Origin: a virus
Length of the DNA stretch: 53,523 nt
IMG/VR virus record: IMGVR_UViG_3300029319_000067
Coordinates: 1-53,523 of that record
Strand: one strand, 5' to 3'
Positions 1 through 53,523 of this stretch are shown here, in pieces. Position 1 is the stretch's first letter. The number at the start of each line of letters is the position of its first letter. The notes under the pieces are model-generated. The model made no database searches and had not been told where the DNA came from. It saw nothing but the letters and a program-made list of their open reading frames with translations. Position numbers and translations under genes: made by a program.

Positions 1-1984
1 CGCCGGGATACCGAACTCTACCGACGCCTTTGTTTGCGCCAGAAGAAGCAGTTCTTTCAGGTGGTAGTTCTTCTTTATATGCTTTGCCACTACCAGAGGA
101 AATGTCATCCATGTTGTTAGCGAGAAGCGTAATATAGCCTTTGATAAGAACGCCAAAGTCCATTCCAAATGGACCCACTTTATAAACATCTTCGCTTGGA
201 AGGTAAGCCGACGCGCTTAACTCATCTCGTTTGAGATTCTGGTAGTTCTTGATAATGTTTATCATTTCAGCACGTCCACCCCAGTGAACAGTTTTCAGGG
301 AGTTGAGAAATGCTCTATCGGCTAATTTTGCGTAAAGTTGCTTTATGGCTCTGCCAGCCTTGGCGTAGTCTTTTTTAGTTGACCTTCGTGGGACACGCTG
401 ATACCTACTGCTGTCCACATCTGGGTCTTTAAGTGAGACTTTTTCCAAACCCCTAGCAAAACTTGCTCGGGCTTCTTCGTCTTCGTTTAGTTCACTGGCT
501 TTGATCTCACTTGCATCGTATCTGTCGTCACCACCATCGTAGTATTTGTAGTAAGCAGTTGTGCCAACCTCGTCACCAATAAATAAAACTTCTTCCTCAC
601 CAGCATCATCTAACATTTTTACGTTTTTGTGGTTCAAAATAAAGCCCACATCGGCAGCGTCAGCGGCTAAAACAATAGAAACATACTTTTCACCATCTTC
701 TGATTCATCAGAATAAAGATCGACGAAGCTAGAAGCCACGGAGGGGTCGTATGACCAAGAAGTAAGTCCAGAAGGATACCAACTACCTTTAAAAACAAAG
801 TTATCCTTTTTTTGTAGTTTGCCTTCTTCTGGTAGATTGTTTGGGTCTAAAAGCCCCCAAGACATAGCAGTCTTTGCTGGAACAAAAATACCACGGTAAA
901 CTTTACCTGCTGGTGGTTTTAGTTCGTCGTAATAACTGTCAAGTGTTCCTTCATCAGCCATAGCTTGTATTTGTTTTAGTTTGTCGTAAAGTTCTGTTTT
1001 GTTTCTTGTGCTTGTGTTCTTGATAAAGTTTCTCAACTTTGCTACGGTCTTTTGCGACCACCGAAAGCGTTCAAGGTCTGTTTCACCGTCGCCAGCCACA
1101 AAAAGGTCATCACCGTAAGGCTCATCTGGGTCAATGTCATCGTCGCCGGGGTATTCGTTTAGTTCCTCTGGTACATCTTCGACTTTGAGGATTTCCATTG
1201 GCGTTGCAATGATTTCATTCCACAAGGAAGTCTCTGTATCATCAGCGCACAGTGTTTCTAAGTCTGGGCAAATGTTTTCTTCTTCGCCGGGATACTCCAA
1301 GCGATACAGATTGACGGCTTTGCGACCAGTTGACGTAGCAAATGATTTGACATCGCTACGGAATGCTGCACGGACATTGCCTTTGAATGTAATGACTTTA
1401 TCTGAAGTTTCTCTGAAGAATGGCTTGGTCATTACTGTGAAGGCAGATATATCAAAAGCATCGCCTTCGTCAATAGCTCTTTGGATTCTTTTAATACCAT
1501 CTTCAGAAGTATAGTGCTTCAGTTCTAGTGGGTTGTCCAAACCGCCGTAAACTTGTGTTGTGAACTCGTCATCGATGAGAACGTAAGGTTCCATGTCGCC
1601 ACGAGAGTAGAAAAAAGCAAAACGAAGCTTGTCTATGTCTGTGAAATAACTGCCATATTCGCGTTTTAAGCCCCAGAAGCGGTGATTAATAAAATCCTCA
1701 ATAAAATCAATAACATTCTTGCGAGTTAGTAAGTCGTACCTTTCAACTTCTACGTTAAGCTGGAAAGAAAAGAAAGAATTTATTAAATCAACAAACTCAT
1801 CTACGCCTTCGATTTTGCCACCACGGACACTACTGCCTTCTTTTTGAAGCTCTAACATACGCTCAACGAAAAGTTCCCATTCACCCAACGTATAAAATGC
1901 TGAGTCGGGCTTAACGTAGCCTAAAACTTTAACGGTAACATTCTCAGTTAGGAAACGTCGCCAGTTTTGAAATATATTTTTCAT
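1..1984 (-). CDS. Putative ADP-ribosyltransferase, possibly capsid-packaged (C-terminus beyond left edge)
   Basis: The frame is open from ATG at 1984 to the window edge: 661 codons with no stop. It has the R-S-E signature of ADP-ribosyltransferases. R364 lies in V-Y-R-G (about 890-902), T408-S-W-S411 resembles the STS motif (752-763), and E463-E-E465 followed by VLF resembles the ExE motif (590-598). The spacings of about 45 and 54 residues suit this fold. Proteins of this type transfer ADP-ribose from NAD to host targets; T4 Alt is the virion-borne example. The N-terminus MKNIFQNWRRFLTE ends in L-T-E, like T4 capsid-targeting sequences cut by the prohead protease. A hairpin terminator (2003-2029) and a late-motif variant (1990-1999) precede it, and there is no obvious Shine-Dalgarno site. 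The flanking domains are unrecognised. The ART call is motif-based and fairly strong; packaging is inferred. Confidence 0.7.
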   Translation of the reverse strand, partial: MKNIFQNWRRFLTENVTVKVLGYVKPDSAFYTLGEWELFVERMLELQKEGSSVRGGKIEGVDEFVDLINSFFSFQLNVEVERYDLLTRKNVIDFIEDFINHRFWGLKREYGSYFTDIDKLRFAFFYSRGDMEPYVLIDDEFTTQVYGGLDNPLELKHYTSEDGIKRIQRAIDEGDAFDISAFTVMTKPFFRETSDKVITFKGNVRAAFRSDVKSFATSTGRKAVNLYRLEYPGEEENICPDLETLCADDTETSLWNEIIATPMEILKVEDVPEELNEYPGDDDIDPDEPYGDDLFVAGDGETDLERFRWSQKTVAKLRNFIKNTSTRNKTELYDKLKQIQAMADEGTLDSYYDELKPPAGKVYRGIFVPAKTAMSWGLLDPNNLPEEGKLQKKDNFVFKGSWYPSGLTSWSYDPSVASSFVDLYSDESEDGEKYVSIVLAADAADVGFILNHKNVKMLDDAGEEEVLFIGDEVGTTAYYKYYDGGDDRYDASEIKASELNEDEEARASFARGLEKVSLKDPDVDSSRYQRVPRRSTKKDYAKAGRAIKQLYAKLADRAFLNSLKTVHWGGRAEMINIIKNYQNLKRDELSASAYLPSEDVYKVGPFGMDFGVLIKGYITLLANNMDDISSGSGKAYKEELPPERTASSGANKGVGRVRYPG

Positions 1985-1989
1985 GTAAG

Positions 1990-1999
1990 ATAAGTAGTC
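1990..1999 (-). promoter_or_regulatory. Variant late-promoter motif (GACTACTTAT)
   Basis: Read on the minus strand this is GACTACTTAT, two differences from the AACTATTTAT consensus. It lies between a terminator and the ATG at 1984, only five bases from the start codon. If used, the transcript would have almost no leader. Confidence 0.4.
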
Positions 2000-2002
2000 A
2001 CC

Positions 2003-2029
2003 AAAAAAGAAGGGAGGCTACTGCCTCCC
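2003..2029 (-). terminator. Rho-independent terminator
   Basis: On the minus strand GGGAGGC-AGTA-GCCTCCC is followed by TTCTTTTTT. The 7-bp GC-rich stem and U-tract end the transcript of the 88-residue gene before the ADP-ribosyltransferase gene. Confidence 0.8.
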
Positions 2030-2059
2030 CACTGAAATAAGTTAAAATTTGTTTGGAGA

Positions 2060-2326
2060 TTAATCGTCGTCGATGACACCGAGAACTGTTGCTCCACGAC
2101 TCAAAGCTTTACGCGCTTTTTCTTTGTCTTCGTCGCTTTTCAACTCATTAGCCATCTCTTTAACGTGGCTTAAATCCATTTTATCGCTGTAACTAGCGAG
2201 GAAGCCCATAGAGAAAAATGCTTGAGCAAGGTGGTCGATATTATCTTCGGCAATACGTAACTTTTCCTCTTGTAATATTTTTCGCATTTCTTCTTTAACG
2301 AGTTCTTGTAGTTCAATCTTCTTCAT
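2060..2326 (-). CDS. Small helical protein with capsid-targeting-like N-terminus
   Basis: 88 residues, charged and helical, unrecognised. The start MKKIELQELVKEEMRKILQE is an amphipathic helix ending in I-L-Q-E at residues 17-20, like T4 capsid-targeting peptides. The body is acidic and ends in a double Asp tail. An AGGAGGAA-type ribosome site lies upstream and an AACTATTTAT motif 21 bases before the ATG, so it is probably a late gene. A terminator follows its stop. Possible roles are head core or internal protein; this rests only on the N-terminus and promoter. Confidence 0.7.
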   Translation of the reverse strand: MKKIELQELVKEEMRKILQEEKLRIAEDNIDHLAQAFFSMGFLASYSDKMDLSHVKEMANELKSDEDKEKARKALSRGATVLGVIDDD

Positions 2327-2347
2327 TAGTGTTCCTCCTAGAACATA

Positions 2348-2357
2348 ATAAATAGTT
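2348..2357 (-). promoter_or_regulatory. Late-promoter motif AACTATTTAT
   Basis: Exact AACTATTTAT on the minus strand, 21 bases before the ATG at 2326. It is one of eight oriented copies in front of structural or effector-like genes. Confidence 0.5.
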
Positions 2358-2362
2358 GTGTC

Positions 2363-2845
2363 TTATTGTTTGTACTTTTTCTTGTGGGCTGCTTTTAGTT
2401 TTAAATATTTTGGATTGGTTCTGGCAGTTTTCCAACAATGATAAAATATTGTTGCACTCTTTGCCTTGTCACTTGTTAGTGCGTCCTTTTCTTGTGGCAG
2501 GACAAAGCCCTCGGAATCATACTTCCTTCCGTCGCTATGGTTGGCGTAACGCCTTGCACGGGTAAAACCCATATGAAGGTACTTCTTAGCCATGTCGGCT
2601 CCTACAAAGTCACCCTGATGCAAATAATTGTAGAACATTGATAGGATTGTGCGAGACGATACATCGGCTTCGGCTGGAGTTTTAAATCGCCAGTGCGGCA
2701 AGATCTCACTTTTGTATGGTTGGCAGATCAAAACACCCTGTTGTCCTTTGCCAATGCGGTAAAGTTCAGGTTGTTTTCGATAGTTTACAAGCGGATTCCA
2801 GATTTTTAGATACTCTTTTAGTACCACTTGCTTTCTCCTATGCAT
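2363..2845 (-). CDS. DUF4385-like phage protein
   Basis: 160 residues. The order of motifs resembles the DUF4385 family: an early W-N-P-L and P-E-L-Y-R-I-G-K-G-Q-Q-G-V-L, then Q-P-Y-K-S-E-I-L-P-H-W-R-F-K-T-P, then D-F-V-G-A-D-M-A-K-K and R-A-R-R-Y-A-N-H. Function is unknown; relatives are common in phages. The ATG at 2845 overlaps the upstream stop (ATGCATAG). A GTG at 2827 has a better AGGAG site, so the true start may be six codons later. The C-terminus is rich in lysine. The family call is from remembered motif order. Confidence 0.7.
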   Translation of the reverse strand: MHRRKQVVLKEYLKIWNPLVNYRKQPELYRIGKGQQGVLICQPYKSEILPHWRFKTPAEADVSSRTILSMFYNYLHQGDFVGADMAKKYLHMGFTRARRYANHSDGRKYDSEGFVLPQEKDALTSDKAKSATIFYHCWKTARTNPKYLKLKAAHKKKYKQ

Positions 2846-2993
2846 GTCTCAGGCTCTGCGCGGGTACCCAACGCCACTTGCCGTAGTCCCACAAAACAAA
2901 AACTTTGTCATCGCGAACACTAAGCACAAGACCACGCCAGTCCCGAGTCTGGGATATAACTAGATCTCCGCGTTTGAAACTTCTTTTTAACAT
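2838..2993 (-). CDS. KRGDLV-family small protein
   Basis: 51 residues. It has F-K-R-G-D-L-V at residues 6-12, then G-L-V-L-S-V and a W-rich end, the pattern shared by a large paralogous set in this window. The predicted fold is a small beta barrel of SH3/KOW type (inferred from the alternating V/W strands). It is the last KRGDLV member of the 2.8-5.4 kb block, just before the DUF4385-like gene. Confidence 0.65.
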   Translation of the reverse strand: MLKRSFKRGDLVISQTRDWRGLVLSVRDDKVFVLWDYGKWRWVPAQSLRHA

Positions 2994-3035
2994 GACTCAC
3001 CGATCGTCGAAAAATTTTTCTCCAAAATCGCCGTT

Positions 3036-3218
3036 CTAACGCTCACAATCGCCCTGCGGGGTAAAGGGTTCCAAAGCGTGCATCCATGCTCGACCCTTTC
3101 TTTGACTGTGAATCCACCAGACGCCGCACGTCCATCTATCACCTTGTGCTTCAAGAACGTCCAACACCAAACCAATCTTTGAAGTTCCGGTAAGCCGAAC
3201 CAAATCACCGCTTTTCAT
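3036..3218 (-). CDS. KRGDLV-family small protein
   Basis: 60 residues starting MKSGDLVRL. GGAG lies six bases before the ATG, and the ATG shares bases with the upstream stop (ATGA), so translation is probably coupled. It has I-G-L-V-L-D-V and tryptophan-rich strands as in its neighbours. Function unknown. Confidence 0.75.
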   Translation of the reverse strand: MKSGDLVRLTGTSKIGLVLDVLEAQGDRWTCGVWWIHSQRKGRAWMHALEPFTPQGDCER

Positions 3219-3418
3219 CGAATGCTCCAATGAAACCTTTGTTGCACAATGTCTGATCCGATGTAACGAATCTTGTATACCTTTGTGTTAGCGAGTGCGG
3301 CGCGACCAATACATTTTGTTTCAATCTTTGTTGGGTCTCTCACTTCTAGGACAATAGCTTTGTGCCACTTGTTCGCAAAAAAGTTAGCTTCAACCAAATC
3401 GCCTCGCTTAAACTTCAT
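3215..3418 (-). CDS. KRGDLV-family small protein
   Basis: 67 residues starting MKFKRGDLVEANFF, followed by A-I-V-L-E-V and Y-K-I-R-Y strands. The ATG at 3418 overlaps the upstream stop as ATGA and has GGGAG nine bases away. It belongs to the same coupled array. Function unknown. Confidence 0.75.
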   Translation of the reverse strand: MKFKRGDLVEANFFANKWHKAIVLEVRDPTKIETKCIGRAALANTKVYKIRYIGSDIVQQRFHWSIR

Positions 3419-3591
3419 CGAACAAGCTCCCATTTTTCAGGTTCCCAACCCGATACGCTAAAATATGTGTCTTTGAACTTCCAGTGCCAAAAATGGTAAC
3501 AACCACCGGGAGTATCATCTACCATACCAAGAAAGACAATGCTCTGTCCAGTCTTGATATTACGAAATAGGTCACCGCGCTTCAAGCTCAT
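3415..3591 (-). CDS. KRGDLV-family small protein
   Basis: 58 residues starting MSLKRGDLFRNI, then I-V-F-L-G-M-V and several Trp/Tyr residues. The start lies inside the last 20 bases of the upstream gene. A longer reading from 3708 is possible but would overlap that gene heavily and lacks the family N-terminus. Function unknown. Confidence 0.7.
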   Translation of the reverse strand: MSLKRGDLFRNIKTGQSIVFLGMVDDTPGGCYHFWHWKFKDTYFSVSGWEPEKWELVR

Positions 3592-3790
3592 ACTCCCAAA
3601 AAGAATAAGTTGCTTTGCACTCGGGCGAATAGCAACGCCATGCAGCGCAGTCCCGTAGTGGTTCCACAAGCATAACCAACAAGCGTCCTTCAGGGTCATT
3701 GCCGCCACAGGAGCGCTCTTCCCCGTGAGCTAGACGTTGCCGTGAATACACTGCGTGGGGGGATGCCAACATTATGTCACCGCGTTTCAT
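3572..3790 (-). CDS. KRGDLV-family small protein, divergent
   Basis: 72 residues beginning MKRGDIMLASPH. The middle is divergent, but the end (Y-S-F-W-E-Y-E-L-E) fits the final strand of the family. GAGG lies four bases before the ATG. It overlaps the next gene by 20 bases. Function unknown. Confidence 0.7.
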   Translation of the reverse strand: MKRGDIMLASPHAVYSRQRLAHGEERSCGGNDPEGRLLVMLVEPLRDCAAWRCYSPECKATYSFWEYELEAR

Positions 3791-3971
3791 TGTGCCTCAC
3801 ATCTTCTTCAGTTTCCCAAACAACCCATTCACCAAGTGTGGTTGGTTTTGTTCTTCGCACCTGAACATAGGGTGTGCCTTCTTCATCAGGTTGACATTGT
3901 AGTACAACGCCGGTCCAAGGAAGAAAACTTTGGTTCCTTGAGTGAACAAGGTCTCCGCGTTTAAACTTCAT
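3777..3971 (-). CDS. KRGDLV-family small protein
   Basis: 64 residues starting MKFKRGDLVHSRNQ, then W-T-G-V-V-L-Q-C and Y-V-Q-V-R strands. The ATG overlaps the upstream stop (ATGA), with AAGG upstream. The phrase W-T-G-V-V-L-Q is shared with the next gene (3968-4153), which points to recent tandem duplication. Confidence 0.75.
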   Translation of the reverse strand: MKFKRGDLVHSRNQSFLPWTGVVLQCQPDEEGTPYVQVRRTKPTTLGEWVVWETEEDVRHNETR

Positions 3972-4153
3972 TTCACAACCTTGCATACATCAGCCGGAAC
4001 CCAATCTTTATATGAACCGCCGCCGTCATCGGGTTCGGTCATGCGGACATAAAGCCATTCACCGTCACTCATAACTTGAAGCACAACGCCGGTCCAAACT
4101 TTGTAAGACCATTTTTTGACATCTGTGCGAATAAGGTCGCCTTTCTTAAACAT
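3968..4153 (-). CDS. KRGDLV-family small protein
   Basis: 61 residues starting MFKKGDLIRTDV, then V-W-T-G-V-V-L-Q-V and W-L-Y-V-R-M. The ATG at 4153 has GAGG upstream and is preferred to the TTG two codons earlier. It is the closest paralogue of 3777-3971. Function unknown. Confidence 0.75.
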   Translation of the reverse strand: MFKKGDLIRTDVKKWSYKVWTGVVLQVMSDGEWLYVRMTEPDDGGGSYKDWVPADVCKVVK

Positions 4154-4325
4154 ACGCAAGCCTCAACTGGTGGGAGTAATAAACTCCCCTGTGTGAGTTG
4201 GTCCACGCCACAACCCAAGCGACATTCCTGTCACCCAGCTTTTTAATAACAACCCCACGCTTCTTTTGCTGCTCTGGAGTGAGGCTATCTCCAGGTTTTA
4301 GTTTGACGTAATCGCCAATCTTCAT
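4146..4325 (-). CDS. KRGDLV-family small protein
   Basis: 59 residues: MKIGDYVKLKPGDSL, then R-G-V-V-I-K-K-L and V-A-W-V-V-A-W strands. The ATG at 4325 overlaps the upstream stop, and the stop at 4146 overlaps the next start. Gene order, length and strand pattern place it in the same paralogous set. Function unknown. Confidence 0.7.
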   Translation of the reverse strand: MKIGDYVKLKPGDSLTPEQQKKRGVVIKKLGDRNVAWVVAWTNSHRGVYYSHQLRLAYV

Positions 4326-4498
4326 CGAACATTCTCCAACTTACGAATAGGTTGCCAAGCATCCAGACCATCGATTTTGTCTTCAACAGCCCAGCGAATC
4401 TTGACCCACTCGCCAGAGGCTTCTTCGCCAATAACGAGACCTGTGCGCTGGGGAGTACACCAACCGGGAATAGTTTTTACTAAGTCACCACGTCTCAT
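4322..4498 (-). CDS. KRGDLV-family small protein
   Basis: 58 residues starting MRRGDLVKTIPGW, then T-G-L-V-I-G-E and W-V-K-I-R-W. The ATG at 4498 overlaps the stop of the upstream 51-residue gene (ATGA), so the longer reading from 4546 is rejected. Function unknown. Confidence 0.75.
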   Translation of the reverse strand: MRRGDLVKTIPGWCTPQRTGLVIGEEASGEWVKIRWAVEDKIDGLDAWQPIRKLENVR

Positions 4499-4650
4499 TT
4501 GCGCTTCCGTTCGGCTAAGGGTCGAATGCGTTTGAAAGTTTCCCAATCCATGATTGGCACAACGGCTTTGACCGCGTGAAATGCTTCCATCCGTGTCATG
4601 GTGGGTTCAGTTACTTTAACAATAATGTGAAGCAGTTCTGTGATTTTCAT
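4495..4650 (-). CDS. Hypothetical small helical protein
   Basis: 51 residues (MKITELLHIIVKV...ERKRK), helical with a basic tail, not of the KRGDLV type. Both ends overlap neighbouring genes by four bases (ATGA), which strongly supports translation. No function can be assigned. Confidence 0.65.
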   Translation of the reverse strand: MKITELLHIIVKVTEPTMTRMEAFHAVKAVVPIMDWETFKRIRPLAERKRK

Positions 4651-4844
4651 TGGTCATTCTCTAACTGATGGGGCAGAACCCATGTCCAAGTCTTTTTGCA
4701 AAGCACCATACCCGCCTCGCGGTACTGAGTCTCAAGGTCTTCAGGCTGGTGCCAGTAGTTGGGGTACTCATCCATGCCACCGTAAATGTCACGGGGGTAG
4801 TCATTGTACCGCTCATATCCATTTTCGTCGTATCGTCTAAACAT
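4647..4844 (-). CDS. Hypothetical Tyr/Asp-rich small protein, first gene of its operon
   Basis: 65 residues rich in Tyr, Asp and Trp (MFRRYDENGYERYND...). GAGAGGAA precedes the ATG, and a sigma-70-like promoter lies at 4868-4895. It leads the operon of coupled small genes down to about 2.4 kb. No family recognised. Confidence 0.75.
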   Translation of the reverse strand: MFRRYDENGYERYNDYPRDIYGGMDEYPNYWHQPEDLETQYREAGMVLCKKTWTWVLPHQLENDQ

Positions 4845-4867
4845 GTTTTCCTCTCAAGAACAACTGT

Positions 4868-4895
4868 ATATTACCAAATGTGCTGCAAATGTCAA
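4868..4895 (-). promoter_or_regulatory. Sigma-70-like promoter with upstream box
   Basis: Minus strand: TTGACA (4895-4890), 16-bp spacer, TAATAT (4873-4868). The box AATCTTTACATTTGTTCACA lies upstream at 4918-4940. The -35 and box overlap the last codons of the preceding gene (4892-5095). Confidence 0.75.
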
Positions 4896-5095
4896 GCACT
4901 TTCGCGATAATTTTTCCAATCTTTACATTTGTTCACATTCTCTAGTTCGCCCCGTGAGTACCACAAAACAGTGTCACAGTTTGCCCAACGGACGTGGTAA
5001 ATATGACCGTCAAAGGTTTCCGCGTCTTCGACGCGGACCACAACACCAACTGGCATTGGATCAAGAGCGCGTCTTACCAAGTCACCCTTTTTCAT
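4892..5095 (-). CDS. KRGDLV-family small protein
   Basis: 67 residues starting MKKGDLVRRALD, then V-G-V-V-V-R-V and Y-H-V-R-W-A-N strands, ending W-Y-S-R-G-E-L-E-N-V. This is a very typical member. Its last codons are the promoter box of the next operon, so the C-terminal K-C-K-D-W-K-N may reflect promoter constraint. Function unknown. Confidence 0.75.
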   Translation of the reverse strand: MKKGDLVRRALDPMPVGVVVRVEDAETFDGHIYHVRWANCDTVLWYSRGELENVNKCKDWKNYRESA

Positions 5096-5388
5096 CGAGT
5101 CACCACTTTATATCGACGGTTCTCCCACAATCGCCAACCTGTTGAGGAGATGGCTGTTCCGTCTTCTTTCTTAAACTTTTGTTTCTTGTGTGACACAAAG
5201 AGTTCTTCACCGTCAGGCATACGAATCAAATATTGTGAGCCACGGACGTGCTCGACAACCAGTGCGCCACGAAACGGATGTTGCGTGATAATGGAGCCTA
5301 CGAGCGCTTCGCGCTCGCGCTTAAATCGCAATCGGTCTTCGGCGGTTAACATGTTTCTACCATAGTGACGTGATCGACGTTTTGCCAT
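5092..5388 (-). CDS. Hypothetical basic protein, possibly barrel-like
   Basis: 98 residues. A basic N-terminus (MAKRRSRHYGRN) and a helix precede strands V-G-S-I-I-T-Q, A-L-V-V-E-H-V and Q-Y-L-I-R-M-P-D-G-E-E-L-F-V, reminiscent of a KOW/Tudor barrel. GAGAGGG precedes the ATG. It is the first gene after the promoter at 5413-5441. Distant kinship with the KRGDLV set is possible but not shown. Confidence 0.7.
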   Translation of the reverse strand: MAKRRSRHYGRNMLTAEDRLRFKREREALVGSIITQHPFRGALVVEHVRGSQYLIRMPDGEELFVSHKKQKFKKEDGTAISSTGWRLWENRRYKVVTR

Positions 5389-5412
5389 ATTTCCCTCTCA
5401 AAGTACATAACC

Positions 5413-5441
5413 TTTTTACCACAGTGTGGGTCAATCGTCAA
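5413..5441 (-). promoter_or_regulatory. Sigma-70-like promoter with tandem upstream box
   Basis: Minus strand: TTGACG (5441-5436), 17-bp spacer, TAAAAA (5418-5413). The box at 5464-5486 on the plus strand reads CTTTACATTT then CTTAACATTT, a direct repeat with a 10-bp period. It sits in the divergent region shared with the only rightward gene. Confidence 0.65.
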
Positions 5442-5492
5442 GCATTTTTAGCGATTTTTTAATAATCTTTACATTTCTTAACATTTGTGCCT

Positions 5493-5502
5493 AACTATTT
5501 AT
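5493..5502 (+). promoter_or_regulatory. Late-promoter motif AACTATTTAT, plus strand
   Basis: Exact AACTATTTAT on the plus strand, 30 bases before the ATG at 5533. This is the only plus-strand gene, so the motif turning with the gene supports a directional promoter element. Confidence 0.55.
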
Positions 5503-5532
5503 TTTAAACATCAACCATGGAGGGTAACATGG

Positions 5533-5817
5533 ATGGAAGCGCTAAACGGATTAGTTGAATACGGTATTTTAGGAATGTGGACCTTATCATTGCTTGTGAG
5601 CAACCACTCAATGAGAGGCAACTTTCAACAACGCTACGACGACCTTAACAAAAATGTCGTTGACGTTGTGAAAAAGAATAAGGAACTTGCTGAAGAAAAT
5701 CAAGAGAAGCTGGAAAAGGCTCTTGATAAGCTTGACCAAGGTCTCGACACAATGAAACAGAAGTACCTAGAAGACAAGCTGCGAGCCGAAATGCAGTTCA
5801 AAGACACTCGCGTGTAG
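5533..5817 (+). CDS. Membrane-anchored coiled-coil protein (only rightward gene)
   Basis: 94 residues. One membrane segment at about residues 7-23 (L-V-E-Y-G-I-L-G-M-W-T-L-S-L-L-V) precedes a long charged coiled coil at about 30-90. GGAGGG lies upstream; the in-frame ATG is the second of two (5533), since the first (5529) soon meets a stop. It has its own late motif and a terminator. The layout suits a holin, spanin or membrane-tethering protein, but no family is recognised. Confidence 0.75.
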   Translation: MEALNGLVEYGILGMWTLSLLVSNHSMRGNFQQRYDDLNKNVVDVVKKNKELAEENQEKLEKALDKLDQGLDTMKQKYLEDKLRAEMQFKDTRV

Positions 5818-5835
5818 GTAAATGCTTAACTCGCG

Positions 5836-6150
5836 TTAGGAGGGATTGTCGCCCGAAGGGCGACGGTCCTTTTTTATTTCCCTAAACCATGACCAATGCC
5901 TGAGTGACACTTTGCCGTCGTCCCGCAAGTGTTTAACAAATGGTACAGGCACGTCTTTCGGCATGTCGTACTCTAATCTAATAATGATGCATCTCACTAG
6001 CCTGTTCTGTGATGCGCCATTGTCCACCTTTACGAGACACATCATGCCCCGCTTGATATGCAAGGGTGTGGCAAACCGTTGGGATATTCCGTCTCCCTCT
6101 TCTATACGGTCTCGGACGATCCTGCGCTTATATTTTTTCGATGTCTTCAT
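5836..6150 (-). CDS. Divergent KRGDLV-like protein
   Basis: 104 residues with a basic N-terminus. I-K-R-G-M-M-C-L-V-K-V near residues 32-42 resembles the family core, and it ends R-H-W-S-W-F-R. The same W-S-W ending occurs in 6300-6485. The last codons (K-D-R-R-P-S-G-D-N-P-S) are encoded by the terminator hairpin of the opposing gene. Function unknown. Confidence 0.65.
   Translation of the reverse strand: MKTSKKYKRRIVRDRIEEGDGISQRFATPLHIKRGMMCLVKVDNGASQNRLVRCIIIRLEYDMPKDVPVPFVKHLRDDGKVSLRHWSWFREIKKDRRPSGDNPS
5848..5875 (+). terminator. Terminator at convergent junction
   Basis: GTCGCCC-GAA-GGGCGAC, extended by GGATT/GGTCC pairs, is followed by six T on the plus strand. It ends transcription of the rightward gene. 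It lies inside the last codons of the opposing gene (5836-6150). Confidence 0.85.
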
Positions 6151-6307
6151 AATACGTTAAAACTATGCGCGATAAAGGTGTCCACCAAATGAAATATAAT
6201 CCTGAACGATGTGGTTCGGGGGCTGTGCGTACAACAATGCCACGGAAGTAACCCCGTGGCTGTGTCGTTCCATTTGAATATTTTACTAAGTCACCCCTTT
6301 TAAGCAT
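6128..6307 (-). CDS. KRGDLV-family small protein
   Basis: 59 residues starting MLKRGDLVKYSNG, then R-G-I-V-V-R-T and Y-F-I-W-W strands. The start lies just inside the end of 6300-6485, and the end overlaps the next gene by 23 bases. Its family N-terminus and tandem position support it. Function unknown. Confidence 0.65.
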   Translation of the reverse strand: MLKRGDLVKYSNGTTQPRGYFRGIVVRTAPEPHRSGLYFIWWTPLSRIVLTYYEDIEKI

Positions 6308-6485
6308 CTCTCTTACGCACCCATGACCAGTGACACGCTTTTAACTCACCATCTTTATTCATATAAACGATGTTTTCGTTTTCCTTCTCTACTACAAGAC
6401 CTGTGGTGTGGGTGTTGCGCCAAGTGTGTTTGACCTCAATGACCATACCACGTTGTATCTCGGACTGTGCTTTGAATTTACTCAT
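6300..6485 (-). CDS. KRGDLV-related small protein
   Basis: 61 residues. I-Q-R-G-M-V-I-E-V at about 10-18, T-G-L-V-V-E-K and A-C-H-W-S-W-V at the end. It is close to 5836-6150 in its core and ending. The ribosome site is weak (GAG). About 150 bases upstream separate it from a small peptide gene. Function unknown. Confidence 0.65.
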   Translation of the reverse strand: MSKFKAQSEIQRGMVIEVKHTWRNTHTTGLVVEKENENIVYMNKDGELKACHWSWVRKRDA

Positions 6486-6631
6486 TGCTTAAATCTCAAA
6501 AAATTCTTGGGGCAAAATTTTCAAATCTCGAAAAATTACCCGTGTGTCGTTCGTGTACCATATAAGACCCGCCCGATGGTTAGCCCCCTAACCACATATA
6601 TTCCGGTAGCCGGGGTAGGGGGGAGGGGGGT
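6486..6631. other. Non-coding stretch with G/C runs and hairpins
   Basis: No convincing gene. The plus strand has G4-TA-G6-A-G6 (about 6612-6630) facing a C6 run, giving a GGGGGG/CCCCCC hairpin that includes the stop of the next peptide. A second hairpin, GGTTAG-GGGG-CTAACC, is seen on the minus strand near 6575-6595. No U-tract follows, so it is not a normal terminator. Confidence 0.5.
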
Positions 6632-6709
6632 CTACCCCCCAAAGTACCACAGAACAAACAACAGCATTGAACAAGCTGTCGCCCACAGTGTGACAAACAG
6701 GTCGTACAT
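6632..6709 (-). CDS. Putative 25-residue membrane peptide
   Basis: MYDLFVTLWATACSMLLFVL plus W-Y-F-G-G is almost wholly one membrane helix. AGAGG lies upstream of the ATG. It is the first frame after the best consensus promoter in the window (6727-6755). It is very short; the case rests on promoter, ribosome site and hydrophobicity. Confidence 0.5.
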   Translation of the reverse strand: MYDLFVTLWATACSMLLFVLWYFGG

Positions 6710-6726
6710 TCTTACCTCTCTATAGT

Positions 6727-6755
6727 ATTATATACCATCCTAGCCAACATGTCAA
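6727..6755 (-). promoter_or_regulatory. Consensus sigma-70 promoter
   Basis: Minus strand: TTGACA (6755-6750), 17-bp spacer, TATAAT (6732-6727). Both hexamers are perfect. It drives the 25-residue peptide and the small genes down to 5836. Confidence 0.85.
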
Positions 6756-6805
6756 GCAAAATGCTACACAAAATACTTCACCGATTAACTCTTTCATCTC
6801 TTCCC

Positions 6806-8065
6806 CTAGTCTACAACAATCATACGCTCAGGAGCAGGATTGAAGTAAGGACGGTCAGCATACTCGGCAGTTGTCATCCACAGTCGTTTACAGTTGGCAC
6901 GCTTTGGTTTAGGAGCCAACATGTCTGTGAGCACAACCATACCGTCGTACTTGTTTTCGTTCACATATTTCGTAGGCGCATCAAAGCAAGTACCACCGAA
7001 CATCACCCGTTCCCAGTTTCGCTTTTGACCTTTCTTCCAAGTGTAGATGTGTTTCTCACCCACGCTACTGTCAAAAGGAATGATATCAAAGCTCACTAGG
7101 TCACACAGCTTGTTCAACTCTGCGTAGAACTTGACGAGCATCGTGTCATCCACACTACCACTCTGGTCAATGCACACAGCAATCTTTGCTTCTCGCTTTA
7201 CCTTAGTACCAGCATGAATGTAAGGGAATCGTTTATTGATTCGTTTAATAGTGTGACGACGGTTAGCCCTTACTGAAGTATTAACAAAGCTTCGGAGAAC
7301 TTTCTTCCAGTCTACCTTTGTCTTAATACTGTCAATAATAATCTTTTTTGCTTTGCCCTCGCACGAACCAAAGCCACGACCAGCAGCCGCTTCTTCAGCA
7401 GCTTGCTTCATGACGTCCTTCATCTTTTCTTTAGCAATCTCAGCAGCAGTGGAACTTCCCTCACTTTCTTCCCAGCCACTATGGTCATCGAGTGGTTCGG
7501 CACCGCCAGCCCCACCTTGACCCTGTTGATCAGAATCCCCGTCTTGACCACCGCCCGATGAGTTCCCCTCGGAACCATCACCTTCACCGTCTTCATTGTT
7601 TTCGCTTTCACTCTGTGCATCCTCTTTAAGCATCTTCAAGTACTTCTCAGCGGACAGTCCGTGAGGGTATTTTTCAAACGGTCCCTCACCTGGGAGACAA
7701 CAGTTCTCAGGAAGTAGGTCACGCTGTTTGCCAGCCTTTGTCAGAAGACTGTTGATAGCCAAGTCAGTAGCAATGTTCCAAGCTTTGAAGTTCACACCGT
7801 CAGGGATGCGACCCGTGACGTGTCCCAAGATAATGTGCCAGAACTCGTGGAACAAAATCCCTTTACGCTGTGGCTGAGGAAGTTCCTCAAAGAACTTGGG
7901 ATTGACCACAAGCTCAAAGCTTTCTGTCTGAGGGTTTAGTCGGACACCCGCTGTCGGAATCGTTGTGACTAAGCGCTTATCCATCCTGCGTGACAGAGCA
8001 GCATAGAACGGCTCATCGTGGAGCAGCTTTACCAACTCTTGTGAAAGGTCAAACTCTTGATGCAT
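6806..8065 (-). CDS. Metallopeptidase-like / VWA-domain protein (DUF2201 type)
   Basis: 419 residues in three parts. An N-terminal peptidase-like domain has H73-E-F-W-H77 followed by I-I-L-G-H. A low-complexity Gly/Ser/Asp/Glu linker spans about 150-205. A C-terminal von Willebrand A-like domain has the MIDAS motif D300-Q-S-G-S304 and a later L-T-D-M-L. DUF2201 proteins have this layout and pair with MoxR-type ATPases; such a gene lies just upstream (8349-9395). The pair probably acts as an ATP-driven remodelling machine on an unknown target. It has its own promoter at 8093-8120. Confidence 0.85.
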   Translation of the reverse strand: MHQEFDLSQELVKLLHDEPFYAALSRRMDKRLVTTIPTAGVRLNPQTESFELVVNPKFFEELPQPQRKGILFHEFWHIILGHVTGRIPDGVNFKAWNIATDLAINSLLTKAGKQRDLLPENCCLPGEGPFEKYPHGLSAEKYLKMLKEDAQSESENNEDGEGDGSEGNSSGGGQDGDSDQQGQGGAGGAEPLDDHSGWEESEGSSTAAEIAKEKMKDVMKQAAEEAAAGRGFGSCEGKAKKIIIDSIKTKVDWKKVLRSFVNTSVRANRRHTIKRINKRFPYIHAGTKVKREAKIAVCIDQSGSVDDTMLVKFYAELNKLCDLVSFDIIPFDSSVGEKHIYTWKKGQKRNWERVMFGGTCFDAPTKYVNENKYDGMVVLTDMLAPKPKRANCKRLWMTTAEYADRPYFNPAPERMIVVD

Positions 8066-8092
8066 CCTGAACTCCTCTCAAAGAACATATGT

Positions 8093-8120
8093 AGAATACC
8101 AAATGTGGCTCAAATGTCAA
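8093..8120 (-). promoter_or_regulatory. Sigma-70-like promoter with upstream box
   Basis: Minus strand: TTGACA (8120-8115), 16-bp spacer, TATTCT (8098-8093). The box AATCTTTACATTTCTT lies at 8133-8148. It drives the VWA protein gene. Confidence 0.8.
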
Positions 8121-8214
8121 GCGTATTTTAACAATCTTTACATTTCTTCATAAAGTTTTTTTTAATGCTCGCTTAGAAGGTACCCTAATCGCTACGCCTC
8201 AGAATGCGGTTTTT

Positions 8215-8325
8215 GATAAAAAAACGGGCTGGTCACTGCGACCAACCCGCGAGACACACAGGAGATGAGGCTTGGGAGGAGACTGTGTGTCTCTAAACTT
8301 AATGCTCCTTTAGGGGCACCCCTAA
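8215..8325 (-). ncRNA. Candidate structured RNA ending in a terminator
   Basis: Three hairpins lie in tandem on the minus strand after the MoxR gene. AGGGG/CCCCT is at 8312-8323. A perfect 10-bp GAGACACACA/TGTGTGTCTC stem (8251-8260 with 8284-8293) has a 23-base purine/pyrimidine-biased loop. The terminator is at 8218-8249. It could be a processed 3' UTR or a small RNA; no promoter of its own was seen. Confidence 0.4.
8218..8249 (-). terminator. Rho-independent terminator
   Basis: CGGGTTGGTC-GCAGT-GACCAGCCCG followed by seven T on the minus strand; 10-bp stem with one G-T pair. It ends the MoxR transcript about 100 bases after that gene's stop. Confidence 0.9.
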
Positions 8326-8348
8326 CTCAGAGCCTTGAAACGCCGATT

Positions 8349-9395
8349 TTACCCAAGCAAATCAGCGATGAACAGACCGAAGGGCTTACCAGCAACCTGC
8401 TTTGTGTGCAACTTGTCGAGCACAGCAGGAGCAGCGTTAGCCACCTGACCCCAGAAGTGAATCGAAAGCTCAGCAGGAATGACCGAGAAGTACTCTGCAA
8501 GCGATTCAACCTGTGCATCATCCAACTCGTTCTCACCCAAGAACACAACCAACTTCTCATTAAGAGCGTTTAGTTTGTGTGTATCAAGCTTTGCAGCTTT
8601 CTGTGCTTGACCATCAAGAAGTTTTTCTGGAGTAAGAAGGGCTTCGTAGTTCTGTGCAAAGTCTTTAAACGTCACAGCAGCCTCAAACCCAACATATCCA
8701 CAAGCGAGATGAAAGACAACATCTAGATTATCTTTACCCTCAACAAGACCACCACCAACAAGACAGTCGTTTAGACGATGCCAAGAACGACGCGAAGGGT
8801 AAACCTTGTTAGGCTCTGGATCCTCATTGTGCTCAAGGTGGTTACGATTCTGGTTAATGAAGTCCCAAACCAGAGTGTGGACATTATCTTTTGCCCAAGT
8901 CAACCAGTCTTCCACAGTGGGGTTAATGTCCCACACAACCCAACGGTCAAGCTCCGCAGGGTCAAGCTCACTCACTTGGTAAGCACCTGCACAATCCTCA
9001 CCGCCATTGACCGCAGCCATAACGAGAGTGTCAGGGTGGAGATGAAAACCATTCATCTTACGAGAGTCAGTCAACTCCATGATGCCCTGACGCACTTCAG
9101 GGATAGCACGGTCAACCTCATCAAGGAAAAGCATGACAGGCTTGTCACACGCTTCTTTGAACCAGTCTGGAGCAAGCCATGTGGTGCAACCGTTGCTAAC
9201 TTCTGGGAGACCCATCAAGTCACCCTCAGTCATCTGTGAAGCACGACGCTCTACAACTGGCAAACCCAGTCGCTCAGCAGTTTGGTAAACAACCTGTGAC
9301 TTACCAATACCGTGACGTCCGCGAATCATCACGGGCTTTTTGTCACGCAGAACGTGGTCAACAACGAGGTTAAAGGTTTTGAAATCGATAGCCAT
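8349..9395 (-). CDS. MoxR-type AAA+ ATPase
   Basis: 348 residues. Walker A R-H-G-I-G-K-S at 27-33, Walker B L-F-L-D92-E93, sensor-1 A-V-N130 and a candidate arginine finger at R151 (E-L-D-R-W) give a complete ATPase core. MoxR ATPases work with VWA proteins, and the next gene downstream is one, so the pair likely forms a chaperone-like complex. The ATG at 9395 has GGAGG at the right distance, so the ATG four codons upstream is less likely. The promoter lies at 9443-9470. Confidence 0.85.
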   Translation of the reverse strand: MAIDFKTFNLVVDHVLRDKKPVMIRGRHGIGKSQVVYQTAERLGLPVVERRASQMTEGDLMGLPEVSNGCTTWLAPDWFKEACDKPVMLFLDEVDRAIPEVRQGIMELTDSRKMNGFHLHPDTLVMAAVNGGEDCAGAYQVSELDPAELDRWVVWDINPTVEDWLTWAKDNVHTLVWDFINQNRNHLEHNEDPEPNKVYPSRRSWHRLNDCLVGGGLVEGKDNLDVVFHLACGYVGFEAAVTFKDFAQNYEALLTPEKLLDGQAQKAAKLDTHKLNALNEKLVVFLGENELDDAQVESLAEYFSVIPAELSIHFWGQVANAAPAVLDKLHTKQVAGKPFGLFIADLLG

Positions 9396-9432
9396 TCTTT
9401 CCTCCAATGCGCGAAGCGCTTTCCCATCTCAG

Positions 9433-9615
9433 TTACATAAGCAATATAACACATTGTGCGTCAGAGTCAAGGGTTTTTGTGCAATCTTTACATTTCTTAA
9501 CAACTTTTTTCGTTCCTGTGAATCTGTAATAAAGTTCTTGACTTATGCCCCCCTCCTGGGGCAAGTACAGGCATGAATCACAGTATGCGTCACAGTCTTT
9601 ACCACATTTGCCCAT
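9433..9615 (-). CDS. Small cysteine-rich protein, possible zinc binder
   Basis: 60 residues with Cys at 4, 8, 12 and 15 and a later C-K-D-C pair at 42/45, which could hold one or two zinc ions. AAGGA lies somewhat far upstream of the ATG. The last 20 codons coincide with the promoter box and -35 of the MoxR operon, which makes the reading less certain. Function unknown. Confidence 0.5.
   Translation of the reverse strand: MGKCGKDCDAYCDSCLYLPQEGGISQELYYRFTGTKKVVKKCKDCTKTLDSDAQCVILLM
9443..9470 (-). promoter_or_regulatory. Sigma-70-like promoter with upstream box
   Basis: Minus strand: TTGACT (9470-9465), 16-bp spacer, TATATT (9448-9443). The box AATCTTTACATTTCTTAACA is at 9483-9502. It overlaps the end of the small cysteine-rich gene 9433-9615. 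Confidence 0.8.
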
Positions 9616-9662
9616 ATTGATCCAATCCTTCCCACTCTATCACAAATAAGTTACACCGTGTA

Positions 9663-9884
9663 TTACACATTACCCCCCACATCATTGGGGTCAAAAAGGT
9701 GCCATACAGGAACCTCTAATGACTCCCCTTTATACAGCACTGTTACCTTACCTACTCCTCCTGTTATTCTTTCATTTTCTAATGCTAATACTAATGGCTG
9801 GGGTAATAGTTTCTTTACATGAGGAAAGGGCATATCTTCATCGTCTATGTATAATAGCTTATATACTCTTCCCTTTATAATCAT
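9663..9884 (-). CDS. Hypothetical small protein
   Basis: 73 residues starting MIIKGRVYKLLYIDDEDM, beta-rich with G-K-V-T-V-L-Y-K-G-E-S-L-E-V-P-V-W-H near the end. The ATG at 9884 has GAGG upstream and follows the previous stop by one base; the reading from 9923 is not needed. Possibly another small barrel, but without the KRGDLV start. Confidence 0.65.
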   Translation of the reverse strand: MIIKGRVYKLLYIDDEDMPFPHVKKLLPQPLVLALENERITGGVGKVTVLYKGESLEVPVWHLFDPNDVGGNV

Positions 9885-9885
9885 T

Positions 9886-10278
9886 TTAATTGTCCTCGGC
9901 AGGAAGCCAATCCCAGGTTCCATCAGCTAGCTGCACAACCGAACCAACAAACTCCCACGGACAGTTCGACCACGTTTGTGGGTCAATAAGTGAAAGGCGA
10001 TGAACCCCACTCTCCTGATAAAGAAAGTAGGGTTGTTTACACTTGGGTTCAAAGTTGAACAAGGCTGCATCAATAATGTTAGCCAACCTTACTCTCTCTT
10101 GAAGTTGTAAAGCTTGACGTTGAATAACCTCTGCTTGTTCTCTTAGCTTCTCTAACTGTTCATTAGCATAATGCTCCGTTATTGTTCTTTGCTTTGTTTT
10201 ATACTGAACAATATCATTTGGCTTAACGGGTGCGCTAAGTGTTGACATTGGATATTCTAGTGTGTTTTTCTTTTTCAT
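9886..10278 (-). CDS. DUF2452-like phage protein
   Basis: 130 residues. K-P-N-D-I-V and a basic linker precede a Gln-rich helix, then A-A-L-F-N-F-E-P, P-Y-F-L-Y and R-L-S-L-I-D-P-Q-T-W, then V-V-Q-L-A-D-G-T-W-D-W. This order matches the DUF2452 family, found in phages and eukaryotes, of unknown role. The ATG at 10278 has GAGGACA immediately upstream. It overlaps the preceding gene by 44 bases. Confidence 0.7.
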   Translation of the reverse strand: MKKKNTLEYPMSTLSAPVKPNDIVQYKTKQRTITEHYANEQLEKLREQAEVIQRQALQLQERVRLANIIDAALFNFEPKCKQPYFLYQESGVHRLSLIDPQTWSNCPWEFVGSVVQLADGTWDWLPAEDN

Positions 10279-10492
10279 TGTCCTCAACAAATTCACGCTT
10301 TCGTCTGAACATGACCAGCACCCTGAGTTTTCTCCATCGACGGGGAAGTTTTTTCCTGGCGTCTTTTGCGTATGCCTGGGGTACAGTCACGTCTAGTGTT
10401 TTACCACTATCATCTTGGTTAATCTCAATCTCATATTCTTCACTCAATGAAAACTCTTGAATGAACTTGCTAATCATTTCTTTCAGATTCAT
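10235..10492 (-). CDS. Hypothetical basic protein
   Basis: 85 residues: an acidic N-terminal helix (MNLKEMISKFIQEFSLSEE), a strand, then a basic R-R-W-R-K-L stretch. The start overlaps the upstream stop; ATG at 10492 or 10477 are both possible. The F-I-Q-E at residues 10-13 looks like a capsid-targeting end, but there is no late motif. No family recognised. Confidence 0.6.
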   Translation of the reverse strand: MNLKEMISKFIQEFSLSEEYEIEINQDDSGKTLDVTVPQAYAKDARKKLPRRWRKLRVLVMFRRKREFVEDNEKEKHTRISNVNT

Positions 10493-10757
10493 CAGATGGA
10501 CTCTTTGTTTTATTTGTATCTATTCTCGACAAGAACGGGCGCTTAGGACGTTGTGCTCTTTTGTGTAGTTGAACTTGGGAAGCGTGATATGTTCGCTTCT
10601 CCCCAAGCGAAGGCACGTAGACTTTTACTAGCTTGTCGCCAGTGTAGTCCTCCAACACAATCGCCTTCAGCGTTTCCTGCTTGCGGCTCATCGAAGAGTC
10701 ACCATAAGCGTATCCAAGTTCGTCCGTGTCAATACGGACTAAATCACCTCTTTTCAT
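10470..10757 (-). CDS. KRGDLV-family protein with extended tail
   Basis: 95 residues starting MKRGDLVRIDTDE, then L-K-A-I-V-L-E-D and L-V-K-V-Y-V-P strands, followed by a disordered basic/acidic tail of about 30 residues. Members outside the main array show the family is spread through the genome. Function unknown. Confidence 0.75.
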   Translation of the reverse strand: MKRGDLVRIDTDELGYAYGDSSMSRKQETLKAIVLEDYTGDKLVKVYVPSLGEKRTYHASQVQLHKRAQRPKRPFLSRIDTNKTKSPSDESERND

Positions 10758-10758
10758 T

Positions 10759-10980
10759 TCATTTTTGTTTCCATTGTTTCATGCACCACTCAAAGCGATG
10801 CTGTCGATGGGCGTCAGTAGGACACCACTTTTGTGCCACGTTTAGGCACTTGGACACCTGTTCATCATGACGTTGAGTATCCGTGGTGCCGTTTGACAAC
10901 ATTAGACCAATGCCCATAAGAACACCGCCTAGCCAAACAACGCCAAATCCTACCAAATCACTTTTCCAGTCCCATTTCAT
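10759..10980 (-). CDS. Small membrane protein with cysteine-containing domain
   Basis: 73 residues. A Gly-rich membrane helix spans about 9-29, then a soluble part with three Cys and several His/Trp (V-A-Q-K-W-C-P-T-D-A-H, F-E-W-C-M-K). It could be exported with a disulfide or bind metal. The stop lies one base before the next start. No family recognised. Confidence 0.65.
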   Translation of the reverse strand: MKWDWKSDLVGFGVVWLGGVLMGIGLMLSNGTTDTQRHDEQVSKCLNVAQKWCPTDAHRQHRFEWCMKQWKQK

Positions 10981-11183
10981 TTTTTACTCCTTTTATTAAT
11001 ATTTTTTCTATGTTGTTTCCAACTAACTAGATCTGAAGCTACCTCAATGGTATCATTCATTCCTTTCCACAACACTCGATAAATCGCTGGCTCATCCAGT
11101 CCTTGCGAAAGCACCTCAAGTATCATGCCGGTGTCATTCATGATAGAGTGAACAACAAGGTCTCCTCGTCTAAATCTGTGCAT
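10977..11183 (-). CDS. KRGDLV-family small protein
   Basis: 68 residues: MHRFRRGDLVVHS, then T-G-M-I-L-E-V and Y-R-V-L-W-K strands, with a basic C-terminus. The stop overlaps the next ATG (ATGA). Function unknown. Confidence 0.75.
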   Translation of the reverse strand: MHRFRRGDLVVHSIMNDTGMILEVLSQGLDEPAIYRVLWKGMNDTIEVASDLVSWKQHRKNINKRSKK

Positions 11184-11934
11184 TTGTAGCCCTTACGTTT
11201 TCGGAGATGTACTCCAGCCATTCGATATCTGCATCGATTTCTTCTTTAGTTGTGCTGGGCTCGATATTAAACCGCACACTAACGGGCGTGTCTCCTCTAT
11301 CTGGAACCGCAGCAGTGATGTCTATCTTTGAAGCGAAGCCACCAACACAGACTCCAAGCTGTGGGATCTCATACTCAGTCATTGGAGGAGTAACCCATTG
11401 GTCTTTACCTGACGTTGTGCGAACAAGGAGTTGACAACTTAGAGCGTTCTGTAGTCGCCACTTGACATGCTCAAACTCGCCAAAGGCGCGACTCAAATCC
11501 GCGCCATTGTAAAGCTTCTCTCGGACTTGTTCGTATGGAGCCATGCCACCGATATCGGCACGCTTGGAAAGCCCAGTAACGATAGCAGATTCATTTTCTC
11601 GATACTGCTCGGTAGCTTTAATAAACGTCCCTTTGCCCCATCGAGCACCGTGAGTCGCTCTGAGGATTTTTTCATAAAGCTCTTTTGCTCTGGGGATACG
11701 GCTGTTAACGTATTTTTTTACTGGACATGTACGCTGGTTATGACCGGGTTGTCCACACCACTTGCATCTTCTCACAGCTTTCTTTTTCTTCTCCTCCGCA
11801 GCCAACTCTTGCTTCGCCCAAAGCGCTCCACGCTCTGCGTTGGTAGCAAGCCACTCATGTCTACGCTCACAGGTGCGCTGGTTGTGCCCCTCTTCGCCGC
11901 AGAATCCACACCTGACAGTTCCTGACCAACTCAT
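11170..11934 (-). CDS. Tandem CCHC zinc-knuckle protein A
   Basis: 254 residues with two retroviral-type knuckles, C9-x2-C12-x4-H17-x4-C22 and C57-x2-C60-x4-H65-x4-C70, both containing G-H-N-Q-R-T-C. Such knuckles usually bind single-stranded nucleic acid. The rest has no recognised domain. A paralogue lies at 12791-13552. It is the first gene after the promoter at 11961-11988. Binding phage or host RNA is a guess from the knuckles. Confidence 0.8.
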   Translation of the reverse strand: MSWSGTVRCGFCGEEGHNQRTCERRHEWLATNAERGALWAKQELAAEEKKKKAVRRCKWCGQPGHNQRTCPVKKYVNSRIPRAKELYEKILRATHGARWGKGTFIKATEQYRENESAIVTGLSKRADIGGMAPYEQVREKLYNGADLSRAFGEFEHVKWRLQNALSCQLLVRTTSGKDQWVTPPMTEYEIPQLGVCVGGFASKIDITAAVPDRGDTPVSVRFNIEPSTTKEEIDADIEWLEYISENVRATNAQI

Positions 11935-11960
11935 GTTTCTCCTCTCTCAAAGACAAACTC

Positions 11961-11988
11961 ATATTACCAAACTCAGCGAAAAAGTCAA
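11961..11988 (-). promoter_or_regulatory. Sigma-70-like promoter with inverted box
   Basis: Minus strand: TTGACT (11988-11983), 16-bp spacer, TAATAT (11966-11961). The upstream box (11999-12017) is inverted relative to the promoters at 4.9, 5.4, 8.1, 9.4 and 19.6 kb. Confidence 0.8.
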
Positions 11989-11998
11989 GCATTTATTT

Positions 11999-12017
11999 GT
12001 TAAGAAATGTAAAGATT
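11999..12017 (+). repeat. Upstream box, inverted copy
   Basis: Plus strand GTTAAGAAATGTAAAGATT, the reverse complement of the box next to most early promoters. It lies 11 bases from the -35. Activity in both orientations would suit a regulator site rather than an UP element. Confidence 0.55.
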
Positions 12018-12021
12018 ATTA

Positions 12022-12267
12022 TTATTTCTCAGCGCATACTGGAATGTACTCTGCCCTTCCAGAAATAATCTTTTCTTCAAGCTCACGAGCGTAGTATAAA
12101 TCAGGCGACCCGCTATTCGCCCATTTAACCTCGACTATAGTTTTGCCATTAGAAATGGTTATTACTTCAGTTACAATGATTGTCTCGTGAAAGTTGCGCT
12201 TGGATTTATACTCGTCATAGAAAGACAACCTAATGGTGTCGCCCTTAGAAAATTTCAACATTTCCAT
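12022..12267 (-). CDS. KRGDLV-related protein
   Basis: 81 residues: M-L-K-F-S-K-G-D-T-I-R-L near the start, then E-T-I-I-V-T-E-V and I-V-E-V-K-W-A-N strands and Y-Y-A-R-E-L-E-E. ATG at 12267 or 12261 is possible; both have AAGGAAA upstream. Function unknown. Confidence 0.7.
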   Translation of the reverse strand: MEMLKFSKGDTIRLSFYDEYKSKRNFHETIIVTEVITISNGKTIVEVKWANSGSPDLYYARELEEKIISGRAEYIPVCAEK

Positions 12268-12460
12268 TTTCCTTTGCCTTGATGGTTATACCGGCGACTC
12301 GATCATCATAGACAACTTCCACCATCCCCAGATTTAGAAGATTGATGACTGCTGCCATAGATTCAAAGGTTTCATCTCCCACGAGCCCCTCCTCCGCTGC
12401 GTTAAGCAAGAAGTCGGTCGTGATTAATCCTTTGCAAGTTTCTAGTTGTTGTTTGTGCAT
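12245..12460 (-). CDS. Hypothetical small protein
   Basis: 71 residues starting MHKQQLETCKGLI, a helical protein ending in two strands (V-E-V-V-Y, I-T-I-K-A). GGGGAGAAGAC precedes the ATG at 12460. The longer frame from 12688 lies over the real gene 12471-12791 and is rejected. No family recognised. Confidence 0.7.
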   Translation of the reverse strand: MHKQQLETCKGLITTDFLLNAAEEGLVGDETFESMAAVINLLNLGMVEVVYDDRVAGITIKAKENGNVEIF

Positions 12461-12470
12461 GTCTTCTCCC

Positions 12471-12791
12471 CTAAACAGCGTACCGGATTGAGTACTCGGT
12501 GCAATGATCCTTTCGATCCTCGTCCGTAATGTAACCGCGAACAGCAGACTTTGTTTTGGTCTGAGGCGCTTTCCAAGTTGCAGCGCGAAGAATAGCACCG
12601 TCGTCTTTACGAACAAAGCCATAAACAGACCTAGACGAACCAGATTTTGTCCAGATTCGCCAGTACTTGCGACCATTATCAAAGCCAATGGTTGGGATGG
12701 TCAGCCTTGGAAACTTCTCTCGATAGTGAGTGTGAACGATATCTTCAATCTCTGCAACGAAATCTTTGAACTCTTTTTCCAAGTAGTGCAT
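12471..12791 (-). CDS. Hypothetical protein
   Basis: 106 residues. An N-terminal helix with F-V-A-E-I-E-D-I-V precedes Trp/Arg-rich strands (K-Y-W-R-I-W-T, Y-G-F-V-R, A-A-T-W-K-A-P). AAGGAG precedes the ATG, which overlaps the upstream gene's last base. The pattern resembles small phage proteins of unknown role. Confidence 0.7.
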   Translation of the reverse strand: MHYLEKEFKDFVAEIEDIVHTHYREKFPRLTIPTIGFDNGRKYWRIWTKSGSSRSVYGFVRKDDGAILRAATWKAPQTKTKSAVRGYITDEDRKDHCTEYSIRYAV

Positions 12792-13552
12792 TATTTTTTC
12801 TCCTTTTTGTTTTCTTCTGCCACCAGCGCAGCTAGCACCTTGCCAGCGAGTTTATTTGTGTCCTCAACCTGCGACGGCGTGTAGTGCCTAGCACCATCAG
12901 CGAGCACAAAGCGCGTTGTCGAGACCGGCTCAGGAGGCACACGACTTGGAACGACCAGCTTGGTGTTTGAAAAGCCCCAACTGGCGATGGCACTGTAGTT
13001 CCTAACATCTTTTTCCATTTCTGGATCATAATCTTTAACAGTGTTCCGAAGCTCATTACAAGCCCCTTCAGGAGGGCAGGGCATCCAAGCCTCAACCCTC
13101 TGACCGAGGTCTTGTCGCCAGACCCAAAGCTTTGGCTCACGGAAGGTGCCAGAACTACCGTGACTGTAGACGCTGGCACAGTTATCAGGCACAAACCCAA
13201 GAACGATGCCAACGTTTCCTCGCTCGCCACCGTATTCATCAAACCGGACAACAGCACCTCGCCCGATACCAAACCTAGTCAGGATTTTTTGGGCAATCTC
13301 CGATGTCACATCATTGTTCTGCTTGACGACACGGGTCATCTCAGCCTTGACAGGGCAAGTCCGAGCGTTGTGACCGGACTGGTTGCACCAACTACACTTG
13401 CGCTTTGAAGCACGCGCCTTGGCGTCTCTGGCTTGCACTGCTCGCCAACTGTCTGGGTTTTCTTCAATGAATTTTTTAAGCTCTGGACAAGTGCGACGGT
13501 TGTGACCTTTTTGATAACAATAAGAGCAACGAACAGTTCCGTTATATGACAT
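12791..13552 (-). CDS. Tandem CCHC zinc-knuckle protein B
   Basis: 253 residues with knuckles C9-x2-C12-x4-H17-x4-C22 and C53-x2-C56-x4-H61-x4-C66. The first 25 residues closely match protein A (G-T-V-R-C, G-H-N-R-R-T-C). The central part has R-G-A-V-V-R-F-D, G-N-V-G-I-V-L-G and V-W-V-W-R strands, like a KRGDLV barrel fused behind the knuckles. AGGAGG precedes the ATG at 13552. The first gene of its operon, after the promoter at 13588-13615. Confidence 0.8.
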   Translation of the reverse strand: MSYNGTVRCSYCYQKGHNRRTCPELKKFIEENPDSWRAVQARDAKARASKRKCSWCNQSGHNARTCPVKAEMTRVVKQNNDVTSEIAQKILTRFGIGRGAVVRFDEYGGERGNVGIVLGFVPDNCASVYSHGSSGTFREPKLWVWRQDLGQRVEAWMPCPPEGACNELRNTVKDYDPEMEKDVRNYSAIASWGFSNTKLVVPSRVPPEPVSTTRFVLADGARHYTPSQVEDTNKLAGKVLAALVAEENKKEKK

Positions 13553-13587
13553 TTTTCCTCCTGTTTCCCTCATCTCGTTACATGTGC

Positions 13588-13615
13588 AATTTAGCACAAT
13601 GGGAGCAAAAGTCAA
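13588..13615 (-). promoter_or_regulatory. Sigma-70-like promoter with inverted box
   Basis: Minus strand: TTGACT (13615-13610), 16-bp spacer, TAAATT (13593-13588). The box at 13637-13655 is in the inverted orientation, as at 11999-12017. Both zinc-knuckle operons share this arrangement. Confidence 0.8.
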
Positions 13616-13636
13616 TAGGAAAAGTGCAATTAAAGT

Positions 13637-13655
13637 GTGAAGAAATGTAAAGATT
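13637..13655 (+). repeat. Upstream box, inverted copy
   Basis: Plus strand GTGAAGAAATGTAAAGATT, differing by one base from the copy at 11999. It borders the end of the 39-residue membrane peptide gene. Confidence 0.55.
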
Positions 13656-13773
13656 ATAAGTCGAAGTCGGTGTATTCGCTTTTACTGACAAAGAAAAGTT
13701 TTAATACGATATAGCCTGTAAAGATTATCACTGGAAGTGTTACTAGTGTACCAATCAATAACAGCCATTTCAT
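13654..13773 (-). CDS. 39-residue membrane peptide
   Basis: MKWLLLIGTLVTLPVIIFTG starts a near-continuous membrane segment (to about residue 28), followed by a charged end (S-K-S-E-Y-T-D-F-D-L). GAGG lies before the ATG at 13773, one base after the upstream stop. Function unknown. Confidence 0.6.
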   Translation of the reverse strand: MKWLLLIGTLVTLPVIIFTGYIVLKLFFVSKSEYTDFDL

Positions 13774-13774
13774 T

Positions 13775-13999
13775 TCAGCCTCGCCGTAAAAACTCTTTCG
13801 CGATTATATCAACACCATCGCTTCCTAGTATTTTAGCAAAGTGTTTATTATCTGTTAACAAAAATATCACTTTCTGTCCAGCATACTTGTGTCTCTCATA
13901 TTCGCTATGAATACTTTGGGTGAGCCATGGTGGATCAAGACGTTCAGCCCATTGAACGACTTCTAACAGTTCTCCCTTTTCAAAGGTTTCTTCAAGCAT
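13775..13999 (-). CDS. Hypothetical small protein
   Basis: 74 residues, mixed alpha/beta (K-V-I-F-L-L-T-D-N near the middle). The ATG overlaps the stop of the zeta-like kinase gene (TAATG), suggesting coupled translation. If the kinase is toxic, an antidote role would be worth testing, but nothing in the sequence shows it. Confidence 0.65.
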   Translation of the reverse strand: MLEETFEKGELLEVVQWAERLDPPWLTQSIHSEYERHKYAGQKVIFLLTDNKHFAKILGSDGVDIIAKEFLRRG

Positions 14000-15321
14000 T
14001 ATTTACTTTTGCCACGGTAACAATCTTTGATGCCCTGGGATTTACAACTGGCTTTCTGAGTAAAGCCCATCTTTTTACATGGAGTTCTTTTGCAATATGC
14101 CGGTGTGGCTCCACGTCTATCTTCTTTTTCATCTAGAGGATAAACGGAGTCATCTAGCATCGGCTCATAATATGGTGGTGGAAACTTTAATTTTTTTTTA
14201 AGCTTCTCGTAAACTCTCTCGGCAAGTTCATCTTTTAGTTTGTCTGTAACCTGAGATGCTGTGCGTGCGGCAACGCCTTTTGCCTTGCCTCTTGCAGCCT
14301 GTCTAATAATGCTGCCAAGTGTTTCAAGCGACTTTTCTAAATCAATCTCACCAGTAATGGCTCCGATGCGACTAACTGCTTTCTCAATCGGTGCAACGTC
14401 TAGTGCAGCCGGGGCATCCATAGCGACAGTGTAAAAGTCTGTCAACTCATTGCCGAGTCTACCTTTTGAGATTTTAAGAAGCTCTTTCATGCCATCATAC
14501 AGATCCTTGCCCACTGGGTTTGGAACTGACATTGGCTTTAGAAAGTCTGATACTCCTTTACGGAGGTCGCTGATAACTCTGTCCATCTCCTCGACAGTGA
14601 CATCAACATCGCCCTTTACGTCCTCAACTTTAGAGCGTGCCTTGGCGATTAGGTTACCCTCATCATCGCGAACATCTTCGGTACCGAGATTGAACACGTT
14701 AACAAATGGTTTGCCGTCTGGATTTAAAACTTTTGCATATTGCTGTCCAGCAGCCCAGTTGTCGTATGCTTTGTCTTGGATTACATTCTTATTGTAGTCA
14801 TCCCAGATTTTACCTGTGAGTTCTCTACCTACTGTTCTTTCTCTGGCTTGATCCCTTGCGACTGATGTTTCTCTGGGTACGAAAACCTTGATAATGCCAA
14901 TGTCGTATCCGAGTTCAATTAGTTTTTCTAGGACAGGGATTATTCTTTCTGGTTCTTGCGCGGTTGTGTCGATGTAAAGCGGTTTGGCGCGGTTAATGTA
15001 ACCTGCGGCTTTCGACATTGTACCAACCTTCGCAATGTTGCGAAGCTCTGCTTGGGCTTTGCCAACTGGGTCATCTGCGTCCTGAACAAACTTTAGAGAC
15101 ACATCGAACTTTGGAAACAGGTATTCAATAATGTCGTCGGGGTTAAGAGTGAAACGCATCACTTCAGAGGGCACACCCAAGAGTCTCTTTGAGGTGAAGC
15201 TTTTACCAGCGCCTGCTGGTCCTGTCATTAGGATTGCTTTAAAAGGGTGTTTCTGTTTTGCGATTGAAACTTCTTGGAGCAGGTACTGTTCTACCATCTC
15301 GCGGATTAGTTTACGTTTCAT
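13999..15321 (-). CDS. Zeta-toxin-like P-loop kinase with capsid-targeting-like N-terminus
   Basis: 440 residues. MKRKLIREMVEQYLLQE ends in L-L-Q-E (14-17), like T4 capsid-targeting peptides. The P-loop G-P-A-G-A-G-K-S is at 34-41, followed by L-N-P-D-D-I-I-E. That N-P-D pattern and the later D-T-T-A-Q-E resemble zeta toxins and related kinases. A long helical region follows. The end is Cys-rich (P-A-Y-C-K-R-T-P-C-K-K-M), a short tag I recall from other phage proteins. Zeta toxins phosphorylate UDP-N-acetylglucosamine; the substrate here is unknown. A late motif lies 19 bases upstream. Confidence 0.75.
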   Translation of the reverse strand: MKRKLIREMVEQYLLQEVSIAKQKHPFKAILMTGPAGAGKSFTSKRLLGVPSEVMRFTLNPDDIIEYLFPKFDVSLKFVQDADDPVGKAQAELRNIAKVGTMSKAAGYINRAKPLYIDTTAQEPERIIPVLEKLIELGYDIGIIKVFVPRETSVARDQARERTVGRELTGKIWDDYNKNVIQDKAYDNWAAGQQYAKVLNPDGKPFVNVFNLGTEDVRDDEGNLIAKARSKVEDVKGDVDVTVEEMDRVISDLRKGVSDFLKPMSVPNPVGKDLYDGMKELLKISKGRLGNELTDFYTVAMDAPAALDVAPIEKAVSRIGAITGEIDLEKSLETLGSIIRQAARGKAKGVAARTASQVTDKLKDELAERVYEKLKKKLKFPPPYYEPMLDDSVYPLDEKEDRRGATPAYCKRTPCKKMGFTQKASCKSQGIKDCYRGKSK

Positions 15322-15340
15322 ATTGGCGACTCCTGTCCAA

Positions 15341-15350
15341 CTAAATAGTT
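15341..15350 (-). promoter_or_regulatory. Late-promoter motif AACTATTTAG
   Basis: Minus strand AACTATTTAG, 19 bases before the ATG of the zeta-like kinase, with ACAGGAG between them. Confidence 0.5.
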
Positions 15351-15368
15351 TTATTCATATTGAAAAGT

Positions 15369-15470
15369 TTATTCTTCGATCTTCATTTTTGCCACTGCAT
15401 ACCAAAAAATATTATCGAGAACGATACCAACAACAACGCCGATTGCGTAAACTATTATTAGTTCTGTCAT
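15369..15470 (-). CDS. Putative 33-residue membrane peptide
   Basis: MTELIIVYAIGVVVGIVLDN, then I-F-W-Y-A-V-A-K-M-K-I-E-E: one membrane helix. A terminator and an exact late motif lie immediately upstream, the motif only six bases from the ATG. No Shine-Dalgarno site is seen, so it may be leaderless or not translated. Confidence 0.45.
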   Translation of the reverse strand: MTELIIVYAIGVVVGIVLDNIFWYAVAKMKIEE

Positions 15471-15476
15471 GACGTT

Positions 15477-15486
15477 ATAAATAGTT
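15477..15486 (-). promoter_or_regulatory. Late-promoter motif AACTATTTAT
   Basis: Exact AACTATTTAT on the minus strand directly after the Hsp20 terminator, six bases before the small membrane peptide. Confidence 0.5.
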
Positions 15487-15491
15487 TAGAT

Positions 15492-15522
15492 AAAAAAATG
15501 AGGGAGGCTGTGTGCCCCCCTC
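15492..15522 (-). terminator. Rho-independent terminator after hsp20
   Basis: GAGGGGGGC-ACACA-GCCTCCCTC then A and seven T on the minus strand; 9-bp stem with one G-T pair. It lies about 80 bases after the Hsp20 stop. A perfect palindrome CCCGATATCGGG (15526-15537) sits just before it. Confidence 0.85.
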
Positions 15523-15602
15523 GCTCCCGATATCGGGATCCCAATTCGCTTGGCTGGGATTTGACCGCTACTCCATATGTGTATTATGTGTGTTAATAAC
15601 TA

Positions 15603-16010
15603 TTAAGTCATAGCCTTAACCTCAATGGTTTTTACCACGCGCTTTTTGCTCTCTGGCTTTGGCACCGTGATTGTTAGAACACCATTTTTAAAATTAGCCT
15701 GGATATTATCTGGATTGACATCTCGATCAATATTCCAAGAGCGGCTGAATGAAGATACAAAAGAAAAGCGATTATCTGTGTTCTTCGCATTATAGCTAAC
15801 GCTCAAAACGTGATCATCAATCTTCACTTCTACTTCGCTTGGGTCCACCCCAGGAACAGCAAAAACAATCTGCCAGTCCTCATCACGATTCACAACATTT
15901 GCTTGACGACGGGCTGACATGTATGGTTGCAAGTTGCCTCCAAAAAAGTCATCAAACATTGAGTCTACGTGGTTAAAAATGTCGCGGTTGCGACGGACTA
16001 AGTTATTCAT
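15603..16010 (-). CDS. hsp20: Small heat-shock protein Hsp20 (alpha-crystallin family)
   Basis: 135 residues starting MNNLVRRNRDIFNHVDSMFD. The alpha-crystallin core is clear: I-V-F-A-V-P-G-V-D-P-S-E-V-E-V-K-I, then the closing G-V-L-T-I-T-V-P-K motif. Such proteins hold unfolded proteins in an ATP-independent way, and Hsp20 genes recur in large marine phages. AGGAGG precedes the ATG at 16010. It has its own sigma-70-like promoter and terminator, a single-gene unit, and may work with the phage GroEL (19627-21201). Confidence 0.93.
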   Translation of the reverse strand: MNNLVRRNRDIFNHVDSMFDDFFGGNLQPYMSARRQANVVNRDEDWQIVFAVPGVDPSEVEVKIDDHVLSVSYNAKNTDNRFSFVSSFSRSWNIDRDVNPDNIQANFKNGVLTITVPKPESKKRVVKTIEVKAMT

Positions 16011-16050
16011 TTTATTCCTCCTGTGCCCTCCTCTGGGCACTGTTGATATC

Positions 16051-16078
16051 AATTTAGGACGTTGTTTCCACTTGTCAA
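16051..16078 (-). promoter_or_regulatory. Sigma-70-like promoter of hsp20
   Basis: Minus strand: TTGACA (16078-16073), 16-bp spacer, TAAATT (16056-16051). Upstream GTTAGAAATGTTAAAA is a weak form of the box seen elsewhere. Confidence 0.8.
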
Positions 16079-16123
16079 GGAAAAAGTTTTAACATTTCTA
16101 ACAGAAAGTTGTCTGCGGTTATA

Positions 16124-16738
16124 TTACTGAGGAAGCTGTAGTGCATTTATCTCTCTAATCATTGAAGGTGTTAATTCATCTTCCTCGACTCGCCCCATTA
16201 TAAAGTCCTCTATCACCCTACGTCTGTGGTTTTCCTGAACCTGTTTGCGATTTTTCTTTCTCCAAGCAGCTTGTCGTTTTCTCCAAGCAGCGTCCGCATC
16301 CTCTGGAATCGGAATCCCTAAGTAGCCCCAGCGACGGAGTTGATCGAACGTGTAACCACGATCCGCGATAAAAAGCAGGTCGCTGTCGGAAACTTTGCCA
16401 ACATCCATATATTCTTCCACAGCACCGCATCGAGGGCAAGCATCTTTCTTTTTTCCATACTTGTGATGAACCATCGAACTGGCAGGAAATATCGCAAAAC
16501 AATGGAACCTACACATTCTCTCATCATCGCTACGAAGACTTACAGGGATATCGTCTGGGAACTGTTTAAAAGCTTCTTTAGCAACAGGCAAAACAACTTC
16601 TTTGTATGCTTCCCATTCTTCGTTTTCTTTGCGCTCTTGTTCAGGGGTTGGTTTATTTTTCTTCCAAATTTCTGACTTTTTTGCTTGCCATGCAAACAGA
16701 AGCGCCCAGCCTCTCTCGTGTTTTACTCTCAAGTCCAT
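16124..16738 (-). CDS. Hypothetical protein with CxxC zinc-ribbon-like motif
   Basis: 204 residues. Helical and charged, with C-R-F-H-C near 76-80 and C-P-R-C-G near 101-105, spaced to bind one zinc. The C-terminal half is rich in Arg/Lys/Gln. AAGGAG precedes the ATG, one base after the UvdE stop, so it is in the UvdE operon. No family recognised. Confidence 0.7.
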   Translation of the reverse strand: MDLRVKHERGWALLFAWQAKKSEIWKKNKPTPEQERKENEEWEAYKEVVLPVAKEAFKQFPDDIPVSLRSDDERMCRFHCFAIFPASSMVHHKYGKKKDACPRCGAVEEYMDVGKVSDSDLLFIADRGYTFDQLRRWGYLGIPIPEDADAAWRKRQAAWRKKNRKQVQENHRRRVIEDFIMGRVEEDELTPSMIREINALQLPQ

Positions 16739-16739
16739 T

Positions 16740-17669
16740 CTATTTTTTCTCCTTTAACAACTGTCGCATCTTGAAGAGACCAAGCTCTTTTAGTTTGCAC
16801 TCAAGCATAACGTCAACATCATTTCCAAAAGTGTCAACTGGGATCCAGTAAGAGTCTGAGTGAGCCTTTGCCATAATATTGGGATCACCAAACTCCTCAG
16901 CACGGGACTGCGAGTAGTGAACTACAGGCTTTACGTCACCCCAGGTCTTTGCTGCAAACTCAAGTGCATCCTTGTTGCTGAGCCCACCAGTGCAAAAAGT
17001 ATGATGATGCAAGTCGTGGACAATCGGAATACCAATGCGAGAGTGAACCTTCTCTACTAACTCACGAGTGGAATACATACTAGCACGGTCATCGTTCTCG
17101 ACTGTCAAACGAGTCTTTACTGAATCAGGTAGACGGTGGAAGTTCTCACAGAAACGAGCAAGTGCAGCAGGCTTGTCGCCATAAGTCGCGCCAACATGAA
17201 TATTAATCTTTGCATAGGGTGTGCGTGGAAGCCCTAGAAGATCCATAACCTCACCGTGAATACTCAAGTCTTTAATAGTGTTGAGCACGACCTTTTCTTT
17301 ATCACTCGTCAAAACGTTGAATGGTCCAGGGTGGAATGTAAGACGCTGACCATATCGCTTGGCTTTGTCGCCTGTGCGTTGCAGCACCTCTGCGATACGT
17401 TCGTAATCAGGCAATGCCTTGATGCCGTGTTCACTTGCCCATGGAAAGATCTGTGATGACATACGAAAGATTTTGATATTGTTTTCTTCGTTCCAATCAA
17501 TGATTTTTTCTAAGTCTTCACAGTTCTTGAGAGAAAGCTCAGACGCATATTCCACACCTTTTTGCAGGTATGTGCGGCGGATCATCGAACGATTGGTTGT
17601 TACTTTTTCTTGACCCTTTGGAAGCTTCTGTGAAAGAGTCATGTTTAAGCAGGCGTAACCCAGATTCAT
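16740..17669 (-). CDS. uvdE: UV-damage endonuclease UvdE
   Basis: 309 residues starting MNLGYACLNMTL, the typical UvdE opening. Further family features are R-M-S-S-Q-I-F-P-W-A-S, Y-G-Q-R-L-T-F-H-P-G-P, I-N-I-H-V-G-A-T-Y-G-D-K, V-E-N-D-D and H-D-L-H-H-H. It is a TIM-barrel metalloenzyme that nicks DNA 5' of pyrimidine dimers and other lesions. AAAGGAG precedes the ATG at 17669, two codons after an alternative GTG. First gene after a perfect TATAAT promoter. Phage-borne UvdE suits virions or hosts exposed to sunlight. Confidence 0.95.
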   Translation of the reverse strand: MNLGYACLNMTLSQKLPKGQEKVTTNRSMIRRTYLQKGVEYASELSLKNCEDLEKIIDWNEENNIKIFRMSSQIFPWASEHGIKALPDYERIAEVLQRTGDKAKRYGQRLTFHPGPFNVLTSDKEKVVLNTIKDLSIHGEVMDLLGLPRTPYAKINIHVGATYGDKPAALARFCENFHRLPDSVKTRLTVENDDRASMYSTRELVEKVHSRIGIPIVHDLHHHTFCTGGLSNKDALEFAAKTWGDVKPVVHYSQSRAEEFGDPNIMAKAHSDSYWIPVDTFGNDVDVMLECKLKELGLFKMRQLLKEKK

Positions 17670-17695
17670 ATCCACTCCTTTGTTTGTCTGCCTCT

Positions 17696-17723
17696 ATTAT
17701 ACAGGAACTGTGGAAGAAGTCAA
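17696..17723 (-). promoter_or_regulatory. Sigma-70-like promoter of uvdE
   Basis: Minus strand: TTGACT (17723-17718), 16-bp spacer, TATAAT (17701-17696). No upstream box. It overlaps the end of the membrane protein gene. Confidence 0.85.
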
Positions 17724-17726
17724 GAG

Positions 17727-18068
17727 TTATTTCCAATAAACTTGGATATAAATGATCATAAAAGAAAGCAGCATGGAGACCGCAACTTTCTTTTCAAAGA
17801 AGTTTTCACCCATCAGGAAGTATGTAAGAATGGGAAAAATAAAATAGGATGCTGCGAAAGCCAGGAAGCGAACCGACCAAGCTGAGCCGAGTGCTTCGTA
17901 GCCAAAACGCGAGGACCACCAGAACAAAATAGTTACCAGTGGTCCAAGCGCTACTGCTGTGAGTAAGGGATGTTTGCCCCAGGACTTCCAAACAAACTGT
18001 CCGTTGTATGTGAACCAAGCGACTGCGTGAGCACATATCATCAGGAACAAACTAAGAAATATTTTCAT
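17727..18068 (-). CDS. Four-helix membrane protein
   Basis: 113 residues with about four membrane helices (roughly 2-22, 34-52, 65-82, 92-111) and motifs F-V-W-K, F-W-W-S-S-R-F-G-Y-E and Y-F-L-M-G-E-N. I recall similar small membrane proteins in marine phages; the layout is DMT-like, but no transport role can be assigned. The ATG overlaps the upstream stop. Confidence 0.75.
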   Translation of the reverse strand: MKIFLSLFLMICAHAVAWFTYNGQFVWKSWGKHPLLTAVALGPLVTILFWWSSRFGYEALGSAWSVRFLAFAASYFIFPILTYFLMGENFFEKKVAVSMLLSFMIIYIQVYWK

Positions 18069-18322
18069 AACTTACATGCGACTGACTCAGGTGTGCCAAC
18101 CACTTGTAAATAGTCTGTCGCGGCACCATTGCCGACGATCCGCAGCTTAGAAAACATGGTATTTTCATTTAAACCTTCGGGAAACTGTTCTTGATTCGCC
18201 CGAAAAAAATCAACCATTCTCTCATCTTCTTCGACAGAAATAATGGTTTGACCGTTAACCCAAATCTCTTTTAGGGAAAAACCCTGGGTGAAATTCTTTC
18301 TCAACTGAACTAGCTTGACCAT
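18065..18322 (-). CDS. Hypothetical small protein
   Basis: 85 residues of mixed beta/alpha character (I-W-V-N-G-Q-T-I-I-S-V, then D-E-R-M-V-D-F-F). GGAGAAACA precedes the ATG. It overlaps the preceding gene by 68 bases, a long overlap, so one of the two ends may be misjudged. No family recognised. Confidence 0.6.
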   Translation of the reverse strand: MVKLVQLRKNFTQGFSLKEIWVNGQTIISVEEDERMVDFFRANQEQFPEGLNENTMFSKLRIVGNGAATDYLQVVGTPESVACKL

Positions 18323-18533
18323 TGTTTCTCCACTTTTTTACGTCTACGGTTTTCACTGTTACTAACTCACCAGCGAGATATACTGTTGATAACCCCTCAT
18401 TCATTTCTACCAAGATGCCACGTAAAGGCTCTGGGGTTGTCGCTGGCAGGAAAGACTTTCTTGGAAGCTTTTCTGTAATACCTATTCTTGTATTTTGTGG
18501 TATATAAACCACGTCACCCTTCTTCAGATTCAC
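18255..18533 (-). CDS. KRGDLV-related protein
   Basis: 92 residues: M-N-L-K-K-G-D-V-V-Y-I-P, then R-G-I-L-V-E-M and S-T-V-Y-L-A-G-E-L-V-T-V strands. The start is family-like; the last 20 residues overlap the next gene. Function unknown. Confidence 0.65.
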   Translation of the reverse strand: MNLKKGDVVYIPQNTRIGITEKLPRKSFLPATTPEPLRGILVEMNEGLSTVYLAGELVTVKTVDVKKWRNNGQASSVEKEFHPGFFPKRDLG

Positions 18534-18840
18534 TGTATGTTCCCTCCGTTAACAAATCCCTCTGGGTTGTTGTTTGAGGGAGCTTATGCTGAATATATCC
18601 AGCTAGCATTTGTTCTACTTCTTCTAGGCGTGCGTCAAGTAAAAATAGAGTCTTGCGTAGGCTGGAGATCTCGCTTATCATTTCAGGTGATGGCGGTGTT
18701 CCATTATGCAAGTTATTATTTAAACGTGCCCTTGTGAACTGTATATGTTTATCAACTGCACTCATGCGGTCATCTAACATTTCAGCGCATTTTGATGGAA
18801 CTTCATCTAAGTCCATCGTCAACATTACTTTTATATTCAT
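18514..18840 (-). CDS. Hypothetical helical protein
   Basis: 108 residues starting MNIKVMLTMDLDEVPSKCAE, then heptad-like helices through about residue 85. GGAGG lies 13 bases upstream of the ATG at 18840. Probably a helical oligomer; no family recognised. Confidence 0.65.
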   Translation of the reverse strand: MNIKVMLTMDLDEVPSKCAEMLDDRMSAVDKHIQFTRARLNNNLHNGTPPSPEMISEISSLRKTLFLLDARLEEVEQMLAGYIQHKLPQTTTQRDLLTEGTYSESEEG

Positions 18841-18859
18841 ATTTTTTTTGGTTCCTCCA

Positions 18860-19543
18860 TTATTTCTTGGGCTTAGGAGCATTCTTGAGCCAACGCTCTT
18901 CAAGCTCAATGACACCCAACTCTGGAGCAGCCATGCACATGACCTTGACTATCTTGTAAAGCCCAGGTCGCGGAACGTGGTCAACCACCAAACACTTAGT
19001 GTTACGAAGGTTTGAAGCGACACGTCGAGTAGCACACTGCGGTGGCAAGTATTGCGCGGTGATAGTCTGTCGAAACATAGCCTGCTCGCCCTTTTGCCAC
19101 TTTGCAGGCTCACGATGAACCTTAATGGCTTTCTGGGCATATTTGTTGAGAACCATCTTCTGGTACTCATTCTCAGTAGGAATGTAGTCAGGATCCTCTA
19201 AGACTTTAGTTGAGAGCAACGTAAAGTAAGGAGTGGTTGCGTAATACTGTGCAGCGAGATTCAAATCCTCGCGCATATCATCAGTAAAAGAAGTTTCCCA
19301 TTTCTCATTTGGCAAGCATTGACGCTCGATGTTGACAAGAAAGTTGACCTGTCCAGGGGTCAAGCACTTTTTGTCCTCAACAAACTTCTCAAAAGAATCG
19401 ACAACCTCTGCAAACCGAGGGGTCAATCGACCACCGTCTCGCAAAGCTTTGATGCGAGCGTTGATGTCTGAGATCTTATCGTGTTCCCACTCATCGTGGA
19501 CTCGGGAAGTACGATTGCGAAGTCCTCTGTATCGATATGCCAT
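18860..19543 (-). CDS. Hypothetical protein
   Basis: 227 residues starting MAYRYRGLRNRTSRV. A helical N-terminal two thirds (L-T-P-G-Q-V-N-F-L-V-N-I-E-R) is followed by Q-T-I-T-A-Q-Y-L and a strand-rich end (C-L-V-V-D-H-V, I-V-K-V-M-C-M). GAGGAGACAGT precedes the ATG at 19543. It leads its operon after the promoter at 19572-19599. I do not recognise it. Confidence 0.75.
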   Translation of the reverse strand: MAYRYRGLRNRTSRVHDEWEHDKISDINARIKALRDGGRLTPRFAEVVDSFEKFVEDKKCLTPGQVNFLVNIERQCLPNEKWETSFTDDMREDLNLAAQYYATTPYFTLLSTKVLEDPDYIPTENEYQKMVLNKYAQKAIKVHREPAKWQKGEQAMFRQTITAQYLPPQCATRRVASNLRNTKCLVVDHVPRPGLYKIVKVMCMAAPELGVIELEERWLKNAPKPKK

Positions 19544-19571
19544 ACTGTCTCCTCTCATTTCCTACACAAGC

Positions 19572-19599
19572 AATATAGCACACCCATCTTTAAAGTCAA
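19572..19599 (-). promoter_or_regulatory. Sigma-70-like promoter with upstream box
   Basis: Minus strand: TTGACT (19599-19594), 16-bp spacer, TATATT (19577-19572). The box at 19612-19632 reads CTTTACAATT then CTTTACAACT, a clear tandem repeat. It overlaps the last codons of groEL. Confidence 0.8.
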
Positions 19600-19626
19600 C
19601 CCTTTTTTTGCAATCTTTACAATTCT

Positions 19627-21201
19627 TTACAACTTTTTTTCCACTATTCCAAAGTTTGTTGTTATCAAAGTCCCTGCTGCTGAAGCTGCGTTCTGCAATG
19701 CACAGCGAGTTACTTTCAGTGGATCAATCACACCTAGTGAATAATAGTCTACCATGGTGTGCGAATCAAAACAGTATCCCTGCCCTTCCTCAGATTTAAT
19801 TATCTTTTGCTCTACCAAGTCTGCGGATTCACCAGCGTTTTCAGATATTTGCCGCACAGGTGCCCGTATAGCTGCGAGAACTATTTCGACGCCTCTTTGT
19901 TGCGTTGGATTGTCAACTTCCGTTACAATCGATTCTGATGCGCGTAGGAGTGATGTTCCACCACCGGCATGTACGCCTTCTTGTTGTGCTGAACGAACTG
20001 CTTCAAGAGCGTCTTCAATGCGATGCTTTTTCTCAATCATCTCCACTTCAGTCGCAGCACCAACTCTAATGATGGCGATTCCTGAAGCTAGTCTAGTGAT
20101 ACGCTCTTGTAGAGTCGTGCAAGCTTGGATAGAGTTTGACTCATCAGCGATTTGAACTTTTAAGTTTTCTATATGTTTCTCTACTTGTTCATAGTCAGCC
20201 TTCCCGCCAACGATTGTAGTTGCATGTTTAGTAATGTCAATAGACTTTGCAACACCAAGGTGCTCCATTGTGACACTTGTTAGGGGCATACCAGACTGTC
20301 GAGAAACAAATGTTCCACCTGTGGCGAGCGCAAGGTCTCCCAAAATGGAGCGCCTTTCTTCACCGTAACGTGGGGCTTTTACAGCAACCACCTTCATCGA
20401 ACCGCGAACTGCGTTCGCAATGAGTGCGGCTAACATTTGTCCCTCAACTTCATCGGCTATGACGACCAGAGGTCTTCCGTCTCGTGCCACTTTCTCAAGG
20501 AGGGGAAGGAGGGAATCAACGGTTGAGAGTTTGTGATCCGTTATAAAAAACAACGGGTCGTCATATTTAACAGCCTGTCGCCTTTCATCGGTAACAAACT
20601 GTGTAGAGTAATAACCTGTGTCAAAAATAAAACCTTCAACAAGGTCAAGTGAGGTATCGAGAGAACGAGCTTCCTCAATGGTAATCGCGCCGTCTCGACC
20701 AGTTTTATCCACCGCTTCGGCAATGAGTGTGCCAATAGCCTTGTCTCCGTTAGCGGAGATAGTTGCAATGTGGTGGATATCTTCTTTTGACTGAACAGGT
20801 CTTGCGCCTTGTTTCAGTTCAAGAACAATCTTTTCTACAGCTTTATCGATGCCGCGCTTTAGTTCCACGGGGCTCTCACCTGCTGCAATAAACTTTTGCG
20901 CCTCAGAAAAGATTGCACGAGCGAGAACGGTAGCTGTTGTGGTACCGTCTCCAGCTTGACTGTTAGTTCTCTCTGAGGCTTGTTTAATAACTTGTGCGGC
21001 AGCTTGCTCAAAGGGGTCGTCTAAATCGACGAACTGAGCAACTGTTACTCCGTCTTTTGTAATGATTGGGCTTTTGCCGTGTTGGTGTAGCAGGACGTTT
21101 CTTCCCTTTGGTCCTAATGTTGATGCTACGTTATCTGCGAGTTTATTAACTCCGCTTAAAATCTTTTGTTGTAAGTCCTGACCGTTGTCATAGTGTTTCA
21201 C
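19627..21201 (-). CDS. groEL: Chaperonin GroEL (Hsp60)
   Basis: 524 residues, near the usual 545, lacking the Gly-Gly-Met tail. The ATP-binding A-G-D85-G-T-T-T-A-T-V is present, as are L-G-P-K-G-R-N-V-L and K-D-G-V-T-V-A near the start. It should form a folding cage for capsid or other phage proteins; most phages supply only a co-chaperonin. The start is GTG with GGAGGGAAC. TATAAT lies about 25 bases upstream, with no clear -35. A GroES-like gene is at 37779-38054. Confidence 0.96.
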   Translation of the reverse strand: MKHYDNGQDLQQKILSGVNKLADNVASTLGPKGRNVLLHQHGKSPIITKDGVTVAQFVDLDDPFEQAAAQVIKQASERTNSQAGDGTTTATVLARAIFSEAQKFIAAGESPVELKRGIDKAVEKIVLELKQGARPVQSKEDIHHIATISANGDKAIGTLIAEAVDKTGRDGAITIEEARSLDTSLDLVEGFIFDTGYYSTQFVTDERRQAVKYDDPLFFITDHKLSTVDSLLPLLEKVARDGRPLVVIADEVEGQMLAALIANAVRGSMKVVAVKAPRYGEERRSILGDLALATGGTFVSRQSGMPLTSVTMEHLGVAKSIDITKHATTIVGGKADYEQVEKHIENLKVQIADESNSIQACTTLQERITRLASGIAIIRVGAATEVEMIEKKHRIEDALEAVRSAQQEGVHAGGGTSLLRASESIVTEVDNPTQQRGVEIVLAAIRAPVRQISENAGESADLVEQKIIKSEEGQGYCFDSHTMVDYYSLGVIDPLKVTRCALQNAASAAGTLITTNFGIVEKKL

Positions 21202-21225
21202 GTTCCCTCCGTGTTTTGTTTATTA

Positions 21226-21231
21226 TACACC
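21226..21231 (-). promoter_or_regulatory. Possible -10 element of groEL
   Basis: A TATAAT hexamer preceded by GTG is read on the minus strand in this interval, about 25 bases before the GTG start. No convincing -35 is seen, so it is a weak call. Confidence 0.4.
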
Positions 21232-21251
21232 GTTGTTTATGATTGTTTAAG

Positions 21252-22235
21252 CTATTTTGTTGTTGAGACAGTCCAAGAGATGCCAAGCTTTGGATCTTCA
21301 TATAAGCGCTGTCCCACTTTGTATTTACCTCTGTTGGTTTTTGAATATGTGGTTCTCACTTTAGTAATGGGTCTTAATCTGAATCTGATATTAATCTTAG
21401 GATCGTCCATGTATTGTTGAGCGACTGCGTTGACTGATTTTATTTTTTGCAAAATATCAGGCAACGCCTCACAGTTGTCTTGGGCTTCGACATCAACAAC
21501 CAACACCCCTTGTGCTGGGAATGGGTTATCTTTTGCGCCGCCAATAATCAACTTTAAAAAGTTTAAGTACTTGTCGCCAAACAAGCCACCCAAAGTGACA
21601 TACATGTTTTGGATTAAAAAGCTATTCCTAAATTTACCGTTCTTGCCAAACACCGGGGAGTTAATCAGAGCATTGATAACCTCTTGATTACCACCAATAA
21701 AATCTGGAAAGCTATAATCTGGAATCACACTTTGCACCACTTTGGTAAACTCTTGTCTCTCTAGATTAATAACAGGCTCCATAATCCTGACTAAGTTCTT
21801 AGCCTCTTCTTTGATCTCTGCGATGATCAAGTCAACTTCGTTGTCTTCTAGATCCACTTGTTTCAATCTAGTGCGGAGTTTTTTCTCATCCATCCAGTTC
21901 TCTAGAAAAGCGAAGTTTTCTTTTTTCATGCTTATGCCAAAACCTTTGGGGTTCGACTTAGTGAAGATGGCTATGTCAGCTTTGGGCTCAGGGGCACCTC
22001 CACCCAGTTGTTTCGCGCCAGTGACCTCTTGCGTACCGAGGTCTCCAAGGTTGAGACGAAGTGGGTTTTCAGGTGAAGCGCAAGAGTTAATCAAGTTCAC
22101 TAGGTTGCGCTCAGATTGTTGTCCTGAAAGTTGTTCAACAATAAGTCTATCCAGTTCAGACTTTTGAAGTTGTTTTACTTCTTTCTGAACTGGACGGGAC
22201 TTGGATAAAATAAGTTGTTCTAAATCTTTAGTCAT
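21252..22235 (-). CDS. Putative PD-(D/E)XK-type nuclease or structural protein
   Basis: 327 residues. P-K-A-D-I-A-I-F-T-K at about 83-92 followed by G-I-S-M-K-K about ten residues later resembles the D...(S/E)-x-K core of PD-(D/E)XK nucleases with a Ser variant. A helical region and a strand-rich C-terminus (I-R-F-R-L-R-P-I) follow. It sits among putative head genes and overlaps the previous stop, so it could be a head-associated nuclease or an unrelated structural protein. Low certainty about function. Confidence 0.6.
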   Translation of the reverse strand: MTKDLEQLILSKSRPVQKEVKQLQKSELDRLIVEQLSGQQSERNLVNLINSCASPENPLRLNLGDLGTQEVTGAKQLGGGAPEPKADIAIFTKSNPKGFGISMKKENFAFLENWMDEKKLRTRLKQVDLEDNEVDLIIAEIKEEAKNLVRIMEPVINLERQEFTKVVQSVIPDYSFPDFIGGNQEVINALINSPVFGKNGKFRNSFLIQNMYVTLGGLFGDKYLNFLKLIIGGAKDNPFPAQGVLVVDVEAQDNCEALPDILQKIKSVNAVAQQYMDDPKINIRFRLRPITKVRTTYSKTNRGKYKVGQRLYEDPKLGISWTVSTTK

Positions 22236-23742
22236 CTTTTAACATTTCGCCAAGCATTGCTCGGACTTCTTTTTTTAGTTTCTCTTTATCGGCTGCTGCC
22301 TTTTTCATTGATTCTTCTTTGTCACCGTCGCCATCGAGGTCTAAGAAGTCAGGCTTGGCTTCTTCTTCCATCTTGTCGCGTTGAGCCATAGCGTATTTCA
22401 TATCGGCAAAAGTTTCAAACTCATCGCTGTAGCGGTCGTCTGTTGCTCTATCGAATCTTTCTCTTTCGCCTGCGCTTGGTGACATACCAGCACGTTCGGC
22501 TGAATCTTCAGCGGCTTGGATATCAGCCATTGCCATAGCCATTTTCTTTGCGACCTCTTCTTTGCTCATGCCAAGTTTAGTAGCAATCATATCAATAAAT
22601 ACTGCGGCGCTCATTGGTGGTGCTTTTGGATCACCTGTGTGCATACCTTCTTCAAGTGCTTCTGCTGCAAGCTCGTCAGCCTCGGCTTCTTCCTCTTTCG
22701 CACCCATTTCCTCTAGTGTGGTCATTGAGTACATGCCCTGATCTTTCTCAACAAACTTTGGTTGAACAATAACTTCGTCACCGCTTTTGCCGTAGACTTG
22801 CATATCAGCGTCTTTGGTTAGTCTTACTACGAGTGCTGGTTTTCCTTGCGTGGACACGGTAAGTTCAACAACTCTGCCTACAGCACCAGTAAGCGCACCG
22901 CCGATGATGTTAACAAAGTCACCTTCGATTATGCCTTCGTAGTCGTGAGCAGCCTCGCTGAGTCTTTTGTGACGTGCTACTTCTTCCGCTAGGATTTGAC
23001 GTAAACGTCCTTTAGTTATTCTTAGTTTGTTTTCCATTTTATAATCCTCTGGCTTTGCGCCAAGTGGTAATGAGTACCCCTCGACAGAGCCTCCTGCCAT
23101 TGTTGATATTTCTGTTAGTTCATCTGCACCTTCAATAGCATCCATTAAATCTGCTGCATCTGCGAGTTCTGCACTGGTGCCAAGTGCCGTGGCAATCTCT
23201 CCAAATGATTCTACAAGAAAGACTCCGAGTTCGCCTGATTTGATTGCTGAAAGTAAGCCTTCCAGAATCGACATTACGTTGTTGTGTTTAGCGAGTGCTT
23301 TGAAAAAGGCTTTACCAGATGCTAGTAACAAGCCTGCAACGATGGCATGAAATAAAATAACTGCCAAACGGTGTGCTTGTTTTTTATCTTTGATGCGAAA
23401 GACAACCTGCAATACCTTTTCTAAACCGCCAATAAGAATGTGGTGTAGCTTGTCTGCTACTTTAATGATAGTATTGGTGTCTACCTTCTCGCCTTTGAGC
23501 TTGCTTTGAACTTTTGCTACTGCTTTTCCAACGAGTTTTAACAGGGCTGGCATTGAAACAATGGAGCCTGCGATAGCAAAACCTACCGCTTCGTTCTGCA
23601 CTTCTGGTGCGAGCTTGTCTTTGTTCGATTGGATATCAGCTTCCAAATCATCAAAGACATCATCAAGAATAGATGCGACGAGCTTCTCCTCGTCAGTTGC
23701 TTCCTTGAGAAGTGATTCAATTATTAAAGCTCTTGCTCTCAT
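22228..23742 (-). CDS. Putative head-associated protein with membrane-like and EF-hand-like segments
   Basis: 504 residues. MRARALIIESLLKE ends in L-L-K-E (11-14), like a capsid-targeting peptide. Hydrophobic stretches occur at about 50-70 and 125-145. R-I-T-K-G-R-L-R-Q-I-L-A-E-E near the middle is a second such helix. It ends with D-F-L-D-L-D-G-D-G-D-K-E-E-S, an EF-hand-like calcium loop. I recall this combination from marine phage proteins of unknown role. No late motif lies directly upstream. Confidence 0.7.
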   Translation of the reverse strand: MRARALIIESLLKEATDEEKLVASILDDVFDDLEADIQSNKDKLAPEVQNEAVGFAIAGSIVSMPALLKLVGKAVAKVQSKLKGEKVDTNTIIKVADKLHHILIGGLEKVLQVVFRIKDKKQAHRLAVILFHAIVAGLLLASGKAFFKALAKHNNVMSILEGLLSAIKSGELGVFLVESFGEIATALGTSAELADAADLMDAIEGADELTEISTMAGGSVEGYSLPLGAKPEDYKMENKLRITKGRLRQILAEEVARHKRLSEAAHDYEGIIEGDFVNIIGGALTGAVGRVVELTVSTQGKPALVVRLTKDADMQVYGKSGDEVIVQPKFVEKDQGMYSMTTLEEMGAKEEEAEADELAAEALEEGMHTGDPKAPPMSAAVFIDMIATKLGMSKEEVAKKMAMAMADIQAAEDSAERAGMSPSAGERERFDRATDDRYSDEFETFADMKYAMAQRDKMEEEAKPDFLDLDGDGDKEESMKKAAADKEKLKKEVRAMLGEMLKDD

Positions 23743-24016
23743 TATGCCATCTCTCTATTTTTATTTTTAAGTTGCCGTGTCCTTTAAGGACTCTGTGCCA
23801 CTCACCTTTCCTTACTAAATAGGTTTTGTTTTCCTTTAAAGGCATGGGTAGTTCGTTGTCGTATTGAATAAACCAACCGCCTGCTTCTATTACTTCTATT
23901 AATCTTGTTTCGTCGTCTTGATGCCACTTTAGTTCTTCTGGATCCACCAGTTCTGAAAAGACTCTGATAGACACTTTGTCTGCTACGTATTGTTCCTCAA
24001 AAGGCAAATCACTCAT
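23717..24016 (-). CDS. Cupin-like protein
   Basis: 99 residues starting MSDLPFEEQYVADK. L-K-W-H-Q-D-D-E-T-R, then G-G-W-F-I-Q-Y-D and K-G-E-W-H-R-V-L are arranged like cupin motifs 1 and 2 (metal-binding His residues). Phages carry small cupins of unknown substrate. The ATG overlaps the upstream stop as TGATG, so the longer frame from 24079 is rejected. Confidence 0.65.
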   Translation of the reverse strand: MSDLPFEEQYVADKVSIRVFSELVDPEELKWHQDDETRLIEVIEAGGWFIQYDNELPMPLKENKTYLVRKGEWHRVLKGHGNLKIKIERWHNESKSFNN

Positions 24017-25314
24017 CACCAGAACCTGTATGACATTTTTGATAGTCCAAGTTGTTCTGAATATCTTGGGATGCGACATGCCCAGTATGAAGGTTTCATT
24101 TTATCGTTAGCCTGTTCGCACTTGTGTCTAGCGACGTAAGATTTGCGTGCGCCAGCGTCGTGGATCTTAACTGCCAGACCACCTTTCTTATCTCCAAAGT
24201 GTATGGTTTTCACATTACCTGTCTTGGGATCTTTAACATAAACTTTATATTTTTTTGGTCCACTGGAACGCATGGGAGAGTTTAACTCAACCTCTCGACC
24301 ATTAAGCTTAGCTTCCATCAAGGGCATCGGCATATCCAATGGTACCATCTCTCCCTCGTGTAAAACCTGTTCTCCAAGGTCAGACTTCAAGATTTCTTCG
24401 TCTAGGTGGTCGTAGGAGACCTTCCCACCACGCCAGAGGGATCTTTGGTCCTTCACATAATCGTAGTATTTATCAGAAAAAGGTCGGTACGGATTATCGG
24501 ATAGTTTCGCTGGCGTGCTAAATGGAGCACTGTCAGAGAGACTGAGAGCCTCGTGTAGTCTTCGTATTGCTTCATTCTTCTTCTTTTTCTTGGAGGCTTT
24601 CTTACCCCAGGTTTTGCCCTTGCCTCTTTCTTTGCAAGCGGCAGAAGTTGGTCTGCAAGCGGGGTACTTTCTTTTCTCTCCCTTTTGACGACCGCATGGT
24701 TTATGTCCAACGATTTTACCGTCTTTGCGGATAGGAGCGTTGCAGTCTACCCAGCCACCTTTTTTGCCAGGAGCGCCCTTACGACCGAACCAGTCACGGA
24801 GCGAACTTTCTTTTCTAGCTTCAGTTCCTGCTTTCTTTTTCTTTTTTTTTTCGTCAAGCTCTTCTTCCATTCCCTCGCCTTTGAGGTCTTTCCAAATCTT
24901 TCCTTGACGACATTTTACGATTGCACCTGAAGCATAGGCAGATGGGAACACGTCGTACTTGCGCTTTGCAATCTTGTAGCAGCGGTCCTTCTTTTCATTG
25001 ATAGCAGCGATGACTTCTTCACGAATCATCTCCTTTAGCTTACTGCCCTTTGGCACAGTTGGTTTGCCGTAGATGGCAATGTGTGCAGCTTGGCAAGCAG
25101 CGTATGGATCTTCTTTTGCCCAGTCAAACTCACCTGCTTCGACGGCAGCTTTGCACTTGCCCTTATGTTTTTTAAGGGCTGCTTTGGAACCTAGTGACGC
25201 TTTGTATTCTTTTTCAGTTAGCGTCTCTGGATCATAATCACCAACGACGCGATAGCGTTTGCCTGCTGGTGTCATGACTGTTTGTTTAATATCAGCGTGT
25301 TTTTTTTCATCCAT
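24016..25314 (-). CDS. Modular phage protein with DUF5872-like and Cys-rich modules
   Basis: 432 residues built from separate modules. D-R-C-Y-K-I-A-K-R-K-Y near 110 precedes P-S-A-Y-A-S-G-A-I-V-K-C-R. S-L-R-D-W-F-G-R-K-G-A-P-G-K-K-G-G-W and C-R-P-T-S-A-A-C form a DUF5872-like module at about 160-245. K-K-Y-K-V-Y-V-K and F-G-D-K-K-G-G, then R-H-K-C-E-Q-A-N, make a C-terminal module. I recall these as mix-and-match segments in marine phages and giant viruses. The high Lys/Arg content fits DNA binding in the head. Function unknown. Confidence 0.7.
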   Translation of the reverse strand: MDEKKHADIKQTVMTPAGKRYRVVGDYDPETLTEKEYKASLGSKAALKKHKGKCKAAVEAGEFDWAKEDPYAACQAAHIAIYGKPTVPKGSKLKEMIREEVIAAINEKKDRCYKIAKRKYDVFPSAYASGAIVKCRQGKIWKDLKGEGMEEELDEKKKKKKAGTEARKESSLRDWFGRKGAPGKKGGWVDCNAPIRKDGKIVGHKPCGRQKGEKRKYPACRPTSAACKERGKGKTWGKKASKKKKKNEAIRRLHEALSLSDSAPFSTPAKLSDNPYRPFSDKYYDYVKDQRSLWRGGKVSYDHLDEEILKSDLGEQVLHEGEMVPLDMPMPLMEAKLNGREVELNSPMRSSGPKKYKVYVKDPKTGNVKTIHFGDKKGGLAVKIHDAGARKSYVARHKCEQANDKMKPSYWACRIPRYSEQLGLSKMSYRFW

Positions 25315-25318
25315 GGTT

Positions 25319-25798
25319 TTATCTCGTAAACTTTTCTTCTTGACCTTTTAGGTCCACATCATAAGTGGTTTGTTTTCCATCACCGAACGAGTCTGTGCGG
25401 AAGTCATCTTTCCTCATCATTGTGATGATGACCAAACGGTCTGGTCCCTTTCTCATGTCCAACTTCGCTACTATGTTGAGTGCAGGTTGGTTGCCCTGTT
25501 TTGCACGGACGTGAAATGCTTCGCCGTTGGTTATCTCTCCATTGGCAAAGTCGTCTAATATTTGGGGTAAAGCGCGGTCAAGTGCTCTAACAACTGATTG
25601 GCGACTAATCTTACCAAGCCTTTGTCCACCTGAACCACGGGCACCGACATGTCTCCTCGACCTTTCCTCAGCGTGTTTAGAAGCAATAACTTTTAAGTTA
25701 TCAATATCAATAGCATACGTATCACCCTCAAAGGAGTCATACTGCGTATCTTCTGCTAAGAAATGCTGGAAACGAGAAAGGATTTCCTTGTACTGCAT
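25319..25798 (-). CDS. Possible BECR-fold toxin with capsid-targeting-like N-terminus
   Basis: 159 residues. MQYKEILSRFQHFLAE ends in F-L-A-E (13-16), like a capsid-targeting peptide. A domain follows with S-K-H42-A-E-E-R46-S-R-R, a helix, A-L-N-I-V-A-K-L-D and L-V-I-I-T-M-M. The order H-x3-R, helix, then two strands recalls BECR ribonuclease folds (RelE/DUF4258 type). A late-motif copy ends only three bases before the ATG, with no Shine-Dalgarno site. The toxin idea is a fold guess; packaging is inferred from the N-terminus. Confidence 0.6.
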   Translation of the reverse strand: MQYKEILSRFQHFLAEDTQYDSFEGDTYAIDIDNLKVIASKHAEERSRRHVGARGSGGQRLGKISRQSVVRALDRALPQILDDFANGEITNGEAFHVRAKQGNQPALNIVAKLDMRKGPDRLVIITMMRKDDFRTDSFGDGKQTTYDVDLKGQEEKFTR

Positions 25799-25801
25799 AT
25801 T

Positions 25802-25811
25802 TTAAATAGTA
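25802..25811 (-). promoter_or_regulatory. Late-motif copy TACTATTTAA
   Basis: Two bases differ from consensus. It ends three bases before the ATG at 25798, so the transcript would begin at or after the start codon unless another promoter is used. Confidence 0.35.
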
Positions 25812-26105
25812 TTAAAAGTGAGCAATGTCTTTGCCGTTATAACCTTTTACAATAAGATCTTCAGGGAAGTTCTTCACGAAATTGCGTGCTTCATCCCGGT
25901 CATTAAAACAATGAGAGAAAACCAAAAGGGTCTGATGTCGGTCAAAACCTTCAGCAATAATGTTCCAGTCTTTTAGTAGGGTTGTAATACGGCGGCGACT
26001 CTGAGGTGTCAAGCCGTCTGCTTGCAAGTGAAACCTGAGTGCGCCCTTGTCTTGTTTATCTTGCGGAACTTGCCAAAAGGTCATCTTCACTTTCTTCTTT
26101 GCCAT
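25812..26105 (-). CDS. Hypothetical small protein
   Basis: 97 residues with a basic start (MAKKKVKMTFWQVPQDK), then alternating strands and helices (A-L-R-F-H-L-Q, T-L-L-V-F-S-H-C-F, A-R-N-F-V-K-N-F). The layout looks ferredoxin-like, but no family is recognised. It overlaps the upstream gene by 50 bases. Confidence 0.65.
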   Translation of the reverse strand: MAKKKVKMTFWQVPQDKQDKGALRFHLQADGLTPQSRRRITTLLKDWNIIAEGFDRHQTLLVFSHCFNDRDEARNFVKNFPEDLIVKGYNGKDIAHF

Positions 26106-26337
26106 GATTGAACTCCACGGTTAGCTTACCGTCGTTGAATGAGATGTTAACTTCATTTTTAACATATTTGTTCACTAATGTCAAGAGTTTTACGATACTC
26201 TCTTCTGGTATTTCTTTGTCACTGATTGTGTTCATCACTTGATTGATGATGAAAGCCTTCTCGGCAAACACAACGTTTTCATCTACGCGGAGAGAGTTGG
26301 TCTCGCGTAGAAAGTTCATTAGGGATATTTTTTTCAT
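26056..26337 (-). CDS. Hypothetical protein with capsid-targeting-like start
   Basis: 93 residues. MKKISLMNFLRE ends in F-L-R-E (9-12). A helical segment and a strand-rich end (V-N-I-S-F-N-D-G-K-L-T-V-E-F) follow. The ATG overlaps the upstream stop. It lies between other putative packaged proteins but has no late motif of its own. Confidence 0.65.
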   Translation of the reverse strand: MKKISLMNFLRETNSLRVDENVVFAEKAFIINQVMNTISDKEIPEESIVKLLTLVNKYVKNEVNISFNDGKLTVEFNHGKEESEDDLLASSAR

Positions 26338-26963
26338 ATTTTGAGTGCGGTTTTAATATCTTTTTCGTATTCTTTTAAATCGCCGCGCTTAATGCGCTCT
26401 AACTCTTTTACAAACTTCTTTTTGAGAAACTTCTCTGCTGGAAGCATATAATAGTAGTTTGATTGAGTAAACTGTTTCGTAACCCAGTGCAAGTTTGGTT
26501 CCTGTTTAAGCAACCACCAACGAACCGCGATACTAACGACGTATGCTCGAAACTCAAACCAAGCACGGAATGGTGCTGGAATAGGAGCAGCGCATACTAA
26601 AAAGAATATCATCCACGGTTTCCAAAAAGCAAAAAGTGCGAGTGGTGCTAGGATTTGTGGGAATAGGTATAGAAACTTAAATAATGGTCCAAAGGTTTTA
26701 TTGTCCTTCATGTGGACCCATTCGTGAGCCATAACCTCACAGGCTGTGTATGGTGCGTTTGGCTTCCATGGCATTTGTGGCACATAAACTTTTGCACCAA
26801 TAACTGTAATAAATCTGCTCATAAAGTGTTTGTTGAAAAACAATAGCTTGGAGAGGCATTTCATCAAAAAGGAGTTGCGCTTATCGATATACTCAAAAGT
26901 AGGGAACTCTTTTTTAATATGCCCCTCCAAACTAACACGTTTGAGAGTCAATATTTCTTTCAT
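26334..26963 (-). CDS. Membrane zinc metallopeptidase-like protein
   Basis: 209 residues with A-H80-E-W-V-H84 in an HExxH motif, the zinc-binding core of gluzincin/minigluzincin peptidases. Two hydrophobic segments (about 95-135) contain P-W-M-I-F-F-L-V-C-A-A. The third zinc ligand is not obvious; E161-type candidates lie downstream in F-E-F-R-A-Y. It could be a membrane-bound peptidase in the infected cell or virion. Catalytic activity is untested. Confidence 0.6.
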   Translation of the reverse strand: MKEILTLKRVSLEGHIKKEFPTFEYIDKRNSFLMKCLSKLLFFNKHFMSRFITVIGAKVYVPQMPWKPNAPYTACEVMAHEWVHMKDNKTFGPLFKFLYLFPQILAPLALFAFWKPWMIFFLVCAAPIPAPFRAWFEFRAYVVSIAVRWWLLKQEPNLHWVTKQFTQSNYYYMLPAEKFLKKKFVKELERIKRGDLKEYEKDIKTALKI

Positions 26964-26968
26964 GGTTT

Positions 26969-27733
26969 TTAGCCAAGATTCTTAGCAAGTCTACGCTTGA
27001 GGCTTTCTTTGACGAGTCTCTTTTGAACTCGACGTGTTACCTCGGCAACGATTTCTTCTAGAGCTTCGTCCATCATGTCATCGTCAGCGTCTGCCATATC
27101 CTCTGCGGCGGCTTCCATATCATCATCAGCATCAGCTTCATCTTCTGCTGCATCTTCTGCTTTCTCTTCGGCTTCGCCTTCATCAGACTCAACCTCAACA
27201 GCGACACCAGTCTCGTCTTCGATTGCAGCAGCGATTGCGTCAACCAAGGCTTCAACCTTGTCTTCCATGGAATCGTCACCCTCGTGGGCAGCTTCTTCCA
27301 TTTTGTCGTGCATGGCTTCATCCATGTCATCGTGAGCACCTTCTTCCATTTTGTCTTCGTGTGCTGCTTCTTCCATCTTATCTTCGTGGGCGGCTTCTTC
27401 CATCTTGTCGTCGTGCATACCTTCGGAGCAGTGTGCTTCTTCCATTTCTTCATGGGCACCCTCTTCCATCTTATCGTCATGCATTCCTTCTTCCATGCCG
27501 CGCTTTTCTTTATCATCTTCGTGGGCACCTTCTTCCATGCCACGCTTTTCTTCGTGAGCGCCTTCTTCCATCTTGTCGTCGTCGCCACGCTTTTCTTCCA
27601 TAGGCTCTTTGTGTCCACGCTCTTCCATCTTCTCGCCGCGTTTCTCACCTTCGGTAAGAACTTCAGCATCAGCGGAAACGTAGCCACGCCAAGATTCAAG
27701 AAGAACCTTCATGTCTTTGTTATCTCTTTTCAT
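26969..27733 (-). CDS. Acidic His/Met/Glu-repeat protein, possible prohead core component
   Basis: 254 residues. The N-terminus has L-L-E-S-W-R-G-Y-V and V-L-T-E (25-28). About residues 30-150 consist of degenerate repeats such as D-K-M-E-E-A-A-H-E. An Asp/Glu/Ala-rich part follows, and the end is a basic helix (R-R-V-Q-K-R-L-V-K-E). T4 prohead core proteins are similarly acidic. The repeats put many His and carboxylates together, so metal binding is another possibility. A late motif lies 33 bases before the ATG. Confidence 0.75.
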   Translation of the reverse strand: MKRDNKDMKVLLESWRGYVSADAEVLTEGEKRGEKMEERGHKEPMEEKRGDDDKMEEGAHEEKRGMEEGAHEDDKEKRGMEEGMHDDKMEEGAHEEMEEAHCSEGMHDDKMEEAAHEDKMEEAAHEDKMEEGAHDDMDEAMHDKMEEAAHEGDDSMEDKVEALVDAIAAAIEDETGVAVEVESDEGEAEEKAEDAAEDEADADDDMEAAAEDMADADDDMMDEALEEIVAEVTRRVQKRLVKESLKRRLAKNLG

Positions 27734-27766
27734 AATATTAACTCTCCTTATGGGAAAATAACCAAG

Positions 27767-27776
27767 ATAAATAGTT
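27767..27776 (-). promoter_or_regulatory. Late-promoter motif AACTATTTAT
   Basis: Exact AACTATTTAT on the minus strand, 33 bases before the ATG at 27733, with AAGGAGAG in between. Confidence 0.55.
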
Positions 27777-27778
27777 TT

Positions 27779-27946
27779 CTAAAAATCTAAATCCTCTTCC
27801 ACGAGTGAAAACTCAACGTCAGCTACGTTCTCAAGCTTACGGAGCACATCAAGCCACCGTACCAACTCTTCTTGGTCATCAACTGAGACCTCGATGTTAC
27901 GTTGGTCTTCACTGTTTTCTATCTTATATTGAACGTTGTATCGCAT
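27779..27946 (-). CDS. Small acidic hypothetical protein
   Basis: 55 residues (MRYNVQYKIENSED...) with a beta-alpha-beta pattern: Y-N-V-Q-Y-K-I, helix L-V-R-W-L-D-V-L-R-K-L, then D-V-E-F-S-L-V-E. GGAGGTGAAG before the ATG is a near-ideal ribosome site. It directly precedes the late motif of the acidic repeat gene. No family recognised. Confidence 0.75.
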   Translation of the reverse strand: MRYNVQYKIENSEDQRNIEVSVDDQEELVRWLDVLRKLENVADVEFSLVEEDLDF

Positions 27947-27964
27947 CTTCACCTCCAAAGATAA

Positions 27965-28192
27965 CTATGTGGAAATGAGCTTTTTTACCAACTTTTTGAC
28001 TGCCTTGTCCTCTATCTGTTTCACTCTGACGTAAGAAACGCCCAATCTTTTGGCACATTCTCTTAATGTCATCTTGCCGTGTTTTTCGACTGCGACCAAC
28101 ACACAGTTGTCATCCTCTGAATAATCTATCCATTGGCGACACTCTTTGTTTTGACATATCTTACCGATCTTATCGCTACATTTATTACTCAT
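27965..28192 (-). CDS. Small sigma-factor-region-4-like DNA-binding protein
   Basis: 75 residues. The N-terminus has C-Q-N-K-E-C-R-Q-W-I-D-Y and D-D-N-C, a possible zinc site. The C-terminus has a helix-turn-helix, M-T-L-R-E-C-A-K-R-L-G-V-S-Y-V-R-V-K-Q-I-E, like the sigma-70 region 4 pattern. It could redirect host polymerase, perhaps to the AACTATTTAT motif; this is inference. The ATG overlaps the upstream ribbon-helix-helix gene's stop. Confidence 0.75.
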   Translation of the reverse strand: MSNKCSDKIGKICQNKECRQWIDYSEDDNCVLVAVEKHGKMTLRECAKRLGVSYVRVKQIEDKAVKKLVKKLIST

Positions 28193-28503
28193 AAGTCTGG
28201 GTTTGCCTCCTCGATTCTATCAAAGATGTTTTCAATGTCATCTTCGTCTAGATCATAAAAATCTTTGTAGTCTTCGTTTTCTAAATTTTTTATTCTTTTC
28301 TTCGCGTCTTGTTTGCCAGTGCCTCTTAACTCTTCGACGAGTCGGATAGTCCACTTGTTTTTCTCAACATAAGACTTAACCATGTGACGAACAAAAGCTG
28401 CTTGGCTAATGCTGTCCTCACCGCAAGCTACACGAAAAGCTTCGTGCAGTTCCTTTTCGACAAAGAATGTTAATCGACTCTCTCCCGGTTTTCCTTTTGC
28501 CAT
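28189..28503 (-). CDS. Ribbon-helix-helix DNA-binding protein
   Basis: 104 residues. R-L-T-F-F-V-E-K-E-L-H-E-A-F-R-V-A and a second helix F-V-R-H-M-V-K-S-Y-V-E match the ribbon-helix-helix fold (one strand, two helices) of CopG/Arc/MetJ regulators. An acidic tail follows. It is coupled to the sigma-like gene, suggesting a pair of transcription regulators. The start lies one base from the IMPDH stop. Confidence 0.75.
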   Translation of the reverse strand: MAKGKPGESRLTFFVEKELHEAFRVACGEDSISQAAFVRHMVKSYVEKNKWTIRLVEELRGTGKQDAKKRIKNLENEDYKDFYDLDEDDIENIFDRIEEANPDL

Positions 28504-29523
28504 TTACTTCCTCTTAATATGGGCTGAGCTTTCTATTTGGCTCGCGGGAGATTGACGGACCCACTCTGCACGAGCTTGTAGTTCTTTGATATTCCTACAG
28601 CCTGAATATGATAAACCTGAGCGGATTCCCTTATCCAACCCCTCCAAGACCGTTTGCAATGAGCCTTTGTAAGGAACTGAATATGATACGCCCTCAAGTG
28701 ATGAGACTCTACCTCGCCAAGCATGTTGCGCTGCCGCAGAAGCCATGCCACGGTATTGCTTTCTCAGTTCCCCATCAGGTGTGCTAAATACTCGACCAGG
28801 GGCTTCGTCTGTTCCTGCAAGGAGCGATCCCAACATAACAGCATCAGCGCCAGCAGCAAGAGCCTTAACAATATCACCCGAGTTTTTAATGCCGCCATCT
28901 GCAATGATTTTTGCATCTCGGTCTGATTTGGCGCATTGGAATATTGTTTCAAGCCCAGGAACACCGTGTCCCGTTTGTATTCTTGTAGTGCAAATACTGC
29001 CACCTCCAATATTACATCTAATAGAATCAGCACCCCAATCAGCCAAATCATTGAAGCCCTCCACTGTTGCCACGTTGCCAGCCATAATGTGAAAGTCGTC
29101 TGGCAAGTTGTTACGTAAGGTCTCCAAGGCTTCTTTCATAAGAATACTATGACCGTGGGCAACATCAACACAAATAAAATCTACACCGACACCAAAGAGG
29201 GACTGTGCTCGTTCCAAAAAGTCTCCAGTCACTCCGACAGCAGCGCCTACTAAAGTATCTTCCTCTGCTGATATAAGAGACTCGACGATAGCTACCTGTT
29301 CCTCTACGGTGTTGTAGCGATGGACAACTGATGTTCCACCGTAAGCAGACATGGTGGCTGCGGTATCTTCCTCAGTCACAGTGTCCATTGGGGATGAGAT
29401 GACAGGAAAAGTCAACTTCAGTCCTGCTGAAAGGTCTGTATCTAAGCGGACCTCTGACCTGCTACGAATATCTGAATATTGAGGCGCTAGAAGCACGTCA
29501 TCGTAAGTTAAAACTTCTTTCAT
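28504..29523 (-). CDS. guaB: IMP dehydrogenase / GMP reductase family enzyme without CBS domain
   Basis: 339 residues, a TIM barrel. L-T-Y-D-D-V-L-L-A-P opens it as in the family; the active-site loop is G-G-G-S-I-C178-T-T-R. The phosphate site is A-D-G-G-I, and R-G-M-A-S and E-G-V-S-Y-S-V-P-Y-K-G follow. CBS domains are absent, so allosteric control is likely lost. IMPDH makes XMP for guanine nucleotides; GMP reductase runs the other way. The flap (Y-R-G-M) favours IMPDH but does not decide it. GGAG precedes the ATG. Confidence 0.9.
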   Translation of the reverse strand: MKEVLTYDDVLLAPQYSDIRSRSEVRLDTDLSAGLKLTFPVISSPMDTVTEEDTAATMSAYGGTSVVHRYNTVEEQVAIVESLISAEEDTLVGAAVGVTGDFLERAQSLFGVGVDFICVDVAHGHSILMKEALETLRNNLPDDFHIMAGNVATVEGFNDLADWGADSIRCNIGGGSICTTRIQTGHGVPGLETIFQCAKSDRDAKIIADGGIKNSGDIVKALAAGADAVMLGSLLAGTDEAPGRVFSTPDGELRKQYRGMASAAAQHAWRGRVSSLEGVSYSVPYKGSLQTVLEGLDKGIRSGLSYSGCRNIKELQARAEWVRQSPASQIESSAHIKRK

Positions 29524-29859
29524 TTATTCTCCTATAAACTTTTTAATTGCTTCCTCAAGATAGCCAAGAGAGTACCAAGTACGTTCGTCAGGGTCTTTTG
29601 GTTCTTTTAGAAGACTGAACTTGCCTTCGCTAATAAGTGCTATGCTAGGCACTCCATCAATGTTTTCTTCAAATACGTCAAAGTCATCTGACTCGGTATC
29701 AACATATCTCATATCTAGATTATCATACTTTTCACTAAGATATTTTAGTGATGGTTCAATAGCCACGCAGTAATGACATTGCCGACTTTTAAAAACAACA
29801 AATATTTTTTTGCCGTTTTCCATACCCTCTATAACTTCAAGTGCTGTCGTGTTCTTCAC
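29524..29859 (-). CDS. Thioredoxin-like protein
   Basis: 111 residues starting at GTG with GGAGAAGCGA. C28-H-Y-C31 sits after a F-V-V-F-K strand, and V-P-S-I-A-L carries the cis-Pro; a thioredoxin fold is clear. Phage thioredoxin-like proteins reduce ribonucleotide reductase or act as glutaredoxins; here RNR is at 39890-41749. It overlaps the preceding gene by 23 bases. Confidence 0.85.
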   Translation of the reverse strand: MKNTTALEVIEGMENGKKIFVVFKSRQCHYCVAIEPSLKYLSEKYDNLDMRYVDTESDDFDVFEENIDGVPSIALISEGKFSLLKEPKDPDERTWYSLGYLEEAIKKFIGE

Positions 29860-30097
29860 TCGCTTCTCCTTGGCAGTCTGGGCAAACCAAAGCTACCTTT
29901 CGATGTTCCTCGTTGACTGCGACACGCCAAGTCATGTGGTGGTCGCGGCTGGTTTTATCAAAAGGCTTTCCACAAATGTTACAACTCTCTGGCAAGAGAT
30001 TAAACATGCCGACTTGTTGCGCCATCTCTTTTTTCTTTTGTTTTAAAACCTTGTTGCTTTTTTTTCGTCTTAGCTTTCTTCCTAGATTATTACTCAT
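29837..30097 (-). CDS. Small basic zinc-binding protein
   Basis: 86 residues starting MSNNLGRKLRRKKSNK. C-N-I-C-G-K-P-F-D and C-P-D-C near the end frame a single zinc site; D-H-H-M-T-W lies between them. The ATG overlaps the dnaE stop as ATGA, so the longer frame from 30145 is rejected. I recall similar proteins in T4-like marine phages. Possible nucleic-acid binding. Confidence 0.75.
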   Translation of the reverse strand: MSNNLGRKLRRKKSNKVLKQKKKEMAQQVGMFNLLPESCNICGKPFDKTSRDHHMTWRVAVNEEHRKVALVCPDCQGEASEEHDST

Positions 30098-33000
30098 GCA
30101 ATCATCTTCCATCCGTACCTCATGGAACGGGTTGAAAAGCCCCACTGTTCAGAGTAGTCGAGCTTTGCCATGTAAGGGCGATTAACGTGGATAATGTCTT
30201 TGCTAGGGTCCACACCCCAAACCTTAATGGTTGATGACTTAGAGGTATCGTCGATAGCACGGACAATATAAAAATCCTTACCTCTGCGAGTCTTCTTTTT
30301 GATAACCTCGCGAGGGATAAACCAAGCTGCTCCCAAGTCTGGATCGAACTCGCCTAGTGGCGGGATGCAATAGTGTGCGAGTTGGTCTGTGACTTGCTGA
30401 GACATGACAAGGTGGAACGGGAAGATACCTGCCAACTCAACGAGGTAGGCAATCTTCTCGGTCTTTGAGAAGTCTCCCTCTGGCTCGTAGGTCTCGATGT
30501 TCTCCAAGAACTTCTTTTTATTCTTTGGTCTATCGACTGCAACCGCAGACCAGAAGTGTTTGAGTCCTGAGAAGCGCTCATCCATTAGAGAGTTCAAAGC
30601 CTGTGTGCGGCAAAGAACATCCAACCCCTTTTTGTTAAGCTTAGAATAAACAATCTCCTCATGGAACAAAAGTTCCTCGATAGTCTCAAAAGGACGGTGT
30701 GCCATAATCTGGTCAACTGCTTTATCGCCCAGACCCTTGATAGAGGTAAGAGGCTGAATGAGACTCTTGCCATCGTCAGCAATCTCCCAGACTCGACCCG
30801 ATAGGTTGATGTCAGGGTTCTCTACTCCAAGTCCAAGGCTTCGCACAATGTTGATAGCCCGCTCTTTCCTTCCTTCCGGTTCTTTGTCGAGGAAGGCAGC
30901 AGCCCACTCAACAGGGTAGTAGTTAAGAAGATGGGCGCACTGATAACTAAGAATGCTGTAGCTAACAGCGTGGGACTTATTAAAACCATACCCTGAGAAG
31001 TATTCAAAGGTTTGCCAGAGCTTTTGAGCTTCGGCTTCAGCGATTCCTTTTTCAATACATCCTGCAATGAACTTCTTGTGGATGGCGACTTTCTTTTCAT
31101 TACCTTTGCCTGTTCCTTTCTTGGTTAGTAGCTTGCGAAGCATGTTGCCTTCGTCAAGTGTAAGGTCTTTGCCCAGTTTGTGTGCGAGCAAAGCAATCTG
31201 CTCTTGGAAGATAAGGAAACCATAAGTTTCTTTTGTTACTTCCTCGACAAGTGGGTGAAGATACTTGATGTTGTGTGGGTTCTCCTTTGCCTCGACGTAC
31301 TGCTCGTGGACGTTAGCCGAGAGAGGACCGGGACGATAGATAGAGGTGATAGCCGAAATGTCAATGATAGACCTTGGCTTTGCACGTTGACAGAAGTTCT
31401 GTGCGCCCTTCTCAGTAAACTGGAACACACCAGCCCAACGACCTTTGTGAAAAATATTCTCGTAGATAGCTTGGTCGTCCAAATCCATATTATCTGGACT
31501 TAAATGCTCGTCATACCATTTCTTAACATCGTCAAACGTAGGATTCTCAATCCCATGATGCCGTTGCAGAATGTGGCTGATAGCACCCTCGACCATGCGA
31601 AGACTTGCGAGACCAAGAATGTCAAACTTAATAAACCCAAGGGGCTCAAGATGCCGAACGTTCATACCCTCAGACCAAGGAGTTTGCTGAACACCACCGC
31701 TGTTGATCAAGGGCATGTGCTTGTTCAAGTTGTCAGCGATCACAACACCACCAGCGTGGCGAGAGATCGAACGTAGCTGTCCTGTCAAAGCCTTGACGTG
31801 AGTCTCAACGTGTGGATATTTCTTGAGAAACTTTTTGAGAGAATCAGAGAACTCCATTAACTCTTCAAAAGTAGGGGTATAAACACCAGCAGTAATACCA
31901 TGGCGTGCCTTAGCGAGCGGCGTAGCCTCCAAAACCATGACACTTGTAACTCGGTTGACCTCTGAAAAGTCGATACCGTAGAACTTTGCGATATCCTTGA
32001 TAAGAGAGCGCAACTGCAAAGTGTTGTAGTTGGAGATAGGAACAACCGTATCCTTGCCCCACTTCTCCATCAACTCTTCTTTCAGAGCCATGGGGTCAGC
32101 AACGTCGTAATCGATGTCGGGATAGTCAACAGCATCTCGTCTAAGGAAGCGGCTAAAAAGCAGACCATACAATATGGGATCAATACCCGTAATACCAAGT
32201 ACGTAAGCGACAAGAGAACCAGCAGCACTACCACGACCCGCTCCAACCAGTTGAGTTTTTGTTGCTTCATCTGCCACCGCCTTCATTGTTAAAAAATACT
32301 TTGAGAAACCACGGTCATCAATAACTTTAATTTCTTCTTTTAGCCTCTCGACGTATTCTGGTTTTGTATGTAAGTTGCGACCCTTCAAACCCTCGATGCA
32401 GAGGCGAGTCATTTCTTCCGTAGCTGTCGAGCCTTCAGGCACAACAAAGTCCGGTAGGCGAACCTGAGCGTCAGGAAAGAATGTGTCGATGCGCTCATGC
32501 GCGATATGATAAGTATTCTGCAATGAGCGTCGAACCAACTTGTCGTCGTACTCAATGCCCAACTCCTCAGACGAAGACTTGTAAGCCTCCCACATCTGGT
32601 CGCCATTCTTGGGATAGAGTTCGTACATCAGGTCTTCACGCTTCTCAGGTAACGTGGAGTCTGCGTAATCCGGCTTGGCTTTGCCCAGCCAGCCAAGTTG
32701 CTTGTAGAGTTCACGATCCTTGAACATCTCTGGACGAGGATAGTGGGCATCAGCAGTGGATACCAACTCGGTGTTGGTCTCAGCCGCTGCCTTGATAATG
32801 TGTTGATTTACTTCATGCTGCTCGGGAATACGATTCCACTGAAGCTCGCAGTAAAACTTGTCACCAAAGATATCCTTGAACTCGTTGATAGTCTTGACCA
32901 TCGAGTTGTGAACAGCCTCTGGGCTTTCCTCACGATTGTTCCAAAAGCACTTGGACAAAGGACCACCGAGACAAGCAGAGGAAACAATGATTCCCTCGCT

Positions 33001-33519
33001 ATGCTCACGCAACATCTTGTAATCAACACGGGGAAAACGATAAAAGTTCTCACCCTCGTATGACTTTGACACGAGACTAAAAAGATTGTTTAGACCTGTT
33101 TGGTTCTGAGCAAGGAGAACAAGGTGTGCTCGACGGTTGAGAACGTGTTTGGCAGAACGCTTGCTCGCTGCTTCGTCCTCGATCACCGGACCAGAGGAAT
33201 CGTCCTTCTTTTTCTTTTTTTGGTTCGCAAGGTGCTCTTCCTTCTCGACCTTCCACTTTTCCAAGTCGTCGATGAAGTAAGCCTCGATGCCAAAGATAGG
33301 TTTGAAGTTTTTGCCTTCAGCTTGCATCTTCTTGGCGTTTAGCACCTGATAAGCAAGCCCTGACATGTTGCCGTGGTCTGTGAGAGCCAAGGCATCCATA
33401 CCGTTCTCCCAGGCGAAGTTCTGGTGGTCTTGCGGATAGCCCATGCCATCGAAAATACTAAATACGGAGTGAGAGTGAAGTCCAACAAAGGGAATGCTGG
33501 GCTGTGCTCGGTCTGTCAT
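30094..33519 (-). CDS. dnaE: DNA polymerase III alpha subunit (DnaE type), replicative polymerase
   Basis: 1141 residues. The PHP domain is intact: H15-S-H-S18 and L-T-D-H-G-N, so it may proofread with zinc as in Thermus. The catalytic core has G-R-G-S-A-A-G-S at 428-435, P-D-I-D470-Y-D472 and K-F-D633-I-L-G-L, the three catalytic aspartates. P-D-I-N-L-S and I-K-G-L-G near 880-910 are the usual tail motifs, and an OB-like end follows. GGAGAAAAC precedes the ATG. Most phages use family A or B polymerases, so this class is unusual, and a second, family A enzyme is at 47604-48788. Confidence 0.96.
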   Translation of the reverse strand: MTDRAQPSIPFVGLHSHSVFSIFDGMGYPQDHQNFAWENGMDALALTDHGNMSGLAYQVLNAKKMQAEGKNFKPIFGIEAYFIDDLEKWKVEKEEHLANQKKKKKDDSSGPVIEDEAASKRSAKHVLNRRAHLVLLAQNQTGLNNLFSLVSKSYEGENFYRFPRVDYKMLREHSEGIIVSSACLGGPLSKCFWNNREESPEAVHNSMVKTINEFKDIFGDKFYCELQWNRIPEQHEVNQHIIKAAAETNTELVSTADAHYPRPEMFKDRELYKQLGWLGKAKPDYADSTLPEKREDLMYELYPKNGDQMWEAYKSSSEELGIEYDDKLVRRSLQNTYHIAHERIDTFFPDAQVRLPDFVVPEGSTATEEMTRLCIEGLKGRNLHTKPEYVERLKEEIKVIDDRGFSKYFLTMKAVADEATKTQLVGAGRGSAAGSLVAYVLGITGIDPILYGLLFSRFLRRDAVDYPDIDYDVADPMALKEELMEKWGKDTVVPISNYNTLQLRSLIKDIAKFYGIDFSEVNRVTSVMVLEATPLAKARHGITAGVYTPTFEELMEFSDSLKKFLKKYPHVETHVKALTGQLRSISRHAGGVVIADNLNKHMPLINSGGVQQTPWSEGMNVRHLEPLGFIKFDILGLASLRMVEGAISHILQRHHGIENPTFDDVKKWYDEHLSPDNMDLDDQAIYENIFHKGRWAGVFQFTEKGAQNFCQRAKPRSIIDISAITSIYRPGPLSANVHEQYVEAKENPHNIKYLHPLVEEVTKETYGFLIFQEQIALLAHKLGKDLTLDEGNMLRKLLTKKGTGKGNEKKVAIHKKFIAGCIEKGIAEAEAQKLWQTFEYFSGYGFNKSHAVSYSILSYQCAHLLNYYPVEWAAAFLDKEPEGRKERAINIVRSLGLGVENPDINLSGRVWEIADDGKSLIQPLTSIKGLGDKAVDQIMAHRPFETIEELLFHEEIVYSKLNKKGLDVLCRTQALNSLMDERFSGLKHFWSAVAVDRPKNKKKFLENIETYEPEGDFSKTEKIAYLVELAGIFPFHLVMSQQVTDQLAHYCIPPLGEFDPDLGAAWFIPREVIKKKTRRGKDFYIVRAIDDTSKSSTIKVWGVDPSKDIIHVNRPYMAKLDYSEQWGFSTRSMRYGWKMIA

Positions 33520-33527
33520 GTTTTCTC

Positions 33528-33752
33528 CTAATCGTCAAAGTCTCTTTGTCTAGTTGCTATGTCTAGTTCTCTCTCTAGTTGATCTGCGTGCTCTTCTAAT
33601 CTTGTTATATTATCTCTCATTTCTGTCATTGTGTCAAGGAAATAATCAACAAAAGCTTGTTGTTCATAAGAAAGTTCAATGTAGTTAAATGGCAGACCGA
33701 CGTCCTCTAAAATCCTGAACGGGATGTTCCCGTACTCCTCACCGTTGTTCAT
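33528..33752 (-). CDS. Hypothetical small coiled-coil protein
   Basis: 74 residues. A mixed N-terminal half (P-F-R-I-L-E-D-V-G-L-P-F) and a coiled coil from about residue 38 (M-R-D-N-I-T-R-L-E-E-H-A-D-Q-L-E). It ends nine bases before dnaE, so it may be a small polymerase partner; nothing proves this. Confidence 0.65.
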   Translation of the reverse strand: MNNGEEYGNIPFRILEDVGLPFNYIELSYEQQAFVDYFLDTMTEMRDNITRLEEHADQLERELDIATRQRDFDD

Positions 33753-34653
33753 CGTAGTATTCTCCTAGTCTTTCAAGTTCTCTTGTTTGGTTTGCTGTTT
33801 TTAGTATTGGTGTCTTGGGTCTCTGGTATTTTAACTTAGACACTGCATCTCTATAGCCATCCCAGGTGTAGGCATTGTAATATTGTTCTAACTCTGCCTC
33901 TTTGTATGTAGAGTTGTCAATGGGCAAGAGAAGTTTATCCAAGGGAAAAGTTCTGCCAGAGTGTTGTTCCTCAAGGGGCAGTCGTTCTAGCCATTTCTCT
34001 CCTCGTTTAAAATCAGAAATACTTCTCCAGACGAGAGTGTTTTCTTTAAAAAAGTTTTTTCTCATCTCTCGCCAGGACGACTGTGTAAAAGTAAATGGCA
34101 GAAACTCACCGTCCCAAGCTGTCTTGCCGTTGTGTGAAAAATAAAACTCACTAACTGCAACAAATGCTGGTCGAAACTTTTTTATTTCCCAAAAGTCAAA
34201 AGCTGCCCATGGGAATGTAACAAAAAACTTTTCTGGCATTGTCCATCTAGAAACGTGACGAGCAGTTCTATTGGCAATCTCAGCGCCCTGCAATATTGCC
34301 CAAGTGTACGAACCGCGTTGTCGCTTGTCTTTCTCGGTCATACGAACATAATATATTGGTATTTGAACGCGATACTCTGTCGGTCGAAGGTGATGCCTCC
34401 AGTAATGAGAGGGATCTTCAACCCACTCACCCACATGTCGTTTAAGCATTTTGGCAGAGCGCTCTTCGCAAACAATAAAAATCTGTTTGCAACCAAAGAA
34501 GGCGCACTGCATAACTGCGTTCTCAACAAGAGTCAGGTCTTTTACAATCGGTTTTAGCCAAGGAGCATACGGAAACTGTTCGTCATTTCCATATCCATCC
34601 AGCGGAATGATTCCGACCATTTTTGCCAAAGGGCTCTTACCTTCTCGTTCCAT
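33739..34653 (-). CDS. Nucleotidyltransferase-like protein
   Basis: 304 residues. V-G-I-I-P-L-D-G-Y-G, P-Y-A-P-W-L-K-P and K-D-L-T-L-V-E-N-A resemble the opening of sugar-nucleotidyltransferases, and I-F-I-V-C-E-E-R is the next strand. F-V-T-F-P-W-A-A-F-D follows where a catalytic Asp would be. The ATG at 34653 overlaps the previous gene by 100 bases; 34620 is an alternative. With UDP-sugar dehydrogenase next door, a nucleotide-sugar role is plausible. Confidence 0.65.
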   Translation of the reverse strand: MEREGKSPLAKMVGIIPLDGYGNDEQFPYAPWLKPIVKDLTLVENAVMQCAFFGCKQIFIVCEERSAKMLKRHVGEWVEDPSHYWRHHLRPTEYRVQIPIYYVRMTEKDKRQRGSYTWAILQGAEIANRTARHVSRWTMPEKFFVTFPWAAFDFWEIKKFRPAFVAVSEFYFSHNGKTAWDGEFLPFTFTQSSWREMRKNFFKENTLVWRSISDFKRGEKWLERLPLEEQHSGRTFPLDKLLLPIDNSTYKEAELEQYYNAYTWDGYRDAVSKLKYQRPKTPILKTANQTRELERLGEYYDEQR

Positions 34654-35414
34654 AGCTCGTTCTCGTTAACTGTGATAAACTTTATTTTATCTTCATCGTG
34701 GTACGTGTGATTTTCGACGGGTCTGACAGTGCGCTTTTTATATTCAAAACGAAGTGGATAGGTTCGCTGTTTTCCTCCGCTTGGACCCTTCATGCCGAGA
34801 CCCTTTACGATCTCAAGCAACTTATAACGCATAGGCACCCAACTATGTTCAAACACATCTAGCTGCGACTCTTTTAAATATGAGACAACCTCTAAAGTTT
34901 TTCTTCTGCCGTGAATCCAGAAATGTATCTCATTGACAAAATCATCGCCCACATAGTGATAAACATAGTCGTGTGGTTGAGCACTCATCCTTACAGTATC
35001 CACCACAAACATTTTCCTGTCAAGTGGTTCTTGTATCCTGCCGCCTTGGAACATTTCAGGGTTGGTTACAACAAGCTGATCGAACTTGTAGTTAAGCAGC
35101 GAGCCATTCTTTGTCATGACCTTGAGAACACCATCATCAGCGCGAATACTTTGATTTGGAGTGACTCCCAATATTTTTCCACGGTAGTTGAGTTGTAACG
35201 CGAGGAACTCCCACAAGGCTTGTGTTGGGTCTCCTGTTGGTAACTTCTCAAAGGGAAAGGGCTTTCTTGGCTCTGTGAACACTACCCAGTAATCTTCTTT
35301 AAGTGCCCACAATAAAGAGGCAACATCGCCACCTACGACAATGTTATTTGCATGGGTGAAGATGTGCCTCTTTAGCTTTCTCACAATACTGCGCGACCTT
35401 TTAGTTTTTCCCAA
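34554..35414 (-). CDS. FAD/NAD-binding oxidoreductase-like protein
   Basis: 286 residues. N-N-I-V-V-G-G-D-V-A-S-L-L-W-A looks like a dinucleotide-binding loop with a changed Gly pattern. F-D-Q-L-V-V-T-N-P-E, as seen in amine-oxidase or mutase enzymes, comes later. UDP-galactopyranose-mutase-like chemistry is one possibility in view of the neighbouring sugar genes. It overlaps both neighbours. The family is not certain. Confidence 0.6.
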   Translation of the reverse strand: MGKTKRSRSIVRKLKRHIFTHANNIVVGGDVASLLWALKEDYWVVFTEPRKPFPFEKLPTGDPTQALWEFLALQLNYRGKILGVTPNQSIRADDGVLKVMTKNGSLLNYKFDQLVVTNPEMFQGGRIQEPLDRKMFVVDTVRMSAQPHDYVYHYVGDDFVNEIHFWIHGRRKTLEVVSYLKESQLDVFEHSWVPMRYKLLEIVKGLGMKGPSGGKQRTYPLRFEYKKRTVRPVENHTYHDEDKIKFITVNENELWNEKVRALWQKWSESFRWMDMEMTNSFRMLLG

Positions 35415-36217
35415 TCCCTCTCTGGTCTAACCTCTAGATTCTTTTCCCAGGCTGCTTTGAGAACCAAAGGATCAACACCATAACTTAGACAGAAGTGCAT
35501 CATCGCGTTTATATCTTTTGGAAAACAACTTCCACCAAAGCCAAGCTTTTCATCCGGTCCAGGGACTGCAAAGTGTGTTTTGCCAATCCTTTTATCCTCG
35601 ACGACACACTCGATCATTTCATTATAGTCAATCGACATCTTATCACAGAGTTGCTTCATTTCGTTAGAAAACGAAACCTTAACAGCCAGGAAGCAGTTGG
35701 CAAAATATTTGACCATCTCCGCTGTGGTTGAATCGGTGCTGATGACTTTTGACTTGGGAAAGAAATCCTGAAATAGTTTTGTCAGTCTTTGTGTGGAGTT
35801 TGGGTCTCCTCCAAAAATAATCCTATTTTGATTTTTATAATCCTCAATGTGGTTCTTTTCTGTCAAGAACTCTGGGCTGAAAACGACAGAGCAACGATCG
35901 CTGAAACCGTTCAGGCTTTGTGTTGTTCCCGGTGTGACCGTTGACTTAATCACAACTATATGTTGTCCATTGCTGAACTGGTTGATGTCAAGAACTGTTT
36001 TCCAAACGTTATCAACGTTGCACGAGCCATCTTCATTCATTGGTGTTGGAACACATACAAAAATGATGTTTGCCTTTGAACACAACTCTTCAAGACTCTC
36101 ACAGGTCGATTCTTTAACCAAGTCATACGTCTCGATTTTAACTTTTTTCTTCAAACCCTCTCTGAGAGCAGAGCCAACAAATCCTTGACCGACGATACCT
36201 ATAATATTATTTTCCAT
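35381..36217 (-). CDS. UDP-glucose/GDP-mannose dehydrogenase, short form
   Basis: 278 residues. G-I-V-G-Q-G-F-V-G-S-A at the start binds NAD, V-C-V-P-T-P-M and S-T-V-T-P-G-T-T are family motifs, and F-G-G-S-C-F-P-K-D (near residue 228) carries the catalytic Cys. Full-length enzymes have about 400 or more residues; the C-terminal UDP-binding domain is missing here. It may use a different sugar donor or a separate partner chain. It overlaps the lytic transglycosylase stop by 11 bases. Confidence 0.9.
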   Translation of the reverse strand: MENNIIGIVGQGFVGSALREGLKKKVKIETYDLVKESTCESLEELCSKANIIFVCVPTPMNEDGSCNVDNVWKTVLDINQFSNGQHIVVIKSTVTPGTTQSLNGFSDRCSVVFSPEFLTEKNHIEDYKNQNRIIFGGDPNSTQRLTKLFQDFFPKSKVISTDSTTAEMVKYFANCFLAVKVSFSNEMKQLCDKMSIDYNEMIECVVEDKRIGKTHFAVPGPDEKLGFGGSCFPKDINAMMHFCLSYGVDPLVLKAAWEKNLEVRPERDWEKLKGRAVL

Positions 36218-36677
36218 GTTTAATCTTTCTTTTAATCTTGTTTGTTATTTTTAAAACCTTCTTCGCGTATTCGATTCCACGAGTATTTGGTTTGTTTCCC
36301 TTGCAGCGAAAGCCTGCGTTGTATCCGCAAAGACCTACCAAAACTTTGCCTTTGCCGTATTTATAAATCCAGTAGTTAAGTTTCCTTGCGCCCTCTGGTA
36401 AGCCAATCTTTGGATCCTTTAGTTGTTCGCAAGTGTATTTACTCCACTGCGGCATAACCTGTGCGATCCCACAAGCCCCAGCGTATGAGACGACATGGGG
36501 CTTCCAGTTGGACTCAACGTGTAGCATTGCAGCTAACATCACTGGGTCAAGTTTATTTTTCTTTGCTTCTTTTACAATACTGCTGCTATAACGACAAGCA
36601 CGATTCGCGCCAGAAGCACCAAAGAATGCTGAGTTAGCCACGATAGCAGCGCATAGAATTTTTCCAGTGATGACCAT
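36207..36677 (-). CDS. Exported SLT-type lytic transglycosylase
   Basis: 156 residues. A signal peptide or membrane anchor covers about 1-24 (I-L-C-A-A-I-V-A-N-S-A-F-F). The SLT core has H-V-E-S-N-W (catalytic Glu), A-G-A-C-G-I-A-Q-V-M-P and C-G-Y-N-A-G. It cuts peptidoglycan between MurNAc and GlcNAc; as a phage gene it could serve lysis or entry. It lies one base from the ThyX stop. Confidence 0.92.
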   Translation of the reverse strand: MVITGKILCAAIVANSAFFGASGANRACRYSSSIVKEAKKNKLDPVMLAAMLHVESNWKPHVVSYAGACGIAQVMPQWSKYTCEQLKDPKIGLPEGARKLNYWIYKYGKGKVLVGLCGYNAGFRCKGNKPNTRGIEYAKKVLKITNKIKRKIKHGK

Positions 36678-37376
36678 TCAGTGCCCCCTGATTTCACGAT
36701 AAGCTCCTACAGTTTCTGGGTATAGTTTCGTAATAATCTCTAACATTCCAAGAGCCATATCTTGGATTTCTTTTTGTGCGCCTTCGTGTGTACGAAGGTC
36801 AATGAACTTTAAAATATTATTTAAGTTGGCTGAAGCGTAGTATTCCGTCAGCATGTTCTGCGGTAGAACACCACGGGCTTGTTCGCGACAAACACCTGCT
36901 TCAATAAGTTCGTTGAACAACTTTAAACTTGCATCGTGATGCATCGTGATGCAGTCGGAGGCTTCATACTGCCAACTCTCAATAACTGGGTCAATCAAGT
37001 CGTGAGCGTTGCTCGCTTGACGATTAGACTTGTGCTGAGTCCTGAAAGCCGGGGGCTCGTAGAACTGAATGTCAAAGTCTGTGTAGCGTCTGCTAATCTC
37101 GTTGTAAGACCAAGTGCGATGACGATGATGCTGTGAACGAACAAACAGTGGAACCTTAACACGGAAGGTTACAAAGCAGTGCTCCAGAGTTGAAGTGTGT
37201 TTGTGCTTAATAAGATACTTGATAAGCTTTTTATCTTTGCTGTCAAGTTCTGACTTGTGCTTACCAAACGAGACGCGAGCGGAGTTTACAACCGAAAGAT
37301 CTGAGCCAACAGCGTCTACCAACTCTACAAAGCATTTGTTGTCCTCATAAAGAGGGATTTTCATTTTTAAAAGCAT
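36678..37376 (-). CDS. thyX: Flavin-dependent thymidylate synthase ThyX
   Basis: 232 residues. R-H-R-T-W-S-Y-N-E-I-S-R-R-Y contains the ThyX signature RHRxxSxNExSxRY. It makes dTMP from dUMP using methylene-tetrahydrofolate and FAD, supporting DNA synthesis. Overlaps the thioesterase gene by 32 bases; the ATG at 37376 or 37364 is possible. It fits with the RNR and deaminase further along. Confidence 0.96.
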   Translation of the reverse strand: MLLKMKIPLYEDNKCFVELVDAVGSDLSVVNSARVSFGKHKSELDSKDKKLIKYLIKHKHTSTLEHCFVTFRVKVPLFVRSQHHRHRTWSYNEISRRYTDFDIQFYEPPAFRTQHKSNRQASNAHDLIDPVIESWQYEASDCITMHHDASLKLFNELIEAGVCREQARGVLPQNMLTEYYASANLNNILKFIDLRTHEGAQKEIQDMALGMLEIITKLYPETVGAYREIRGH

Positions 37377-37779
37377 TCATGTTCTCGATGGGTTGAAAAC
37401 CGTATTTGATACGAACACGGTCTGAAATAGGAATGGCATCACCGTCACCGTCGATGCGGACAAACTTCATAACTGTGGAACAGGCAAGCTTCTGCGTGCC
37501 ATTGTAAACAGAGTGGCGTCGAGCTTCAAGCTCCAGATCCACGCTTGATGTACCAATCTTTACAACCTGTCCATAGATTTTAATAAGCTGCCCAGGTCGA
37601 ACAGGACAATGAAACACTACATCATCTATTTTTTTAGTAACCATTCTGGGGGTATCTGCCACCTGACATGCGAAAGAGGCTGCTGCCTCATCCAACCAAG
37701 CGAGCATGATACCCCCAAAAAGGTTACCATGATAACCAACGTCGTTTTGTTTTACCAAATGAGTGGAAATAAGTTCCAT
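37345..37779 (-). CDS. Hotdog-fold acyl-CoA thioesterase-like protein
   Basis: 144 residues. N-D-V-G-Y-H-G-N-L-F-G-G and M-L-A-W-L-D-E-A-A-A are typical of YciA/acyl-CoA thioesterases, including the helix Asp. V-F-H-C-P-V-R-P-G-Q-L is the next strand pair. It would hydrolyse acyl-CoA; the role in infection is unknown, perhaps altering host lipids. The ATG overlaps the GroES stop (TAATG). Confidence 0.88.
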   Translation of the reverse strand: MELISTHLVKQNDVGYHGNLFGGIMLAWLDEAAASFACQVADTPRMVTKKIDDVVFHCPVRPGQLIKIYGQVVKIGTSSVDLELEARRHSVYNGTQKLACSTVMKFVRIDGDGDAIPISDRVRIKYGFQPIENMNAFKNENPSL

Positions 37780-38054
37780 TATGGCAGAACTCCATAGACG
37801 TGGTTTTGTAAGACAAGGTGGTAGTCGGTCTCATCAACTGTTATGGTTTGCACTTGAGAGCGCTCGACCACCACCTCATCGAGAGAGTTAACGTCCAAAG
37901 AACAGTCTTCCGCAAGCGCAACTACCTCAACGACCTCATATGGGTCAGTGGGTGCTTGGTAATCCTCTGGCAAAACGAAGGTCGAATCTTCTTTCTTATC
38001 CTCCGCACGACGCTTTACCAGCAGGTGACGATTCAATGGTTTGAACTCTCTCAT
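37779..38054 (-). CDS. groES: GroES-like co-chaperonin
   Basis: 91 residues. F-K-P-L-N-R-H-L-L-V-K-R matches the GroES opening, a mobile-loop region (about 16-36) follows, and V-V-E-V-V-A-L is the next strand. The remainder is diverged as in phage gp31-type proteins. It would cap GroEL; the phage also encodes a GroEL at 19627-21201. ATGA overlap with the upstream gene. Confidence 0.85.
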   Translation of the reverse strand: MREFKPLNRHLLVKRRAEDKKEDSTFVLPEDYQAPTDPYEVVEVVALAEDCSLDVNSLDEVVVERSQVQTITVDETDYHLVLQNHVYGVLP

Positions 38055-38335
38055 TGCTGCGCTCCAGTGTCGTGGGGATTGGAACCAGCAAGAGTGTATA
38101 CCAAGTTCTCGTAGATTTCAGCCAGATCCTCAAAGTGAATCTGCTTTTCCAACATACGGTAGGCTTGCATAGCCAGGGAAATCTGATCCTTGTCTAGCCA
38201 GCCGTTCTCGATATAGTTCTTGCGTAGCTCCTTACGCTGCTCACGATAGGGTCGCATACAATCCTCAATAGCTGCAATAGCCTGAATGTACTCGGCAACA
38301 TGCATGTGGATATTATTCTTTACATCATTCGACAT
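38051..38335 (-). CDS. Hypothetical helical protein (GapR-like layout)
   Basis: 94 residues, all helical (I-E-D-C-M-R-P-Y-R-E-Q-R-K-E-L, then G-W-L-D-K-D-Q-I-S-L-A-M-Q). The size and E-Q-R-K-E-L helix followed by a G-W/D turn recall GapR/DUF2312-type DNA-binding proteins, but the match is weak. Start overlaps the glutaredoxin stop. Confidence 0.6.
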   Translation of the reverse strand: MSNDVKNNIHMHVAEYIQAIAAIEDCMRPYREQRKELRKNYIENGWLDKDQISLAMQAYRMLEKQIHFEDLAEIYENLVYTLAGSNPHDTGAQQ

Positions 38336-38586
38336 TACAAACTCCTTACTCTAGCATTCAAATCGGTGTAGCCACCGATAAAAGTCTCATGACCTTTCTC
38401 ATCAACTTCAAACACCAGGGGCACCGTCGCCCATTTGGTGTATTCTTTCAACTCTTGTAGTATATCACTGGATGGTTCAAGTGTCAAGTACTCGTGGTCG
38501 ATTTTTTTCTTTTCCAGTAACTTTTTTGCTTGGATGCAGTATGGGCAAGTTTTCGTGCCATAAACTTTAAATTTAATACTACTCAC
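38335..38586 (-). CDS. Glutaredoxin
   Basis: 83 residues from a GTG start with AGGAG five bases away. K-V-Y-G-T-K-T-C14-P-Y-C17 is the glutaredoxin active site, and A-T-V-P-L-V-F contains the cis-Pro. It probably reduces the phage RNR or host thiols. The start overlaps the upstream stop by eight bases, so the longer frame from 38697 is rejected. Confidence 0.88.
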   Translation of the reverse strand: MSSIKFKVYGTKTCPYCIQAKKLLEKKKIDHEYLTLEPSSDILQELKEYTKWATVPLVFEVDEKGHETFIGGYTDLNARVRSL

Positions 38587-39028
38587 CCTTGCTCCTGTTC
38601 TTGCGACCATCAGGTCGGACTTGTCCTTGTTTTGTTGCACCGTCTGGGTCAAACAATCTTTTGTTTTTACCCTTACTAGAATACAACATAAGTTCAAGAT
38701 ATTTAAGACCTTCTTTCTCTCTGTAGTAATGTTTTATTAGTTCAACCTTGCCATATGTCGGAGGTCGTTGTTTTGGTCTGCGACCACGACCTTTGTATGG
38801 TGGAGGTGGTGGGGGCTTATTAAGAATCGATACAACCTCGTCTAAATAAGCTGATTCGCCCATCAGATCCATGAGCGCTTGATCATATTTAATTTTAATC
38901 ATAATTGGGAACTTAGAAACAAACTCGCCTGCGCGGTGAAACCGGCAAGCGGTATAAATACCATCGTATTCTTTGTCGTCGTGCCAATACCAAGATGGCT
39001 TAATTGGAATGATTTGTACTTCTTTCAT
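38579..39028 (-). CDS. Hypothetical protein with proline-rich segment
   Basis: 149 residues starting MKEVQIIPIKPSWYWHDD. A run of six prolines at about 104-109 is followed by a basic stretch. AGGAGGT precedes the ATG. It leads the operon that runs to dnaE. No family recognised. Confidence 0.7.
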   Translation of the reverse strand: MKEVQIIPIKPSWYWHDDKEYDGIYTACRFHRAGEFVSKFPIMIKIKYDQALMDLMGESAYLDEVVSILNKPPPPPPYKGRGRRPKQRPPTYGKVELIKHYYREKEGLKYLELMLYSSKGKNKRLFDPDGATKQGQVRPDGRKNRSKGE

Positions 39029-39045
39029 GGTGACCTCCTGTCTGA

Positions 39046-39074
39046 ATTGTACCAAGAGGTCACCCACATGTCAA
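39046..39074 (-). promoter_or_regulatory. Sigma-70-like promoter
   Basis: Minus strand: TTGACA (39074-39069), 17-bp spacer, TACAAT (39051-39046). It drives 38579-39028 and probably the long operon through groES, thyX and the sugar genes. Confidence 0.8.
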
Positions 39075-39083
39075 GTATTATCT

Positions 39084-39494
39084 TTAGCCGATACCTAATG
39101 AGCCTGAGTAGTTTATACCCTTGCTGCCAGATAGCTGACTGTCAATGCCGGTAAGACCAGCGTAAACAGAGCCTGTGGTGGATGCACCAAGACCCGCGAG
39201 GAAGACTTGTCTCACTCTAAAATCGGCTTTAAAAGTTTCGCCATTGTTGATAACAATCTTGAAACCGTCGTCACCTACAACACCGGCTTGTGAAAAGCCT
39301 GCGAGCAGCGGAATGTTTGCGCTGGCAGTAGGCAAGTTATTTTGAATCATGATAAAGCTTGTGACCGCTGGAAAGTTGATTTCCGTAACTGCGGTATGTC
39401 TAACATGAATGCTTGATGATAAAAAGGGCTTAGCACTCATTTGGTATTGTCCAACTGAGCCTACCCCTGGTTTGTATTGATCTGGACCAGCCAT
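39084..39494 (-). CDS. Putative structural (head decoration-like) protein
   Basis: 136 residues: a Gly/Ser-rich beta protein (V-G-S-V-G-Q-Y-Q-M-S-A-K-P-F) with F-K-I-V-I-N-N-G-E-T-F-K-A-D-F-R and a Gly/Ser-rich end. I recall similar short beta proteins in T4-like marine phage particles. TAGGAG precedes the ATG. Second gene of a short late-type operon led by 39505-39795. Confidence 0.65.
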   Translation of the reverse strand: MAGPDQYKPGVGSVGQYQMSAKPFLSSSIHVRHTAVTEINFPAVTSFIMIQNNLPTASANIPLLAGFSQAGVVGDDGFKIVINNGETFKADFRVRQVFLAGLGASTTGSVYAGLTGIDSQLSGSKGINYSGSLGIG

Positions 39495-39504
39495 TTATTT
39501 ACTC

Positions 39505-39795
39505 CTAAGTATTTTTTAAAACTTCCCAAATAGCCACTCCGAGTGAGCCGATGACTCCTGATGCGCCTATCCACATAACCCTACTCATGCCATCCTTCCA
39601 GTTCTCCAACTCTTTTAAGCGAGTGTAGATACCCTGGTCTGGATTATAGATCGCTTCTTTGATCTTTGTAATATCATCTGCCATCTCCTCATTTTTTTCT
39701 TTGATGGTCATAATGGTATCCTCGATTCTCTGAAGAGACCCTTTCAACTCGGCAAATTCTACTGCCGTTGATACTTGGATATTTTCGTTTGGCAT
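39505..39795 (-). CDS. XhlA/holin-like coiled-coil membrane protein
   Basis: 96 residues. A coiled coil (about 12-45), A-I-Y-N-P-D-Q-G-I-Y-T-R-L and L-E-N-W-K-D-G-M precede one C-terminal membrane helix (about 74-91). The layout resembles XhlA-type proteins that help lysis. An exact late motif lies 24 bases before the ATG. It looks like the plus-strand membrane protein (5533-5817) in reverse order. Confidence 0.7.
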   Translation of the reverse strand: MPNENIQVSTAVEFAELKGSLQRIEDTIMTIKEKNEEMADDITKIKEAIYNPDQGIYTRLKELENWKDGMSRVMWIGASGVIGSLGVAIWEVLKNT

Positions 39796-39819
39796 AATTA
39801 TCCCTCGTAAGGTTCATGA

Positions 39820-39829
39820 ATAAATAGTT
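39820..39829 (-). promoter_or_regulatory. Late-promoter motif AACTATTTAT
   Basis: Exact AACTATTTAT on the minus strand directly after the RNR terminator, 24 bases before the ATG at 39795. Confidence 0.55.
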
Positions 39830-39832
39830 TGT

Positions 39833-39866
39833 AAAAAAAGAAAGGCAGGAGTATTAACCCCTGCCT
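39833..39866 (-). terminator. Rho-independent terminator after nrdJ
   Basis: Minus strand AGGCAGG-10-base loop-CCTGCCT, then TTCTTTTTTT. It ends the replication operon and is followed at once by a late motif, the same order as at 15477-15522. Confidence 0.8.
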
Positions 39867-39889
39867 CGCTAGACAAAACTTTATTTGTC

Positions 39890-41749
39890 CTATGTAACCT
39901 CGCAACCTCCTGCTCCGCAGGCGACTTCACCTGAGAGGTCAGTATTGTCATCTGCCTCAAAGACGTTTGTCAGGTCTACGTTAGCCAAGGACTGAAGCAT
40001 GACTTCATATGTTTCCTTGGAACAATCCTCAAAGGGAGCCTGTTTGTAATTTCCGCCTGCATAGGGGAGCACCGAGAGACCGTTATAAACATCGCGGTTC
40101 TCCCACATCCACTCTCCAACGTCTGCCCATTCGTGTTCACGAATGCTTACCGTGGCTGAGACATTGTGGGTATTCTGTCCCTTGCGGTGACCTTTCCTAA
40201 CCCATTCTTGGGAGATCTTCGCAACTCGTTTAAGCATGGACATGGCTGATTCTGTTCGATAGATTGCTCCGTCTGGTGCTTTTTGTGGAACAGATATGAC
40301 AGCAGTATCATGGGGTCGAAAGTACTCATCTTCTATTAACTCCTCGTGTGCCAGAGATAAGTAGGTGTATATTGCCTCATTCTTCCCAACTCGGAGACGA
40401 CGAATATAATAATCATTGTGCCAAGCATGGATACCACTAGAAGTCCCAAGGGTTAGAGACGTTGTGCCTGCTGGCTTAACACAAGTGGTTCTTGCAGCTT
40501 GTCTCACACCGATTAGTTCGGCTACCCTTTTATTTTCCTTTTTAACCTCATCGGCTGCTTTTGACATGTCTAACTTCAACACTGCACCAGATGCAATACC
40601 AGTCATCGAGACGCCAATGAGAGCGTCTTTCTCAGTGTTTCGACGCCATACGTCACGTAGATAGTGAAAGTCCGTGTAACCGGCTTGCAGGGTGCCAATA
40701 AACGCACCTGCGCGAACTCGGGCTTCGTATTCCTCTTGACTGTCAAGGTCAGAAGCATTTACTTCTGTTAGGTTACAAAACTGGTACGGTCTTAGGGCAA
40801 TCTCGCAACAAGGGTTCGTACCCCAGTCCTTGTCGTTAGACAGGTAGATCCCAGGCTCTCCCGAACCAGACTTCTCAATCCTCTCCCACAGTTTTAAAAA
40901 GTATTCTTTATCAACCTTGTGTCGAAGGATAACTGCTGAGTTGTTAGCTCTACCGCGTTGCGGGTTGGCTTCCCACCAACTACCAGCCTTTGAGGCAATC
41001 ATCTCATCATCATCGGCTGAGAACAAAGAGATAAGTGCTGCTCTACGAATACCACCCGCTAAAACTGCGTCAGCGATGTGACAGATCATATCGTGTACTT
41101 CAATGGGCTGAAGTTTATCACCGTCTTGTTTCTCACGGAGAATACCCTCGACCTTCACCAGACACTCCCGAAGGGGCTGTGGTCCTGGGGCTTTGCCACC
41201 AGAAGTGACAAGTCGTGCGCCCTTTGGACGAATGTCAGAGAAGTCGAAGCGAAGTTTTGATGTGCCCTTGAAGTAAGAATACACCAGAGCCTTTACTGCG
41301 TCAGCCCAGCCTTCAATGTTGTCGCTCACCAAAAAACGACGAGTGCGATTTTGGTTTGGCTTGCGAATCTCTGGTAGTTTCTCAACATGATGAGCCTGGA
41401 CAGAGAAGCCCACACCCGTGCCGCCCAAAAGTAAGAACATGCACTCACCAAATGAGTCCGCATGGTCAATAGGCATGTAAGCACAGTTGTAAATGCGATT
41501 TGGGGCTACTTCGATAGACTTACCACCAAACTGCATAGAGCGCATGGATGGTAAAACTTTTTTTGTAAAAACAAAGTCTTTGTAAACTTTTTCGATTTCG
41601 TCCGCTAGTTGGGGATATTTTTTCATATGCATACGCATATTTCTATCGCACAGTTCTTCCCAGGTCTCTCTGCGCTGTTTCTCGGGCAAATATTTTGCAT
41701 ATTTCATGTGGACGGTGATGTCCGAGAGTATCTTTGATGCTAGTTCCAT
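39890..41749 (-). CDS. nrdJ: Class II (B12-dependent) monomeric ribonucleotide reductase
   Basis: 619 residues, shorter than the 739-residue Lactobacillus enzyme. Its cysteines keep the RTPR spacing: C89 and C325 as the redox pair, radical C314 in N-P-C-C-E, E316, and C611/C616 near the C-terminus. It makes deoxynucleoside triphosphates without oxygen or a separate small subunit, but needs cobalamin. The stop/start overlap with dnaB (TAATG at 41749) shows a shared operon. Confidence 0.95.
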   Translation of the reverse strand: MELASKILSDITVHMKYAKYLPEKQRRETWEELCDRNMRMHMKKYPQLADEIEKVYKDFVFTKKVLPSMRSMQFGGKSIEVAPNRIYNCAYMPIDHADSFGECMFLLLGGTGVGFSVQAHHVEKLPEIRKPNQNRTRRFLVSDNIEGWADAVKALVYSYFKGTSKLRFDFSDIRPKGARLVTSGGKAPGPQPLRECLVKVEGILREKQDGDKLQPIEVHDMICHIADAVLAGGIRRAALISLFSADDDEMIASKAGSWWEANPQRGRANNSAVILRHKVDKEYFLKLWERIEKSGSGEPGIYLSNDKDWGTNPCCEIALRPYQFCNLTEVNASDLDSQEEYEARVRAGAFIGTLQAGYTDFHYLRDVWRRNTEKDALIGVSMTGIASGAVLKLDMSKAADEVKKENKRVAELIGVRQAARTTCVKPAGTTSLTLGTSSGIHAWHNDYYIRRLRVGKNEAIYTYLSLAHEELIEDEYFRPHDTAVISVPQKAPDGAIYRTESAMSMLKRVAKISQEWVRKGHRKGQNTHNVSATVSIREHEWADVGEWMWENRDVYNGLSVLPYAGGNYKQAPFEDCSKETYEVMLQSLANVDLTNVFEADDNTDLSGEVACGAGGCEVT

Positions 41750-43125
41750 TAAGTCTTTCCTCCGTTTCTGAACTTTTTATATTTCTCTTGCAACGACTCT
41801 TGCTGTTTCTTTGCAGCGTTGTCATTAATTTCTTCTGCTGTTTCGCCTGTCGAGGGAAGAACATCAATCTTAATATTGCTCGTATCCATGAAAATAGGGT
41901 AAACGATACCATCAGGTCCGTTCCTGTTTTTTGCTACAAAGATACGTCCTGTGTTATTATTCTTGTCTGTAATGGTTCTGGATAGAGTGAAGATGAGGTC
42001 CGCTACAAAACATTTGTTGAATGCTTCGCTAATTGATTCCATCGTAACCACTTCTGCGTTTAACCCGCTGCGGTTAGTTTGGCTTGCTGTCCAGACGGGA
42101 CACTCAAACTCTTGTGCCATTCCCCGAAGGTCTTCATAAATAGTCTCTAATTCGATGCGTTTCTCCTTGTAAGAAGAAATAGGTTGCAAAAGATCGCCAT
42201 AATCGACGCAAATTAAGTCAGGTTCAAAACCAGAGCGTCTCAGCTTTTCTAGATGCTGTTTAAGCTTATTTACATTGGCTGACTTGGTGGGGTACTCTTT
42301 TACGATAAGCTTACCCTCAAGGTCTTTCACTTGGTCGTAAATTAAATCTTTAAATGAATGCAAGTCTTGCAACTTTACTGACGTGATGCAACTGTCGAAG
42401 CGGCTGGCTACAACAGTGTCCTGAAGCTCAAGTGTGTAGTAAACTACATTCTTTCCCTCTTTAATCGCCTGTGAACCGAGGTGGACTAAAGCCATGGACT
42501 TACCTGCGCCTGTTGGGGCAATAACAACACCCAACTCTCCGCGACCTAAACCACCCTTTGTAATATCATCGACAATCTTCCAACCAGTTGTCATGGGATT
42601 GCGCGATCGTTTCAAGAAGCGCTCTTCAAAATCAAGAAGATAATCATAACCGTGATTATTATCCAGTCCGAGCTTCATGGCTTTTTCGATCACTTCAGAG
42701 ATTTGATCGAACGAGGAAGTTTTAAGAAGCCCAACTGACTTCATGATTGCTTCTTTTAGTTTTTGTTTCTTGCAGAAGTCGAGCGCTGTGACTTTAACAT
42801 ACTCCTCGTCCTCGACCTGACTGGTGGTTACAATGCGTGCAAAGTAATCTTTTACTTGTTTTTGTAGAACCTCAGACTCTTCCTCCATCTCGGTCTTGAT
42901 GACAGAAGCCATAATATCGATCGACGGGTGCTTGTCAAACCTCTCTCGATAGTCAGCCAACCTTTCGTAAAAGATCCTCAAGTATTTTACTTCCAAGAAA
43001 TAAGGATCAAATACATCCGACATCTGGTCGAAGAAAGACCTGTCGTAAAACATACTCTGTACTAACTTCTCTTGGAAACTTTTACCGAACTTTGATAATG
43101 TCTCGTTCTCGTAATCTAGTTTCAT
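41749..43125 (-). CDS. dnaB: DnaB-type replicative helicase
   Basis: 458 residues. The N-terminal helical domain is typical, and I-A-P-T-G-A-G-K-S at about 205-213 is the Walker A motif. The RecA-like core continues with V-V-Y-Y-T-L-E-L-Q, D-L-I-C-V-D-Y-G-D-L-L and V-W-T-A-S-Q-T-N-R. It forms a hexamer that unwinds the fork, like T4 gp41. The ribosome site is GGAGAACAA. A promoter overlaps the preceding gene. Confidence 0.95.
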   Translation of the reverse strand: MKLDYENETLSKFGKSFQEKLVQSMFYDRSFFDQMSDVFDPYFLEVKYLRIFYERLADYRERFDKHPSIDIMASVIKTEMEEESEVLQKQVKDYFARIVTTSQVEDEEYVKVTALDFCKKQKLKEAIMKSVGLLKTSSFDQISEVIEKAMKLGLDNNHGYDYLLDFEERFLKRSRNPMTTGWKIVDDITKGGLGRGELGVVIAPTGAGKSMALVHLGSQAIKEGKNVVYYTLELQDTVVASRFDSCITSVKLQDLHSFKDLIYDQVKDLEGKLIVKEYPTKSANVNKLKQHLEKLRRSGFEPDLICVDYGDLLQPISSYKEKRIELETIYEDLRGMAQEFECPVWTASQTNRSGLNAEVVTMESISEAFNKCFVADLIFTLSRTITDKNNNTGRIFVAKNRNGPDGIVYPIFMDTSNIKIDVLPSTGETAEEINDNAAKKQQESLQEKYKKFRNGGKT

Positions 43126-43144
43126 TTGTTCTCCTGTTTGCGGT

Positions 43145-43173
43145 AGTGTAGCACAGTGTTAGCCCTTTTGCAA
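43145..43173 (-). promoter_or_regulatory. Weak sigma-70-like promoter before dnaB
   Basis: Minus strand: TTGCAA (43173-43168), 17-bp spacer, TACACT (43150-43145). It overlaps the FEN gene's end. Weaker hexamers than the others. Confidence 0.5.
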
Positions 43174-44112
43174 GGAGATGTTTCTGAAAGTACCCCAGAG
43201 GGTCGAAAAGTTATAGTTGCCGAAGCCATCCTGAGTCATCATCTTGTCAATCTCCATTTGATTGAAGTCTTGACAACACTCACGGAGTGTCCAATCAATC
43301 TTTGCCTTTGTCCTGCTGGAAATGGCTGGGGAGTATAGCTGCATCAGTTTATAGTTTTCTGACACTAGGTCTTTATACTCTATAATACTAGAAAATATTT
43401 TTGCTTTGTTTTCGGCGTTTTCGCAAACTTGCACAAGTTCGTTCAGGAATACATCGCGATCCTCTTTCAATATAGGGAAACGCTTTGCTACGGTTTTGAG
43501 TCCTGCCCGTGGCACCCCATCCAAGTTGTCTGACTTATCACCCACAATGGCTCGGGCGAGTGCAAAGTTTCTTGGATGAATAGAAAAGTCATCCAAAATA
43601 ACTTGCTTCGTTACAGCTTTGTCTTGAATAGGTCGGTAAACGACAGTTTTGTCGTCACAGAGTTGGAAAAAGTCTTTGTCTGACGAGACGATGACTTTTT
43701 CTACATCAGGAAAGCGAGATACGATGTAACCTACAAGGTCATCTGCTTCCACGTTCTCTGAAACAAGTTGTGCCACGGGCATCTCATTCAAATATTCGAC
43801 AAGCCTACCCATTTGCCAGATACGATTGTTTAGTTGTTGGTTGTCTGTCATAAACGTGTTGGGGCGGTTAAACCGGATAGGCTTGCGTCCTTCTTTATAG
43901 TTTTTATTTTGAGTCCTCCGTTTAAGAGAACCTCCTTCACCGTCCCATACGACCACAACAAAATCTGGCTTGATGATCCGACACTGTTTCTGCAAAGATT
44001 TAAGAAATCCCTTACATCCACCAATGGGCTCACCATTAGATGATAATGATGGGTCTACGACATAGTTGCGTAGAAAAGAATTGTTACCGTCCACTATCAT
44101 CATTCGATTCAT
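43159..44112 (-). CDS. FEN/5'-3' exonuclease (RNase H-like)
   Basis: 317 residues. M-M-I-V-D-G-N-N, V-V-W-D-G-E-G, E-A-D-D-L-V-G, S-S-D-K-D-F and G-D-K-S-D-N are the carboxylate clusters of flap endonucleases. It would remove RNA primers and flaps; the PolA-type gene (47604-48788) lacks this domain, so the two may work together. TTGGAGAC precedes the ATG at 44112, preferred to the upstream 44133. Confidence 0.93.
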   Translation of the reverse strand: MNRMMIVDGNNSFLRNYVVDPSLSSNGEPIGGCKGFLKSLQKQCRIIKPDFVVVVWDGEGGSLKRRTQNKNYKEGRKPIRFNRPNTFMTDNQQLNNRIWQMGRLVEYLNEMPVAQLVSENVEADDLVGYIVSRFPDVEKVIVSSDKDFFQLCDDKTVVYRPIQDKAVTKQVILDDFSIHPRNFALARAIVGDKSDNLDGVPRAGLKTVAKRFPILKEDRDVFLNELVQVCENAENKAKIFSSIIEYKDLVSENYKLMQLYSPAISSRTKAKIDWTLRECCQDFNQMEIDKMMTQDGFGNYNFSTLWGTFRNISLQKG

Positions 44113-44326
44113 AGTTGTCTCCAATAAAATCACTTAGACTACCCAAAAACCATTTCTGAAAGTAGTCTTCATCCCAGGAATCAAGTTGGTTCATAAACAT
44201 GAACCATTTTTTAAACTGCTCTGATACCTTTACAGCCACATCAACTGAGCCGTCATTATTCTTACGCAAAGTCTTTACTGTTATGCCGAAACTCTCCTGC
44301 TGTTCCTCTGACGTTTCTAACTTCAT
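44084..44326 (-). CDS. Hypothetical small protein
   Basis: 80 residues starting MKLETSEEQQESFG. V-D-V-A-V-K-V and F-K-K-W-F-M-F-M-N-Q-L show a beta-alpha pattern. GGAG lies nine bases upstream of ATG 44326. It overlaps both neighbours, by 65 bases with the deaminase. No family recognised. Confidence 0.65.
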   Translation of the reverse strand: MKLETSEEQQESFGITVKTLRKNNDGSVDVAVKVSEQFKKWFMFMNQLDSWDEDYFQKWFLGSLSDFIGDNYESNDDSGR

Positions 44327-44717
44327 AAGTGTCTTCTCCAGTGGTGTAAAAAACTTTGCGGACCCCCACAAAGTTCAAAACTTGATGACACATACAGCAA
44401 GGTTTTGACATACGAAACTTATCATAGTTGTTGATACGAACAACGAACAGAGAAGCTCCTCGGGTATTTTTCTCTGACACTCCGAGTACCGCTGAAATCT
44501 CAGCGTGTTGGGTTGCATGACCAATATTGTGGTCTCGGAAGCGTTGCCCAAAAGCAGAGTAGCATCCTTTATTAAACCCAACGGATACAACGGATCCGCC
44601 TTTGACTAAAACAGCACCGTGACGTAGTTTGCCATAGGTGCTTTCTTTTGCCATGCGTCGTGCCAACTCAAAGTAACGTTGCACACGCTTACTAGCCTTG
44701 CTTATCTTTTGTGCCAT
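44262..44717 (-). CDS. Zinc-dependent cytidine/deoxycytidylate deaminase-like protein
   Basis: 151 residues. H71-A-E73 and P-C107-C-M-C110 are the zinc and catalytic residues of the CDA/dCMP deaminase family. It would feed dUMP to ThyX if dCMP is the substrate, but a base-editing role cannot be excluded. GTGGAG six bases before ATG 44717 fixes the start. A hairpin-like inverted repeat overlaps its promoter. Confidence 0.85.
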   Translation of the reverse strand: MAQKISKASKRVQRYFELARRMAKESTYGKLRHGAVLVKGGSVVSVGFNKGCYSAFGQRFRDHNIGHATQHAEISAVLGVSEKNTRGASLFVVRINNYDKFRMSKPCCMCHQVLNFVGVRKVFYTTGEDTYEVRNVRGTAGEFRHNSKDFA

Positions 44718-44728
44718 TACAGACTCCA

Positions 44729-44765
44729 CGGGAGAGTAGAATATTATTTATACACCACTCTCCCG
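44729..44765. promoter_or_regulatory. Promoter within a 9-bp inverted repeat
   Basis: CGGGAGAGT (44729-44737) and ACTCTCCCG (44757-44765) form a perfect inverted repeat with a 19-base spacer. The minus-strand -10 TATAAA (44752-44747) lies in the spacer, and TTGACT (44775-44770) is 17 bases upstream. The arrangement looks like an operator gripping the promoter. Confidence 0.6.
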
Positions 44766-44778
44766 CGAAAGTCAAGTA

Positions 44779-45903
44779 TTATTCTTGGTCTACATCATAA
44801 AAGTGTGAGGCGTCTCCAGTTTGTTCATCAAACTTTTGAATGACCTCGCGATCCATAATCTTTAAGATTTGATTACGAAACTTTTCTTCTTGTAGAAAAT
44901 CTAGCCATTTGGAGCCCTGGAACTTTTGTTCACTGCCATCATCGTGGACGAGAGTGTACCAAGCTCCACCGGACCTAATCTGTTCTGAACCCTTAATAGC
45001 TTCTAACCAACTCTCCTCATCGAGAATGCGAGGGTTTTTATCTCCCCAGACAATCTGGAAAGTACAGTTTCTACCCTCTGTGCCAAAGCGAGACTTCTCT
45101 AGCTTTGCTTTTACTTCTGAGCCGATGCGGAAACCTGCGTCGTTTTCAATAAAAGATTTTTTAGCTTTCCTCTTTGTTAGCCAGATGCGAAGAGAATATG
45201 AGTACGCAAGTGCCTTACCACCAGGGGTAAAGTATGGCGTGGTCATAGCCTCTGCCACATTCATAGTAATGTTGGTCTTTAACTGGTTGAGAACCAACAA
45301 TACAGAGTTGCTATTCGCAATAGGAACAGTCAGCTTTGACAAGCCCTTTGATAGAATACGTGGCTTTACTGCCATCGATGACTGAGGGTTGAAGTCACCT
45401 TCAAGGTCAGAGATGGACGGTGTAAATGCCAACGAGTCCCAAACAAAAAGATATTTATCGTCTGTCTGGTTCAACAGTTGTTCGATGGTCTCCAGAACCA
45501 TCTCAACCGAGGCTGCTTGTGCATAGATTAAGTTGGACAGATCACAACCCGCATTCTCTAGAAAACTAGGGTCGATAGCTGACTCGGAGTCAAAATAAAC
45601 TACAGAGAAGCCCTGCTTCTGTGCGTTTGCTGCAACCTGTGCAGCCATGTAAGACTTACCGGATGACTCCATACCGGCAATCTCTGTGATGCGACCAACC
45701 GGAATACCGGCTAGTTTTCCCCGGCAGATAATGGAGTCAAGCCAGCGTGAGCCAGTTGGAATCCATTCTGTGACTTCTGTGGGGTTTTCCTTGGTCAGGT
45801 TATAAGCCACTTCCATACCAGCGCCCTTGTTAATAAGAGCTAACTTATCTTTTATGGAAAGCTTGCCTGCCTTGGATTTTTCTTTTGCCTTTGTTCTTGG
45901 CAT
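44779..45903 (-). CDS. recA: RecA/UvsX recombinase
   Basis: 374 residues from ATG 45903 (AGGAGTGATA upstream). Walker A G-M-E-S-S-G-K-S is at 77-84, Y-F-D-S-E-S and V-W-D-S-L follow, and V-L-N-Q-L is the L2-proximal strand. It would drive strand exchange in repair and recombination-dependent replication, with the gp32-like SSB upstream. A hairpin lies between the two genes. Confidence 0.95.
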   Translation of the reverse strand: MPRTKAKEKSKAGKLSIKDKLALINKGAGMEVAYNLTKENPTEVTEWIPTGSRWLDSIICRGKLAGIPVGRITEIAGMESSGKSYMAAQVAANAQKQGFSVVYFDSESAIDPSFLENAGCDLSNLIYAQAASVEMVLETIEQLLNQTDDKYLFVWDSLAFTPSISDLEGDFNPQSSMAVKPRILSKGLSKLTVPIANSNSVLLVLNQLKTNITMNVAEAMTTPYFTPGGKALAYSYSLRIWLTKRKAKKSFIENDAGFRIGSEVKAKLEKSRFGTEGRNCTFQIVWGDKNPRILDEESWLEAIKGSEQIRSGGAWYTLVHDDGSEQKFQGSKWLDFLQEEKFRNQILKIMDREVIQKFDEQTGDASHFYDVDQE

Positions 45904-45914
45904 TATCACTCCTG

Positions 45915-45944
45915 TTAAAGAAGACGGGGGGCATGAGCCCCCCG
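45915..45944 (-). terminator. GC-rich hairpin between ssb and recA
   Basis: Minus strand CGGGGGGC-TCAT-GCCCCCCG, then TCTTCTTT. A strong 8-bp stem with a poor U-tract, so it may attenuate recA relative to the abundant SSB rather than end transcription. Confidence 0.65.
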
Positions 45945-45951
45945 CCTAGTG

Positions 45952-46707
45952 TTACACACCCATTGCTGCAAATGCCTCATCGACAGCGGAGCCCTTTGCG
46001 GCTTTTTCTCCACCACCGTAGCGGACGGTCTCCTGACCACCCTCTGGCATGAGGTAATCATCAAGAATCTTCTGAACCTGCTCTGGAGTCTTACGGTCGA
46101 AAATCTCGTAGAGGTCAATGCTATGATCCATCCACTCGGCTGCGGTAGAATCCTCTTCGCAGAGAGCAGAAGGCTTCGGGCGTGCCTGCAAACTATCAAA
46201 CACGACGCGATCACCCTTGCCAAAGTTTTTGCTGACATAGGTAACCTTCAGGTCAAACCCTTTCTTTGGATCGGTCACATCGCCATAGTCCTCATCAAGA
46301 ATGGTCTCGATGATGGCTTTGTAAGCGGTCTTTGGAAAGGACCACAGACGAACACCGTTCTCCTCCTGACCACGGATAACCGCTGGAGCATAGAAGCGCT
46401 GTGTAACAAACAACTTCTTTGCATGATTCTGGCTATCGGGGGTACCCTCACGGAACAGTGAAGTGGCGAACTCGCAGATGGGGCACTCATCACCGAAGTT
46501 GCGCTTCGGACAAAGAACACCACCCTTATCCACATTGTAGTGGAAGTGCAGTTCCTTCACGGGGTCACCGTCAGGATCAGGTAGAATACGAATCATATGT
46601 GTGCCAACCTCTGGTTTCCAGAACACATTGTTGTTCTTTCCACCAGACTTAGCCTTGCCCTCAAGGACGTCTAGTTTTGCTTTAAGCTTGCTAAAATCAA
46701 TTGCCAT
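45952..46707 (-). CDS. gp32-like single-stranded DNA-binding protein
   Basis: 251 residues. H54/H56 with C66, C75 and C78 make the zinc site of the T4 gp32 family. A basic N-terminal arm (F-S-K-L-K-A-K-L) and a Gly/acidic C-terminus fit cooperative binding and partner contacts. AAGGAG precedes the ATG. It has its own promoter (46744-46772). Confidence 0.9.
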   Translation of the reverse strand: MAIDFSKLKAKLDVLEGKAKSGGKNNNVFWKPEVGTHMIRILPDPDGDPVKELHFHYNVDKGGVLCPKRNFGDECPICEFATSLFREGTPDSQNHAKKLFVTQRFYAPAVIRGQEENGVRLWSFPKTAYKAIIETILDEDYGDVTDPKKGFDLKVTYVSKNFGKGDRVVFDSLQARPKPSALCEEDSTAAEWMDHSIDLYEIFDRKTPEQVQKILDDYLMPEGGQETVRYGGGEKAAKGSAVDEAFAAMGV

Positions 46708-46743
46708 TGTTATTTCTCCTTATTTGCTATCAGATTTGCATAT

Positions 46744-46772
46744 ATTTTACTATCATTTGTTCGCTTTGTCAA
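46744..46772 (-). promoter_or_regulatory. Sigma-70-like promoter of ssb
   Basis: Minus strand: TTGACA (46772-46767), 17-bp spacer, TAAAAT (46749-46744). The leader of about 30 bases is AU-rich. Confidence 0.8.
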
Positions 46773-47607
46773 CAGTTTCTTCCAAGACTTTATTTTGCAC
46801 AGCCGTGGTTGAGTTTTTGACATATACCAAGTCTTCTTCAAATGGAACGGAGAAGACCTTAAAAGAAGAACGAACATCTTCTTTTTTGAAGTCGCTGAAC
46901 GACTTAACAACTTTGTCATAAAGTTCAGTATCAGTTTTTATTTTTTGTTCGCTAATACCGTAATACACCTCCTGCTCGCGTATGAATAACAGTTTACCAA
47001 GGTCTGTAACTGTTGTCAAGTTAAAATCGCAATAGGATAACGATGAAATCACTGCATTTGTCGAACTTTCTTCATCAATGCCGAAAATATTTTGTTGAGC
47101 CTTGAGCCAGTTGAATGTGTGATAATGATGTGCTGCATTGTGACAAATGGATTTTTTCATCTCTGTCAGCACCACACTCGGAGTCACTGCCTTAATAAGA
47201 TCGAGATCAAAAAGATACCAACGTTTAAACACTTTCGATCTAACCATCTCTTGTGTTACCCCATGAACTAAGTTATGCGCCATTATAGCACTTTGGTTCA
47301 AAAGGTTAAGGGTTGGTTGTAAATAAACAATATCAACATTTTTACTTTGAAGAGGCTCAAGAACTTTAAGAGCACAAAGCGATACGGTCTCACCACCTGA
47401 AATAACGACCGTTACGTCGTCAGAAACAGTGCATAAGTACTCCTTCATACCCTCAAGCGGCTCGTCGTAGCGCTCTGGGGATGAAAAAATTGGCACTTTA
47501 TACTCTGTACCGGCGTGACCGATTGTATATGTGTTGTATTCTGAATATTTGGCTAAGAACTCTGCGAAGAGCGCTCCTGTTTCGCCAATCGATACGATGC
47601 TTCTCAT
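46753..47607 (-). CDS. Possible tubulin/FtsZ-like protein
   Basis: 284 residues. I-V-S-I-G-E-T-G-A-L-F-A-E-F-L-A opens it, as the first loop of a GTPase-like Rossmann fold might. V-T-V-V-I-S-G-G-E-T-V-S near 70-85 occupies the place of the tubulin G-G-G-T-G-T/S-G loop, then V-D-I-V-Y-L-Q-P resembles the next FtsZ strand. A helix and F-K-R-W-Y-L-F-D follow as in the later core. I recall related phage proteins with the same order. The loop is degenerate, so GTP binding is uncertain. It lies between the PolA and SSB genes. Confidence 0.55.
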   Translation of the reverse strand: MRSIVSIGETGALFAEFLAKYSEYNTYTIGHAGTEYKVPIFSSPERYDEPLEGMKEYLCTVSDDVTVVISGGETVSLCALKVLEPLQSKNVDIVYLQPTLNLLNQSAIMAHNLVHGVTQEMVRSKVFKRWYLFDLDLIKAVTPSVVLTEMKKSICHNAAHHYHTFNWLKAQQNIFGIDEESSTNAVISSLSYCDFNLTTVTDLGKLLFIREQEVYYGISEQKIKTDTELYDKVVKSFSDFKKEDVRSSFKVFSVPFEEDLVYVKNSTTAVQNKVLEETVDKANK

Positions 47608-48788
47608 AAAACTTCCCTCATGTCACCGTAGTTCTTGCCAATGTTCATGTGAAGGTTGAACTTGTATCCGTCAAAATCAGAAAGAACGGATATAATATCG
47701 TCTATTTTTTCTTTCTCCCTCGCATCAAAGTCGAGAACAACGCTGTCGTGGATAAAGAAAGATATCTCGGAACTCATGCCCCAATCCTTCATTTTATCAG
47801 ACAGCTTGGCGATGTTTGTTAAAAAAATGTCATTAAACGTGCTCTGGACGATGTAGTTTAGTGCTCGTGACTCATCAACCCTAATCTTCCTTCCTAGAGG
47901 GTTGGTGATAAACTCGCCATCGTAGAACTTGTTGATTATCTCCTGCCTATTAAATAGTTCTTCAAGCTGCTTGTTTTTCTTACGAGGGTCGTACAGCCAT
48001 GCAAAGAACTTCTTTTTAACTTCGTCTCGCGTGTATTTGCCGTCGAATACATTGTCGTTGACCCATGCATGGAGGTCACCATCTGGTATCGGCTGATCTG
48101 TTAAGTAAAACAGGGTAGCTACCTCGGCAGACACAACATCGAACTCAAGAAAAACGTTTCTGTAAGGCTCTATAACGCCACGCATTTTTTTAGGCATAAG
48201 AAGTATTGGAAAAGAGTTTTTCTTCGTTGCCATGCGACCTGTGCGCGTTCCAAAGGTACTATAGTTTATGTATGGATTAGCCTTGTATTTGGCATACTCT
48301 GACCTGCCCTTTTCGGTGGCGAGTTGCAACTTGATGTTAGACGGGTTGAGTTTTATTGGACGTGTTGATACTTCCTTCGCCAACTTCTCAACTTTGATTA
48401 AATGGTCGTAGTTTGAGGGCTTGGGATAGTTTTTAATAACATGTTCAGTTATTTTATTTTTTAGTTCTCCGTGCTGTCTGAGAAACCTGTGCGGGACAAG
48501 TTCGTAAAAACAAAAATCGTCCACTGACAAACCAACATGGTAAAAAGATTTGAGGAGTGCTTTTAATCTGTTGTTGGCTTGCTCCCACTTGTCTTTCAAA
48601 TCGTCAGGACAAACCTCTAGCGGTGACTTGCCGCCTGTGTAAAGCTCTGCAAACTCAACGTCACTTGGAAGATATGTGTGATAGTTCCACGTTGCCGAGC
48701 CATTTGCTGGAACATGGTCAAAGTGTAGTTCACCGTCATAGTAAGATGCTACACAAGTCTCTTTGTCGTCTAGTGTTTGAAAAATCAT
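47604..48788 (-). CDS. polA: Compact family A DNA polymerase
   Basis: 394 residues, polymerase domain only. T183-G-R185 is the thumb/palm motif; motif A has D217 and E222. Motif B keeps R254, K258, F262 and Y266 at the Pol I spacing, without the usual Gly. Motif C is H347-D348-S, with Ser in place of Glu. There is no 3'-5' exonuclease or 5' nuclease domain. With a DnaE also present, it may fill gaps or act at the lagging strand. The ATG lies seven bases from the -10, so the mRNA may be leaderless. Confidence 0.85.
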   Translation of the reverse strand: MIFQTLDDKETCVASYYDGELHFDHVPANGSATWNYHTYLPSDVEFAELYTGGKSPLEVCPDDLKDKWEQANNRLKALLKSFYHVGLSVDDFCFYELVPHRFLRQHGELKNKITEHVIKNYPKPSNYDHLIKVEKLAKEVSTRPIKLNPSNIKLQLATEKGRSEYAKYKANPYINYSTFGTRTGRMATKKNSFPILLMPKKMRGVIEPYRNVFLEFDVVSAEVATLFYLTDQPIPDGDLHAWVNDNVFDGKYTRDEVKKKFFAWLYDPRKKNKQLEELFNRQEIINKFYDGEFITNPLGRKIRVDESRALNYIVQSTFNDIFLTNIAKLSDKMKDWGMSSEISFFIHDSVVLDFDAREKEKIDDIISVLSDFDGYKFNLHMNIGKNYGDMREVL

Positions 48789-48794
48789 ATGGGC

Positions 48795-48823
48795 AGTATA
48801 CCACTAGATTATAAACTTGTCAA
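48795..48823 (-). promoter_or_regulatory. Sigma-70-like promoter of polA
   Basis: Minus strand: TTGACA (48823-48818), 17-bp spacer, TATACT (48800-48795). The predicted transcription start falls on or next to the ATG at 48788. It overlaps the stop of the tail gene upstream. Confidence 0.8.
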
Positions 48824-50083
48824 CTTCAAATATGTCTCGTGGTTCTTGCATGGCATAAATCTGCCATTTGGCATTTGATGTGCGCCTACGCATCCCAAAG
48901 CGGTCGCAGCATCTTCTGCGGCGAAGTAATCGTCATATGACTTAACTGATGTTTGACCCGATGGGCTGTAGTATCTTTTCTTTGAGTTCTTGGCTGGACC
49001 TACAAGTCGCTCCACGAACTGACCGAATGAACGCTTTGTGTACGGTTTTGTCGCCATATAAAGTCTCAGCGCCTGTTGAAACTTGATGTTGCTGCGAAAG
49101 GCTTCAAAGAACCTAATCTTGAAGTACAAAAGCTCTAAGGTTTTGGAGTTTGTTTTCCGAATGGCAGGTAACGTCTCAAGAGTGATCTGTTCACGGGTGA
49201 TTGTTGTTGTCTCATACTTTGTGCATGGCTTGTTGACATATTTTAAATAACTGAGTGTAGGCTCAGAGATGGCAATGGAGTTGTAAAATCCCGCCAAGTA
49301 CTGAACAAAAAGATTATACGATACGTCAGGCACTTTGTCAAAGTATCTTTGGAAGATTCCCTCTGTGCCGATGTTTATACCAGTGTCTTGACTTGCAAAA
49401 ATCTGCATTGCTGGTGAGTCGATGTTTGCGACCATGCTCCATGGAGAGTTGCGATTAACAAAGAACCCATATTTTTCTGCCAACAAAAGGTAGCGTTTGA
49501 AGCCAGGGTCATTAACGAAGTCCAACTTCAGTTGAAAGTTATTTTTTTCGCCTTTGACAAACTCTACAGCCAGACCACTGGCGAGTGGATTGTTGTTAGT
49601 CTCAATAAACCCTGCGAAAGTAAAAGGGAAGTTGTATTGTTCTGCTGCAATAAACTGTTCAAAAACTTTTAAAAACGTATCAAACGTTGTGATGTCTCTA
49701 TTTTTATAAATCTTTGAGGTCATCTTTTGGAACTGTTCTGTCATGAACTCATCGAACTTGGTGTATGGTGATTCATATGACGCAGCAACTTTAGCACTAG
49801 CAAAGAGCGAGTCAGACTCCCACAAACCTGCGGTAATCCTTTCTTTTATTTCTTTAATCATCTCTCCATAAGCGAGTGCCACGAAGGACAGTGCTTGTTC
49901 TTTACCCCTGTTATCAAGAGGGGCAATCTTATTCTCTCTAGTTGAGATTAGATCGTTAGAGCTATCCACAACACCATAAAGATTTTGTGTATCAAAGTCG
50001 ATAAAGTTTTGGTTAAAAAAGTCTGGAGAGAGAACAAACTCGTCATAAAGAGACTTTAGCTTGTATGCTGATTTGGCAGACAT
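48809..50083 (-). CDS. Putative tail/baseplate structural protein
   Basis: 424 residues, mixed alpha/beta. No known domain, but position after a 924-residue tail-type gene suggests a structural role. The end carries D-D-Y-F-A-A-E-D-A-A, then G-C-V-G-A-H-Q-M-P-N-G-R-F-M-P-C and H-E-T-Y, a short tag I recall at the ends of other phage proteins. Starts three bases after the upstream gene. Confidence 0.65.
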   Translation of the reverse strand: MSAKSAYKLKSLYDEFVLSPDFFNQNFIDFDTQNLYGVVDSSNDLISTRENKIAPLDNRGKEQALSFVALAYGEMIKEIKERITAGLWESDSLFASAKVAASYESPYTKFDEFMTEQFQKMTSKIYKNRDITTFDTFLKVFEQFIAAEQYNFPFTFAGFIETNNNPLASGLAVEFVKGEKNNFQLKLDFVNDPGFKRYLLLAEKYGFFVNRNSPWSMVANIDSPAMQIFASQDTGINIGTEGIFQRYFDKVPDVSYNLFVQYLAGFYNSIAISEPTLSYLKYVNKPCTKYETTTITREQITLETLPAIRKTNSKTLELLYFKIRFFEAFRSNIKFQQALRLYMATKPYTKRSFGQFVERLVGPAKNSKKRYYSPSGQTSVKSYDDYFAAEDAATALGCVGAHQMPNGRFMPCKNHETYLKLTSL

Positions 50084-50086
50084 TTA

Positions 50087-52861
50087 TTAATACCCTCCAC
50101 TCGTCAATGGTTGCGTAGGCTGACTAGCATTAACAGCGTCTTGGTTAGCTGATACTAGGTCTTTACGTAACTTCTTCTCATTTTCTATAAGAGCATCAGT
50201 ATCCTTTCGCAATGTCCTGATCTCTTCTATGATTTTTTTCAGATCCTCGGGCATATTATCGGCGCGGAACAGATTGTAAACAGATGCGAAGTCGCCAAAG
50301 GCACGAGAAACTTTGGGTGGCTTATAACCTTCGCTTGCGATTAGTTCACGCTCTCTGTCATTAAATCTTCTTACCAGCGATTGCATTTTAGCTTCCAGGG
50401 CTTTTATTTCAGAACGATTTTTATCTAGTTTTGATTGTGCCCTTTTGCGTGCGGCGTTTGGATCAACGATGCGGGCTTTTTCGATTCTTTTTAAGCGGTT
50501 TGGATCGAGCTTGACAACTGCACTAACAGAAGTTTCAAAACGGGCTTTATCGGCAGACAGTGTGATATTCGTCTCTGTTGTTTTGTAGTAACCTGAATAT
50601 CCGAATAAATCTTCTTCCTCGTTGTTAAAGCCAAAAAATGCAGGTGCAAAATAAAAGTCAGTGACGTAAGGCGTTATGTTTAAAACATCATAAACAGTGA
50701 AGCCAACACTGTGTGCTTTAAGTTGGACGCCTTCACCCTTAGTGTTTAGCGCGGCTTGAGTTTCTAAGTGTTTGTTTTCAACCGTTGCAAACGCAAATGG
50801 CGAGCCGTTTTGATATCCTAATCTAAATTTAACAGATTCCCTACCGCTGTCCCTACTTTTTAAAACATCATACCAGTTTACGTTAACGATACCTAGTGAC
50901 GTTCTTTGTCCGGCTGTCAAATTCTTAACAACCACGGGGTCAAAGTTTTCTTGAGAGAATGTGGGCGAGTCATTTCGACTGAATAACAGGAGTGGTGTGG
51001 TGTCAGCAGAACCAACTCTGAGGATTCTTTCAGATAAGATTTTGGATGGGATCTTTTTAACTCTTAACTTGCCAAATGATTCAGGAACAATTTCTAAAGA
51101 CACCTCTGGAGCGCGACCGATTTCACCCAAGGAAAAAGTGGCATCTGTTTTATTGTATACTCCGCGAGAACTTTCAAACTCAGTTATGTCACCGATTGCG
51201 GCAAAGTTTGCCTTTATACCACGAGATTGCTTTTGTGATGGAACACCGAAATATCCAATGCCATTTTGGTCTAGGACTCTGCCGACTTGTGCTGCGTTTG
51301 AGTATGGCTTTGCACCTGCTGGCAGATTACGGCTATCAGCGTTATTAAAACTATTAAACCATCCAGCAGAGACGCCCTCATTTATACACTTTCGCAAGAC
51401 CTTGGGAACTAAAGTTTCAAAATATTCAACACACAAATCTGTGAAGCTGATTGCGTTCTTTTTAGAACGTAACTCACGGTAAAAGTCTAAAAAGGCGTTC
51501 ACGTCCACAACCATGGTCTCATAAGTTGCTCTAACATCAAGTCCTGGCTGGTCTAAATCTTTACCAAGTTCGTTTCTCACTGATGATTCTTCGATTCCGA
51601 TGAGCATATTGTCATATATGTCATTTGCAAATAAAACATTCTCCAAGTCTTGAATCGTGTTTGACTGCGTGAAAGGTGAGTATTTCTGTGAAAACACCTG
51701 CAATGTCGCAATCAATAAAGAACGAAACAGAAAGAAACTATTTTCTACTTCCAAGTTAATGCCCGAAACGGCTGGACTAGTAGTGATGCGACCAGATTCA
51801 ACCCTCAACAGCCTGTTGGGAGGTGCGCCTGCTCCAAAGACTACATTAGCGTCCCGAGTGACAGTATAGCCCTGATAGCCAAATATAGAGTTGTTTTTTT
51901 CCATCCTTGTTATAATGGCGTCAAACAAGTTTAATGGACCGGCTTGCCCTTCGGGTGCTTGGGACGGATCGTCTAGCGCAAAGGTGGTTATCTTTTTTTC
52001 GCTAGAGTTAATTTTATTTCTTGTCTCGACTGAACGTAGGTAAGTTATTCTAAACTTTGCAACGTTTGTAACAGGGTTCCATTCGACAAGTTCTTGTTTA
52101 AGCGTAGAGCATTTAAGAGATAACGATTGACCATGAAGTGCTGCACAGCTACCCTGGTACTTTTTTGGAATCTTTTGATTATCTGGTTTTAGGTTCCTTA
52201 GTTCTATTGTGTACTCTTTGCCCGTGCCAAAGACATATCCAAGACCATCAGGGTTGTTGGCAATCGCAGCCAAAACACTTTCACGGCTTGTTTTTCTTGC
52301 CTGCTGAGGAAACTTGTATGTAAGTTGGAAGCTTCCTTGATATATTGGTGTAGTACCTGCGTTTACTGACTTGCCTGTTGTCACTGAAGCATCGAAACTA
52401 TCCAGAGCGACAAAGCCCTTGCCTCCTGGGTCTCTAACAAGAGTCTGATTAGATGCGAGTAATCGACTATCAGGATCGAGAATACGAACTAGTGGGATTA
52501 CTCTGTATGATGGAGGACATTTAACCGAGGCATTGATGTCCTCTGTCTTCTTTTTTATCAACTTTTGACTTCTACCTTTGAAGGGGATAATCGGATCTTT
52601 GCCACCGTTTTTTGCCTTGACACCTTGCGTGGCATAAGTGAATAGTTTTTTAAGGTCGGCTTGTGCCTCGGCTGATGTGTCTGACTGTTCTAAAACATAC
52701 TTTCTCAACGCTGCGAAGCGAGCAGAAGCGTCTTTGCCTAGATACCCACCATAACGTATAATATAGTTTAAAAAACCAAGGTCACTTTGTGTCGCGCCTT
52801 TGGTAAATGGTTGGTCGGTATCCTTACCTTTGAGCCGATATGAGAACTCAATATCTGCCAT
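50087..52861 (-). CDS. Large tail/baseplate structural protein
   Basis: 924 residues, largely beta with many short repeats of Asn/Gly. A coiled coil lies near 820-900 (about R-A-Q-S-K-L-D-K-N-R, E-A-K-M-Q-S-L-V-R-R). It follows a gp53-like gene with a one-base overlap. Large virion proteins of this type build the baseplate or tail fibre base. No family assigned. Confidence 0.7.
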   Translation of the reverse strand: MADIEFSYRLKGKDTDQPFTKGATQSDLGFLNYIIRYGGYLGKDASARFAALRKYVLEQSDTSAEAQADLKKLFTYATQGVKAKNGGKDPIIPFKGRSQKLIKKKTEDINASVKCPPSYRVIPLVRILDPDSRLLASNQTLVRDPGGKGFVALDSFDASVTTGKSVNAGTTPIYQGSFQLTYKFPQQARKTSRESVLAAIANNPDGLGYVFGTGKEYTIELRNLKPDNQKIPKKYQGSCAALHGQSLSLKCSTLKQELVEWNPVTNVAKFRITYLRSVETRNKINSSEKKITTFALDDPSQAPEGQAGPLNLFDAIITRMEKNNSIFGYQGYTVTRDANVVFGAGAPPNRLLRVESGRITTSPAVSGINLEVENSFFLFRSLLIATLQVFSQKYSPFTQSNTIQDLENVLFANDIYDNMLIGIEESSVRNELGKDLDQPGLDVRATYETMVVDVNAFLDFYRELRSKKNAISFTDLCVEYFETLVPKVLRKCINEGVSAGWFNSFNNADSRNLPAGAKPYSNAAQVGRVLDQNGIGYFGVPSQKQSRGIKANFAAIGDITEFESSRGVYNKTDATFSLGEIGRAPEVSLEIVPESFGKLRVKKIPSKILSERILRVGSADTTPLLLFSRNDSPTFSQENFDPVVVKNLTAGQRTSLGIVNVNWYDVLKSRDSGRESVKFRLGYQNGSPFAFATVENKHLETQAALNTKGEGVQLKAHSVGFTVYDVLNITPYVTDFYFAPAFFGFNNEEEDLFGYSGYYKTTETNITLSADKARFETSVSAVVKLDPNRLKRIEKARIVDPNAARKRAQSKLDKNRSEIKALEAKMQSLVRRFNDRERELIASEGYKPPKVSRAFGDFASVYNLFRADNMPEDLKKIIEEIRTLRKDTDALIENEKKLRKDLVSANQDAVNASQPTQPLTSGGY

Positions 52862-53199
52862 TACAATCCTAGCTCCGCAATCAAAGTGTCCACTGGTGTT
52901 AAGATTGTAACGTTAGTACCCTCTTTTAGATCGGCTTCGCTGCCGATGTTATTAATAAGGGCGATTACCCACCAGTAGGATGGATTTTGATAATATTTTT
53001 GTGCCAGACCCATTAAGGTGTCGGTCCTGCTGTAAGCAACTTGAAAAACCTCCAACTCTGAAAAAGAATCGGCGTCTAGTGTACGGAGTTTTTGCCCGTC
53101 AAAGAATATCAGTTCCAAGGGACGTTTTGTTTTTTTGTCTAGCTTAAAAGATATTTTACCTCTCAAAGACTCAGTGTTTCTGTATCTGGAAATCGCCAT
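52861..53199 (-). CDS. gp53/LysM-like baseplate wedge protein
   Basis: 112 residues. D-T-L-M-G-L-A-Q-K-Y-Y and P-S-Y-W-W-V-I-A-L-I-N-N-I, then L-K-E-G-T-N-V-T-I-L, fit the LysM-like pattern of T4 gp53-type baseplate wedge proteins. N-terminal R-N-T-E-S-L-R-G-K-I precedes it. One base overlap with the next gene. Confidence 0.8.
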   Translation of the reverse strand: MAISRYRNTESLRGKISFKLDKKTKRPLELIFFDGQKLRTLDADSFSELEVFQVAYSRTDTLMGLAQKYYQNPSYWWVIALINNIGSEADLKEGTNVTILTPVDTLIAELGL

Positions 53200-53205
53200 T
53201 GATTA

Positions 53206-53523
53206 TTACCTCTTTTTCTTTGCGCCAGGGAGTGGTTTTGCGTTTTTAGTTTTTTGTTCTTTTCGGATCCTAGACTGTCCACTGTAATCAGGTCCACGAC
53301 TGACTGGTCCTTTTGCCTCACTTGACTTTGCTTGTTCGGCTACATTGGCTGGGAAAGGTGCTGCCTCGTTTGCTGTGGTTGAAGCTGCGGCTGGAGTGTT
53401 TGGTGCAGATGGCGCTCTCTCAAGTTCTTGTAAAAGCTTGTCTACAGTAAACTCTATGGACACTCTCATGACCTTTGGGTAACCGTTAATAAAGCCTGTG
53501 TCTAAGTCGTGCGTTTCGGAAAC
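53206..53523 (-). CDS. Tail/baseplate protein, N-terminus beyond right edge
   Basis: The frame is open across the right edge. The ATG at 53469 is probably internal: the 18 codons before it (ending F-I-N-G-Y-P-K-V) continue without a stop. Then M-R-V-S-I-E-F-T-V-D-K-L-L-Q-E is followed by an Ala/Pro/Ser-rich and then Lys-rich tail. Likely a virion protein next to gp53; the start lies outside the window. Confidence 0.6.
   Translation of the reverse strand, partial: VSETHDLDTGFINGYPKVMRVSIEFTVDKLLQELERAPSAPNTPAAASTTANEAAPFPANVAEQAKSSEAKGPVSRGPDYSGQSRIRKEQKTKNAKPLPGAKKKR

What the first reader, a model, noticed from the sequence alone, without database searches (positions are those of the whole stretch)
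1..1984. ADP-ribosyltransferase motifs in a gene cut by the left edge
The gene has R364, T-S-W-S (408-411) and E-E-E (463-465) with ART-like spacing, in a large protein with a T4-Alt-like N-terminus. The gene is open to the edge, so a simple ORF list with stop-to-stop rules misses it. A virion-borne ART would modify host targets at once on entry.
Basis: partly seen in the sequence, partly recalled or inferred. Interest (0 to 1): 0.8.

Follow-up and report, generated by a model that had tools for sequence, protein, structure and literature searches.

The report
Phage polyprotein packing host-modifying enzymes
A gene at the edge of this uncultured phage fragment seems to encode several proteins in one chain, one of them an enzyme that likely attaches ADP-ribose to host targets, joined at the cut signal used by T4-type head proteases, so the phage could pack, trim and inject a set of effectors at once.

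Summary
Confirmed, with changes. On the minus strand (1984 to 2, 661 codons, open at the left edge) lie R364, TSWS 408-411 and E463-x-E465. This R-S-ExE pattern is conserved in every relative found, including a paralogue at about 30% identity; the middle E is not. Two structure predictions did not resolve the domain, so the ADP-ribosyltransferase (ART) call rests on motif, order and conservation. The protein is not one Alt-like enzyme: it is a 14-residue leader (MKNIFQNWRRFLTE) plus at least three modules (B, C = ART, D) joined at LxE triplets, the cut signal of T4 gp21-type prohead proteases. In relatives the modules are separate genes with their own MKxLxENWxxFLxE leader, or are fused in other orders; homology breakpoints lie within 0-3 residues of an [LI]xE at six seams. 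Relatives carry a T4-type prohead protease and a capsid protein with LxE at its propeptide end. Best reading: a capsid-targeted effector polyprotein, cut in the prohead and injected with the DNA. Packaging, cleavage and catalysis are inferred.

The parts
2..1984 (-). whole gene, 661 codons seen, C-terminus beyond the left edge; leader-B-C-D chain
   Evidence: layout compared with relatives
1943..1984 (-). leader, residues 1-14 MKNIFQNWRRFLTE, capsid-targeting-like propeptide ending in LTE
   Evidence: low pLDDT and helix 2-13
1154..1942 (-). module B, residues 15-277, ends in LNE 275-277; confident compact fold (most blocks pLDDT 80-96), no fold match, function unknown
1154..1162 (-). LNE 275-277, seam B|C, predicted prohead-protease site
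   Evidence: BLAST homology to the A-C-E protein of G002 begins at residue 275
482..1153 (-). module C, residues 278-501, candidate ADP-ribosyltransferase
   Evidence: structure inconclusive
893..895 (-). R364 (YRG), predicted NAD-binding arginine
   Evidence: invariant
752..763 (-). TSWS 408-411, predicted S-T-S-like motif
   Evidence: invariant
590..598 (-). E463-E464-E465, ExE motif (outer two invariant)
482..490 (-). LNE 499-501, seam C|D, predicted prohead-protease site
   Evidence: BLAST homology to stand-alone D of G002 begins at residue 499
2..481 (-). module D, residues 502-661 and beyond; a stand-alone leader gene in relatives
2011..2030 (-). intrinsic-terminator-like hairpin between the upstream gene and this one
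13999..15321 (-). zeta-toxin/AAA_33-type kinase with N-terminus MKRKLIREMVEQYLLQE, a possible further leader gene in the window
26969..27733 (-). protein with internal start MKVLLESWRGYVSADAEVLTE, the same leader type; no Pfam match
25319..25798 (-). protein beginning MQYKEILSRFQHFLAE, leader-like; no Pfam match

Best explanation
The gene encodes a capsid-targeted effector polyprotein of a T4-like phage. Step 1 (inferred from T4): the 14-residue leader binds the prohead core and carries the chain into the prohead. Step 2 (inferred from sequence): a gp21-type prohead protease cuts after the E of LTE14, LNE277 and LNE501, removing the leader and releasing B, C and D as separate proteins. Step 3 (inferred): they are ejected with the DNA. 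Step 4 (inferred from motifs): module C, an R-S-ExE ADP-ribosyltransferase, modifies a host target, probably on arginine, at the moment of entry. B and D act alongside it; their activities are unknown. Shown here: module boundaries, LxE at the seams, leader on unrelated proteins, protease and cleavable-type capsid protein in relatives, conserved triad.
For: Seams: BLAST breakpoints land on the L of an LxE (B|C 275, C|D 499, A|C 325, C|E 549), A homology ends on the E of LNE/LTE (167/327), and the NUDIX|kinase seam is within 3 residues of IAE/IYE; [LI]xE density is 30 in 3113 residues, rough chance 8e-8 for all six. Modules occur as leader-B-C-D here, A-B-C-D in G001, A-C-E in G002, G003 and G005, with B, D and E also stand-alone behind leaders ending in LNE, LEE or INE. 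Leader: of 112 leaders not of the selecting pattern, 88 have [LI]xE within residues 12-20, against 5-13 in later control windows. Module B relatives (62 distinct, found by motifs inside B): many leaderless forms start at the domain itself; leader forms put [LIV]xE at or within 2 residues of the domain start. Other leader genes occur in 7 of 9 long contigs scored leader-bearing for B and 0 of 18 scored leaderless, Fisher p 4e-5. Protease: PHROG_207 match, 34% identical to T4 gp21 at 6e-24; the gp23-like capsid protein has LLKE/LLRE where T4 has FLTE; the protease is on 10 of 23 mostly leader-derived contigs and 18 of 27 module-B contigs. Leader cargo includes SAM lyases, an ART-PolyVal, zeta-type kinases, GNATs. 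In named phage records SAM-lyase relatives keep [LIF]xE at the domain edge behind unrelated leaders.
Against: No virion or cleavage data. The prohead protease was not found on G001, G003 or G004 and was not seen in the window; the link runs through relatives G006, G007 and G020. The protease is as common in leaderless module-B contigs, so it permits but does not explain the leader. Contigs sharing gene order are not independent, so p-values are guides only. Module C has no profile match and no resolved fold. The leader resembles T4 capsid targeting sequences in layout, not in letters. Seams share modules, so they are fewer than six independent events.
Confidence: 0.65

Rival explanations
1. 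Packaged and leader-trimmed, but delivered as one uncut multidomain chain (a polyvalent protein); the LxE at seams are leftovers of gene fusions.
For: Polyvalent proteins with ART domains are known and some are delivered whole (PMC5512222; PMC9503650). BLAST of G001 against stand-alone B runs 11 residues back into the leader, as a fusion leftover would.
Against: At the other seams only the [LI]xE triplet is kept, in each arrangement, while flanking residues differ.
Confidence: 0.2
2. The leader is a signal for something else (membrane, other compartment or tail docking) and the proteins act during infection from new synthesis, not from the virion.
For: No virion data; the leader is predicted as a short helix (residues 2-13), as many localisation signals are.
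Against: LxE at its end and at seams; T4-type protease and LxE-type capsid protein in contigs of the same group; cargo of the early-entry type.
Confidence: 0.1
3. Module C is not an enzyme of the ART superfamily; the R, TSWS and ExE motifs are a coincidence in another fold. This rival concerns module C only and can hold together with any of the others.
For: No profile hit and no fold hit; pLDDT 56 at best.
Against: Motifs in the right order and spacing, invariant at 30% identity while the middle E drifts; order strand(YRG)-helix-strand-helix-strand-...-strand in both models; another leader protein of the same cluster is a Pfam ART-PolyVal.
Confidence: 0.18

Closest known systems
T4 Alt and T4 internal proteins IPI-IPIII with capsid targeting sequences (PMC9026906, PMC5694885)
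   Same: Short N-terminal propeptide ending in a gp21-type site; an ART carried in the head; Alt is also cut at its C-terminus by gp21
   Different: One effector per gene in T4; leader letters differ; here several modules per gene with sites between them; no profile match between module C and Alt
Polyvalent proteins of phages and conjugative elements (PMC5512222; PMC9503650)
   Same: Several enzyme domains in one chain thought to enter with the DNA, ARTs being common
   Different: There, release of parts is attributed to a metallopeptidase domain inside the chain; here the seams carry head-protease-type sites, and modules alternate between fused and stand-alone leader genes
Giant-phage ejection proteins cut by the prohead protease, e.g. 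SPN3US and phiKZ (PMC5694885)
   Same: Head proteins trimmed after a glutamate by a gp21-type protease
   Different: Other motif (AxE, SxE), long propeptides; not described as effector polyproteins in the passages read
S-adenosylmethionine lyase family (Pfam PF23780)
   Same: Three leader proteins match the family; the two scanned singly are above its cut-off
   Different: Here they carry the leader, which suggests delivery in the virion

Membership tests
ADP-ribosyltransferase superfamily, R-S-E class | Arg on strand 1, S-T-S-like motif on strand 2, ExE on strand 5, in order and conserved | tested here: met
   R364, TSWS 408-411, E463-x-E465 invariant in 7 sequences; strand placement is from low-confidence models
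ADP-ribosyltransferase superfamily, R-S-E class | ART fold | tested here: inconclusive
   pLDDT 56, then mostly below 50; no Foldseek match
ADP-ribosyltransferase superfamily, R-S-E class | Match to a known ART profile | tested here: not met
   No Pfam or PHROGs match, no ART in the PDB search, hhalign to ModA/ModB/Alt negative; supportive only, not required for membership by fold
ADP-ribosyltransferase superfamily, R-S-E class | NAD-dependent transfer activity | not testable with these tools
   needs protein
T4 Alt family | Sequence homology to the Alt ART domain | tested here: not met
   hhalign of module C against ModA, ModB and the C-terminal 330 residues of Alt, probability near 0
T4-type capsid-targeted internal head proteins | Short N-terminal propeptide ending in a (L/I)xE site, detachable from the domain behind it | tested here: met
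T4-type capsid-targeted internal head proteins | gp21-type prohead protease and gp23-type capsid protein with a cleavable propeptide in the same phage | tested here: inconclusive
   found in relatives G006, G007, G020; the window is a fragment and shows neither
T4-type capsid-targeted internal head proteins | Presence in virions with the propeptide removed | not testable with these tools
   needs virion proteomics
Polyvalent proteins | Two or more effector-type domains in one chain | tested here: inconclusive
   B-C-D, A-B-C-D and A-C-E chains are there, but only C has a predicted activity
Polyvalent proteins | Embedded metallopeptidase domain in many members | tested here: inconclusive
   module E has an HExxH-type motif (HEIVH/HELVH) but no Pfam match above cut-off; not seen in the part of the chain within the window

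The most novel reading that the evidence does not exclude
A large, mostly uncultured lineage of T4-like phages uses one portable leader to address a changing arsenal of effectors to the head, and builds polyproteins by recombination at protease-site codons so that one chain is cut into several injected enzymes inside the prohead.
Probability: 0.5. Interest if true: 0.85.

Novelty: new variant of a known kind. Interest (0 to 1): 0.68.

Why it matters
If true, the leader and the LxE seams give a sequence-only way to list which of a phage's unknown proteins are injected at entry, including likely counter-defence enzymes such as SAM lyases, and they show a phage making a polyprotein cut by its own head protease. 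The literature searched holds none of the four leader variants tried and no paper with all of phage, polyprotein and internal head protein; that library covers open-licence papers only.

Tried and rejected
Structure prediction of module C from 7 sequences (pLDDT 56, no fold match). Deeper searches for module C relatives: only the same few contigs in the viral collection, none in the bacterial genomes (two short patterns only), none of note in phage records. A second model of the whole chain gave a confident module B but no fold match in PDB or BFVD, so B stays without a function; the search used a 661-residue model with much disorder, which may hide a match. A joint alignment with module D and the paralogue was misplaced by MAFFT and dropped. 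Homology of module C to T4 Alt/ModA/ModB was not supported. My impression that modules A and B look like other ART types (VYHY, HYT motifs) is a reading by eye, without support, and is not claimed. The Microcystis, Vibrio and Salicola phage records lack the ENW-type leader pattern, so they are not members of the leader lineage; they only share the LxE rule.

Full report
Observation. The gene runs on the minus strand from 1984 to 2, 661 codons, cut by the left edge. The plus strand there is closed by stops. The named residues are exact: R364, T408-S409-W410-S411, E463-E464-E465. Module C has relatives only in a handful of contigs; in seven aligned sequences, two of them a paralogue at about 30% identity, R, TSWS and the outer two glutamates are invariant and the middle one is not. 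That is what an R-S-ExE ADP-ribosyltransferase (ART) would show. It is not proof of the fold: Pfam, PHROGs, PDB sequence search and hhalign against T4 ModA/ModB/Alt gave nothing, one model of the domain reached pLDDT 56 with no fold match, and the whole-chain model left it mostly below 50.

Architecture. The protein is a leader plus modules. BLAST of the window protein against relatives splits it at fixed points: leader and B match a stand-alone gene of G002 through residue 270, C matches a differently built chain from residue 275, D matches another stand-alone gene from residue 499. The last two are the L of LNE 275-277 and LNE 499-501. In G001 the chain is A-B-C-D (its left end is cut by the contig edge); homology of its A to the A-C-E chain of G002 ends on the E of LNE/LTE (167/327), C begins on the L of LNE/LTE (428/325), and E begins on the L of LTE (549), as it does behind MKNFINE in its stand-alone form. 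A NUDIX-kinase fusion shows the same with IAE and IYE, against a stand-alone kinase beginning MKKWKQFLKEAITE. With 30 [LI]xE in 3113 residues, six seams all within three residues of one would come by chance about 8 times in 10^8; seams share modules, so this is a guide. In the whole-chain model module B is compact and confident and ends at about residue 275, next to LNE 275-277, and the leader is a poorly placed helix.

The leader. Behind the leader stand unrelated proteins: among 84 distinct ones, Pfam finds SAM lyases (3), zeta-toxin-type kinases (2), GNATs (2), an ART-PolyVal, a protein kinase, an M23 peptidase, a tRNA-ligase phosphodiesterase-type domain and a nucleotidyltransferase. Because that pattern demands LxE, I counted leaders that do not fit it: 88 of 112 still have [LI]xE within residues 12-20, against 5 to 13 in later windows. 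A second test is free of selection on the leader: module B relatives were found by motifs inside B. Of 62 distinct ones many begin directly at the domain; those with a leader carry [LIV]xE at or within two residues of the domain start. In long contigs, further leader genes of a somewhat wider pattern occur in 7 of 9 scored leader-bearing for B and in 0 of 18 scored leaderless (Fisher p 4e-5). Contigs of one lineage are not independent. A few leaderless calls are ambiguous at the start codon, and L207 (G032), counted as leader-bearing, has another leader type.

Protease. Contig G006, which encodes module B, also has a T4-type head maturation protease, portal, terminase and major capsid protein. 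The protease is 34% identical to T4 gp21 over 173 residues with the HP and SSRGLGS motifs kept; the capsid protein has LLKE or LLRE near the place of FLTE in gp23. G007 (modules A and B) and G020 (module D) have relatives of the protease, portal and capsid protein. T4 gp21 cuts propeptides off head proteins, and the capsid targeting sequences of T4 are short N-terminal peptides of this layout (PMC9026906, PMC5694885). The window contig shares 40 proteins with G003 (mean 75% identity, largely in the same order) and replication genes with G007 and G020, so it belongs to the same wider group, though its own protease gene is not in the fragment. The protease is also present in most long contigs with a leaderless B: it is a condition for the mechanism, not a marker of the leader.

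Wider check. Relatives in named phage records, with quite different leader letters, keep the triplet at the domain edge: SAM lyases with LGE, LSE, LNE, INE and FNE before the S/K-S-[LI]-x-R start; the glutamate there could in part belong to the domain. Module A relatives have LQE, LKE, VTE, LAE or LEE, and some are leaderless. None of the three records checked has the ENW-type leader itself, and all three have the protease.

Mechanism and limits. The best reading is a polyprotein carried into the prohead by its leader, cut by the head protease at LTE, LNE and LNE, and injected with the DNA; module C then ADP-ribosylates a host target. Shown: module borders, seam triplets, leader distribution, protease and capsid-protein relatives, triad conservation. 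Inferred: packaging, cutting, injection, ART chemistry. Unknown: what B and D do. The nearest known ideas are T4 internal proteins and polyvalent proteins (PMC5512222), where a metallopeptidase inside the chain is proposed to release parts; here the seams point to the head protease instead. I therefore call it a new variant of a known kind.

Noticed in passing
window 2838-6307 and 10977-11183, minus strand: Run of short genes with variants of KRGDLV near the start (e.g. 2838-2993, 3215-3433, 3968-4159, 4322-4546, 6128-6307), apparently a family of small paralogues; function unknown.
   Followed up: no
window 19627-21201: Phage-encoded GroEL-type chaperonin (Pfam Cpn60_TCP1, E 1.4e-64).
   Followed up: partly
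window 28504-29523: IMP dehydrogenase/GMP reductase-type enzyme (Pfam IMPDH, E 2.6e-106) in the phage genome.
   Followed up: partly
L264:12013-14455: Microcystis phage Mel-JY01 has three module-A-like genes close together with starts ending LLQE, LLKE and LVTE, which looks like a tandem duplication.
   Followed up: partly
G007:C1 2907-3789, 67963-68418, 95250-95540 (in L145, L148, L149): A second leader-like start, MKITKSQLRKIIKEE and variants, on several small proteins of the same phage, also ending in IxE.
   Followed up: no
viral collection, module B (L177-L256): Module B has at least 129 relatives in uncultured viral contigs and none in 50,697 phage records.
   Followed up: yes
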